Shown: positions 1-43,893 of the stretch, piece by piece
Position numbering within the stretch: position 1 is the first letter of the stretch
How the letters are laid out: each line of letters starts with the position of its first letter
Assembly: GCA_026705295.1 (NCBI GenBank)
Contig: JAPPBA010000177.1
Location: 1-43,893 of the forward strand
Direction: 5' to 3'
Source of the DNA: Candidatus Palauibacter australiensis
GTDB taxonomy: Bacteria; Gemmatimonadota; Gemmatimonadetes; Palauibacterales; Palauibacteraceae
DNA: 43,893 bases
Program-made: the position numbers and the translations under genes
The notes under the pieces: generated by a model
Told to the model about the DNA's origin: nothing
The model's database searches: none
The model's input: the letters and a program-made list of their open reading frames with translations, nothing else

Positions 1-10
1 TATTCGTTGA

Positions 11-211
11 TTAAATGGATTGGGCTGTTACTCCGCCGTCGAGCACAAACACTGCGCCGGTCGTGAAGTCCGATGCGGCTGAGGCCAAGTAAAGCGCTGC
101 GCCCGTGATATCCCTTGGCTGACCGATGCGCCCCGCCGGCGTCCGCGCCAAAACGTGATCCAGCAATTCCGGATTTCCCCAAAGCGCCTGCGCGAATTTC
201 GTCCGCACCAA
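11..211 (-). pseudogene. 3' remnant of a short-chain dehydrogenase/reductase gene
   Basis: This is the last 64 or so codons of an SDR, ending in the family's typical C-terminal stretch GAVFVLDGGVTAQSI and a TAA stop. The nucleotide-binding TGxxxGxG motif and the catalytic Tyr-x-x-x-Lys, which lie earlier in such proteins, are absent. A full SDR is about 250 residues. It has no start of its own and is read only as the tail of the chimeric frame. Confidence 0.55.
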
Positions 212-526
212 ACCGGGGATGCTTCCCTTCATCTCCATCGCGATCCGGTACGCGGGCGTGTTGCGGATCGTATCCTGCGCTTCCACGCGCAGGTGCATCT
301 GCCCGAACCGCACGGGTCCGAACGTCACCGCGTATTCGGCCTCCTGGCCGATCGCGAAGGGCCACGCCGGGGGAAACGGACCGCCGCCCGCCGTTTCCGA
401 TCCGGCCTGGCCCGCGAGCGGGGCGCTACCGGCTAGGAAGGCGGCTAGCAGTCCGAGGCAAGACCCGGCGTGAGCACCGAGAACCGACGCGAGGACCGTG
501 GCGAGCCCTGGCAGGCGCTCCGGCAT
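11..526 (-). CDS. Chimeric ORF: DUF3108 N-terminus joined to an SDR C-terminus
   Basis: The ATG lies one base after the stop of the upstream glycosyltransferase gene (TGACATG), so this is the last gene of the envelope operon. It runs 171 codons. Residues 1-45 are hydrophobic and signal-peptide-like. Residues about 55-105 (GQEAEYAVTFGPVRFG, YRIAMEMKGSIPG) match the start of periplasmic DUF3108 proteins, which normally run to about 250 residues. From about residue 106 the protein becomes the end of a short-chain dehydrogenase: LVRTKF, GRIGQPRDI, ALYLAS and VLDGGVTA. The switch falls on a Pro-Gly pair at about 212-218, where both families plausibly share the bases CCCGG. No known protein combines these halves in this way. 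A deletion or an assembly join at the window edge is more likely than a working fusion. The frame itself is certain; the biology is not. Confidence 0.6.
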   Translation of the reverse strand: MPERLPGLATVLASVLGAHAGSCLGLLAAFLAGSAPLAGQAGSETAGGGPFPPAWPFAIGQEAEYAVTFGPVRFGQMHLRVEAQDTIRNTPAYRIAMEMKGSIPGLVRTKFAQALWGNPELLDHVLARTPAGRIGQPRDITGAALYLASAASDFTTGAVFVLDGGVTAQSI

Positions 527-527
527 G

Positions 528-1277
528 TCAGGCGACTTCCATAGCCTGCCGGCCGATTTCGCGCAGGGCGCGGTCCCGGCCGGCCGCGAACAGCTGCCGG
601 AGTTGCTCGCCGACCCGGAAGCGCGCGTCGCGGTATCGGCGGAGGGGATGCGGATCATGCGGAATCTCCTCGAATCTTCGTACGAACGGCCACACCTGCA
701 GGAGCAGCGCGGCGTTGGCGGCCCAGCCCTCGTACTGCACCAGCGGCCCATCGCCGGCGGCGACGGCGCGTTCCAGAGCGAACAACCTATATAACCGAAG
801 AGAAGCATAAGGGTCCGTCACGGCTGGAGCCGCCAGCAGACGACCGGCGCAGAGCCGGCCGCCGGCCCGGGTCAGACGCCGGTTCAGGGGTTCGGGTTCG
901 CCGCGCGCGACCGTGACGAGATCGGCGCCGCCCTCGAAGCAGCGAAGCATCTTCGGCAAGCGCTCGGGCGAATCGGAGAAATCGCCCTGCATGGAGACGA
1001 ACGCATCGCGGCGGGGGTAGCCCGAGCGGCGAAGCGTCGCCCGGATCAGCCGGTCGAGGCTCACGGCGTAGCCCCGCCGTTCCTCGTTGCGGAGCACGGT
1101 CAGCGGGAGCACCCGCGGATACCGGTCCAGCGCTTCGCCCGTCCCGTCGTCCGAGGCATCGTCGCAAACGAGCACGTGAAACTGCCGCCGCTCGCCGTAG
1201 AGCAATTCGCGGATGCGCCACAGCAGCGGACCGATGGTCTCGCGCTCGTTGTGAACCGGAATCCCGATGTGAATCAC
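528..1277 (-). CDS. Family 2 glycosyltransferase
   Basis: A 249-residue GT-A fold transferase. The N-terminus VIHIGIPVHNERETIGPL is the family 2 opening. DDAS near residues 39-42 is the nucleotide-sugar binding site, and MQGDFSD near 96-102 holds the metal-binding acidic residues. The start is taken as the GTG at 1277, because it overlaps the stop of the acyltransferase gene by four bases (GTGA); the longer frame upstream reads through that gene and is unlikely. There is no membrane helix, so the enzyme is probably cytosolic or peripheral. Its place between the LpxL-like acyltransferase and DUF3108 suggests a role in lipid A, core or another glycolipid. The donor and acceptor cannot be read from sequence. 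Confidence 0.85.
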   Translation of the reverse strand: MIHIGIPVHNERETIGPLLWRIRELLYGERRQFHVLVCDDASDDGTGEALDRYPRVLPLTVLRNEERRGYAVSLDRLIRATLRRSGYPRRDAFVSMQGDFSDSPERLPKMLRCFEGGADLVTVARGEPEPLNRRLTRAGGRLCAGRLLAAPAVTDPYASLRLYRLFALERAVAAGDGPLVQYEGWAANAALLLQVWPFVRRFEEIPHDPHPLRRYRDARFRVGEQLRQLFAAGRDRALREIGRQAMEVA

Positions 1278-2212
1278 GCGCCCTCTCCGCGTTGCGCCAC
1301 CCGCTTCCAGCGCCGGTGGAACCAGAAGTACTGCTCCGGCCGCCGTTCGATCTCCCTCTCCAGCACCCGAACCCAACCCTTCGTGAGCTCGACCGGATCG
1401 CCGGCGGAGCCGGATCGACCGCCGTCGATCTCTTCATGGACGATCCGATACCCCGATGGGTCTCGAACGAGAGCCGCGAAGAAGAGAGGGACATCGGCCG
1501 CGAGACACAAACGCGCGGGGGCGAGCGATGTCCAGGCGGGGCGGCCCAGGAAGTCGATCGGGGCGCTGCCGCGCCGGGCGTGCTGATCGGCCACCAGGGC
1601 CAGGATCCGGCCCGAGCGCAGCGCGTCGAGCGCCGGCCGCGCCGCCTCGTCGCGGTCGAGCACGTCCAGTCCGAGCCGCGCGCGCAGCTCCTGCAGCCGA
1701 CGGCCGAAGGCGCCCCGCTGGCGCTGCACGACCGCCGTCACGCGCACTCCGAGCGCCCGCACGGCGGCGCCGCCGAGCTCCCAGTTGCCGAGGTGTCCGG
1801 CGACGACCACGGCGCCGTCCCGCTCCGCGACCGCGGCGTGCAGGCGCGGACCCAGCCCGGCCTCATCGACGACGCGAGACAGCCTCCGCTCGACCCGGGG
1901 CGGGCCGCCCATGAGGAGCGCGGCTTCCCGGCCGAAGTGCCGGTAGCACGCGCGAGCCGTGCCGCGCACCCAGTGCGGCGTCGCGGCCGGGAAGCTCGCG
2001 GCGATCTGGGCGTCGACCACGCGGCGCCGCATGCGGAGAGGGTCGCGACACAGCGCCCCGAGCGCCCGCCCGGCCGCGAGCGCCACAGGTTCCGGCGCGG
2101 CGCGCAGTCCGAGATGCAGGCCGGTCACGCCGCCGTCCACGAGCGCCTCCGCGAGCCGCCGGCCGGCGCCCCGTCCGCGGCCCCCGCCACGCCGGCCCGC
2201 CCGGCCCTTCAC
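1274..2212 (-). CDS. LpxL/HtrB-like lysophospholipid (lipid A) acyltransferase
   Basis: A 312-residue member of the bacterial lipid A biosynthesis acyltransferase family, which transfers a secondary acyl chain to lipid A precursors at the inner membrane. The catalytic HLGNWE (H140...E145) is present, and so is the typical C-terminal QYFWFHRRWK near residues 292-302. The N-terminal 20 residues are very rich in Arg and Gly, with only a weak hydrophobic anchor after them, so the true start may be further in. The ATG overlaps the stop of the ABC exporter gene by four bases (ATGA), which supports translational coupling. Placed right after an MsbA-like flippase, it most likely acts in lipid A maturation. 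Confidence 0.88.
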   Translation of the reverse strand: MKGRAGRRGGGRGRGAGRRLAEALVDGGVTGLHLGLRAAPEPVALAAGRALGALCRDPLRMRRRVVDAQIAASFPAATPHWVRGTARACYRHFGREAALLMGGPPRVERRLSRVVDEAGLGPRLHAAVAERDGAVVVAGHLGNWELGGAAVRALGVRVTAVVQRQRGAFGRRLQELRARLGLDVLDRDEAARPALDALRSGRILALVADQHARRGSAPIDFLGRPAWTSLAPARLCLAADVPLFFAALVRDPSGYRIVHEEIDGGRSGSAGDPVELTKGWVRVLEREIERRPEQYFWFHRRWKRVAQRGEGA

Positions 2213-4041
2213 GGTTGCGAGACGCCTTCGAGCTGGGGGCCGAAGAGCCGGCGGTACGGCCCGCCGCGAGAGGCGAGCGCGTCGTGGCGGCCGGCGTCCA
2301 CGAGTCGCCCGCGGTCGAGGACGAAGATCCGGTCGGCTTCGCGCACCGTGGAGAGCCGGTGGGCGACGACGATCACGGTGCGGCCATGCAAGCCTTCGGC
2401 CGCCGCCCTCAGCGCCGTCTCGGTCTCCGCATCCACGGCCGACGTGGCTTCGTCCAGGATCAGGATCGGGGGATCGCGGAAGATGGCCCGCGCGATCCCG
2501 ATGCGCTGGCGCTGCCCCGTCGACAGACGCACCCCGCGATCGCCGAGCACGGTGTCGTAACCGTCCGGCAGTCCCGCGATGAAGCCGTGCGCCCCGGCCG
2601 TCCGCGCCGCCGCTTCGACCGCCGCCGGGTCCGGCGCGTCCTCCCCGTAGGCGATGTTCGCCGTCACCGTGTCGTGGAAGAGCACGGCCTCCTGCCCCAC
2701 GAGGCCGATGAGCCGGCGGAGGGAGTCCACCGAAAACTCCCGGATGTCCGTCCCATCGATCGTGACCCGCCCCACCTGCGGATCCGCAAACCTGGGCAGC
2801 AGGTCGACCAGCGTGGACTTCCCGCTCCCCGACGCCCCGACGATGGCGACGACGGATCCGCGCGGGACGACGAGATCGACGCCCTGCAGCGCCGCCCGGC
2901 CCCGCTCGTAGGCGAAGCTGACCCCCTCGTAGCGGATCTCCCGTTCGGGCCCCGCCGCGATCCGCGACCCTCCGGCCGGCTCCGGGTCCTGGTCGAGGAT
3001 CTCGAAGAAACGGTCGGCCGCGGCGAGTCCCTGAGCGGCGATGGCCGGATACTGCGCTAATCCCTTCACCGGCGAGATGGCGCGCAGCGCGATGGTCACG
3101 AAGGCGACGAACTGTTCGGGCGCGATCGACCCGCCGCTCCCCACGAACGACGCTCCGATCCAGACGAGTCCGAGCGCCACGACGGACGCGAGCGTTTCGG
3201 AAAGGGGCGAGGCGAGGTGCCGGGTCGTGGCCGCCGAGATCCGCCTGCGGCTGAACGCGTCCGAACGGCGCCGAAAGCGCCTCTCCTCGAAGTCCTCGGC
3301 AACCCTCGACTTCACAAGCCGCACCGCGCCCAGCGATTCCTGCAGCGCCGCGACGAGTTCGCCGTGGTCATCCCAGGTGCGGCGGAACTTCTCGCGCAGC
3401 CGGCCGAGCAGCGGCCGCAGGCCGAGCCACACGAGCGGCACCAGGATGACGGCGATGAGCGCCAGCCTCCACGAGAGGGCGAACAACGCCACGGCGTAGG
3501 CCGCGAGGGTCGCCACCTGGCGCACGGCCTGCGCGAGCGCGTCCGTCACGACGGGCTTCGCCTCGCCCGCGTCCGCGATCACGCGTGCGATCAACTGTCC
3601 CGCCTTTCCACGCTCGAAGAAGGCGAGGGGCAGACGCTGCAGGTGCGCGTGCACGGCGTTGCGCACGTCGCGGACGAGGAACTCCTGGGTGCGGATCGAG
3701 AGCGCCCTCCCTCCGACGACGCAGAGGTTCTTGAGGAGGAGCGCGGCCAGCACCAGCACGCACACGGCCCGGAGTCCGTCCAGCCCCGCCTCCGGGCCGA
3801 GCCATCCCCCGGCGATCCCGTCGATGAAGCGCTCCGCCGCGTTCCGTCCGCCGCCGGGCAGGGGAGGCCCCATGCCGAAGAGCGAGCGGAGGAACGGGAT
3901 GAGCAGGAGGAGGCTGAACGCCTCGAGTCCGGCCGCGAGCACACCGAGCGCCAGGCTCGCAAGAAAGGTCCATCGATAGGGGCGCAGGAACCGGAGCAGC
4001 CGCCGATACGACGAGGCGCCCCCGTCCCGGCCCGGGTTCAT
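2209..4041 (-). CDS. MsbA-like ABC exporter (lipid A/glycolipid flippase type)
   Basis: A 610-residue half-transporter with an N-terminal six-helix membrane domain (about residues 20-335) fused to an ATPase domain. The Walker A is GASGSGKST at 402-410, the Q-loop glutamine is Q450, Walker B ILILDE is at 526-531 and the H-loop is H561 in VAHRLSTV. The signature is LSTGQ (506-510) instead of the usual LSGGQ, which may alter turnover but sits in an otherwise complete domain. It would work as a homodimer that flips lipid A or a similar lipid across the inner membrane. It lies four bases after the PorX-like gene and overlaps the acyltransferase gene. The substrate is inferred from these neighbours, not from a diagnostic motif. 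Confidence 0.9.
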   Translation of the reverse strand: MNPGRDGGASSYRRLLRFLRPYRWTFLASLALGVLAAGLEAFSLLLLIPFLRSLFGMGPPLPGGGRNAAERFIDGIAGGWLGPEAGLDGLRAVCVLVLAALLLKNLCVVGGRALSIRTQEFLVRDVRNAVHAHLQRLPLAFFERGKAGQLIARVIADAGEAKPVVTDALAQAVRQVATLAAYAVALFALSWRLALIAVILVPLVWLGLRPLLGRLREKFRRTWDDHGELVAALQESLGAVRLVKSRVAEDFEERRFRRRSDAFSRRRISAATTRHLASPLSETLASVVALGLVWIGASFVGSGGSIAPEQFVAFVTIALRAISPVKGLAQYPAIAAQGLAAADRFFEILDQDPEPAGGSRIAAGPEREIRYEGVSFAYERGRAALQGVDLVVPRGSVVAIVGASGSGKSTLVDLLPRFADPQVGRVTIDGTDIREFSVDSLRRLIGLVGQEAVLFHDTVTANIAYGEDAPDPAAVEAAARTAGAHGFIAGLPDGYDTVLGDRGVRLSTGQRQRIGIARAIFRDPPILILDEATSAVDAETETALRAAAEGLHGRTVIVVAHRLSTVREADRIFVLDRGRLVDAGRHDALASRGGPYRRLFGPQLEGVSQP

Positions 4042-4045
4042 CGAG

Positions 4046-5620
4046 TCACCGCGGCGTGAGCAGCGCGGCGGGAAGCACCATCTCGTCGGGGCTCACCCCG
4101 CCGTGCAGGAAACTGTCCCGGTACCGGTTCTGGTATTCCCGCAGCCGCGTCGGGTAGACGAAGAAGTAGTCCTCCCGACAGAGGGCGAAGGTCTTGCTCA
4201 TCCCGCCGGGAGGCATTCGCCATTCGTCCGCGTCCGAAGTCGACATGACCGCGGCCGGGTTCTCCACCTTCATGTCGTCGCCGATCTTGTAGCGCAGGCT
4301 CGTCGATGCGTCGCGCCCGGCGTAGATCGTGGCGGGCCGCCGGCAGTGAATCGAACCGTGGTCCGTCGTGAGGAGGACCCGGACGCCCCGCTGCGCGGCC
4401 AGCCGGAGCGCCTTCAGCGCCGGCGAACGCTCGAACCAGGTCACCGTGAGCGAGCGCAGCGCGCTGCTGTCCTGCGCCATCTCCCAGATCAGGCGCGACC
4501 GCGCCCTCCCGTGCGTGAGCATGTCCACGAAGCCGAACACGAGCGCCGTGGCGGAAGGAGACGACAGGTAACCGCCGAGCCGCGCCAGCATGGGCTCGCT
4601 CTCCTGGGCCGAGAAGATCTTCTCGTAGTGCACGGGGATCCGCGACGCGGTCAGTTCGTGGATATGCCGCTCGAAGAGTTCGTCCTCGAAGGAGTTGTAG
4701 CCGGTCTCGCTGCCCCTCTCCCACCACTCCGGACGACGCTCGGCGAGTTCGTCCGCGAAGATGCCTCCGAAGATCGCGTTGCGCGCGAACGGGGTCGCCG
4801 TAGGCAGGAGACCCGCGTAGAGCGCCTCCTCGATCTCGAAGTATTCGCTGACGATGGGGAGGACAGCCCGCCACTGGTCCAGCCGCATGCAGTCCATCAC
4901 GACGAGCAGCGCCGCCGGATCCTCGTCCAGGATCGGCCGGAAGAAGCGGGACAGCACGTCCACCGAGAGGGTCGGCCCCCGCTCGCCCCCCTCGTGCACC
5001 CACTCCCCGTACCGGTCCGCCACGAGATCGCAGAAACCTCGGCTCAGGTCGGTGTGCAGCCCCTTGAGGATCTCGCGCAGGCCCGACTCGCCGGCCTCCT
5101 CCAGCTTCAGGTCCCAGTCGACCAGTTCCGAGTACAGGTCGGCCCAGTCCCGCCACGAAGCCGCCGTGGAGACCCGCTCGCGCAACTCGCCGAAGCGGCG
5201 CGAGAAGTCGCGCGTGATGTGCTCGTGGCGCAGGGCCGGGCCGGCGAGGAGCCGCGTCACGACCGACAGCACCTGCCGGGGGCTCGTCGGCTTGACGATG
5301 TAGTCGTCCGCCCGCCGTCCGATCGCCTCGTGCATGGTCGATTCCTCTTCGCTCTTCGTGACCATCACCACGGGGAGGCGGGGGGCGGAACTCCGGATGC
5401 GGTCGAGGACCTCGATCCCGCGCAGCCCGGGCATGCGCTCGTCCAGAAGTACGAGATCGTAGGAAGCCGCCGTCAGGAGTTCCATCGCGTCCTGGCCGTT
5501 CATCACGGCATCGACGTGATAGCCCGAGGACCGCAGCAGCATGAGATGCGGACGCAGCAGGTCGACTTCGTCGTCCACCCACAGGATCCGGCCTGCCACG
5601 GTCTTTGTCCCTTCCGTCAT
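4046..5620 (-). CDS. porX: PorX-like response regulator with PglZ (alkaline phosphatase superfamily) domain
   Basis: A 524-residue protein. Residues 10-125 are a complete receiver domain: acidic pair D16/D17, phospho-acceptor D60 in LVLLDERMPG, T88 and K110. After a helical linker, residues about 215-520 form a PglZ domain of the alkaline phosphatase superfamily. Its likely metal ligands are D243 (VMDCMRLDQW), T274 (LPTATPFARNAIF), D366 and H370 (FVDMLTH), D420 and H421 (TTDHGSIH) and H506. This architecture and the DCxRxDQW/PTATxxARNAIF signatures match PorX, the Bacteroidota regulator of type IX secretion, whose PglZ domain is a phosphodiesterase. Here it sits inside an LPS operon, with no histidine kinase in the window. 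GAGAGG upstream serves as ribosome site. The family assignment is firm; the process it controls here is unknown. Confidence 0.88.
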   Translation of the reverse strand: MTEGTKTVAGRILWVDDEVDLLRPHLMLLRSSGYHVDAVMNGQDAMELLTAASYDLVLLDERMPGLRGIEVLDRIRSSAPRLPVVMVTKSEEESTMHEAIGRRADDYIVKPTSPRQVLSVVTRLLAGPALRHEHITRDFSRRFGELRERVSTAASWRDWADLYSELVDWDLKLEEAGESGLREILKGLHTDLSRGFCDLVADRYGEWVHEGGERGPTLSVDVLSRFFRPILDEDPAALLVVMDCMRLDQWRAVLPIVSEYFEIEEALYAGLLPTATPFARNAIFGGIFADELAERRPEWWERGSETGYNSFEDELFERHIHELTASRIPVHYEKIFSAQESEPMLARLGGYLSSPSATALVFGFVDMLTHGRARSRLIWEMAQDSSALRSLTVTWFERSPALKALRLAAQRGVRVLLTTDHGSIHCRRPATIYAGRDASTSLRYKIGDDMKVENPAAVMSTSDADEWRMPPGGMSKTFALCREDYFFVYPTRLREYQNRYRDSFLHGGVSPDEMVLPAALLTPR

Positions 5621-5630
5621 GCGCCGCCTC

Positions 5631-6692
5631 TCAGGTGGTCAGATACGAGCGGATGGCCCGCTCCAGCTTAAGCACGACTTCCTCGGCGCGGATTCTCGAC
5701 ATGCGTCCCGCCCGGGTGGCCCGGGACGGCATCCGCTCGCCATCGGAGCCGGCCGGGCCATGAAAATGGTCCACCGTGAGATCCGTGAACCGGCCGTAGG
5801 GACCGCTGCGCCTGGGGTCCGTGTACCCGTACAGTCCGATGGTCGGCGTCCCCAGCGCCACCGCCATGTGCAGAGGACCCGTGTCCGGCGCCAGCGCGAG
5901 ATCGCTCGCGGAGAGCCGGCCCGCCAACTCCCTCAGCGTCCCGCCCAGCGCGACGCGCGGCGGAACCCCGCACAACCGTTCGAGGCGGCGGGCATCCCGC
6001 AGTTCCTCTTCGGAGTCTCCTCCCAGGAGGACGGGCTGAAGGCCCAGATCTCCGGCCGCCATGTCGATTACCCGCGCCGTCCCCTCGAGGGTCCAGTTTC
6101 TTCGGGCGTTGGAACTCCGCGGCACGACCGCAAGCACCGGAAGCGAGAATTCCTCCCGCCACCGCGCCGAGACCCGCCGCTCCTCCTCCGTGAAATGAAA
6201 CCGCCATTCCAGGCGCCGCGGGACGCCGAGGTGGTCGAGGAATTCGAACAGTTCGTCCTGAATGTGGGCCACGGGAGCCGGCGGGATGCGGCGGTTCGTG
6301 GCCAGCCAGCTCAGGTCGCGGGCGCGCGGGCGATCGTGGCCGAGGCGCTCCGGAGCGCGCAGGAGACGCGTGACCGTCCCTCCCTTGAAGTTCGGCTGCA
6401 GACAGATGACGAGATCGAACGTTTCTCCTGCCACGTCACGCCGAAAGCGGGAATAGGCGCGGGCGCCGAGCCGTCGGTGAAAGCGCACGATCCGGTCGAC
6501 ATCCGGCCGGCCGGCCATCAGCGTGGCGGGGCCCGGCTGCAGCACCCAGGTGATGTGGGCGCCCGGCCAGGCCCGCCGGAGCGACGCGACGATGGGCATC
6601 CCCTGCACGGTGCTTCCCACCGCACTCATGAGCACGATGGCGACCCTGCGCGGCGGAGCGCCCGCGCCGCGCAGGGATCTATCGGGCCGCAT
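5631..6692 (-). CDS. GT9 heptosyltransferase-like protein lacking the usual catalytic Asp
   Basis: A 353-residue glycosyltransferase family 9 (ADP-heptose:LPS heptosyltransferase) protein and first gene of the envelope operon. The C-terminal half has the family's APDTGPLHMAVALGTPTIGL and YGYTDPRRSGPYG, which bind the nucleotide sugar. In the N-terminal half the family motif GD (Asp acts as catalytic base in WaaC) reads SAVGSTVQGMP, with Ser at residue 27 in place of Asp. The start is taken at the ATG at 6692; a longer frame reaching 6812 would run into the lptF promoter. It ends ten bases before the PorX-like gene. It could transfer heptose or another sugar to the LPS core, or be a diverged member with changed chemistry. 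Confidence 0.82.
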   Translation of the reverse strand: MRPDRSLRGAGAPPRRVAIVLMSAVGSTVQGMPIVASLRRAWPGAHITWVLQPGPATLMAGRPDVDRIVRFHRRLGARAYSRFRRDVAGETFDLVICLQPNFKGGTVTRLLRAPERLGHDRPRARDLSWLATNRRIPPAPVAHIQDELFEFLDHLGVPRRLEWRFHFTEEERRVSARWREEFSLPVLAVVPRSSNARRNWTLEGTARVIDMAAGDLGLQPVLLGGDSEEELRDARRLERLCGVPPRVALGGTLRELAGRLSASDLALAPDTGPLHMAVALGTPTIGLYGYTDPRRSGPYGRFTDLTVDHFHGPAGSDGERMPSRATRAGRMSRIRAEEVVLKLERAIRSYLTT

Positions 6693-6762
6693 CCCGGTAC
6701 AGGGGGTGGCGGACCGCGACGAACCCGCGGGGCGAAACCGGCCCCAAAAAGACCCGCCCGGG

Positions 6763-6791
6763 CTGACAACGGCCCGAAAACACAGTAATCT
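6763..6791 (+). promoter_or_regulatory. Candidate promoter of lptF-lptG, possibly leaderless
   Basis: CTGACA (6763-6768) and TAATCT (6786-6791) are separated by exactly 17 bases. The ATG of lptF follows the -10-like box by only 7 bases, and there is no Shine-Dalgarno sequence in that gap. This is the spacing expected if transcription starts at or next to the A of the ATG. It is a sequence match only. Confidence 0.4.
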
Positions 6792-6798
6792 CGGGGCG

Positions 6799-8319
6799 AT
6801 GCGAACTCTCACCCGCTATATCCTGAGCCGTCACGCCGGGCCGTTCATCTTCGCCGCCATCGGCACCACGGTGCTGCTCCTCCTCGACCAGGTGAGCAAG
6901 CGCTTCGAGCGGCTCATCGGCAAGGACCTCGAGTGGTCGGTGATCGCCGAGGTCTTCGTCTACTCCATCCCCTTCATCCTCGCCCAGACCCTGCCGATGG
7001 CCGTGCTCATCGCGGTCCTGTACGTCTTCAGCCGGATGGAGGGCGACTTCGAGATCACCGCCGTCAAGGCGAGCGGCATCCCCCTGTCGCGCGTGATGGC
7101 CCCGCTCCTCGTTTGTGCCGTCATTCTGGCCGGCGGAATGACCTGGTTCAACAACACGGTCCTGCCGCAGTCGAATCATCACCTGCAGGTGCTGCTCACG
7201 GGGATCGGCCGCAAGAAGCCAACCTTCAACCTTCGGGAACATACGATCAACGAGGTGCTCCCGTCCTATGTCTACGTGCACCCCGGCATGATCGACCGGG
7301 AGGAGAGCGTGGTGCACGATGTCGCGATCTACGATGAGCGAAATGGCCAGGAGAGCCGCTCCATCTACGCGACGCGTGGAAAGATGGGCTTCTCGGAGGA
7401 GGGGGAGGACCTCTATTTCGACCTCGAGGACGGCGTCGTCCAGGTACGCATGAACGAGCGCCCGCACGCCTTCCGGCGCATCGCCTTCGAGCGGATGCTG
7501 CTCAAGATCCCGGATGTGGCGAACGGGCTCGAGCGCGATACCGCGGCCATACGCGGCGATCGCGAGATGAACATCGCCGACATGCGCGTGGAGGCGGATC
7601 GCGGCGCGCAGATGGCGGACGCGGCGCGTTGGGAGAGCCTCGTGTACGCGCAGGCGATCACCCGCATGCTGCTGGACTTCGCGCAGCCTCTCGCGGACGG
7701 CACCTATGCCGGGGAGGGCGACATCCCCGACTGGGACGATAACATGGCCGACTGGGCGGATTACGTCGCCGACCGGAAGGATGACATCCCCGAACTGGAA
7801 GCCGACCTTCCCGACTGGGCCGATCTCCCCGACCGGGGTGACGACCCCTCCGCGACACCGGGCGCGCCCGCCCAGGGCGAGATGGGGCCGGAACCCGTGG
7901 GGCAGCGCGCCGCGCCGGATTCCACCAGGCAGGTCGCCGAGAGCGCGGCCCGCCGCTTCTACTCCGCCTCCGATGCGGCGAACCAATTCCAGTCCTACGC
8001 CGAGCGCGAGGTCACGGGCCTTCGCCGAATCAACCAGTACTGGGTCGAGATTCACAAGAAGGGGACGATCCCGGCCGCGTGCATCGTCTTCGTCCTCCTC
8101 GGCGCCCCGATCGCCGTCCGGTTCCCGCGCGGCGGCGTCGCGCTCGTCGTCGGCGTCAGCCTGGGCATCTTCGGGGCGTACTACGTCTCGCTCATCGGGG
8201 GCGAGCGGCTCGCCGACCGCCTCTGGATCTCGCCGCTCTGGGCCATGTGGGCCCCGAACGTCATCTTCGGCGCCGCCGGGATCGTGGCCCTCGCGCGCTC
8301 CACCAAGGTGATGCGCTGA
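6799..8319 (+). CDS. lptF: LptF/LptG-family LPS export permease with a heptapeptide-repeat insert
   Basis: A 506-residue YjgP/YjgQ permease. Three helices lie in residues 12-125, then a long periplasmic domain, then three helices in about 422-500. With LptG it forms the inner-membrane channel of the LptB2FG complex, which extracts LPS and passes it to LptC/LptA. Residues 309-349, at the end of the periplasmic part, hold six degenerate copies of a seven-residue acidic unit of the form (I/L)PDWxD(D/N), followed by a Pro/Gly-rich stretch. That makes it longer than the roughly 370 residues typical of LptF. The start is the ATG directly behind the promoter-like pair; the longer frame from 6523 overlaps the divergent gene. 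lptG follows after four bases. Confidence 0.9.
   Translation: MRTLTRYILSRHAGPFIFAAIGTTVLLLLDQVSKRFERLIGKDLEWSVIAEVFVYSIPFILAQTLPMAVLIAVLYVFSRMEGDFEITAVKASGIPLSRVMAPLLVCAVILAGGMTWFNNTVLPQSNHHLQVLLTGIGRKKPTFNLREHTINEVLPSYVYVHPGMIDREESVVHDVAIYDERNGQESRSIYATRGKMGFSEEGEDLYFDLEDGVVQVRMNERPHAFRRIAFERMLLKIPDVANGLERDTAAIRGDREMNIADMRVEADRGAQMADAARWESLVYAQAITRMLLDFAQPLADGTYAGEGDIPDWDDNMADWADYVADRKDDIPELEADLPDWADLPDRGDDPSATPGAPAQGEMGPEPVGQRAAPDSTRQVAESAARRFYSASDAANQFQSYAEREVTGLRRINQYWVEIHKKGTIPAACIVFVLLGAPIAVRFPRGGVALVVGVSLGIFGAYYVSLIGGERLADRLWISPLWAMWAPNVIFGAAGIVALARSTKVMR
7723..7845 (+). repeat. 21-bp coding tandem repeat in lptF (six degenerate units)
   Basis: Units start at 7723, 7744, 7765, 7786, 7807 and 7825. 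Five steps are 21 bases and one is 18. The shared core is CCCGACTGGGnnGAT. It encodes IPDWDDN, MADWADY, VADRKDD, IPELEAD, LPDWAD and LPDRGDD. Frame is kept throughout. Confidence 0.8.
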
Positions 8320-8323
8320 CGCC

Positions 8324-9400
8324 GTGAAACTGCTCGACCGGTACGTCCTTTACCAGTTCCTGAGGATCTTCGCGGCCTGCGCGCTCGGCGTGCCGTTCCT
8401 CTTCATGGTCATCGACATCGCCGACAACCTCGACAGGTTCCTCGACCAGGGGTCGACCTGGTCCCAGATCGTCCTCCACTACGTGTACGAGTTTCCGTAC
8501 CAGTCGCTGCTCGGGTTTCCGATCGCCGCCCTGCTGGGGTCCGTGTTCACGGTGGCCTCCATGTCCCGGCACTTCGAGGTCGCGGCCGTCAAGGCGGGCG
8601 GCGTTTCCTTCTACCGGCTCGTGCTCCCGATCCTCTGCGGCGCCACGCTGCTCAGCTTCGTCGCGCTCGGCCTCACGGAACTCGTCGCCGTGACGACGCG
8701 GAAGTCGGCCGAAATCCTCGAGCAGGAGGAGGCCCGCAGCCAGACGATCCGGAACTCCTTCGTCTACCGGGGAGACGACGGCCTCGTGTACAAGGCGCGA
8801 CTGCTCGACACGCGCGAGGGCCGGATGGACGACGTGCAGATCGAGCGGAGGGGATCGGGACCCGACTTCCCCACCGTACACATCACGGCCAACGTCGCCA
8901 GGTACGACCCGGCGTTCTCGCGCTGGGTGCTCCAGCAGGGGTGGATGCGGGAGTTCCGCGGCCCGGAGGAAGAAACCGCCTTCGAGTTCGCCGAACTGTT
9001 CGTGCGACAACTGGACGAGACGCCCGAGGAGCTGCAGGCCAGACCCAAGGAACCGGACGAGATGCGCTACGCGGAACTGGGGCGCCTCATCGAGTCCGTA
9101 GAACGGTCGGGCGGCACGACGAACGGGCTAAGGACCTCTCGCGCGCTGCGCATCGCCTTCCCCTTCATCTGCCTTGTGATCGCCGTGTTCGGCATACCGC
9201 TGGCGCACAGCAACAAGCGGGGCGGCGCGCCGACTTCGATCGGGATCGCGCTCGGGACGACGATCCTCTTCCTGACTCTGATCCGCATCGCCGAAGCGAT
9301 GGGCGCCGGAGGGGCGCTGTCACCGGCGGCGGCGGCCTGGCTGCCCAACATCGTCTTCTTCGGCGCCGGCCTGCTTCTCTTCGCGAAACTGCGCACGTAG
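8324..9400 (+). CDS. lptG: LPS export permease LptG
   Basis: A 358-residue YjgP/YjgQ permease of normal length. N-terminal helices (LDRYVLYQFLRIFAACALG) and C-terminal helices (FPFICLVIAVFGIPLAHSN, then two more) flank a periplasmic beta domain. It starts with GTG four bases after the lptF stop. It should pair with LptF and the ATPase LptB, which is not in this window. FPIAALLGSVFTVASMSRHFEVAAVKAGG is split here as FPIAALLGSVFT and FEVAAVKAGG; the latter is the cytoplasmic coupling-helix region also seen in LptF (FEITAVKASG). Confidence 0.9.
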   Translation: MKLLDRYVLYQFLRIFAACALGVPFLFMVIDIADNLDRFLDQGSTWSQIVLHYVYEFPYQSLLGFPIAALLGSVFTVASMSRHFEVAAVKAGGVSFYRLVLPILCGATLLSFVALGLTELVAVTTRKSAEILEQEEARSQTIRNSFVYRGDDGLVYKARLLDTREGRMDDVQIERRGSGPDFPTVHITANVARYDPAFSRWVLQQGWMREFRGPEEETAFEFAELFVRQLDETPEELQARPKEPDEMRYAELGRLIESVERSGGTTNGLRTSRALRIAFPFICLVIAVFGIPLAHSNKRGGAPTSIGIALGTTILFLTLIRIAEAMGAGGALSPAAAAWLPNIVFFGAGLLLFAKLRT

Positions 9401-9401
9401 C

Positions 9402-9443
9402 CAGCCGGGCGGAGCCGGCCGGGCGGAGCCAGCCGGGTGAGCG
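9402..9443. repeat. 14-bp GC-rich tandem repeat between convergent lptG and gmd
   Basis: Three units begin at 9402, 9416 and 9430. The first two are CAGCCGGGCGGAGC and CGGCCGGGCGGAGC; the third is CAGCCGGGTGAGCG. They fill almost the whole gap between the two convergent stops. A role in ending transcription from both sides is possible, but there is no T-tract. Confidence 0.6.
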
Positions 9444-9451
9444 GGCCGCGG

Positions 9452-10417
<966 letters not shown>

Positions 10418-10614
10418 GGCGGCCGAATATGCGCGGCCGGCGCGCCGCGGCCAAACGTGCGCGGCCCGTGCGAGGCCGGCGTCGCCCCGCCGCTTGACCG
10501 AAGACAACCCGAATCCGACATTCCCCGTCCCGCAGCCGGCCGGGCCGCGGGTAACCGAAGGCCGAAGACAGAGGAGGTCTCGCGATCCCGCGCGCGACGC
10601 CGGTTCCGGAGTGG

Positions 10615-11667
10615 GTGCCCGATCTTCCCGCGAGCCCGGGCGTCTACGTCTTCGTGGATGCGCACGGGCATCCCCTCTATGTGGGGAAGAGCGTGAACCT
10701 GCGGCGGCGCGTGCGGGGCTACTTCTACTCGGGGGGACCGTCGAACGAGCGTCTGGCCGAGATGCTGCGGATCGCCCGGGGCGTCGAGGCACATCCGACC
10801 GGGAGCGACCTCGAAGCGCGACTCGTGGAGGCGGAGCGCATTCTCGGCCAGCGGCCGCCCTACAACCGCGCGCTCAAGCGGCGCGATGCCGGCTGGTATC
10901 TGGAACTGCGCCAGAACGAACCCTTCCCTCGCCTGCGCGTCGTGCGCCGGCCGCGCCGGGCCGAGGCCCGCTACGTCGGCCCCTTCTGGAGTCGCCGGTT
11001 GCCCGAGCGCATCCGTCGCCTCGTGGAGAAGATCGTCCGGCTGCGGAGTTGCGCCGAATCCGTGCGTCCGGACCCGGCGCGGAGCCCGTGCATGCAGTTC
11101 GACATGGACCTCTGCACCGCGCCCTGCGCGCGCCGGGTGGGACTCAACGCCTATCGGCGGCAGGCGGAGACGGCCGGGCGCCTGCTCGCCGAGCCGGGCT
11201 ACGCGTGGGAACTCATGGACCGGTTCGCCGAGGCGCGCGACGCCGCCTCCGAAAGACTGGAGTTCGAGCGGGCCGCGGCGGCGCAACTGCGTCTCGAGTG
11301 GATCGAGGAACTCGAGGAGCTTCGGTTCCTGCTGGAGCCGGAAGCGGAACCGCACTCCTGGCTCATCGTGCTCCCCGGGCTCGACGAGGCGCACCGGATG
11401 CTCCAGCCCGTGGCGCGCGGGCAGGTGCTGCGGCGGCGCCGCGTGGCGTGGGTCGAGGGTGCCTGGGAGGAGGCCGTGGAAGACGCCTGCTACGCCGTGC
11501 GAGTGGCGGAGTTGCGGGCGCCCCCCGTGCTCTCGCCGCGGGAATCCGTGCCCAGCGCGATGGTCGGCCGCTGGCTCGAGGAGGGCGGTGACGGCGGACA
11601 CGCGATCGACCTGACCCGCCTCGACGCCACCGGCGCCATCGACCGCCTGCGGCGCCTCGCGTCCTGA
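10615..11667 (+). CDS. UvrC/Cho-like GIY-YIG endonuclease with an Fe-S cysteine set
   Basis: About 350 residues. GIY-YIG nuclease at residues 9-85 (GVYVF...LYVGKS, R-rich helix, E72 region), followed by a cysteine set C146-x12-C159-x7-C167-x3-C171. That spacing closely matches the [4Fe-4S] site of UvrC. Residues 219-250 resemble a UVR-type helical pair. The second nuclease (RNase H-like) and helix-hairpin-helix domains of UvrC are absent, as in Cho, so it would make only one of the excision-repair cuts. The GTG at 10615 is the first standard start. However, AGGAGG at 10572-10577 sits seven bases before an in-frame ATC at 10585, which would add [10 protein letters not shown] to the N-terminus. 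The true start may be that rare codon. Confidence 0.85.
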
Positions 11668-11712
11668 CGCCGGCCGCGGAACCCCGTCACCGTCAACCGG
11701 GTCTTGATTGCC

Positions 11713-12942
11713 ATGCTCAGCTCGACTGCCATGCTCGAGAACTCAGACGTCGTCGCGGCCCGCGAACGGATCCGGTCCGGCGTGGCGCGGACCACCTGCC
11801 CGCAGTCCTTCGCCCTGGAGGCGCGCGCCGCTGGCCGCTTCCATCTCAAGACCGAGTTCCGGCAGCGCACCGGGTCGTTCAAGGACCGTGGGTCGCTCCA
11901 CAAACTGCTGCGCCTCGGCCCGGCCGCGCGCGAGGGAGGCGTCATCGCGGCCAGCGCCGGGAATCACGCCCAGGCCCTCGCGTATCACGCCGCCCGGCTG
12001 GAGATCGCGTGCACGATCGTGATGCCCACGCACGCGCCTCTCATCAAGGTCGCCCACACCCGCGGCTACGGCGCCCGCGTGATTCAGACCGGGGAGACCC
12101 TCTCCGACGGGATGGCGCTCGTCGACCGCCTGGCCCGCGAGGAGGGGTTCACGCCCGTCCACGCGTTCGATGACCTCGATGTGATGGCGGGCCAGGGGAC
12201 GATCGGGCTGGAGATCCTCGAACAGGTGCCCGACCTCACGACGGTCATCGTCCCCGTCGGAGGGGGCGGGATGATCTCCGGCGTCGCGACCGTGGTGAAG
12301 GCGCAGCGCCCGAAGGTGCGCGTGATCGGCGTGGAGGCCGCGGCCTCGCCCGGGGCCCGTGAGTCGCTGGCCGCCGGGAAGCCCGTACACCTGGAGAACT
12401 CGGACACGCTGGCGGACGGCATCGCCGTGAAGCGGATCGGCGACCTCGCCTTCCCTCACCTGGCGGCGCTCGTGGACGACGTCGTCCTCATCGACGAGGA
12501 ACAGATCACCCGCGCGATCTTCTTCCTCCTCGAATCGGAGAAGTTCGTCGTGGAGGGCGGCGGAGCGGTGTCCGTGGCCGCCGTCCTCGAGGGAAAGGTC
12601 GACCTCGGCCCGTCCGACGTCACCGTCTGCATCCTCTCCGGCGGCAACATCGACATGAACCTCGTGTCGCGGGTCATCGACCGCGCGCTCTGGTCCGATG
12701 GCCGGCTCGCGCGTCTCGCCGTCGTCGTCCGCGACCGTCCGGGCTACCTCAACGAAGTGACGGCGCTCGTTGCGATCGAGGGCGCCAACGTCCTCCACAT
12801 CGAACACACGCGCGCCTTCGGGGACATCTCCGTCGGGAAGGTGGGGATCGAACTCACAATCGAGACGCGCGGCCGCGACCACATCGCGACGATCGTGGCC
12901 AAGCTCCGCGAACTCGGCCACCGGGTCGAAGAACTGTCCTGA
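11713..12942 (+). CDS. ilvA: Threonine ammonia-lyase (threonine dehydratase)
   Basis: A 409-residue fold-type II PLP enzyme that turns threonine into 2-oxobutanoate, the first step of isoleucine synthesis, or degrades it when the catabolic form. K57 in TGSFKDRGS binds PLP; SAGNHAQ and VPVGGGGMISG contact substrate and phosphate; LSGGNID lies near the end of the catalytic domain. Residues about 330-409 are a single ACT-like domain (VVVRDRPGYLNEVTALVA), the short form of the family. The starts at 11704 (TTG), 11713 and 11731 are all in frame, and no strong ribosome site decides between them. It follows the nuclease gene by about 45 bases and may be co-transcribed. Confidence 0.92.
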   Translation: MLSSTAMLENSDVVAARERIRSGVARTTCPQSFALEARAAGRFHLKTEFRQRTGSFKDRGSLHKLLRLGPAAREGGVIAASAGNHAQALAYHAARLEIACTIVMPTHAPLIKVAHTRGYGARVIQTGETLSDGMALVDRLAREEGFTPVHAFDDLDVMAGQGTIGLEILEQVPDLTTVIVPVGGGGMISGVATVVKAQRPKVRVIGVEAAASPGARESLAAGKPVHLENSDTLADGIAVKRIGDLAFPHLAALVDDVVLIDEEQITRAIFFLLESEKFVVEGGGAVSVAAVLEGKVDLGPSDVTVCILSGGNIDMNLVSRVIDRALWSDGRLARLAVVVRDRPGYLNEVTALVAIEGANVLHIEHTRAFGDISVGKVGIELTIETRGRDHIATIVAKLRELGHRVEELS

Positions 12943-12967
12943 CCCGCCCGCTGCCGCCAGCCCGAAA

Positions 12968-13195
12968 TCAGGCCGTCTTTGCGTTCTTCCTCCGGCGCGC
13001 AAACCCCTCGAACAGCCCCTCGACTCTGGCCATACGCTCACGCAGATCGCCGATCTCACGCCCCATCCGTTCACGGAAACTGCCTACTTCGGCCGTGAGC
13101 GCCGTCAAGTCGCGCCGGATCGCGTACTGCCCCGGCAGGATCGCGGCAGCCAGTGCGATCGCCGCCGCTATGATCGTCCACATTTCAGCCGTCAT
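12968..13195 (-). CDS. Small membrane-anchored coiled-coil protein
   Basis: 75 residues. One transmembrane helix at about 5-22 (MWTIIAAAIALAAAILPG), then an Arg/Glu-rich coiled coil at about 25-66 with 11-residue periodicity (RERMGREIGDLRERMARVEG) and a basic tail. No function is known to me for this family. It has the same plan as the larger protein at 35555-35983, including the words EIGDLR and ER/EM repeats, so the two look like paralogues. GAGGAG lies 11 bases before the ATG. A 12-base element, GATCAACGGAGC on the plus strand, begins 66 bases upstream of the start in both genes. It is convergent with ilvA. Confidence 0.75.
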   Translation of the reverse strand: MTAEMWTIIAAAIALAAAILPGQYAIRRDLTALTAEVGSFRERMGREIGDLRERMARVEGLFEGFARRRKNAKTA

Positions 13196-13214
13196 GTGCT
13201 CGCCGACTCCTCAT

Positions 13215-13272
13215 CCGTCGATGCCGTGTGAAGCTAACACCCCATCGAGTTACCCGCCCCGATCAACGGAGC
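13215..13272. promoter_or_regulatory. Upstream element shared with the other small coiled-coil gene
   Basis: GATCAACGGAGC occupies 13261-13272, beginning 66 bases from the start at 13195. CCGTCGAT at 13215-13222 forms an imperfect inverted partner to ATCAACGG. The same 12-mer is found 66 bases from the start at 35983. It is probably a promoter or leader element; direction and binding protein are unknown. Confidence 0.45.
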
Positions 13273-13273
13273 C

Positions 13274-14137
13274 TTAACCGGGAGTGTCTTCGACCTCGGC
13301 CAGCGCCTTCTGGAGTTCGCGCCGGGCCACGCGCGTGACGAGGACGACGACGGCGGCCGTCGCGGCGAGGCCCGCCACGAGCAGGGCGGTCTGCCCCCAG
13401 CTCGCCGCCCCGCCGGACGCCTCGGCCACCTCCGCCCCGGCTGCGCCGATGTACACGTACAGGAGCGTCCCCGGGAACATCCCCACGAGCGAAGCCGCGA
13501 CGTACTGGGTGAAGGTCGCGCCGGTGAGGCCGTAGAAGTAGTTCTGCGCGCTGAACGGAAACACCGGTGAGAGGCGGGTGAGGAAGACGATGCGCCAGCC
13601 CTGGGTTTCGACCGCGCGGTCGATCGCCCGCAGCGCCGGGCGGTTGGCGAGGAGCTTCTCGACGCGGTCGCGGAGCACGTAGCGGGCGATGAGGAAGGCG
13701 AGCGCGGCCCCGATGTTCGCGCCCACGAACACGGTGAGGGTACCGAGCGCGAGGCCGAAGGTGACGCCTCCGGCGATCGTCAGCGCCGAACCCGGCACGA
13801 AGAGGACCACCGCGAGCGCGTAGAAGAGTCCGAAGAAGAAGGGTCCCAGCCACCCCAGCCCCGCCGTGGTCTCGCGCAGCCAGGTGACGAGTCGCGCCAG
13901 GAAGCCCAGATCCTCCGTCGCGGCGGACTCCGAAGCCGCGGGCTCCGACGCCTGGGCGGCCTGTGCGGGGACCGGCGCAGCGACCACGAGGACGGGAGGG
14001 CCGCCGATCTCGGGACCCGCGTGGGCCGACGGCGCAGCGACCGCGCCCTCGACCGGCCCCGGTACGAACGCGCCCAGGAGGAGCGCGGCCAGGGCGGCCA
14101 CTGAACCCCGTCTTCCGTTTCGCCTCGGCCCGGCCAC
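13274..14137 (-). CDS. TVP38/TMEM64-family (DedA-like superfamily) membrane protein
   Basis: 287 residues with a signal-like N-terminus, an Ala/Pro-rich linker (about 35-75) and then a SNARE-associated/VTT domain. The family words are present: FVPGSALTIAGGVTFG, GANIGAALAFLIARY, and LTRLSPVFPFSAQNYFYGLTG with the re-entrant loop Arg and Pro. About five to six membrane segments follow. Relatives are proposed lipid or small-solute scramblases of the inner membrane. The start is a GTG whose last bases share one base with the stop of the peptidase gene (TAGTG), so the two are translationally coupled. The substrate is unknown. Confidence 0.87.
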   Translation of the reverse strand: MAGPRRNGRRGSVAALAALLLGAFVPGPVEGAVAAPSAHAGPEIGGPPVLVVAAPVPAQAAQASEPAASESAATEDLGFLARLVTWLRETTAGLGWLGPFFFGLFYALAVVLFVPGSALTIAGGVTFGLALGTLTVFVGANIGAALAFLIARYVLRDRVEKLLANRPALRAIDRAVETQGWRIVFLTRLSPVFPFSAQNYFYGLTGATFTQYVAASLVGMFPGTLLYVYIGAAGAEVAEASGGAASWGQTALLVAGLAATAAVVVLVTRVARRELQKALAEVEDTPG

Positions 14138-15366
14138 TACGGCCTCTCCAGGCGGTTATGCGCGGCGAGAATGCGCCGGACTTCGTCGTGAGGGAGCCCG
14201 GGCACCATGTTCCCGTCCCGCCCCACCATGGTCCGGCCCGCAACCATCGCGTTCGTGATCGCCTCCTCCGTGGCCTGGGCCGTCGCGAGCAACAGCGGCG
14301 AAATGGCGTCGTTCGACATCATCTCGACGGTCGAGTTCTCGCCCCGGTTCCACGCCCCGCCGTTGGCCGTCGAGAAGGCGATGAAGATGTCGCCGGAACT
14401 GTTCGCCCCGTACCCCCCCATGCGCCCGATCCCGATCGGCGCCCGGCGCGCGAGCCGCTTCAACTGGTGCGGCAGCAGCGGAGCGTCCGTCGCGATGACG
14501 ACGATGATCGAACCGAGACCGTCGAACGCGCCCGCGTCCGCCGCACCCCCCGCGCCGCCGGGCGGCGTCCAGCCGAGGAGTTCCTGTCCGACCGGCACGC
14601 CCGCGATCAGCAACTCCGGCCGGCGCCCGTAGTTGCACTGCACGAGCACGCCGACGGTGTAGTCCCCCACGAGCCGGGACGAGGTCCCGATCCCGCCCTT
14701 GAACGAATTGCAGACCATGCCGGTCCCGCCACCGACCGACCCTTCCGTGACGGAGCCCGCGGCGGCGCTCTCGATCGCCGCGAACACGTGCTCCTTGCCG
14801 ACGTGGAAGCCGTTGATGTCGTTGAGCCGCCCGTCCCAGGTCTCCGCCACCAGCGGCAGGCTCCACCAGATGCCCGGCGCGATGGGATGGTTCGCCTCCG
14901 CATCCCGCGACCACTCGATGACCGCCTGGTGGACATCTCCCACGCTGTGGGTGTTGGTGATCATCACCGGACCTTCGAGGAAGCCCGATTCCTCGACCCA
15001 GGTCGTCCCCGTCATCTCGCCGTTCCCGTTCAGCGAGTACCAGCCGGCGAAGACGGGTTCGTAGCTCTCCGTGCGCGGGAGCACGGCGGTCACGCCCGTG
15101 CGCACGGGACCCTCCCCGACGACGAGCGCTCCTTCGCCTTCGATGATCGTCGCGTGCCCGACCCGAACGCCGGCCACATCGGTGATCGCGTTCCAGGCTC
15201 CGGGCTCCCCCGGGAAGGGGATCCCGAGGTCCCGCGCCCGCGGCGGGGTCTGGGCGCTGAGGGCGCCGGCGACCAGCGCTCCCGCGGCGAGCGCTGCGGC
15301 GACGGCGGCCGGCATCGGCGCGACTGGGCGCCGGCGGGCCGATCCCGTTCGTGGCAAGAAGAACAT
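14137..15366 (-). CDS. P1-family peptidase (DmpA-type aminopeptidase), exported
   Basis: 409 residues, starting at the ATG at 15366, which has GGAGG five bases upstream; a GTG at 15378 is possible. Residues 1-40 are a signal peptide ending in ALSAQT. The rest is a DmpA/BapA Ntn-hydrolase, which cleaves itself before the nucleophile to give alpha and beta chains. The motif NSSGDIF puts the nucleophile at about S324. The residue before the scissile bond is Ser rather than the Gly of DmpA. WNAITDVAGVRVGHATI, RTGVTAVLPR and SVGGGTGMVCNSFKGGIG are family blocks. It would release N-terminal residues or small D/beta-amino peptides outside the cytoplasm. It is coupled to the TVP38-type gene by a one-base stop/start overlap. 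Confidence 0.88.
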   Translation of the reverse strand: MFFLPRTGSARRRPVAPMPAAVAAALAAGALVAGALSAQTPPRARDLGIPFPGEPGAWNAITDVAGVRVGHATIIEGEGALVVGEGPVRTGVTAVLPRTESYEPVFAGWYSLNGNGEMTGTTWVEESGFLEGPVMITNTHSVGDVHQAVIEWSRDAEANHPIAPGIWWSLPLVAETWDGRLNDINGFHVGKEHVFAAIESAAAGSVTEGSVGGGTGMVCNSFKGGIGTSSRLVGDYTVGVLVQCNYGRRPELLIAGVPVGQELLGWTPPGGAGGAADAGAFDGLGSIIVVIATDAPLLPHQLKRLARRAPIGIGRMGGYGANSSGDIFIAFSTANGGAWNRGENSTVEMMSNDAISPLLLATAQATEEAITNAMVAGRTMVGRDGNMVPGLPHDEVRRILAAHNRLERP

Positions 15367-15410
15367 CGACACCTCCACGCGAGGGACTATGTGATTCGGT
15401 CTTCGACCAT

Positions 15411-15440
15411 TACCTGAACGTGCCCTACCTGAACGTGCCC
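15411..15440. repeat. Perfect 15-bp tandem duplication across the stop of the barrel gene
   Basis: TACCTGAACGTGCCC occurs at 15411-15425 and again at 15426-15440. Read on the minus strand, the copies encode GTFR-stop twice in a row, the first ending in TAG and the second in TAA. Confidence 0.9.
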
Positions 15441-16774
15441 TGGATCCCCAGCGTCCACAGGATGTCCGGCCGCAGACCGGCCGCCTGGATCGGGAGCAAG
15501 GCGTTCGTGGCGAGAATCATGTCTCGGCCGAGCATGTATTTGAGCCCCACGGCGAGGTCGATGAAATGGTGACCGACGTCCGGGAGGGATGACGACTCGA
15601 CCGTGAGCGCCGGGTTGCCGACGAAGGTGACGGGACCCGGCAGCGGATGCTCCGGATCCGCCAGTTCCCAGCGAGTGATGAGGTCGGCGGCCACCGTGAG
15701 GACGTCGGACGCCTGGGCATCGAATCCCACTGTCGCGAGCACCGCGTCCCGGTCGAAGTTCCGGTCGCGCAGGTTGCCCTCGCGCAGGAGATAGCCGGCG
15801 TTCACATGGGGCGAGAACCGTCCCCGATTGAGGGAGAGAATCGCCACGGCGCGGCCACGCCCCTCGCCCAGGCCGAGCAGATCTTCCTCCTGGCCCGTGG
15901 GGAAGGTGACGTCCGCCAGGAGCGCCATGCTCACGGGCGGGGGCGCACGGCCCACGGTCGTCCCGCTCGTGAGGTTGACCTTCACGCGGGCGGAGATATC
16001 GCCGATTCCCGTCGCCGACCCTCTCACGGAGTTGCGCGCTTCGAGGACCGGCGCGGCGGGCGTGCCGCCGAAACGGTGCGCGAGCGCGTTGCCGAGCGGC
16101 AGAATCTGAGCGTGTGCCGTCCCCCTCAGATTGGCCCGCACGACCGGCACCGCGAACCCCACGTCGAGGAAGGACGCCAGGCCGGCGCTCAGGACCGCCG
16201 TGGCCACCGTGTAATCGAGGTCGAGGTTCGTCCGCACCCTGAGCACATCGCGCTCGAAGAAGGGCAGGCCGAGCCCGGGGTCCGGACCCAGGGCCACGTT
16301 CGAATCCTCGTGGAAGAAGTTCAAAACGAGGTTGTCCGTGGGCACGCCGCTGAAGTTCGTGACCTGGAAGGCGGTCGCTTCGAGGCCGAGGAAGAACCGC
16401 CCCATCCCGAGGGTCTCCGCCCGTTCCGCGAAGATCGGCCCGAACGACGCGCTCCGCTCTTCGTCCGACCAGATGCGGCCGCCCGACATCGCCGTCGGGG
16501 GAAGGCTCCCGACCACGGCGGCGATGCCCCCCTGGAAGGAGAGGATGAGCGCGTCGTTTCGCGGGACCCGCTCGCGCAGGAAGTGCCGGCCGTGCTCCGT
16601 ATTGAAGATCCCGGTCTCCTCGAAGTCCGGGTCGAGGCACAGAGGCACGCCGCACTGCCCGAACACGAACAGTTCCGACACGAGGTCCGTGAGCGACTGT
16701 GCCGCGGCCGGTCGGCCCGCCGCCGCCGTCAGCGCCACCGTGACCATGAGCCCCGCGACGGCTCGTCCGTGCAT
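15425..16774 (-). CDS. Putative outer-membrane beta-barrel (transporter-like)
   Basis: About 449 residues. The start is taken at the ATG at 16774, with GGGAGG just upstream; an in-frame ATG at 16786 is the alternative. The N-terminus MHGRAVAGLMVTVALTAAAG ends in AAAQS, a clear signal peptide. The mature part alternates polar and hydrophobic residues, with many short strands ending in Gly/Asn turns. It ends in a hydrophobic/aromatic strand (DILWTLGIQGTFR), although the last residue is Arg rather than Phe. It resembles the uncharacterised outer-membrane transporter-like (MetA/phenol-pathway) group. VGLKYMLGRDMIL and VALLADVTFPTGQEED are typical words of that group. It stands alone, divergent from the GMC gene. 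Substrate unknown. Confidence 0.68.
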   Translation of the reverse strand: MHGRAVAGLMVTVALTAAAGRPAAAQSLTDLVSELFVFGQCGVPLCLDPDFEETGIFNTEHGRHFLRERVPRNDALILSFQGGIAAVVGSLPPTAMSGGRIWSDEERSASFGPIFAERAETLGMGRFFLGLEATAFQVTNFSGVPTDNLVLNFFHEDSNVALGPDPGLGLPFFERDVLRVRTNLDLDYTVATAVLSAGLASFLDVGFAVPVVRANLRGTAHAQILPLGNALAHRFGGTPAAPVLEARNSVRGSATGIGDISARVKVNLTSGTTVGRAPPPVSMALLADVTFPTGQEEDLLGLGEGRGRAVAILSLNRGRFSPHVNAGYLLREGNLRDRNFDRDAVLATVGFDAQASDVLTVAADLITRWELADPEHPLPGPVTFVGNPALTVESSSLPDVGHHFIDLAVGLKYMLGRDMILATNALLPIQAAGLRPDILWTLGIQGTFR

Positions 16775-16884
16775 CTCGCCTCCCATCGAGTTTCCGCTCC
16801 GGTGGCGCTGAAGGTTTGTGCGCCGGTCGGACGCGGCAAGACGACCCGTTGACCACCGGCGCCCTCCGCGCTCATCGTCGGGCC

Positions 16885-18714
16885 ATGCCTTCATCACGCC
16901 CGCGTCCGACAACAGCCGCCTCGGCGCCCGCGTTAAGGCGGCGCAGCCAGGACGCCCACGACGTCATCATCGTCGGCTCCGGCGCGGGGGGCGGCATGGC
17001 CGCCTACGTGCTCGCCTGCCACGGCCTCCGGGTCCTGCTCCTCGAGGCGGGGCGGGACTACGATCCGGTGTCGGAGACCCCGATGTTCCAGCTCCCCGCC
17101 GACGCGCCGCTCCGCGCCGCGGGGACCGCCGACAAGCCGTTCGGCTTCTACGACGCGACGGTGGACGGCGGCTGGCGCGTCCCCGGCGAACCCTACACGA
17201 ACGCCGAAGGGGTCAACTTCATGTGGTGGCGGGCCCGCATGCTCGGGGGGCGGACGAACCACTGGGGCCGCATCTCCCTCCGCATGGGGCCGTACGACTT
17301 CAAGCCCTACAGCCGGGACGGGCTCGGGTTCGACTGGCCGATGACGTACGACGACCTCGCGCCATGGTACGACCGGACCGAGGCCTTCGTCGGCATCTAC
17401 GGCTCGAGCGAGGGGCTCGAGAACACGCCCGACTCCTCCGATGGAATCCTCCAGCCGCCGCCCGCGCCGCGCGCCTACGAACTGCTCGCGAAGAAGGCGT
17501 GCGGGGGTCTCGGGATCCCCGTCGTGCCCGCGCACATCGCGATCCTCACCGAAGCGCAGGACGCGGAAGGCCTGTCGCGGATGCTGTGGCCGGGGAACGC
17601 CCTGGCCCAACGCGTGACGCGCGACGCCATGCGCGGCCGCGCGCCCTGCTACTGGGCGACGCCATGCGGACGGGGCTGCTCGATCAAGGCCAACTTCCAG
17701 TCGACGACCGTCTGCCTGCCGCCGGCGCAGGCGACCGGCAACCTCACGACGATCACCGACGCCATGGTGCGCGAGGTGACGCTCGATGCGCAGGGACGGG
17801 CGAACGGGGTCCACTACGTGGACAAGCAGGCGCGCGCCGACCGCCATGCCGCGGCTCCCGTCGTCATCCTCGCGGCCAGCGCCCTCGAGTCCGCCCGCAT
17901 CCTCCTCAACTCCCGCAGTTCGCTCTTCCCCGATGGCCTCGCCAACGGGAGCGGACTCGTCGGCAAGTACATCATGGACACCGTGGGCGCCGGCGTCTCC
18001 GGCCAGATTCCCGCGCTCGAGTACCTGCCGCGGCACGCCGAGGAAGGGGCCTCGGCGATGCACATGTACATGCCGTGGTGGCTGTACGGGGAGCAGGCGG
18101 CCGGGCGCCTCGATTTCGCCCGCGGCTACCACATCGAGTTCGGCGGCGGGCAGCGGATGCCGGGTTACGGCGCGTTCAGCGGCATCGAGCCGCTCACCGA
18201 GGGCGCCTACGGACAGCGCTTCAAGGAGGAATGCCGCCGCTACTACGGTTCGTTCACCTACTTCGACGGCCGCGGCGAGATGATCCCCAACGACGACTGC
18301 TACTGCGAGATCGACCCGGAGGTCGTCGATCAATGGGGCATCCCCGTGCTCCGGTTCCACTGGAAGTGGTCCGACCACGAACTCAACCAGGCCCGTCACA
18401 TGCAGCAGACGTTCGCCGGGATCATCGAGGAGATGGGCGGGCGCGTGCTCTCGACGGTGCAGACGGATGGCGCCCGCGCGATCCTGGCGCCGGGCCAGAT
18501 CATCCACGAGGTGGGCGGCGTGCGGATGGGAGACCGGCCGGAGAACTCCGTGCTCAACCAGTACTGTCAGTCGTGGGAGGTCCCGAATCTGTTCGTGATG
18601 GACGGTGGGCCGTTCGTCTCCAACGCGGACAAGAACCCCACGCTCTCCATCATGGCGATCGCCTGGCGGTCTTCCGAGTACCTCGTGGATCAACTTCGGC
18701 AGGGAGCGCTCTGA
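16885..18714 (+). CDS. GMC-family flavin dehydrogenase (gluconate 2-dehydrogenase flavoprotein type)
   Basis: A 609-residue FAD oxidoreductase. GSGAGGG at 31-37 and E54 bind the ADP part of FAD. The family's second block is GGRTNHWGRISLRM. PCGRGCSIKANFQST lies in the substrate domain. The C-terminal block holds HEVGGVRMG, DGGPFVSNADKNPTLSIMA (split here) and AIAWRSSEYL, with the catalytic His and Asn. It overlaps the next gene, a subunit 3, in TGATG fashion (stop 18712-18714, start 18714). This pairing is that of membrane-bound polyol, gluconate or glucose dehydrogenases that pass electrons to a cytochrome. No cytochrome c subunit is adjacent. The substrate is most likely a sugar, sugar acid or polyol. 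Confidence 0.9.
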   Translation: MPSSRPRPTTAASAPALRRRSQDAHDVIIVGSGAGGGMAAYVLACHGLRVLLLEAGRDYDPVSETPMFQLPADAPLRAAGTADKPFGFYDATVDGGWRVPGEPYTNAEGVNFMWWRARMLGGRTNHWGRISLRMGPYDFKPYSRDGLGFDWPMTYDDLAPWYDRTEAFVGIYGSSEGLENTPDSSDGILQPPPAPRAYELLAKKACGGLGIPVVPAHIAILTEAQDAEGLSRMLWPGNALAQRVTRDAMRGRAPCYWATPCGRGCSIKANFQSTTVCLPPAQATGNLTTITDAMVREVTLDAQGRANGVHYVDKQARADRHAAAPVVILAASALESARILLNSRSSLFPDGLANGSGLVGKYIMDTVGAGVSGQIPALEYLPRHAEEGASAMHMYMPWWLYGEQAAGRLDFARGYHIEFGGGQRMPGYGAFSGIEPLTEGAYGQRFKEECRRYYGSFTYFDGRGEMIPNDDCYCEIDPEVVDQWGIPVLRFHWKWSDHELNQARHMQQTFAGIIEEMGGRVLSTVQTDGARAILAPGQIIHEVGGVRMGDRPENSVLNQYCQSWEVPNLFVMDGGPFVSNADKNPTLSIMAIAWRSSEYLVDQLRQGAL

Positions 18715-19445
18715 TGGCGGACCACCCACGCGAACGGGCGCGGGACCGCGAACGGGAACCGGAGGCGACCGAGGGACTGACCCGGCGCCGGGCGCTCCAG
18801 GTGCTCGCGGCCGGGGCGGCGGGCGCGGCCACCATCTCCGCGGGGGCGTGCGCCGACGGCGGTGAATCCGCGGTTCCCGGCGCCGAGGATGCGACCGCCT
18901 TCTCCGGCGCCACGAGCGGCGGCAACCGCCGGGCCGCCGGCACGCCGACGGACCCGGACCTCGTCTCGCCGGTCGTGTGGTGGGACCTGGTCCTGACCGA
19001 GGACGAACTCGCCACCCTCGCTTCCCTGTGCGACGTCATCATCCCCGAGGACGACCACTCCCCCGGCGCGGCGGCGCTCGGGGCGCACGCCTTCATCGAC
19101 GAGTGGGTGAGCGCGCCCTACGACGGAAACCGGGACGATCTGACGCTCGTCCGCGGCGGGCTCGTGTGGCTGGACATCGAATCGGCGGAACGTTTCGGGG
19201 GCCGCTTCACCGAACTCACGCTCGAGCAGAAGCACGCGATCTGCGACGACATCTGCTGGGCGGAGAACGCGGCGCCGGAATACCGGGTCGCGGCCCGCTT
19301 CTTCGACCGCGTGCGGGATCTCACGTCGACCGCGTTCTGGACGACGGCGGAGGGGATGGCCGACCTCGGTTTCGTGGGGAACCGGCCCATGCCCCGCTTT
19401 GACGGCCCGCCGCCGGAGGTTCTCGAACGCCTGGGTCTGGCTTAG
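18714..19445 (+). CDS. Gluconate 2-dehydrogenase subunit 3-like, TAT-exported
   Basis: 243 residues. TRRRALQVLAAGAAGAA at about 23-39 is a twin-arginine signal, followed by a cysteine (GACADG) that could be lipidated. The folded part has the subunit-3 words WDLVLTEDELATLASLCDVIIPEDD, ALGAHAFIDEWVS and FWTTAEGMADLGFVGN. In known complexes this small subunit carries the TAT signal and co-exports the flavoprotein, which has none of its own; here too the GMC protein lacks a signal. The ATG overlaps the GMC stop by one base. The large open frame extending upstream through the GMC gene in this phase is not coding. Confidence 0.87.
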   Translation: MADHPRERARDREREPEATEGLTRRRALQVLAAGAAGAATISAGACADGGESAVPGAEDATAFSGATSGGNRRAAGTPTDPDLVSPVVWWDLVLTEDELATLASLCDVIIPEDDHSPGAAALGAHAFIDEWVSAPYDGNRDDLTLVRGGLVWLDIESAERFGGRFTELTLEQKHAICDDICWAENAAPEYRVAARFFDRVRDLTSTAFWTTAEGMADLGFVGNRPMPRFDGPPPEVLERLGLA

Positions 19446-19521
19446 TGTACACCGGTGGCCGTCGGCGCGAGACCATGCAGGCGGACTTTCTTTCGCAGAC
19501 CTGTCCCGGAGTGAGGCGCAG

Positions 19522-20871
19522 ATGACGCTGAAGAACGATTTCTCCCGGCGCGACTTCGTTCGGGCCTCGGGCGCGGCCGGCCTCGGCCTGAGCATCGTAC
19601 CCGCGCATGTGCTCGGCGGGCCCCGGCACCGCGCGCCCAGCGACACGCTGAACGTGGCGCACATCGGGGTCGGCGGCATGGGAGGCGGCGACGTGCGCGG
19701 CATGGCGGGCGTCGGCGAGAACATCTACGCCCTGTGCGATGTGGACGAGCGCCAGGCGGCCGGCTCGTGGAGCGCCTTCCCGCGGGCCAAACGCTACCGC
19801 GACTTCCGCACGATGCTCTCGGAAGAGGCCGACAACATCGACGCGGTCCTGATCTCCACGCCGGATCACACGCACACTGCGGCCGGCATGATGGCCCTTT
19901 CACTGGGCAAGCCCACGCGCATTCAGAAGCCGCTCGCGACCACGATCTGGGAGGTGCGCCAACTCGTCGCCGCCGCGGAACGCGCGGGGGTCGCCACGCA
20001 GATGGGGAACCAGGGTCACGCGCAGGACGGGACGCGGGAAATCCGCGAATGGTACGAGGCCGGCGCGATCGGCGAGATCCGGCGCGTGGAGTACTGGACG
20101 AACCGACCCATCTGGCCGCAGGCGATCCTGCGACCGACCGAGGCGCACCACGCCCCGCCCTGGCTGGAGTGGGACCTGTGGCTCGGGCCCGCGGCCGACC
20201 GCCCCTACCACCCGGCCTACGCTCCCTTCAACTGGCGCGGCTGGTGGGACTTCGGGACCGGCGCGCTGGGCGACATCGGGTGCCACGCGATGGACGCCGC
20301 CTTCTGGACCTTCGACCTCGGCACGCCGGAGCGGATCTCGGCGGAATCGACGACGCGGTTCCCGGAGACGGCGCCCGCGGCGTCGCGCATCGAGTACGAC
20401 TTCCCCGCGCGGGGGGACCGGCCGGCCGTGAAGGTGGTGTGGCGCGACGGCAACCTCTCGCCGCCCCGGCCCGAGGAAGTGCCGGACGACGCGCGCTGGC
20501 CCTTCGAGTCGAGCGGGCAACTGTGGATCGGGACCGACGGCAAGATGTTCGCGGGGATCTACGGCGAGAACCCCCGGCTGCTCGACACGGAGCGGGACGC
20601 CGAGATTCGGGCCGACCCGCCGCCGGAGAAGTACCCGCGTACGGACGGCGTGTACGCGGAGTTCGCCGCCGCCTGCAAGGACGGGCCGCCCGCGGGCTCC
20701 AACTTCGTCGAACACGCGGGACCGCTGACGGAGATGGTGCTCCTCGGCAACCTCTCGGTGCGAAGCGGCCGGGAAGTCCGCCTCGATCCGGCGACGGGCG
20801 AGATCCTCGACGGCGTCTCGATCCCCGAACGCTACGTGAAGGCCGACTACCGCTCGGGCTGGGAATGGTAG
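19522..20871 (+). CDS. Gfo/Idh/MocA-family oxidoreductase, TAT-exported
   Basis: 449 residues. SRRDFVRASGAAG at 8-20 is a twin-arginine signal, so the protein folds with its NAD(P) before export. The Rossmann motif is HIGVGGMGGG (47-56). The catalytic-lysine motif, usually EKP, reads QKP at 135-137. DIGCHAMDAAFW carries the catalytic Asp/His pair. The C-terminal domain has the WEFGTGALGDIGCH-like and GTDGKMFAGIYG blocks typical of secreted members from planctomycete- and Bacteroidota-like bacteria. GTGAGG lies a few bases upstream of the ATG. It stands between a sugar-type dehydrogenase and a sodium:solute symporter, so a role in sugar modification is likely. The exact reaction is unknown. 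Confidence 0.87.
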   Translation: MTLKNDFSRRDFVRASGAAGLGLSIVPAHVLGGPRHRAPSDTLNVAHIGVGGMGGGDVRGMAGVGENIYALCDVDERQAAGSWSAFPRAKRYRDFRTMLSEEADNIDAVLISTPDHTHTAAGMMALSLGKPTRIQKPLATTIWEVRQLVAAAERAGVATQMGNQGHAQDGTREIREWYEAGAIGEIRRVEYWTNRPIWPQAILRPTEAHHAPPWLEWDLWLGPAADRPYHPAYAPFNWRGWWDFGTGALGDIGCHAMDAAFWTFDLGTPERISAESTTRFPETAPAASRIEYDFPARGDRPAVKVVWRDGNLSPPRPEEVPDDARWPFESSGQLWIGTDGKMFAGIYGENPRLLDTERDAEIRADPPPEKYPRTDGVYAEFAAACKDGPPAGSNFVEHAGPLTEMVLLGNLSVRSGREVRLDPATGEILDGVSIPERYVKADYRSGWEW

Positions 20872-20951
20872 CGGCCCGCTGCCGGATCGCGGCGACCGCC
20901 GATGTGCGCCCGCCGAGGCACGCCCGCTGAGCCACGCCGGCCGGTGATCCC

Positions 20952-22715
20952 GTGCAACTGAACGGCCTCGACTGGATCGTCCTGGCCGCGTACGGGACCG
21001 TGGCCCTCGGCGTCGGGCTCTGGTTCGCCCGGCGCGCCGGCTCCGGCACGAACGAGTTCTTCCTCGCGGGCCGGAAGCTGCCCTGGTGGCTGCTGGGGAC
21101 GTCGATGGTCGCCACGACCTTCTCCACCGACACCCCGAACCTCGTCACGGACCTCGTCCGCAACGGCGGCGTGAGCCGGAACTGGGGTTGGTGGGCGTTC
21201 CTCATCACGGCGATGTGCACGACGTTCTTCTACGCGAAGCTGTGGCGGCGCTCGGGCGTCTTCACGGATATCGGCTTCTATGAACTCCGCTATTCCGGGC
21301 GGGCGGCGACCTTCCTGCGCGGCTTCCGGGCTCTCTATCTGGGCGTCTTCTTCAACGTCGTCATCATGGCGACCGTCACGCTCGCCGCAATCAAGATCTC
21401 GGGGGTCCTGCTCGGGGCGGACAAGTACACGACGGTGCTCGTCGCGGGCACGGTGGCGGCGCTCTACTCCGCGACGTCCGGGCTCTGGGGCGTGGTCGTC
21501 ACCGATCTCCTCCTGTTCGCGGTCGCCATGATCGGCGCCGTCGCGGCGGCCTCGTACGCGCTCGCGCAGCCGGAGGTCGGCGGCCTGGCCGGGCTCGTCA
21601 CGCACCCGGAGATCTCGCAGAACCTGTCGCTGCTGCCCGACTTCTCGGACTGGCGGACGGCGGCGATGGTGTTCGTCATCCCGATCGCGGTGCAGTGGTG
21701 GGCGAGCTGGTATCCCGGAGCGGAGCCGGGCGGAGGCGGGTACGCGGCGCAGCGGATGCTCGCGGCGCGCAACGAGCGCGACTCCATGCGCGCCACGCTG
21801 TGGTTCAACATCGCGCACTACTCGCTGCGGCCGTGGCCGTGGATTCTCGTCGCCCTCGCCTCGATCGCCGTCTATCCCACGCTCGACTCCATCGGGGCGG
21901 CCTTCCCCGACCTCGATCCGAGCCTTCTGGGGCACGACCTCGCCTACCCGGCGATGCTCGTCTTCCTGCCGCACGGACTCCTGGGACTCGTCGTCGCTTC
22001 GCTCGCGGCCGCGTATATGTCGACCATCTCCACGCACCTGAACTGGGGGTCGTCCTACGTCGTCGACGACTTCTATCGCCGGTTCGTGGCCCCGGAGCGG
22101 GACGAGGCCCACTACGTGCGGGTGGCGCGGCTCTCCACCGGGGTGCTGATCGTCCTCTCCGCCGCCCTCGCACTCTTTCTCGACAGCGCGAAACAGGCGT
22201 TCGAACTCATCCTGCTGCTGCACGCCGGGAGCGGCCTGATCTTCCTCCTGCGCTGGTTCTGGTGGCGGGTGAACGCGTGGTCGGAGATCTCCGGCATGGC
22301 GGCTTCCGCGAGCGTGGCGCTCTGGTTCCCGCTCTTCCACGAGCGCGTGGGGCTGCCGGCGCTCGATCCGGCGGTCAGCCTGTTGCTGGGCGTCGTGCTG
22401 ACGACGGCGGTGTGGCTCCTCGTGACGTTCCTCACCCGACCCACGGACACGGCGACGCTGCAGGGCTTCTACGACCGCATCCGCCCCTTCGCCCGCGGCT
22501 GGCGGAGGGCCGTGAACACGCAGCCGGACGCGCCGGGGAGCCTGGCCGCGGGTCTCGCCGCGTGGGGCCTGGGCTGCGTGACCGTGTACGCCGCGCTCTT
22601 CGGCACGGGGATGGCGCTGTACGGGAGGCCGGCCGCCGCCGTCGGCTTCGGACTCGTGGCCGTCGCCGCCGCCGTCGGGCTGTTCCGGGCGCTCCCCCGG
22701 GTGGGCTTCGACTGA
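20952..22715 (+). CDS. Sodium:solute symporter (SSS family)
   Basis: A 587-residue inner-membrane transporter with about 13 to 14 hydrophobic segments. Family words include GTNEFFLAGRKLPWWLLGTS in TM1-2, STDTPNLVTDLVR, NVVIMATVTLAAIK, PGAEPGGGGYAAQRMLAARNE and AAYMSTISTHLNWGSSYVVDDFY, the last being the conserved SSS stretch near TM8 (split here as AAYMSTISTHLNWG and SSYVVDDFY). Na+-coupled uptake of a sugar or organic acid is expected. The start is a GTG. It is the last gene of the plus-strand block that begins with the GMC dehydrogenase, 80 bases after the Gfo/Idh gene. The solute is not predictable beyond that context. Confidence 0.9.
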   Translation: MQLNGLDWIVLAAYGTVALGVGLWFARRAGSGTNEFFLAGRKLPWWLLGTSMVATTFSTDTPNLVTDLVRNGGVSRNWGWWAFLITAMCTTFFYAKLWRRSGVFTDIGFYELRYSGRAATFLRGFRALYLGVFFNVVIMATVTLAAIKISGVLLGADKYTTVLVAGTVAALYSATSGLWGVVVTDLLLFAVAMIGAVAAASYALAQPEVGGLAGLVTHPEISQNLSLLPDFSDWRTAAMVFVIPIAVQWWASWYPGAEPGGGGYAAQRMLAARNERDSMRATLWFNIAHYSLRPWPWILVALASIAVYPTLDSIGAAFPDLDPSLLGHDLAYPAMLVFLPHGLLGLVVASLAAAYMSTISTHLNWGSSYVVDDFYRRFVAPERDEAHYVRVARLSTGVLIVLSAALALFLDSAKQAFELILLLHAGSGLIFLLRWFWWRVNAWSEISGMAASASVALWFPLFHERVGLPALDPAVSLLLGVVLTTAVWLLVTFLTRPTDTATLQGFYDRIRPFARGWRRAVNTQPDAPGSLAAGLAAWGLGCVTVYAALFGTGMALYGRPAAAVGFGLVAVAAAVGLFRALPRVGFD

Positions 22716-22770
22716 CCGGATCCGGCTGCCCCGGCGCATGGCGCGTGGGGGTCGCGGACCGTCAGGGGCT

Positions 22771-23610
22771 TCAGGGGTCGATTTCGAGGTGGTCCACGAG
22801 GAGCACGTGGCCCGGAGGACCCCAGCCGTCGAGCGAGATGCGATCGACCCCGAGCGGAGCCTCGATGCGGACGCGTTCGGCCCGGAAGAGCGAGCGACCG
22901 CCGGGGCTGTAGGTCGCCGTCCCAGACCCTGAATCGTCCTCGGAGGCGTAACGCAGGTCCGGGGCATGGGCCCGGGCCGAGGCGGAGAGGCGTTCGCCGC
23001 CGCTCCAGGCGATCACCTCGAAGGCTTCGATGAGATCGGGGCCGAAGAGCGTGAACGTCACGCTCCGGGGGCGTCCGGGGAAATCGAGGTGGATGACGCC
23101 GACCTCCAGACCCCGGTCTCCCGCCAGCGGGAAGCTCAGCGCGTGCATCGACGCGTTCGGGGGCAGGTAGCCGCGGGCGTCCAGGACGTGAGGCCGGGTA
23201 GCGTCGGCCGTGTAGGATTCGAAGGACACTACGAGGCCCTGTTCCCGCCACTCCGCCTCCACCGGGGTGTTGGAGACGACGGGCCGGCCATCGGCGTAGG
23301 TCTCGAACTCGACCCGCTCGTACCGGCCGCTCGCCAGGGGACCGCCCCCGGAGGGCGGAGTGTCGGCCGGTTCGCCTTCTCCCGGCGCGGCCGCGGCGGA
23401 GGGCGGCTCCGAAGGCGGCGGGGCCTCGCGGAGGGCGGGCGCCTCGGCCGTGGATGGTGGCGGTGGTTCCACATCCCAGCGGAAACGGAAACCGGCGGAG
23501 CGCAGCCCGGTCCAGGCCGCCGCGCCGGCGAGTCCGAGCGCGGTGAGGACGGCCAGACCGCGGAGCACCCGCAGCGCGAAGGGCGGACGGCGCGTCCGCG
23601 CCTTCGTCAG
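22771..23610 (-). CDS. Membrane-anchored beta-rich protein of unknown function
   Basis: About 279 residues from a CTG that overlaps the stop of the GH109-like gene (CTGA); an internal GTG at 23568 is the best standard start. One transmembrane helix lies near residues 15-32 (LRGLAVLTALGLAGAAAW), then a Pro/Ala/Glu-rich linker (about 45-95). A beta-rich domain of about 180 residues follows, with words VSFESYTADATRPHVLDARGY, split as VSFESYTADA and HVLDARGYLP, and PRSVTFTLFGPDLIEAFEV. The fold recalls secreted carbohydrate-binding or PEP-CTERM-type beta-sandwich domains, but I recognise no family. It is coupled to the GH109-like gene and may work outside the cell on the same substrate. Confidence 0.62.
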   Translation of the reverse strand: MTKARTRRPPFALRVLRGLAVLTALGLAGAAAWTGLRSAGFRFRWDVEPPPPSTAEAPALREAPPPSEPPSAAAAPGEGEPADTPPSGGGPLASGRYERVEFETYADGRPVVSNTPVEAEWREQGLVVSFESYTADATRPHVLDARGYLPPNASMHALSFPLAGDRGLEVGVIHLDFPGRPRSVTFTLFGPDLIEAFEVIAWSGGERLSASARAHAPDLRYASEDDSGSGTATYSPGGRSLFRAERVRIEAPLGVDRISLDGWGPPGHVLLVDHLEIDP

Positions 23611-25037
23611 GCCCCGACGACGCCGAGCTGCGGCCACGTCTCCCACCGGCCGCGGGTGAAGTCGGGGAAGTCGACCGGCCGGCTGCGGTCCGCCACCGAC
23701 TCCTCGCTCACCGCGCACACGGCCGACAGCGCCGCCGCGTCGTACACGTTCATGTCGGTGGGCAGTCCCTCGCGCAGACATTTGATGAGCCGGTAGTCCT
23801 CGAGGTAATCCATGCTGCCGTGTCCGCGGCCCGCCCCGGCCCCGGCCATCTCGCGCCACAGCGGGTGCTCGAACTCCTCCAGGTAGTCCTCCGCCTCATC
23901 CCACCGGTGTCCCTCGCTGCGGCCCTCGACGTACACCCGTTCGGGATAGCCCTGGAAGAGGCCCTGCGTCCCCTGGACGAGGTGGATCCGCGAGTACGGG
24001 CGGGGGAGGTTCGTGTCGTGCGAGACGTAGATCGTGCGGCCGAGGGCGGTCTTGATGAGGGTGACGTTCACATCGCCGAGGGCGAAGGTCTCCCGGCGCT
24101 CCGACGCGCCCTCGGGGAAGTGTTCGCGCGCGAAGTCCTGCAGCCCGCGCGACGGCCCGCTCATCGAGACCGCGTAGTCGAAGCGGTCCCCCCGGTTGAT
24201 GTCCATGCAGTTGGCGATCGGTCCGAGCCCGTGCGTGGGATAGAGGTTGCCGTCTCTCGTCTTCGAGTGCTCCCGCCGCCACAACCCCTCGCCGGTGTCG
24301 GCGAACTTTATGGCGCGCAGGTCGTGCAGGTAACCGCCCTCGCCGTGCAGGATCTCGCCGAACAGCCCGAGCCGCGCCATGTGGAAGACGAGCATCTCCC
24401 AGCGGCCGTAGTTAACGTTCTCCATCATCACGCAGTGCCTACGCGTCCCCTCGGCGGTCTCCACGAGACGCCAGCAGTCCTCCATCGTGTAGGCCGCCGG
24501 AACCTCCGTCGCCGCGTGCTTCCCGTGCTCCATGGCGGCCACGCAGACGGGCACGTGCCAGCGCCACGGCGTGGCCGTGTAGACGAGGTCGATGTCCTCC
24601 GATTCGCACATGCGGAGGAAGTCCGTCTCCCCGCGCGTGTAGAGCGTCGGCTCCGGGCCCCCGGCTTCGAGCACCCAGTCGCGGGCCCGCTCGGCGTGCT
24701 CGGGCCGGATGTCGCAGAGCGCCGTGAGTTCCACGCCCTCCATGTCGAGGAGATTGCGGACGTGGACCGATCCCATGCCGCCGATCCCCACGAAACCGAT
24801 CCGCACCGTCTCCATCGGGGCAGCGGAGAAGAGGGCCTCCGGCGCCGGGGCGCCGCTTCGGGACCGCGCCAAGCCGCTCGCGGACCGTGCCGATGCACCG
24901 TCGGCCTCGGGCCCGCGGCAGGCACCCAGGACCGCGGCTCCCGCCCCCATCGCGCCCAGCTTGAGCAGCGTCCGCCGGTCGACGCCCGCCGGTGTCATCT
25001 CGCCGGTTTCGTTCGATTCGCGCTTCGTCGGTTCCAT
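23607..25037 (-). CDS. GH109-like NAD-dependent glycosidase (Gfo/Idh/MocA fold), TAT-exported
   Basis: 476 residues. DRRTLLKLGAMGAGAAVLGAC (split: DRRTLLKLGAMG, AAVLGAC) is a twin-arginine signal that also ends in a lipobox-like cysteine. VGIGGMGSVHVRNLL binds NAD. TEVPAAYTMEDCW replaces the EKP of ordinary dehydrogenases, and YPTHGLGPIANCMDINRGDR (20 residues) contains the catalytic-His block of GH109, the alpha-N-acetylgalactosaminidase family that uses an NAD redox cycle. Starts at 25037 and 25046 are both possible. The family match is strong; whether the substrate is GalNAc cannot be told. It is divergent from the thioredoxin-fold gene and overlaps the downstream beta-rich protein. Confidence 0.87.
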   Translation of the reverse strand: MEPTKRESNETGEMTPAGVDRRTLLKLGAMGAGAAVLGACRGPEADGASARSASGLARSRSGAPAPEALFSAAPMETVRIGFVGIGGMGSVHVRNLLDMEGVELTALCDIRPEHAERARDWVLEAGGPEPTLYTRGETDFLRMCESEDIDLVYTATPWRWHVPVCVAAMEHGKHAATEVPAAYTMEDCWRLVETAEGTRRHCVMMENVNYGRWEMLVFHMARLGLFGEILHGEGGYLHDLRAIKFADTGEGLWRREHSKTRDGNLYPTHGLGPIANCMDINRGDRFDYAVSMSGPSRGLQDFAREHFPEGASERRETFALGDVNVTLIKTALGRTIYVSHDTNLPRPYSRIHLVQGTQGLFQGYPERVYVEGRSEGHRWDEAEDYLEEFEHPLWREMAGAGAGRGHGSMDYLEDYRLIKCLREGLPTDMNVYDAAALSAVCAVSEESVADRSRPVDFPDFTRGRWETWPQLGVVGA

Positions 25038-25124
25038 CTCCACCATCCATCGCCGTGGTCCGGAGTTTGCCCCGGGCTGCCGGACGTGACATATGGAATC
25101 CAACTTCGGAGCGCCGGGGAGCGG

Positions 25125-26372
25125 ATGGCAAACATGAGGTCACACAGGACGAATCGAGCGTTGCGCGCGGCGGTGGCGGCCGGCGTCGCGGCCGCCCTGT
25201 GCCTGTCGTGCGAATCGGCGCCGACGGGCCGGGAGCGGCTCCTCGATGCCGCCGCCGCCATCGAGCGACTTTCGAGCCTCGCGTACGAGTACGCGTACGA
25301 GGGGAGCGGCAGCGCCGGGGGGGCCTACACCGGAAGGGTGCGGCTGATCAGGGCCCCCGGCGAGCCCCCGATCTACTGGGCCGAACTTCGGCCGTCCCCG
25401 TCATGGACCCCCGCTCCGCAACCGGGCGAACCGTCGCCGGGCGACGCACCCACCGACGCGCCCGGCGAGGCACCCGCGCTCATCGTGTCCGGGGGAGGCG
25501 ACTACGTCGCGGCCCGTGACGAGGCGCTGGGCCAGTTCCGTCACGGGACGATCTCGGGGGGCTCCGGCCATCTCGTGGCCAACGCGCCCTTCGCGGTCCT
25601 CTCGGCGTTCACCGAACCTCAGCCGTTCCAGGCGGAACTGGCGAGCGACATGGAACTCGTGAGCCGGGAGACGATCGGCGGCGTCCTGTGCGACGTGCTG
25701 CGCGGAAGGACGACCGAGTTCGGCCCCGCGCGGGTGTGGTGGCACATCGGAGTCGAGGACCACCTGCCCCGCGCCTTCCGCTGGGAGGCGGATGACGGGA
25801 GCGGGGCCGTCGCGTTCGAGATCCGGAGCATGCTCGTCGATCCGACGATCACGGCCGACCAACTCGCGATCCGCGTGGACCTTCTCGGTCCCGAGGGCGG
25901 CGAGGTCATCGATGAGGACGCGCGGCGGATCGAACCGGGCGTTCCGGCGCCCGACTGGACGATCGAAACGGATGCAGGCTCGCCCCTCCGCCTCTCGGAC
26001 CTGCGCGGGGACATCGTCGTGCTGAGTTTCGGGGCGAGTTGGTGCGCTCTGTGCCGGGACCTCGCGGCCGCGTACGCCGCCCTCCCGGAGCAGCGGGCGT
26101 CGGAGCGCGTCCGGTTCCTCAACCTCAACGCGTGGGAAAGCCCCGAGGTCGATCCCGGCCCGATCGTGCGGGAATGGGGACTCGACGCGCCTCTTCTCCT
26201 GCGCGCGGAGCGCATCGCCTCCGATTACAAGCTCGCCTCGGTTCCGGCGCTGTTCGTGGTGGATGCCGCCGGAGATCTGGCGCTCGTCCGGAACCCGACG
26301 CTCGCGGATCCCGAGGCTCAGGCCGGCGAACTCGAGCGGACGCTCCGGACGCTTCTCGACGCGGACCGCTGA
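25125..26372 (+). CDS. Thioredoxin-fold (TlpA/ResA-like) protein with an N-terminal DUF2092-type domain
   Basis: 415 residues. The N-terminus is a signal sequence ending near C29 (ALCLSCESA), perhaps a weak lipobox. Residues about 35-265 resemble the DUF2092/outer-membrane lipoprotein-sorting type beta domain (DAAAAIERLSSLAYEY, GGVLCDVLRGRTTEFGPARV split as GGVLCDVLRG and RVWWHIG). Residues about 270-415 are a TlpA-type thioredoxin with active site WCALC (C307, C310) and cis-Pro near 374 (SVPALF). It would act as a thiol-disulfide reductant or chaperone at the inner or outer membrane. TTGCCC and CATATG, 17 bases apart at 25067-25095, are a weak promoter candidate. It is divergent from the GH109-like gene. 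Confidence 0.83.
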   Translation: MANMRSHRTNRALRAAVAAGVAAALCLSCESAPTGRERLLDAAAAIERLSSLAYEYAYEGSGSAGGAYTGRVRLIRAPGEPPIYWAELRPSPSWTPAPQPGEPSPGDAPTDAPGEAPALIVSGGGDYVAARDEALGQFRHGTISGGSGHLVANAPFAVLSAFTEPQPFQAELASDMELVSRETIGGVLCDVLRGRTTEFGPARVWWHIGVEDHLPRAFRWEADDGSGAVAFEIRSMLVDPTITADQLAIRVDLLGPEGGEVIDEDARRIEPGVPAPDWTIETDAGSPLRLSDLRGDIVVLSFGASWCALCRDLAAAYAALPEQRASERVRFLNLNAWESPEVDPGPIVREWGLDAPLLLRAERIASDYKLASVPALFVVDAAGDLALVRNPTLADPEAQAGELERTLRTLLDADR

Positions 26373-26389
26373 CCGCCCGACCGCACCGG

Positions 26390-26405
26390 GGCTGTCGCCA
26401 CAGCC
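26390..26405. terminator. Hairpin between convergent genes, possible bidirectional terminator
   Basis: GGCTGT and ACAGCC form a perfect 6-bp stem with a 4-base loop. It is placed between the stop at 26372 (plus) and the stop at 26412 (minus). There is no T-tract on either side, so this is a position-and-shape argument only. Confidence 0.4.
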
Positions 26406-26411
26406 TGCTCC

Positions 26412-27836
26412 CTACTTGTCGATCGGCAGTCCGCTGGGCACGGACGCCGGCGCCAGGTGCGACAGGTCGCGCGCCGCGTCGTCCGTCAGCGACTCGAGGA
26501 AGGCGACGAGGTCGTCCGCTTCCGCGTCGTCGAAGATGATCGGGATCAGGACCGTGTCCCGCGTCGCGAGGATCTCGTCGAAGTTGTTGAGCAGCGTACT
26601 CCGCAGTTCGGGATCCACCTGCGATACGTCATAGTCCCGGAGCCGGCTGTCGATGCTGTCGTAGTGGACCACGATCGCCTTCAGCGTGGCGAATTGACCG
26701 GCGTGGCCGTACGGCCCCGTGAGTTCGACGTTCCGCATCGGCGGCGTCTTGAAGAGGCGGCGGTGCGCCGGGTCTCCCGTCACGCGCTCGCGGCCGAAGT
26801 CGTCGTTCCCGCCCGGCCCGTCGCCCAGCCCGGGTCCGATCTGCGGGATGGCCGCGTTGTGGTGCTCGTTGTTGCGGTCGTCGAACTGGTCGGTCTCGTG
26901 ACACAGCATGCAGCGGATCGTCATGAAGCTCTTCGCGCCGCGCAGCGCCGAATCGCCGAGCTGGTCGTCGTCCCCCCTCAGGAACCGGTCCCACGGCGTG
27001 TCGATGAAGGTGAGTTCGGCCACGTAGAAGCCCGCGATCGCGTTCGCCGCGTGCGCGAAGGACATGTCGTCGAAGGCCGTGCCGGGGTACGCGGCCTCGA
27101 ACATCTCACGGTATGCCTCGATCTCTCCCAGCCGCGCCATGAGCGCCGCCCACACGCCGGTGAAGTCGTCATCCTCCAGCGCCGCCAGTTCGTTATCCTC
27201 GCCGAAGCCGCGCATCTCCTTGCGCCGCAGCACGGGAATCATGGGCTGCGCCGAGAGCGCGCCGAACTCGAACACCGCTTGCATCCCGGGCGTCAGTTGA
27301 TCCCCGGCCTCGGTCGCGATGGAGCCGTCCTCCGTTTCCTCCACGAATCCATCCCAGAAGAACTGCGTCGAGAGATGGAGGTTGAAGAGCGCGGGCGAGT
27401 TGCGCGGGATGAACTCGCCCTCGGGGTGCGTCCGGTTCGGACCCAGTCCCCGTCCCCCGACACCGACCGAGAGCGACCGGCCGTCCCCCATCGCGAAGCT
27501 GGGAAGGTGGCACGTCATGCAGGAGATGTCGCGGTTCCCGCCCAGGATCCGGTCGAAGGCCAGGACGCGTCCAAGTTCGACGAGTTCCGGCCGCACGGAG
27601 GGCGGCGGCTCGAGGGGGTCGAGGTTCCGGTGGTCCACGAGCAGGCGCACCGTGTCGATGAGCATCGCCCGCACGACCTCGGGAGACGGTGGCGGCGGGG
27701 GCGGCGGTTCCGGCGGAGGCGCGGGCGGGACCGGCGGCGGGACCGGCGGCGTGACGGAACCGTCCCCACAGGCGGCGAGGCCCAGCAGGAGTCCCGTGGC
27801 CGTGAAGGCGAGCGCCTTGCGAGTGCGATTCAACAT
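26412..27836 (-). CDS. Di-heme cytochrome c peroxidase/MauG-family lipoprotein
   Basis: 474 residues. Lipobox GLAAC places the lipidated cysteine at 23, followed by a proline-rich stalk (30-52). Two c-type heme sites are present: CMTCH at 106-110 and CMLCH at 309-313. PRNSPALFNLHLSTQFFWDG and the C-terminal FKTPPMRNVELTGPYGHAG are typical of the bacterial cytochrome c peroxidase/MauG family. It would reduce peroxide or carry out an oxidation in the periplasm, anchored to a membrane. The cupredoxin gene just upstream, read the same way, has the same lipobox-plus-polyproline plan and is a natural electron partner. No ribosome site is obvious before the ATG. Confidence 0.9.
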   Translation of the reverse strand: MLNRTRKALAFTATGLLLGLAACGDGSVTPPVPPPVPPAPPPEPPPPPPPSPEVVRAMLIDTVRLLVDHRNLDPLEPPPSVRPELVELGRVLAFDRILGGNRDISCMTCHLPSFAMGDGRSLSVGVGGRGLGPNRTHPEGEFIPRNSPALFNLHLSTQFFWDGFVEETEDGSIATEAGDQLTPGMQAVFEFGALSAQPMIPVLRRKEMRGFGEDNELAALEDDDFTGVWAALMARLGEIEAYREMFEAAYPGTAFDDMSFAHAANAIAGFYVAELTFIDTPWDRFLRGDDDQLGDSALRGAKSFMTIRCMLCHETDQFDDRNNEHHNAAIPQIGPGLGDGPGGNDDFGRERVTGDPAHRRLFKTPPMRNVELTGPYGHAGQFATLKAIVVHYDSIDSRLRDYDVSQVDPELRSTLLNNFDEILATRDTVLIPIIFDDAEADDLVAFLESLTDDAARDLSHLAPASVPSGLPIDK

Positions 27837-27873
27837 GCGGGAGACATATGCACCGGGGTCGCGGAAGCTCCCG

Positions 27874-28368
27874 TCAGGGGCTTTCCACGATGATTCGCAC
27901 ATCCATCATGTACTCGTGGTAGCGGCAGAAGAACACGTACTCGCCCTCGACCCGGGGACGATAATCCCAGACCGTACCCGGCCGCAGATCGTCGCTGTCC
28001 ACCGCGTTCGCGCCCTCTGGGACCTTGCTGAACTCCACCCGGTGGATGTTCGTGCCGTTCTGCGTCCACGTGATGACCGCGTGCCGCTTCACCGTCACCT
28101 GGGCTTCCTGATCGTGATTTCCGTCGGGATCGACGAACGTGTCGTCCAGGATGTCGAAGTTCGCGTCCGACCCGAACGGTACCTCCACTCTGGGCGGCGG
28201 CGGCGGTGGAGGCGGCGGAGGCGGCGGCGGCCCGACGGGCGGGGGCGGCGGTGGTGCAGGCGGAGGAGGCTCGATGGGCGTACCGACCGGGCCCTCGCCC
28301 GAACCGCCGCCCCCACAGTTGAGGGCGATGCCCATCGCAAACAGCAGGGCTGGCCAACGACCCTTCAT
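27874..28368 (-). CDS. Plastocyanin-like cupredoxin lipoprotein
   Basis: 164 residues. The signal peptide ends near C18 (GIALNCGG), then a proline stalk (about 33-59) and a small beta domain. Likely type 1 copper ligands are H109 (GTNIHRVEF), C148, H151 and M154 or M155 (FFCRYHEYMMDV). The spacing Cys-x2-His-x2/3-Met is shorter than in plastocyanin (Cys-x2-His-x4-Met), so the axial ligand may differ. GGAGGG lies six bases before the ATG. It lies 37 bases upstream of the di-heme peroxidase and probably shares its transcript, suggesting a copper-to-heme electron route on the membrane surface. Confidence 0.85.
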   Translation of the reverse strand: MKGRWPALLFAMGIALNCGGGGSGEGPVGTPIEPPPPAPPPPPPVGPPPPPPPPPPPPPRVEVPFGSDANFDILDDTFVDPDGNHDQEAQVTVKRHAVITWTQNGTNIHRVEFSKVPEGANAVDSDDLRPGTVWDYRPRVEGEYVFFCRYHEYMMDVRIIVESP

Positions 28369-28504
28369 TCAAGACCCTCCTGGGGTACCGCGCCCACAAT
28401 CCGACCTGAAAAAATGAAACGGCACGCGTGCCTCAGGCAAGCTCCTTCGGCTCGACGGAGGCCCGGCGTTGCTGCGGGGCCCGATCCGTTCAAGATTCGC
28501 GGGC

Positions 28505-29326
28505 ATGCGAACCTCACCGGATATCCGGCCCGTGACACCCGTCATCGGCGCCGAGGTCGACGGCCTGGACCTCACCGCCCTCGATGATGACAGTTTCGAG
28601 GTCATCCGCGATGCGTTGATGGCGCATTGCGTCCTCTTTTTCCGGGACCAGGACATCTCCGTCGAGAGCCAGAAGGCGCTGGGGGCCCGGTTCGGGGAAC
28701 TCATCGAACACCCCAACGAGCCGGGCATCGCGGGACATCCGGAGGTGTTCCGGATCCATGCGGACGAGAACTCGGTGCGGGCGACCGGCGAGCGCTGGCA
28801 CTCGGATGTGTCGTGCGACCCCATGCCGCCGATGGGTTCGATCCTGCGCCTGCACACGGTGCCCGAGAGCGGCGGCGACACCCTGTTCGCGAACATGTAC
28901 GCCGCGTACGAGGCGCTGTCGGACCGCATGAAGGCGCTGCTCGATGACCTCACGGCGGTCCATGACGGCGGTCCGTACTACCGGGAGGTCAATCGCCTCA
29001 TCGGGCGCGACGACGGGGGTCGCTCGTACCCGTCGGCGGAACATCCCGTCGTCCGCACGCACCCCGTGACGGGGCGGAAGGCGCTGTTCGTTAACGAGAT
29101 GTTCACGGTCCGCATCGCGGATCTGCCGCGGGGCGAGAGCATCGGGTTGCTCGACTTCCTCTTCCGGCACGTGCAGCGGCCGGATTTCCACTGCCGCTTC
29201 CGCTGGCGCCCGCATTCCGTCGCCTTCTGGGACAACCGCTGCACGCAGCACCACGCGATCTGGGACTACTTCCCCGCCGTGCGCTCCGGCTACCGCGTCA
29301 CCATCCGCGGCGAACGCCCGATCTGA
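28505..29326 (+). CDS. TauD/TfdA-family Fe(II)/2-oxoglutarate dioxygenase
   Basis: 273 residues. The iron-binding triad is H99 and D101 (WHSDVS) plus a distal His at 249 or 250 (TQHHAIWDY). R264 in SGYRVTI is placed to bind 2-oxoglutarate. VIGAEVDGLDLTALDD and HCVLFFRDQDIS are family openings. TauD-type enzymes hydroxylate and split small organics such as taurine, aryl-oxyacetates or alkyl sulfates. The start at 28505 follows a weak ribosome site; the frame to 28469 is less likely. No transporter or sulfonate gene is next to it, so the substrate is open. Confidence 0.9.
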   Translation: MRTSPDIRPVTPVIGAEVDGLDLTALDDDSFEVIRDALMAHCVLFFRDQDISVESQKALGARFGELIEHPNEPGIAGHPEVFRIHADENSVRATGERWHSDVSCDPMPPMGSILRLHTVPESGGDTLFANMYAAYEALSDRMKALLDDLTAVHDGGPYYREVNRLIGRDDGGRSYPSAEHPVVRTHPVTGRKALFVNEMFTVRIADLPRGESIGLLDFLFRHVQRPDFHCRFRWRPHSVAFWDNRCTQHHAIWDYFPAVRSGYRVTIRGERPI

Positions 29327-29353
29327 CGAAGCGGGGAACGGAGTGCGGTCGGG

Positions 29354-30601
29354 CTATCGCGTCCAGAGTTCGCTGAACGGAACGGCCAACATCCGATCTG
29401 TGGCGAGCGGCAGGATGTCGCCGCCGTTGTAGAGAACGATTCCGGCCTCGAAGTCATCCCCGCAGAGCGCGGCGAGGCGCCTCAGCCCCTTCCCCGCCGA
29501 CTGTCCCGGCGTACTCGTCGCTTTCACTTCGACGCCCCAGGTCCGTGACCCGAGCGTGATCACCAGATCCACCTCGCAGCCGTCCTTGTCCCGGTAGTGC
29601 CAGAAGCGGAGATCGGGATCCGTCCAGCCTGCCTGCGCCACGAACTGCTGCACCACGAAGGACTCGAGGAGATGTCCCATGCGCTGCCGTTTCGTGAGCC
29701 AGTCCCCGGCGGAGAGCTGCGCAAGCGTTGCCGCGAGACCGCTGTCGATCAGATGGGTCTTGGGCGATTTTATCAGTCGTTTTCCGGGATTGCGGTGCCA
29801 GGGGAGCAGGCGCCTGACGAGAAAGAGTCGCTCGAGGACGGAGACGTATTCCAAAACCGTTACTCGTTGCAGGCCGAGATCGCGCGCCACGCGGCTGGCG
29901 TTGAACAGTTCGCCGTTCCGGACCGCAAGAAGTTCCAGGAGGCGACCGACCTGGTCGGCAGCCCGAACGTTCGAGACATCGAGAACGTCCCGATCCACGA
30001 TCCCCCGCACGTACTGGCGATGCCACTGCCGTGCGCGGGCCGGCGTTCGCGTCAGAGGCTCCGGGTATCCCCCCGCTGTGAGCCGGGTGGCAAGTGCCGG
30101 CGCGGTCGGTCCTGTCCCCGGGCGGAGTGAGGGCTGCAACCGCCCCTCGAGGAAGTCGCGGAGAAAACCACCGGGGCGGCGCTCCTTCTCGGATTCCGAG
30201 AGCGGCATGAGGCGCACGACCTCCATGCGGCCCGCCAGTGACTCGGTGACGGAGGGGACCAGCAACAGGTCGGCGGAACCCGTAAGAAGGAAGCGTCCTG
30301 GGCGTCGATCCGTATCCACAGCGAGTTTGATCGCCGGGAGGAGCCCGGGCGCCCGCTGTACTTCATCGATGGTCACATCGCGGGGGAGGCTGTCCATGAA
30401 GCCCGCAGGATCGGCGGATGCCGCGTCAAGAAACGGAGGATGGTCCAGGCTTACGAACGCCCGCTCCGGCTTCAGGACGCGGGCAAGCGTCGTTTTGCCG
30501 CACTGACGAGGACCGGCCAGACACACGACGGGCGTGTCGGACAGGGCCTCGCGCAGAGCGGAGGCCAGCGTACGAGCATAAAGCGCCTGGTTTCGGGACA
30601 T
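29354..30601 (-). CDS. AAA_14 ATPase with C-terminal DUF4143 (PD-(D/E)XK-like) domain
   Basis: 415 residues. Walker A GPRQCGKTT (30-38), Walker B VTIDEVQ (76-82) and sensor LLTGSAD belong to the AAA_14 group. The C-terminal DUF4143 domain has EVD at 343-345 and EVK at 358-360, the spacing of a PD-(D/E)XK nuclease core, with SFVVQQFVAQ ahead of it. Such genes are scattered and often present in many copies in a genome. Their role is not established, and links to mobile DNA or defence are only suggested. Four 23-bp tandem repeats begin 14 bases upstream of the start. TATCTT lies six bases before the ATG with no ribosome site, so the message may be leaderless. It stands alone between genes of unrelated function and is probably an acquired unit. 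Confidence 0.88.
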   Translation of the reverse strand: MSRNQALYARTLASALREALSDTPVVCLAGPRQCGKTTLARVLKPERAFVSLDHPPFLDAASADPAGFMDSLPRDVTIDEVQRAPGLLPAIKLAVDTDRRPGRFLLTGSADLLLVPSVTESLAGRMEVVRLMPLSESEKERRPGGFLRDFLEGRLQPSLRPGTGPTAPALATRLTAGGYPEPLTRTPARARQWHRQYVRGIVDRDVLDVSNVRAADQVGRLLELLAVRNGELFNASRVARDLGLQRVTVLEYVSVLERLFLVRRLLPWHRNPGKRLIKSPKTHLIDSGLAATLAQLSAGDWLTKRQRMGHLLESFVVQQFVAQAGWTDPDLRFWHYRDKDGCEVDLVITLGSRTWGVEVKATSTPGQSAGKGLRRLAALCGDDFEAGIVLYNGGDILPLATDRMLAVPFSELWTR

Positions 30602-30614
30602 GAAAAAAAGATAG

Positions 30615-30706
30615 CGGCCATTTGTCGGTTACGCTACCGTCCAATTGTTGGTTAGAATAGCGTCCAATTGCTGGTTAGGACGTCGGCCATTTGTCGATTT
30701 GGCAAT
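30615..30706. repeat. Four tandem 23-bp repeats upstream of the AAA_14/DUF4143 gene
   Basis: Units begin at 30615, 30638, 30661 and 30684, exactly 23 bases apart. The shared part is CGtCCAATTGtTGGTTAg (variants CGGCCATTTGTCGGTTA in unit 1 and CGGCCATTTGTCGATTT in unit 4); the last five or six bases vary. Units 1 and 4 resemble each other, as do units 2 and 3. Within each unit CCAA-xxx-TTGG forms a short dyad. The array lies between the ATPase start (30601, minus) and the amidohydrolase start (30797, plus) and is a likely operator array. Confidence 0.85.
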
Positions 30707-30796
30707 GATCGCCTTCCCGGATTCGTACGTTTTTCATACGATGGTTGTTTGCACGTTCTCCGGCGTGCCGCATCAACCATTGGAGGAGTCCGGATC

Positions 30797-32146
30797 ATGC
30801 TGAAGCGCACTCCGATTTCGCTCATCGTGCTCGTTGCGGCGGGGCTCCTCGGGGCCTGCGGCGGCGCCGACCCTGACTCCTCACCCGCGGCTGCGACGGA
30901 GGCGCCGGCGCTCGCGATCGTCGGGGCGACCGTCATCGACGGCTCGGGCGCCGAACCCGTGCCCGGCGCGACGGTCGTGCTCCGCGACGGGCGCATCGAG
31001 TCCGTGGGACCGTCGGCGGAGGTCGAGGTGCCGGCGGACGCCGAGGTCCTGGACGCGGCCGGGAAACACCTCATTCCCGGTCTCATCAACGCACACGGCC
31101 ACGTGGGTGCGACCCTCGGCCTCGAGGGCGGGCACTACTCGCGGGACAACGTGCTGCGCCAACTCGAACTGTACGCGAGCTACGGCGTCACCACCGTCGT
31201 GAGCCTCGGCGGCGACGAGCCCGCCGGCGTCGAGGTGCGCGAAGAACAGGACGTGCCGTCGCTCGACCGGGCCCGGCTCTATGTGGCGGGCGCCGTGGTG
31301 GCGGGGATCACGCCGGGGGCCGCGCTCGAGATGGTGAACGGGAACGCGGCGATGGGGGCCGACTTCATCAAGATCCGGGTCGACGACAACCTCGGGAGCA
31401 CGTACAAGATGACGCCGGACGTGTACGGGGCGGTGATCGAGGGGGCGCACGAACTCGGGCTTCCGGTCGCGGCGCACCTGTTCTACCTCGAGGACGCCCA
31501 CGGGCTGCTCGACGCCGGGGTCGACTTCATCGTGCACAGCGTCCGCGACCGGGACGTGGACGACGCGCTCGCCACACGGCTCGTCGAAGCCGATGTCTGC
31601 TACTCGCCGACGCTCACGCGCGAAGTCTCGACCTTCGTGTACGAGAGCGAGCCCGAGTTCTTCTCGGATCCCTTCTTCCTCGCCTCCGCGGAGCCGGCGG
31701 TGCTCGAAGCGCTGCGCGCCCCCGAGAGCATGGTGCGGTACCGCGAGAGCGAGTCGGCCCAGCGCTACAAGCAGGCGCTCGCGCAGGCCCAGGAGAATCT
31801 CGGCGCGCTGTCCGATGCCGGCGTCACGATCGCCATGGGCACCGACACCGGCCCGCCCGCGCGCTTCCAGGGCTACTTCGAGCACATGGAACTCGCGCTC
31901 ATGGCGGAGTCCGGCATGTCGCCGATGGAGATCCTCGTCGCCTCCACGGGCGACGCGGCGCGCTGCGCGGGACTCGAGGACGTCGGCACGATCGAGGCCG
32001 GCAACTGGGCGGATCTCATCCTCCTCAACGCGGATCCGCTGGAGGGCGTCGAGAACCTGCGCGCGATCGAATCCGTCTGGATCGCCGGCAACCAGGTGCC
32101 TTCCGTCTCCGGCGAACCCCGGCTAACTCCGGCCAACTCCAGCTAA
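30797..32146 (+). CDS. Amidohydrolase lipoprotein (imidazolonepropionase-like)
   Basis: 449 residues. Lipobox LLGAC puts the lipidated cysteine at 21. The metal-dependent amidohydrolase core has H100 and H102 (NAHGHVG), K192 (FIKIRVDD, the position of the carboxylated lysine), H227, H247 and D350 (GTDTGPP). The usual small beta domain precedes it (VIDGSGAEPVPGATV) and follows it (GNWADLILLNADPL). Members cleave C-N or similar bonds in cyclic amides, dipeptides or related compounds; the substrate here is unknown. GGAGGAG eight bases upstream marks the start. The last codons are made of a 10-bp tandem repeat, and its TAA overlaps the TAG of the convergent ligase gene. Confidence 0.9.
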   Translation: MLKRTPISLIVLVAAGLLGACGGADPDSSPAAATEAPALAIVGATVIDGSGAEPVPGATVVLRDGRIESVGPSAEVEVPADAEVLDAAGKHLIPGLINAHGHVGATLGLEGGHYSRDNVLRQLELYASYGVTTVVSLGGDEPAGVEVREEQDVPSLDRARLYVAGAVVAGITPGAALEMVNGNAAMGADFIKIRVDDNLGSTYKMTPDVYGAVIEGAHELGLPVAAHLFYLEDAHGLLDAGVDFIVHSVRDRDVDDALATRLVEADVCYSPTLTREVSTFVYESEPEFFSDPFFLASAEPAVLEALRAPESMVRYRESESAQRYKQALAQAQENLGALSDAGVTIAMGTDTGPPARFQGYFEHMELALMAESGMSPMEILVASTGDAARCAGLEDVGTIEAGNWADLILLNADPLEGVENLRAIESVWIAGNQVPSVSGEPRLTPANSS

Positions 32147-32150
32147 CTTC
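32121..32150. repeat. 10-bp tandem repeat across two convergent stop codons
   Basis: GGCTAACTCC, GGCCAACTCC and AGCTAACTTC follow each other at 32121, 32131 and 32141. The third unit holds the TAA of the amidohydrolase (32144-32146) and, on the other strand, the TAG of the ligase (32145-32143). Confidence 0.75.
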
Positions 32151-33405
32151 GGCTCCGTTCGCGGAGGTCGACGATCGCAGGGGCGTCGTCGGGGATCGTT
32201 CCCGGCTCGACGGCGCGGACTTCCACGCGGAGCCGGGTCGCTTCCCTGAGGCGGGCGGCGACTGCGTCGAGATCGGGCGGCCCGTGGCCCGCGGGCTCGA
32301 CGGAGACGACGAGGATGTCGCGATGCTCCTCCTCGGTGACCGACCCCTGGTAGCGCCGGACGCCGGGGGCGCCTTTGAGCGCCTCCGCCAGTTGCCGGGG
32401 ATGGACGAACATGCCGCGCACCTTCACGCCCTCGCCGGTTCGGCCCAGGAAGCCCGCCAGCCGGGGGGAGGTGCGTCCGCAGTCGCACCCGTCGGGGCGG
32501 AACGTCGACAGGTCGCCCGTGCCGAAGCGGACGAGCGGGTAGACCGGGTTGGGGCTCGTGACGACGACCTCGCCGGGCTTGCCGGGCGCGCACGGCGCGC
32601 GCGTACCAGGGTCCAGCACTTCGACGACGACGCCCGGCGCGATGTGCCAGCCGTCCTTCGCGTCGCACTCGTAGCCGATGGCCCCGGCGTCGGCGGTCCC
32701 GTACGCCTGAAAGACCGAGACTCCGTGGCCTTCCTGAAGCAACCTGCGGAGATCGGGAGGCAGGGGCGCGCCACTGACCAGCGCGCGACGGAACGTGGCC
32801 GAGATCCCGTCCTCCCTCCCCCGCTCCAGGAGGGCGAGGAGGAACTGCGGCGTCCCCACGTAGCCGGCGGCGCCGATCTGTGACGCGAAGGCGGCCTGGG
32901 CCGACGTGTTCCCCACCCCGCCCGCCACGACCACGCACCCCACGGCGCGCAACCCCGCATCCATCATGTGACCGCCCGGGGTCAGATGATACGAGAACGT
33001 GTTGAGCACCACGTCGCCGCGCTCGAACCCCGCCGCGCGGAACGCCGGGGCCATGCGCCAGTAGTCCGCCCGCTGGCCCTCGGGGTCGTTGATCGGGCCG
33101 GGGGAGCGGTGGATGCGCCGGAGGACGCCGACATCCACGCCGAGCATCCCGCCGAAGGGCGGCTGGGCGGCCTGCAGGTCCGGCAGGTCGTCCTTGGCCA
33201 GGACCGCCACCTCCCGCAGCCCCGCCACGCCGCGCGGCTCGGGGTGGGCGACCCCGGCCGCCCGCAGGCGCACTCCGGCTTCCCCGCTGCGCTCGAGCGC
33301 CAGGCGGACGGCCCGGTCCGCCAGCGCATCCTGCGCCGCGTCCCAGTCGGGCGGCGCTTCCGCGGCGTCCAGGGGACGACGCCCCACCGTGCTCACGACA
33401 GCCAC
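32143..33405 (-). CDS. Phenylacetate-CoA ligase (PaaK)-like adenylate-forming enzyme
   Basis: 420 residues of the AMP-binding superfamily, PaaK group. SPGPINDPEG is the diverged P-loop (STSGTTG in PaaK), AYGTADAGAIGYEC is the A5-type adenine-binding block, and VRFGTGDLSTF the A7 block. GRTGEGVKVRGMFVHPRQL opens the C-terminal swivelling domain. It would activate an aromatic or branched carboxylic acid to its CoA thioester. The GTG start lies 12 bases inside livF (13-base overlap). PaaK homologues are often found in liv-type ABC operons, which suggests the transporter brings in an acid that this enzyme then traps. The weakened P-loop makes activity less certain. Confidence 0.87.
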   Translation of the reverse strand: MAVVSTVGRRPLDAAEAPPDWDAAQDALADRAVRLALERSGEAGVRLRAAGVAHPEPRGVAGLREVAVLAKDDLPDLQAAQPPFGGMLGVDVGVLRRIHRSPGPINDPEGQRADYWRMAPAFRAAGFERGDVVLNTFSYHLTPGGHMMDAGLRAVGCVVVAGGVGNTSAQAAFASQIGAAGYVGTPQFLLALLERGREDGISATFRRALVSGAPLPPDLRRLLQEGHGVSVFQAYGTADAGAIGYECDAKDGWHIAPGVVVEVLDPGTRAPCAPGKPGEVVVTSPNPVYPLVRFGTGDLSTFRPDGCDCGRTSPRLAGFLGRTGEGVKVRGMFVHPRQLAEALKGAPGVRRYQGSVTEEEHRDILVVSVEPAGHGPPDLDAVAARLREATRLRVEVRAVEPGTIPDDAPAIVDLRERSRS

Positions 33406-34193
33406 CGCTTGCGGCGGCGATAGTGCTTCACGTCGCGATACGAGCGCCGCCCGATCTCGCTCAGGCCCAGGTAGAACTCGCGCACGTCCTCGTTGTCTCC
33501 CAGTTCCTCCGCGGAACCCTCCAGCACCACGCGGCCCGACTCCATGACGTACCCGTAGTCCGCGACGGAGAGGGCGAGGCGCGCGTTCTGCTCGACGAGA
33601 AGGATGGTCGTGCCCTCCTCCTCGGTGATCCGCCGGATGATTCCGAAGATCTCCCGCACGAGAATCGGCGCGAGCCCCAGCGACGGTTCATCGAGCAGCA
33701 TGAGCCGCGGGCGGGCCATGAGCGCGCGCCCGAGCGCGAGCATCTGCTGCTCGCCGCCCGACAGGTAGCCCGCCGACTGGCGCTTCCGCTCCGCCAGCCG
33801 CGGAAAGTACCCGTAGACGCGCTCGAGGTCCGCTGGCACCCCGCCACGGTCCCGGCGCGTGTGCGCCCCCGCGAGCAGGTTCTCGTGCACCGTGAGGTGC
33901 TCGAACACGTGTCGCCCCTCGACGACCTGGAAGATGCCCCGGCGCACGATGCGATCGGCGGGGAGGTTGTGAATCTCGTGTCCGTCGAAGCGGATCGATC
34001 CGTCCGTGACCTCGCCGTCCTCGACCTTGAGCAGGCCCGAAATCGCCTTGAGCGTCGTCGTCTTGCCGGCCCCGTTCGAGCCGAGGAGCGCGACGATGTG
34101 CCCCTCCGGCACCTCGAGCGACAGTCCGCGCAGGACGAGGATCACGTCGTCGTAGAGGACCTCGACGCTGTTGAGTTCGAGCAGAGCGCTCAC
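33393..34193 (-). CDS. livF: Branched-chain amino acid-type ABC transporter ATPase LivF
   Basis: 266 residues. Walker A GSNGAGKTT at 38-46, signature LSGGEQQML, Walker B RLMLLDEPSLGLAP and LLVEQNARLAL are all present and are typical of LivF. The start is a GTG five bases after the stop of the substrate-binding gene. The extra C-terminal tail (IGRRSYRDVKHYRRRKRWLS, 20 residues) is basic and longer than in E. coli LivF. The second ATPase of such systems, LivG, is not in the window and may lie beyond its right edge. Together with LivH and LivM it would drive uptake of a hydrophobic amino acid or an aromatic acid. Confidence 0.93.
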   Translation of the reverse strand: MSALLELNSVEVLYDDVILVLRGLSLEVPEGHIVALLGSNGAGKTTTLKAISGLLKVEDGEVTDGSIRFDGHEIHNLPADRIVRRGIFQVVEGRHVFEHLTVHENLLAGAHTRRDRGGVPADLERVYGYFPRLAERKRQSAGYLSGGEQQMLALGRALMARPRLMLLDEPSLGLAPILVREIFGIIRRITEEEGTTILLVEQNARLALSVADYGYVMESGRVVLEGSAEELGDNEDVREFYLGLSEIGRRSYRDVKHYRRRKRWLS

Positions 34194-34198
34194 CGAGC

Positions 34199-35401
34199 TC
34201 AAGGGGCTGTGAGGACGTCCGTCAGCGGGATCCACCTTCCGTCTTCGGCGCGGAAGAGCCGGAGCCCCTTCGACCCCCGGTGGTCGCTCGGCGTGAAGGT
34301 GAGCGGCGGCCCGGCGCCGCCCGTGTCGAGCCCGTCGATCGTCTCCAGCGCCTGCTTGATGTTCTCTCCGGTCGGTTCCTGTCCCGCATCGAGCACCCGC
34401 CGGATCCCCTCGACGAACACCGCCATCGTCCACCACCCCTGCGTGAACGCGTTCGTCTTCCCGGCGTAGTCCTCGCCCCGGGATTCGAGGTAGCCGCGGA
34501 TGTCCCGGACCCCCGGCACATCGTCCGTGAGCGGCGCCCAGGGGATCGCGCCGACCACCCCTTCGGCGGCGTCCTCCGCCAGTCGCCACAGGAGCGCGTT
34601 GGCGCACCAGTTCAGGCACACGAAGGTGGCGTCGATCCCCAACCCCTGCGCGTTCCGCAGGGCGACGGCCGCCGGCGCGGAGGTGTTCTGGAACACCACG
34701 TACGTCGCGCCCGACCGGCCGATGCGGGAGAACTCCGCCGTGTAGTCGGTCGCGCCGCGCGGCATCTCGTAGGGCGTGACGTCGACGCCGATCTCCCGCG
34801 CGTAGTCCTCCCCCCCCTGCACCCAGGGCGACAGGCCGAACGGGCTCGCGTTGTGCATGAACGCGACGCGCGCGTTCCCTTCCCCGCCGTTCGCCCGGTG
34901 GTCCTCCGCGATCCAGCGCAGGACGATCCGGAACTGGTCGCTGTAGCTCGTCGCCACGAGGAAGTTGTAGGGCGATTCGTGCGCGTCTCCGAGCACATGG
35001 GAGAGCGACGCCGACGAGAACGGGATGCGGTCCTCGGCGATCCTCAGCCGGAGCGCCTCCGTGTCGCCCGTCCCCCAGCCCATGAAAATGAGCGCGCCCT
35101 CCTGCACGAACTGCGTGTAGAGCTGCTCGGCCCGGTCGACCTGGTAGCCGTAGTCCTGGTAGATGAGCCGGACCGGGCGTCCCCCGACGCCGCCCCGCGC
35201 GTTGAGCCACTCGACGTGCCCCTGCACCCCCTCGGCGTAGTCGAGCCCCACGTCGGCCGTAGGACCCGTGAGGTCGAAGATGGCCGCGATCAGGATCTCG
35301 TTCTCCGCCCTCTCCCCCGAGCCCCCGCACGCGGCGAGCGCGACGGACAGGATGAGACCGCGCGCGGCGGCGGCCGTGAATGCGAATCGAGTGGCGCGCA
35401 T
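34199..35401 (-). CDS. ABC transporter substrate-binding lipoprotein (LivK/LivJ type)
   Basis: 400 residues. MRATRFAFTAAAARGLILS and the lipobox VALAAC form a lipoprotein signal, with the mature end at C26. The body is a type I periplasmic binding protein: ILIAAIFDLTGPTADVGLDY, then GGRPVRLIYQDYGYQ, and FTQGWWTMAVFVEGIRR near the end. The start at 35401 is set by the signal peptide. The frame continues upstream to 35506 only because it runs into the degenerate livM 3' fragment described below. It lies five bases before livF. The ligand is likely a hydrophobic amino acid or a small carboxylate. Confidence 0.9.
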   Translation of the reverse strand: MRATRFAFTAAAARGLILSVALAACGGSGERAENEILIAAIFDLTGPTADVGLDYAEGVQGHVEWLNARGGVGGRPVRLIYQDYGYQVDRAEQLYTQFVQEGALIFMGWGTGDTEALRLRIAEDRIPFSSASLSHVLGDAHESPYNFLVATSYSDQFRIVLRWIAEDHRANGGEGNARVAFMHNASPFGLSPWVQGGEDYAREIGVDVTPYEMPRGATDYTAEFSRIGRSGATYVVFQNTSAPAAVALRNAQGLGIDATFVCLNWCANALLWRLAEDAAEGVVGAIPWAPLTDDVPGVRDIRGYLESRGEDYAGKTNAFTQGWWTMAVFVEGIRRVLDAGQEPTGENIKQALETIDGLDTGGAGPPLTFTPSDHRGSKGLRLFRAEDGRWIPLTDVLTAP

Positions 35402-35449
35402 ATCCGGAGACCTCGTGATGTCGTGAAGTTCTGTCGACTTCGGAGCGAA

Positions 35450-35545
35450 TCGGCGACCCTTTGCGCGACGGTGCGCCAAGGGCTGCACGTAAAGACAGTC
35501 TTTCACGTTACGCCACGGTTTGGACAGACCATCGGGCCCGACGGC
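35450..35545 (-). pseudogene. Displaced, degenerate copy of the livM 3' end (far copy)
   Basis: Read on the minus strand in the livM frame, this gives GLSKPWRNVKDCLYVQPLA followed by HRRAKGR. Intact LivM has GLSKLWRNVKDYFYVWPFA and YRRGEGR. The position of the livM TGA is now CGA, so the frame reads on. About 30 codons are recognisable. It lies 48 bases upstream of the substrate-binding gene, where an intact livM would be expected in an uninterrupted operon. Confidence 0.85.
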
Positions 35546-35554
35546 GTCGGGTGT

Positions 35555-35983
35555 CTACTGAGATGGCGGGTCGGGCCGGTCCCGTTCGCGGATGAGGTCG
35601 GCAAGTTCCCGTATTTCTTCGCGTAGACCGCCGATCTCCTCACGCATCTCGGCGCGCAGATCGCCGATCTCTTCGCGCATCTCCTCGCGCAGATCGCGCA
35701 CTTCCGTCTCGAGGCCGGTCACACGCGCATCCAAACCGGAGACGCTCGCGACGAGTTGCACCTGCGTTTCTCCGAGCGTCACCGTCTGGTTCCACACAAG
35801 CGTGAAGGCCGCCATCACGACGGTGAGCGCGATCGTCAGCGAGAGTCCCAGGCTCCAGCGCGTGATCGTGATGCCATCGGCGGCTCCCGACGGTTGAACG
35901 CGGGCGCGGGACCGGCGGTCGTCGACGCGCGACCCACCGGCATCCGCTCCGGTTCGGGGTCCTTGCGCATTCGGCTTGGGCAT
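35555..35983 (-). CDS. Small membrane-anchored coiled-coil protein with 11-residue repeats
   Basis: 142 residues from the ATG at 35983, which has GAGGAG six bases upstream; an in-frame ATG at 36010 has no ribosome site. A polar, basic N-terminus (1-40) is followed by one transmembrane helix (about 44-65) and a coiled coil (about 75-132). The coil is built partly of 11-residue units LREEMREEIGD, LRAEMREEIGG and LREEIRELADL, encoded by 33-bp repeats near 35600-35700. It resembles the smaller protein at 12968-13195 in plan, in wording and in an upstream element placed at the same distance. Function unknown. It lies exactly between the two displaced livM 3' ends and so appears to be the cargo of one inserted block. 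Confidence 0.75.
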   Translation of the reverse strand: MPKPNAQGPRTGADAGGSRVDDRRSRARVQPSGAADGITITRWSLGLSLTIALTVVMAAFTLVWNQTVTLGETQVQLVASVSGLDARVTGLETEVRDLREEMREEIGDLRAEMREEIGGLREEIRELADLIRERDRPDPPSQ

Positions 35984-35998
35984 GGACGGCTCCTCGGA

Positions 35999-36060
35999 CG
36001 TTGATCTCAAACTAGCGGTTCGGGTTACCGCACCAAAGTCGCAAGGGAGATCAACGGAGC
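35999..36060. promoter_or_regulatory. 10-bp perfect inverted repeat and shared upstream element before the coiled-coil gene
   Basis: CGTTGATCTC (35999-36008) and GAGATCAACG (36047-36056) are perfect inverse complements. Between them GCGGT (36015-36019) and ACCGC (36027-36031) form a smaller hairpin. The right arm overlaps GATCAACGGAGC (36049-36060), the 12-mer also found before the gene at 12968-13195, again 66 bases from the start. It is probably an operator or structured leader. It accounts for part of the 331-base gap 35984-36314; the rest is the livM fragment and the LRR gene leader. Confidence 0.5.
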
Positions 36061-36091
36061 GTCAACGTGGCTGCCCAGGTCCGGGAGTCGA

Positions 36092-36232
36092 TCAGCGGCC
36101 CTCACCGCTGCAGTACGCGAAGGGCCAGACGTAGAAGTAGTCTTTCACGTTGCGCCACAGTTTGGACAGGCCTGCGGTCCCGAACATCGACCCCCGCACG
36201 CCGCGCAGGAGGGCCGCCACGCGCAGGCGTCT
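36092..36232 (-). pseudogene. Displaced copy of the livM 3' end (near copy, stop codon kept)
   Basis: From the stop codon (TGA at 36094-36092) up to about 36188 this is nearly identical to livM 42089-42185. The core AGACGTAGAAGTAGTC and what follows up to GGACAGG differs at a single base. It encodes GLSKLWRNVKDYFYVWPFAY then CSGEGR-stop. Beyond 36190 a 30-base (10-codon) in-frame deletion is followed by a further match (36196-36232 against 42223-42259, VAALL...V...FG). There is no start codon and no membrane domain, so it is a remnant, not a gene. Confidence 0.9.
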
Positions 36233-36314
36233 ACCCCCCGATTCTGGGAGGTTACAACTCCCGTTTCCCGCCTTACGTTGCTTGCCGAACACCCACTGCG
36301 GAGGCTCCCGGAAG

Positions 36315-39300
36315 ATGGTCAGACAGGGGTTGCGGCGCAGGCGCGCTCTCGGTGGCCGGGGACGGCTGAGGGCGGGCTTCACGCTCCCGGCCGCGGCCGT
36401 CGCCGGGATCGCCGCGCTGGTCCTTTCTTGCGGCGACGACGGCGTGGGGCCGACGCCGCCACCCCCACCGCCGCCGCCTCCTCCTCCCGCTCCCGTCGCC
36501 ACGACCGTAACGGTCAACCCCCGTTCGGTTTCGTTTACCGCCCTCGGGGAGACGGCCCGCTTCACCGCGGAGGTGCGCGATCAGAACGGGCAGGTGATGG
36601 CGGGGGCCGCGGTCGCGTGGACGAGCAGCGACGCCTCGGTCGCGACGGTGGACGCCTCCGGCGAAGTCACGGCGGCGGGGAACGGCACCGCCACGATCAC
36701 GGCAACGGCGGGATCGGCGTCGGGGAGCGCGGCCGTGACCGTGGCGTCGGACGCGGGCGACGATGACCGCGCCGCGCTGGAGGTGCTGTACCGGCGTACG
36801 GGCGGCCCCCGCTGGATCCGCGGGGCCAACTGGCTCACCGACGCGCCGCTCGATACCTGGCACGGCGTCGTGGTTGTCCAGGGGCGGGTGACGGAGTTGA
36901 CCCTGCGCGACAACGGTCTGGAGGGCTCTGTCCCGCCCCAACTCGGGAACCTCTCCCGGCTCGAACACCTGGACCTCTCCGAGAACGACCTGTCCGGCCC
37001 GGTCCCGCCGGAACTCGGGCGGCTCTCCCGCCTGGAGCGACTGGACTTCTACGACACCAACGTGACGGGCCGGATTCCGCCCGAACTCGGCAACCTCGCG
37101 AACCTAGCGATCCTGTCGCTCGACGAGAACAACCTGACGGGCTCCGTACCGAGATCGTTCCTCAAGCTCGATGCGTTGAGGACCTTCAGGATCGAGGGGA
37201 ACGACGGTCTTTGCGTACCCGGCGCCAGGGATTTCGTGACTTGGTGGCGATCCATCGACCGTACGGGGGGCCCGCTCTGCAGCGCGGCGGACGCTGCCGC
37301 GCTGGAAGCCCTCCATGAAGCAGCCGGCGGCGCGGGATGGACGAACTCCGGCGGCTGGCTCGAGGGAGAAACGGTCGGTGAGTGGTACGGCGTCACCGCC
37401 GACTCCATCGGCCGGGTGGCGGCTCTCGACCTTCGCCGCAACGGGCTGACCGGTCGGCTTCCGGGACAGTTGGGCGACTTGACGGCGATGACCCGGCTGA
37501 GACTGGACGGGAACGCGCTCTCCGGGTCATTGCCTCTGTCGTTGACGGCCGTCCCCCTCGAGGAGTTCCGGTACGCGGATACGGAATTGTGCGTTCCGGC
37601 CGACGCGGCGTTCCGTGAATGGCTGAGCGGCATCGCGACGCACGACACCGGGACGGAGTGCGGCCCCCTGTCGGAGCGCGACATTCTCGCCCGGCTGTAC
37701 GATGCCGCAGGTGGGCGGAGCTGGAGGAACGACGACAACTGGCTGACCCGGGCTCCACTCTCGGACTGGTACGGCGTTGAGACAGTCGACGGGCAGGTGT
37801 CCGCGCTGCGGCTGAGTGAGAATGGGCTTGCAGGCATAATCCCGGCCGAACTCGGAAGTCTTGCCGGCCTGCAAGTGCTCGAGTTGGCCGACAACGATCT
37901 TGCGGGCCGGCTGCCCGCGACGCTTGGACGTCTTCGTGGTTTGCGGAGCTTGGCCCTTCGCGGCAACCGACTGACGGGCCGCGTCCCGGTCGAACTCGGG
38001 AGCCTGTTCGGTCTGGAGCGGCTGGATCTGGCGGTTAACGCTCTGACAGGTCCGATCCCGGCGGAATTGGGGAACCTCTCGAACCTCCGCGACCTGGATC
38101 TGACTTCCAATTCGTTATCCGGTCCGATCCCGGACGCGTTGGGGGGCCTTTCCAGCCTGCAAACGCTGTATCTCGGTGACAACCGTTTGTCGGGCCGGAT
38201 CCCGGACGCGCTGGGGCGTCTTTCCCGCCTGGAGTCGCTGTATCTTGCGCGCAGCCGTCTGTCAGGCCCGATCCCGGCCGAGCTCGGCAATCTCTCGCGT
38301 CTGTTGTATCTGTATCTCGACGGCAACGCGCTATCGGGTCCGATCCCCGCCGAACTCGGCAACCTGTCGAGCTTGAACCAGTTGCACCTTCAAGCCAATG
38401 CCCTGTCCGGAGAGATCCCGGCCGAACTCGGGAACCTCCCGCGCCTGTCCGACCTGTATCTCCACGACAACGCGCTATCGGGTCCGATCCCCGCCGAACT
38501 CGGCAACCTTCGGAACCTGAACCGGCTGTACCTCCGCGCCAACAATCTTGCGGGTTCTCTCCCGCCCGAACTCGGGAACCTCTCGCGCCTTGCCGAACTT
38601 TCGGTCGCACTCAACGACCTGACGGGTTCGATACCAGCGGAATTCAGCGGCATGGTCGAGTTGGAGCGGCTCAACGTGGCGCACAACCCCGGGCTGTCCG
38701 GACCCCTGCCGGTCGACTTGACGGCCCTTCGAAGCCTGCAGGACTTCCAGGCCGCCGGAACGGATCTCTGCGCACCGGCCGGAGCCGACTTCCAGAGCTG
38801 GCTCAACGAAATCGGGAATCGCTGGGTGGCCACGTGCGCCGAAGTGGAGGGATCGGTCGCGTATCTGACGCAGGCCGTGCAGTCGCTCGGTTTCCCCGTC
38901 CCCCTGGTGGCCGGTGAAGCCGCGCTGCTCAGGGTGTTCGTAACCGCGCCGGCCGCCGCCGGAGAGCGCATCCCGCCGGTGCGGGCGCGTTTCTTTCAGG
39001 ACGGCTCGGAAACGTACGTGGCGGACATTCCGCAGCAGTCGGCCGCCATCCCGAGGAACATCGATGAAGGCTCGCTGCTCGCGTCCGCGAACGTCGAGAT
39101 CCCCGCGTCGGTGGTCGTGCCCGGGCTCGAGATGGTCGTCGAAATAGACCCGGACGGAACGCTGGATCCCGGCCTCGGCGTACAACGGAGGATTCCCGAG
39201 ACGGGCCGTACGGCGGTCGACGTGCGAACCCCGCCCGTCCTCGATCTCACGGTGATACCGTTCCTGTGGTCGGTGGCCCCGGATCGTTCGATCGTGGACC

Positions 39301-40307
39301 TCACGGCCAACCTGAGTGCGGACCACGACATCTTCCTCAATACTCGTACGCTGCTACCGGTCGGCGACCTCCAGGTCTCGGTGCACGAACCTGTGACGAC
39401 CGACAGAAACCGCGCCTTCGACCTGGTCGATGTGACGGAGATGATTCGGGTCCTCGAGGGCGCCACCGGCCACTACATGGGCATGATGACGGGCGAGTTG
39501 GGAAGCAGCTTCATCGGCGCCGCGCTGGAGCCGGGCAGATCTTCTTTCGCGATCTGGCGAACGGATGTCGTGGCCCACGAACTCGGGCACAACATGAGTC
39601 TCGCCCACGCGCCGTGCGGCGGCGCCGGGAGGCCCGACCCGGCGTTTCCGCAGCGCGACGGTTCGATCGGCGACTGGGGGTACGACTTCGTCACCGGTCG
39701 ATTGGTCCCGCCGACCGCGCCGGACTTCATGTCCTACTGCGGTCCCCCCGACTGGACGGGCAGCTTTCATTTCACCAAGGCGCTGCGCTTCCGGAGTTTC
39801 GACGACAGTGGCGCGGCCGCCGCCGTGGCGGGACCGGCCAGGTCGCTGCTGTTGTGGGGCGGCGTCGATTCCGCGGGGACACCGTTTCTGGAACCCGCCT
39901 TCGTGGTCGACGCGCCACCCGTGGCGCCGCGCGCCGCTGGCGACCACCAGCTTACCGGCTGGGCTGCGGACGGGCGCGAGTTGTTCTCGCTCAGCTTCGC
40001 CATGCCCGAAGTGGCGGACGGCGAGGGAGCGGGAAGTTTCGTCTTCGCCCTGCCCGTGAGGGCTGGCTGGGCCGCCGCCCTGGCGAGCATCGCGCTGTCC
40101 GGCCCCGGAGGCTCGGCCACGCTGGACGGAGCGACGGACCGCCCCATGGCCATCCTGCGCGACCCCCGGACCGGGCAGGTGCGCGCATTCCTGTCGGATC
40201 TCCCGGCCGCGGCCCGGACGGCGGACGCCGTGGCGCAGACCATCGGGCAGGGGCTGGAAGTGCTGTTCAGCCGAGGCATTCCCCCCGCGGATGCTTGGAG
40301 ACCGTGA
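36315..40307 (+). CDS. Large lipoprotein with Ig-like (Big_2), plant-type LRR and metzincin protease domains
   Basis: 1330 residues. A basic N-terminus and hydrophobic helix end in lipobox LVLSC, then a run of prolines. Residues about 62-148 are a bacterial Ig-like Big_2 domain (VAWTSSDASVATVDASGEVT). Residues about 155-810 are leucine-rich repeats of the 24-residue LTGPIPAELGNLSNLRDLDL type, in three blocks. Each block opens with an ALxxLYxxxGGxxW...NWL...WYGV cap. After a beta-rich linker comes a zinc protease: HELGHNMSLAH at 1088-1098 and Met-turn M1139 (DFMSYCGP). It is a surface-anchored adhesin-protease candidate. GGAGG lies ten bases upstream of the ATG. It sits inside the liv operon, opposite in direction, as part of an inserted block. 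Confidence 0.87.
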   Translation: MVRQGLRRRRALGGRGRLRAGFTLPAAAVAGIAALVLSCGDDGVGPTPPPPPPPPPPPAPVATTVTVNPRSVSFTALGETARFTAEVRDQNGQVMAGAAVAWTSSDASVATVDASGEVTAAGNGTATITATAGSASGSAAVTVASDAGDDDRAALEVLYRRTGGPRWIRGANWLTDAPLDTWHGVVVVQGRVTELTLRDNGLEGSVPPQLGNLSRLEHLDLSENDLSGPVPPELGRLSRLERLDFYDTNVTGRIPPELGNLANLAILSLDENNLTGSVPRSFLKLDALRTFRIEGNDGLCVPGARDFVTWWRSIDRTGGPLCSAADAAALEALHEAAGGAGWTNSGGWLEGETVGEWYGVTADSIGRVAALDLRRNGLTGRLPGQLGDLTAMTRLRLDGNALSGSLPLSLTAVPLEEFRYADTELCVPADAAFREWLSGIATHDTGTECGPLSERDILARLYDAAGGRSWRNDDNWLTRAPLSDWYGVETVDGQVSALRLSENGLAGIIPAELGSLAGLQVLELADNDLAGRLPATLGRLRGLRSLALRGNRLTGRVPVELGSLFGLERLDLAVNALTGPIPAELGNLSNLRDLDLTSNSLSGPIPDALGGLSSLQTLYLGDNRLSGRIPDALGRLSRLESLYLARSRLSGPIPAELGNLSRLLYLYLDGNALSGPIPAELGNLSSLNQLHLQANALSGEIPAELGNLPRLSDLYLHDNALSGPIPAELGNLRNLNRLYLRANNLAGSLPPELGNLSRLAELSVALNDLTGSIPAEFSGMVELERLNVAHNPGLSGPLPVDLTALRSLQDFQAAGTDLCAPAGADFQSWLNEIGNRWVATCAEVEGSVAYLTQAVQSLGFPVPLVAGEAALLRVFVTAPAAAGERIPPVRARFFQDGSETYVADIPQQSAAIPRNIDEGSLLASANVEIPASVVVPGLEMVVEIDPDGTLDPGLGVQRRIPETGRTAVDVRTPPVLDLTVIPFLWSVAPDRSIVDLTANLSADHDIFLNTRTLLPVGDLQVSVHEPVTTDRNRAFDLVDVTEMIRVLEGATGHYMGMMTGELGSSFIGAALEPGRSSFAIWRTDVVAHELGHNMSLAHAPCGGAGRPDPAFPQRDGSIGDWGYDFVTGRLVPPTAPDFMSYCGPPDWTGSFHFTKALRFRSFDDSGAAAAVAGPARSLLLWGGVDSAGTPFLEPAFVVDAPPVAPRAAGDHQLTGWAADGRELFSLSFAMPEVADGEGAGSFVFALPVRAGWAAALASIALSGPGGSATLDGATDRPMAILRDPRTGQVRAFLSDLPAAARTADAVAQTIGQGLEVLFSRGIPPADAWRP
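38324..38509 (+). repeat. 42-bp perfect repeat within the LRR array
   Basis: The same 42 bases, beginning CAACGCGCTATCGGGTCC, occur at 38324-38365 and at 38468-38509, 144 bases (two LRR units) apart. Neighbouring units are less alike at the DNA level, which points to a recent duplication or gene conversion. Confidence 0.85.
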
Positions 40308-40456
40308 ACCCGCACTGAGATTGAGAGGGCCATCGACTCGTCCACATTCGCCCGTATATCTTGTTCCGCCCGATAGGGACTATCCCGACTCCTGGTCGAG
40401 CGCTGAACGACGGGGCTTGAACATCGCCTGACGGAGAAGACAGGAGGCTTGAGGCT

Positions 40457-41566
40457 ATGACCAGCATCGACCGTGATTTCGGTGATCTTGCCGTTATGCG
40501 CGTGCCCGTCAAGCGAGCTGCCTACAGCCGTCGCACCGCGTGGACAATGGCGATCCTGGCCGAACTCGCCTACACGCCGTTCGACGAGGAGTCCGAGCAG
40601 CACATTCTGGATCTCGCGGAGGAACTTGCGACGCTGACGGACCGCGAAAGGATCGCCGATCGGTTGGTAAAGTTTCGGAAGACGCTCCGCGGATTCGATG
40701 GCGCGCCGGAAGCAGAGCGCAGGAATCAGAAGCTTCGGGCGGCGCTTGCCTGCGGCGGATTCCAATTGGTGGGTTCGGTCCTGTACGATCCCGGGACGGA
40801 CACGCAGGGGTTCGTCGCGGCGCGGCGCGACGACGAAGGCACCGGTATGGCAGTGATCTGCTTTCGCGGCACCACCCGGATCCGAGACTGGATGACGAAT
40901 CTGGATATCGCGCCGCGGTCGATCGAGAACCCGAGGACTGGCGCGCCCATCGGCAACATGCATAAGGGGTTCCACAACGCCTACCGCTCCGTGCACGACC
41001 AGATCGGCGAGCGCCTCAAAGGTCTCGAGGACCTGCCGCTCTATATCACGGGCCACTCCCTGGGCGGAGCGCTCGCCGTCGTCGCGACCTGGTATCAGAG
41101 TTCGCAACGCCTGGCTGCCTGCTACACGTTCGGCGCGCCCCGCGTGGGAGACCAGGGCTTGATCGACCGGTTCAAGACGCCGATCTACCGGATCGTAAAC
41201 GGTCCGGATCCGGTCTCGTTAGTGCCACCGGCTGGCTTCGGACTCGAGATCGTCAAAGCCATATTCCGTGTTCTGGGAGTCTTCCTGCCGTTTTGGGGAT
41301 GGGCAGCGTGGGTCACGGACAAGCTCATTCGCAATCAGCGGTTCCGGCACTACGGATACATGCGATATCTGACGGTGGCGAAACCCGGACCGGACGGGAG
41401 TTACCCGGGGCTTCGACTGGAGTTCGCTTTATCTACGCCCGATCGCCTGGCCCGGTTCATCAGGCTGCGAACATCGGGAACGGGAGACCGCATCGACAAG
41501 TACCATGACATTGCCCGATACCGAAACAAGCTGCGCGCTCATGCGCTGAGGGCGAACCCGCCTTAG
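40457..41566 (+). CDS. Class 3 lipase (alpha/beta hydrolase)
   Basis: 369 residues. Oxyanion-site FRGTT (136-140), nucleophile S201 in ITGHSLGGALA, acid D251 (NGPDPVSLVPP) and a likely catalytic H350 (KYHDIARY) make up a class 3 (fungal-type) triacylglycerol lipase core. There is no signal peptide. A hydrophobic patch (about 263-290, IFRVLGVFLPFWGWAAWV) may attach it to membranes. AGGAGG lies nine bases before the ATG. Its stop overlaps that of the convergent membrane-protein gene by four bases. It lies inside the interrupted liv operon and is somewhat less GC-rich than the flanking liv genes. Phospholipids or triglycerides are possible substrates. Confidence 0.87.
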   Translation: MTSIDRDFGDLAVMRVPVKRAAYSRRTAWTMAILAELAYTPFDEESEQHILDLAEELATLTDRERIADRLVKFRKTLRGFDGAPEAERRNQKLRAALACGGFQLVGSVLYDPGTDTQGFVAARRDDEGTGMAVICFRGTTRIRDWMTNLDIAPRSIENPRTGAPIGNMHKGFHNAYRSVHDQIGERLKGLEDLPLYITGHSLGGALAVVATWYQSSQRLAACYTFGAPRVGDQGLIDRFKTPIYRIVNGPDPVSLVPPAGFGLEIVKAIFRVLGVFLPFWGWAAWVTDKLIRNQRFRHYGYMRYLTVAKPGPDGSYPGLRLEFALSTPDRLARFIRLRTSGTGDRIDKYHDIARYRNKLRAHALRANPP

Positions 41567-41940
41567 GGCCGGCGCGACGTTCCTGTCTTCGTCTCGTCGG
41601 TGGCACCTGCTTCGCGCCGACTACGGGACCCGAACCAGAACCCGATTATTGGGCCGATAACCGCAACGACATAAGAAAAGACGTCCTTCGCCTGGTCATA
41701 TTGAGCCATAAATAGAAAGGAGATGATCAAAACCCCGGCCATCAATGCGAAGGTCCACGCCATTATGTGCGTGACGATGGGCTGAACCATCTCTCTCCGG
41801 AATACTGTTTCAAAACCAGTCCTCTTGCCGGATTCCGGGGGTGCGGTCAATCGAAGGACCAACTGACCTAACCCGATGACCAGAACCAGGATCAGGCCTG
41901 AAATCAAGAGGGGCCACCATTCGCCGAGCCATCCTGACAT
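41563..41940 (-). CDS. Three-helix membrane protein of unknown function
   Basis: 125 residues with three predicted transmembrane helices: about 10-30 (LLISGLILVLVIGLGQLVL), 58-80 (MAWTFALMAGVLIISFLFMA) and 88-105 (FSYVVAVIGPIIGFWFGS). The tail is short and polar. GAGGAG eight bases upstream supports the ATG at 41940. I recognise no family; the last helix with GFWFGSR resembles small holin-like or phage-shock-type membrane proteins only loosely. The region has more A/T than its surroundings. It is convergent with the lipase (4-bp stop overlap) and lies immediately downstream of livM, in the same direction. Confidence 0.72.
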   Translation of the reverse strand: MSGWLGEWWPLLISGLILVLVIGLGQLVLRLTAPPESGKRTGFETVFRREMVQPIVTHIMAWTFALMAGVLIISFLFMAQYDQAKDVFSYVVAVIGPIIGFWFGSRSRREAGATDETKTGTSRRP

Positions 41941-42025
41941 TCGTCCGTCTCCTCGTCAAACCTTGGAGCAATAGTCGTTGGCGCTCCCAAGATGTGACGT
42001 GAATCTTTTCATGGCAAGTCGTCGC

Positions 42026-42077
42026 GTAAGCGGCTATAACGCTTACACTCCAGCATTCCCCGCTGCGAAGCCTGGAG
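42026..42077. terminator. Two hairpins just downstream of livM
   Basis: GTAAGCG (42026-42032) and CGCTTAC (42040-42046) form a perfect 7-bp stem with a 7-base loop. Next to it CTCCAG (42048-42053) and CTGGAG (42072-42077) form a second, longer-looped pair. They lie 12 to 63 bases past the livM stop, where a terminator, or the boundary of an inserted block, would be expected. The 148-base gap 41941-42088 holds nothing else I can name. Confidence 0.4.
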
Positions 42078-42088
42078 CGCGAAAGACC

Positions 42089-43150
42089 TCAGCGGCCTTC
42101 GCCGCGGCGGTAGGCGAAAGGCCAGACGTAGAAGTAGTCCTTCACGTTGCGCCACAGTTTGGACAGGCCCTCGGGCTCGAACACCAGGAAGAGGATGATG
42201 ACGAGCCCGAACGCCGCCTGCTGCACGCTGGGCAGGAGGGCCGCGACCGCCGGCGCCGACTGTTGCAGTTCCCGTCCCGCCGTCGCGATCATGGCCGGGA
42301 GGAGGGTGATGAGCGCCGCCCCGAACAGCGAGCCGCGGATCGTCCCCAGTCCTCCCACGATGATCATGGCGAGGTAAAGGACGCTGGTCTCGAGCGTGAA
42401 GCGCTCCCACGAGATGATGTTGCGGTAGTACGCGGTGAGGGCGCCGGCGAGCCCCACGAAGAACGACGAGGTCGCGAAGGCCAGGAGCTTGGTCCCGAAC
42501 ACGTTCACGCCGATGACGCTCGCGGCGATGTCCTGGTCGCGGACGGCGACGAAGGAGCGGCCGATGCGGGAGCGGAAGAGGTTCGCGGTGAAGAGCGCCG
42601 TGGCGCCGGCCAGGGCGATGCCGAGCCAGTAGAAGCCGAAGTCCGTGTTCAGGCGCTGGCCGAACAGCCGCGGGGCCGGGACGACGACCGCTTCGACGCC
42701 TCCGGTGAGCGCGGGCCAGTGCGTGACGACCCATTCGACGATCTCCTGGGCGGCCAGCGTGGAGATCGCCAGGTAGAGCCCCTTGAGCCGCAGCGAGGGG
42801 AGGCCGAAGAAGACCCCCACCGCCGCCGTCGCGAAGCAGGCGGCCACGATGCTCACGCCCCAGGGCAGGCCCAGCCTCAGCGTGAGGAGCGCGGAGGTGT
42901 ACGCCCCGACGGCCATGAAGGCGCCCTGCCCCAGCGAGACCTGCCCGGTGTAGCCGACGAGGATGTTCAGCCCCAGCGCGCCGATCGTGGCGATCGCGAT
43001 CTGGTTCGCGAGGTTGAGCCAGTAGGGCGACGCGAGGAACGGGAAGACGAGGAGCGCCGCCGCGAACAGGCCGAGCCGGATGCGCTCCGCCGGCACGCGC
43101 CGGAGCCCCATGTCCGTTCGATAGTCCGTGTGAAAGACGCCGCTCTCCAC
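42089..43150 (-). CDS. livM: Branched-chain amino acid-type ABC permease LivM
   Basis: 353 residues with about ten hydrophobic segments. Family words are NILVGYTGQVSLGQGAFMAV, SLRLKGLYLAISTLAAQEIV, GRSFVAVRDQDIAASVIGVN (the cytoplasmic coupling loop that meets the ATPase) and MIIVGGLGTIRGSLFGA. The C-terminal EPEGLSKLWRNVKDYFYVWP is the part that recurs twice downstream as displaced fragments. The start is a GTG with AGGAG six bases upstream, nine bases after the livH stop. With LivH it forms the membrane channel. It is separated from its expected downstream partner, the substrate-binding gene, by about 6.7 kb of unrelated genes. Confidence 0.93.
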   Translation of the reverse strand: MESGVFHTDYRTDMGLRRVPAERIRLGLFAAALLVFPFLASPYWLNLANQIAIATIGALGLNILVGYTGQVSLGQGAFMAVGAYTSALLTLRLGLPWGVSIVAACFATAAVGVFFGLPSLRLKGLYLAISTLAAQEIVEWVVTHWPALTGGVEAVVVPAPRLFGQRLNTDFGFYWLGIALAGATALFTANLFRSRIGRSFVAVRDQDIAASVIGVNVFGTKLLAFATSSFFVGLAGALTAYYRNIISWERFTLETSVLYLAMIIVGGLGTIRGSLFGAALITLLPAMIATAGRELQQSAPAVAALLPSVQQAAFGLVIILFLVFEPEGLSKLWRNVKDYFYVWPFAYRRGEGR

Positions 43151-43159
43151 GCAGTGCTC

Positions 43160-43893
43160 CTATACGCGCTCGATGATTTCTTTGCCGAAGAGTCCGTACG
43201 GACGGACCATGAGGACGATGATCAGCACGATGTACGGGACGATGAGGTTGAGCCCGTGGCCGATGTAGCCGCCCGCGTAGAACTCCAGTAGCCCGATGAT
43301 CGCGCCCCCGACGACGGCCCCGCGGATCGAGTCGAGCCCGCCCAGGATCACGACCGGGAAGACGCGCAGGCCGATCTGCGCGACGTTCGGGGTCACGCCC
43401 ACGATGTTGCCGAGCATGATCCCGCCGATGGCGGCCGTCGCCGCAGCCAGCGCCCACGCGGTCGCGAACACCCGCGGGATGCTGATCCCCATGCTGAGGG
43501 CGGCCTGCTGGTCGTCCGCGATGGCCCGCATGGCGATTCCGCTCCGCGTGCGCCGGAAGAAGAGGGCGAGTCCCGCAAGCAGCGCGAGCGCCAGCGGGAT
43601 CGCCACCAGGCGGTCGGCGCTCACGACGGCCGATCCCAGCATCACCTCGCCCTCGGGCAGGAAGGACGGGAAGGTGCGCGGCTGCGGTCCCCAGATCGCG
43701 TGCACGATCGCACGCAGGACGCTCGAGAGGCCGATCGTGACCATGATCATCGAGATGATGGGCTCGCCGATCAGCGGCCGGAGCACGGTGCGCTCGACCG
43801 CGACGCCGATCCCCGCCGCCACGAGCATCGTCAGCAGGACGCCCGCCGTCCACGGGAGCCCGATCTGGACGAGGGAGAAGAAGATGAGATAGG
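43160..43893 (-). CDS. livH: Branched-chain amino acid-type ABC permease LivH, cut by the window edge
   Basis: The frame is open to the end of the window, so the N-terminus is missing. The visible 243 or so codons begin YLIFFSLVQIGLPWTAGVLL. LivH words include RTRSGIAMRAIADDQQAALS, the coupling loop, and VVILGGLDSIRGAVVGGAII, then MVRPYGLFGKEIIERV at the end. An internal ATG at 43828 exists but would remove a membrane segment. It partners LivM, whose GTG follows after nine bases. Confidence 0.92.
   Translation of the reverse strand, partial: YLIFFSLVQIGLPWTAGVLLTMLVAAGIGVAVERTVLRPLIGEPIISMIMVTIGLSSVLRAIVHAIWGPQPRTFPSFLPEGEVMLGSAVVSADRLVAIPLALALLAGLALFFRRTRSGIAMRAIADDQQAALSMGISIPRVFATAWALAAATAAIGGIMLGNIVGVTPNVAQIGLRVFPVVILGGLDSIRGAVVGGAIIGLLEFYAGGYIGHGLNLIVPYIVLIIVLMVRPYGLFGKEIIERV

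Follow-up and report, generated by a model that had tools for sequence, protein, structure and literature searches.

The 3' end of livM is an insertion point in Candidatus Palauibacter, a genus of Gemmatimonadota. In the window, by which we mean the whole 43,893-nucleotide stretch analysed here (contig C177 of a 3.58-Mb Candidatus Palauibacter assembly), two blocks of genes separate livM from the gene for a substrate-binding protein, and each block is bounded by a displaced copy of the livM 3' end. Related genomes have both empty and filled sites, insertions have occurred sequentially, and the intact livM of filled sites carries non-native letters in its tail while the outermost copies carry native ones. 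We consider it somewhat probable that this pattern reflects recurrent insertion at the livM 3' end, in which a livM-like tail carried by the incoming unit recombines with the resident gene, the native tail is stranded, and successive blocks stack.

Three copies of the livM 3' end

A preliminary description of this DNA had read three copies of the livM end, and a repeat search, tblastn, a profile search and alignment all recover them; the case for them is better than that description had made it. The features of the region are as follows.

34199..35401, minus strand: substrate-binding protein gene (PF13458), the native downstream neighbour, which adjoins livM in empty relatives
35402..35449, minus strand: native 48-bp livM/substrate-binding intergenic sequence, the same as in the empty sites of relatives
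35450..35545, minus strand: displaced livM end, copy 3; stop lost, native at four diagnostic sites (repeats, profile, alignment)
35555..35983, minus strand: 142-aa ORF, older-block cargo, with a single hydrophobic stretch (gene scan; no Pfam match)
36092..36232, minus strand: displaced livM end, copy 2; TGA present, about 30 bp absent (repeats, profile, alignment)
36315..40307, plus strand: lipoprotein with Big_2, LRR and M66-like metzincin domains, cargo (Pfam: Big_2, LRR, Peptidase_M66)
40457..41566, plus strand: class 3 lipase, cargo (PF01764, E=2.8e-26)
41563..41940, minus strand: 125-aa ORF at the livM-proximal end of the newer block (ORF list; no Pfam match)
42089..43150, minus strand: livM, intact, the target gene (PF02653); its last 50-70 bp have non-native synonymous letters
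42140..42167, minus strand: putative crossover zone within livM (-78 to -51), where native sequence would switch to the incoming tail (diagnostic sites, 12 genomes)

With livM as a tblastn query, the two displaced fragments are found at E=2e-12 and 6e-7, and against a profile that was itself built with these copies they score 1.8e-26 and 5.1e-23. Copy 2 (36092-36186) is 88% identical to the end of the intact gene (42089-42183), for which the earlier wording of "almost identical" was generous, although it does keep its TGA; alignment bears out the reported gap of about 30 bp of livM. An extra piece of the repeat pairs 36179-36220 with 42206-42247 at 79% identity. Copy 3 (35450-35544) had been described as diverged and without its stop, and it is indeed the more decayed of the two, with 73% identity to copy 2 and CGA where TGA stood. 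The 48 bp from 35449 to the ATG of the substrate-binding gene (35401) equal the native intergenic sequence of relatives (TGATCGCTCCGAAGTCGG...GAGGTCTCCGGATATG), so that copy 3 stands at the distance expected of a native livM, as had been proposed.

Homology between the remnants and livM beyond about -175 was no better in Palauibacter than in shuffled controls and is not claimed. A 30-bp gap shared by three distal fragments was dropped as proof of a single element-borne livM mimic, because it sits between imperfect direct repeats, GTTCGGGCTC and GTTCGAGCCC, at which recurrent slippage is possible.

The cargo is as first described, with the LRR-metzincin lipoprotein, the lipase and the 125-aa ORF in the newer block and the 142-aa ORF in the older one. 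The lipoprotein carries an HExxHxxxxxH motif. Neither a tRNA nor an Rfam family was found at the livM insertion sites, and livM-like tails were absent from the phage records and IMG/VR contigs searched. Plasmid matches to the livM tail proved to be ordinary livM genes of Alphaproteobacteria and others.

For a background estimate, we scanned 4141 ORF tails (mostly shadow frames) in 866 kb of sampled sequence for copies lying 0.25-16 kb downstream. Tail-limited repeats were found only for livM and for one toxin-antitoxin remnant, and this near absence excludes chance as the source of the livM copies. Most other repeated gene tails in this sample turned out to be shadow frames or to belong to whole-gene paralogues. 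In the toxin-antitoxin case, the tail of a VapB-like antitoxin is repeated 4.8 kb apart (G010:C28, about 141446 and 146289; 85% over 145 bp) and is probably what remains of a second toxin-antitoxin pair.

Empty and filled sites in the genus

The genus includes Candidatus Palauibacter rhopaloidicola, P. denitrificans and P. poriticola, all sponge- and coral-type Gemmatimonadota, and belongs to an order described previously (PMC10469786). livM is present in 15 of 17 genus genomes, each with a readable junction. Eleven of the 15 have the arrangement that the preliminary description had suggested looking for, with livM followed after ~40-50 bp (about 48) by the substrate-binding gene. Since the two genes are commonly this close in loci of Acidobacteriota and Chloroflexota as well, the empty site is the ancestral state.

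The remaining four junctions are occupied: those of the window, G003 (Ca. P. rhopaloidicola), G005 and G015. The livM-lipase-LRR arrangement of the window recurs in G003, where 5.5 kb are 96.8% identical. G003 has additional cargo beside the substrate-binding gene, and its LRR lipoprotein gene, 93-97% identical to that of the window, is split by an integrase element. A separate 3.3-kb insert in G005 encodes an M15-like peptidase and two ORFs without a Pfam match, and the junction of G015 holds about 2.6 kb of weakly coding sequence. Three of the four filled junctions (those of the window, G003 and G005) have a decayed livM end adjoining the substrate-binding gene; in G015, as in several inserts of the second family described below, a livM remnant was sought and none was recognisable.

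By livM divergence, G005 clusters with the empty genomes G014, G016 and G008; for the window and G003, the empty G002, G007, G009, G010 and G011 are closer. This grouping indicates at least three independent events in the genus. Their cargo differs, as the preliminary description had suggested checking.

The genomes compared are all draft or binned assemblies, and G003 is broken inside its insert, as might be expected if repeats had been misjoined in a metagenome-assembled genome. Such an artefact is very improbable: the window arrangement recurs in the separate G003 assembly, and the same architecture is found in G005 and in L132, L136 and L150 of the second family.

Which livM tail is probably the new one

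The distribution of sequence changes along livM points to the intact gene as the bearer of the new end. Over the final 72 bp of livM, eight empty genomes show 2 variable sites against 9.7 expected. Private changes in these 72 bp stand at 0/81 in the eight empty genomes and 10/48 in the occupied lineages (Fisher p=2.7e-5), the ten comprising four shared by the window and G003, three in G005 and three in G015. The letters of the window livM at -52, -37, -25 and -13 differ from those of all empty relatives. The outermost fragments of the window (copy 3) and G003 have the native letter at each of the four positions that set apart the livM of the same genome, and diagnostic sites in 12 genomes map the putative junction between native and incoming sequence to livM -78 to -51.

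The private changes in the livM tail of occupied lineages, together with native letters on the outermost copies, make it most likely from sequence comparison that livM received a new end with the insert and that its native tail was displaced outward. We infer replacement of the tail as opposed to mere mutation. Relaxed constraint after insertion could mimic part of the tail changes, but by itself it would not account for their being limited to the tail.

The same comparison reveals about 70 bp (42089-42160 in the window, and the same place in eight empty relatives) that are almost frozen at synonymous sites in empty-site genomes. Either an attachment site or a signal acting in cis on the substrate-binding gene could lie in this stretch.

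Stacked modules in a second family

Loci of another Gemmatimonadota family fall into two groups: in six, a conserved gene starts within 81-90 bp of livM, and about fourteen have intervening genes that begin from a few to some tens of bases past the livM stop. The intervening modules include AlbA_2 (Schlafen-type), PIN/antitoxin, AAA_14-DUF4143 (PADLOC PDC-S01) and a type I-E cas operon, and their order changes from locus to locus. The PIN/antitoxin module lies directly at livM in L134 (+3 to +782), whereas in L136 it occupies +1467 to +2242, with an AlbA_2 module and a livM remnant between it and livM. Likewise, the leader of the I-E cas operon touches livM in L150 and sits behind AlbA_2 and a livM remnant in L132. 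The AAA_14 module is near livM in L144 and L147 and, in L150, lies behind AlbA_2 and a 33-bp repeat of the livM terminus, found at +2.76 kb. These three before/after pairs around livM remnants indicate that blocks stack at livM and that older ones are pushed outward. In L147, a native-type livM end stands just ahead of the next gene, and the locus's own livM ends in altered sequence.

The remnants are 5'-truncated livM, and that of L132 reaches about 260 bp upstream of the stop, as would be expected if tandem livM duplicates had eroded in place to their 3' ends and other genes had moved between them later; the shared 30-bp deletion is likewise explicable by slippage between the direct repeats noted above. 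This origin is nevertheless improbable, because a full-length second livM is absent from all loci read and module order is permuted with remnants in between. It also sits poorly with the cargo differences among independent lineages and with the clustering of changes in the tail of the intact livM in occupied lineages.

The livM end is thus a hypervariable insertion point, rich in defence genes, in a phylum that has been little studied, and it lies at a conserved metabolic gene, not at a tRNA. From the sequential before/after pairs one can read the order in which genes were acquired.

Two further features of these loci were seen. Genes for type I-E Cas3e, Cas8e and Cas7e occupy the livM insertion point of a sponge-associated Gemmatimonadota (L132:12821-19058), with only the start of the operon present in L150. 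Where they meet native sequence, several inserts (L134, L141, L144, L147 and L151) resemble one another in a stretch, (T)TATTACGAGAAATCA...GGGGCA, that may represent a common promoter or the end of a module.

Recombinases and the route of insertion

The preliminary description had noted no integrase in the window and had attributed the copies to integrative elements. The first point holds for the insert ORFs, and the second holds in part. Repeated insertion, rebuilding of the gene end, outward displacement and stacking are borne out by relatives, but a recombinase-bearing element is not: no recombinase domain was found in the scanned insert ORFs of the window, G005 and the second-family modules, a negative that covers the identified insert genes of two families and leaves out the insert contents of L147 and G015. 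The only integrase seen within an insert is that of G003, in a separate element. We rejected this tyrosine integrase as the culprit, as its element sits inside the LRR gene with a core of its own (GTTCCGCCCGAACTCGGCA). Integrases are abundant in the genus and none could be linked to livM, nor was a related element recognised that would provide a recombinase in trans.

The livM-end repeat is found at both boundaries in the window, G003, G005, L132, L136, L147 and L150 and was unseen in G015 and several others. Remnants measure 33 bp in L150, about 90 bp in the window (copy 3) and G005, about 140-175 bp in the window (copy 2) and G003, and about 260 bp in L132. The junctions fit livM -78 to -51, while remnant length varies from 33 to about 260 bp.

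Under the explanation that we favour, an incoming DNA unit bearing its own livM-like 3' end would recombine with the tail of the chromosomal livM. The crossover would fuse livM to the unit's tail, leaving the gene intact with the cargo next to it, and the original tail would be left at the far side, beside the native downstream gene. Later events would use the intact copy, placing the newest block at livM and the oldest outermost. A site-specific recombinase, either supplied in trans or lost later, may carry out the crossover, in the manner of cis-mobilizable islands that accrete at one gene end. Against this explanation, the identified inserts yielded no recombinase, remnant lengths differ where one fixed core is expected, G015 and several second-family inserts have no recognisable remnant, the tail changes could in part be due to relaxed constraint, and phage and IMG/VR records gave no livM-like tail.

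Homologous integration is a real though lesser possibility. Here, donor DNA in which cargo accompanies the terminal few hundred bases of a related livM would enter by a single crossover or, in a variant that we weigh jointly with it, by pairing at livM with illegitimate joining at the other end. A truncated second livM end would then be a by-product, with no need for a dedicated recombinase, and livM would recur as the site because related donors already have cargo behind it. Homology-facilitated illegitimate recombination, a process known in bacteria, could leave cargo together with a fresh livM end and a truncated copy of the former one (PMC3240628). The lack of a recombinase in the identified inserts and the variable remnant length keep homologous integration a live rival, and the same modules do occur behind livM in related genomes, so that donors with livM homology exist. 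It leaves unexplained, however, why insertions affect this junction when almost no other gene tail in 866 kb shows the pattern, and why blocks with different cargo start no more than a few bases from the livM stop; a repeated return to one site would be unexpected without donor homology. The data fit a trans-acting recombinase with later decay of the remnants, and they fit homologous integration, whether by single crossover or one-sided. We rank the former somewhat above the latter because one site is reused and the pattern is nearly absent elsewhere. The recombinase-free blocks make it testable which system moves small gene modules into the end of one gene.

Relation to known systems

CIMEs and ICEs accrete at gene 3' ends, for example at fda in Streptococcus thermophilus. 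As in that process, gene-end repeats flank cargo free of recombination genes, insertions stack at one gene end, and a functional end is kept. The CIME-type traits found here are att-like flanks without recombination genes and tandem stacking (two blocks in the window; AlbA_2 before the PIN, CRISPR and AAA_14 modules). The livM system differs in its target, in its long and variable remnants, and in that no integrase-bearing partner has been found. The livM case is best called a variant of gene-end accretion with livM as target and recombinase-free modules as cargo, its closest kind being integrase-less islands at a gene 3' end.

In integron cassette arrays, new units enter at one end and order reflects age. 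One-ended entry and age order are likewise seen at livM, but the repeats here are livM ends and the scanned inserts contain no integron integrase. A more speculative reading, which we hold to be rather unlikely as a whole, is that small recombinase-free modules (defence-type ATPases, toxin-antitoxin, CRISPR and secreted proteins) are loaded at the livM 3' end from one side, much as in an integron, by a recombination system, trans-acting or unknown, with the last ~70 bp as its recognition site. If true, it would account for the near-frozen synonymous sites of the livM tail in empty genomes.

Conserved protein genes are also targeted by the SGI1 island, at the 3' end of trmE (PMC8409611), and by dusA islands, which are defined by their own integrase and use a site at the dusA 5' end (PMC4482086); the livM inserts have no integrase found and lie at a 3' end. 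Of the traits of integrase islands, boundary repeats, empty relatives and a functional livM end are found at livM, and an element-encoded recombinase is not. A mobile element in Vibrio cholerae also supplies, with the incoming DNA, a substitute for the affected part of a housekeeping gene, recA; unlike the livM units, it carries a whole recA, an integrase and inverted repeats, and it disrupts the resident gene (PMC4405046).

Integrases at LRR genes

Apart from livM, a sub-family of P4-like tyrosine integrases (PF00589, PF13356) was seen in L066 (13880-15238), L090, L091, L103 and L095 (G000:C132). These integrases sit 163-189 bp downstream of a core, CCGCCCGAACTCGGCAC. The core is found without a recognisable LRR in L092. 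In G003, G058 and two G007 loci, it falls on the codons for PPELG within a repeat of an LRR gene, the LRR genes being different ones, and in L095, which belongs to the window's own genome, the same core lies beside LRR-like sequence read from the raw DNA. Elements at the PPELG core bring a short new C-terminus (e.g., THLPA-stop), and LRR repeat codons seem to be the attachment site of this sub-family.
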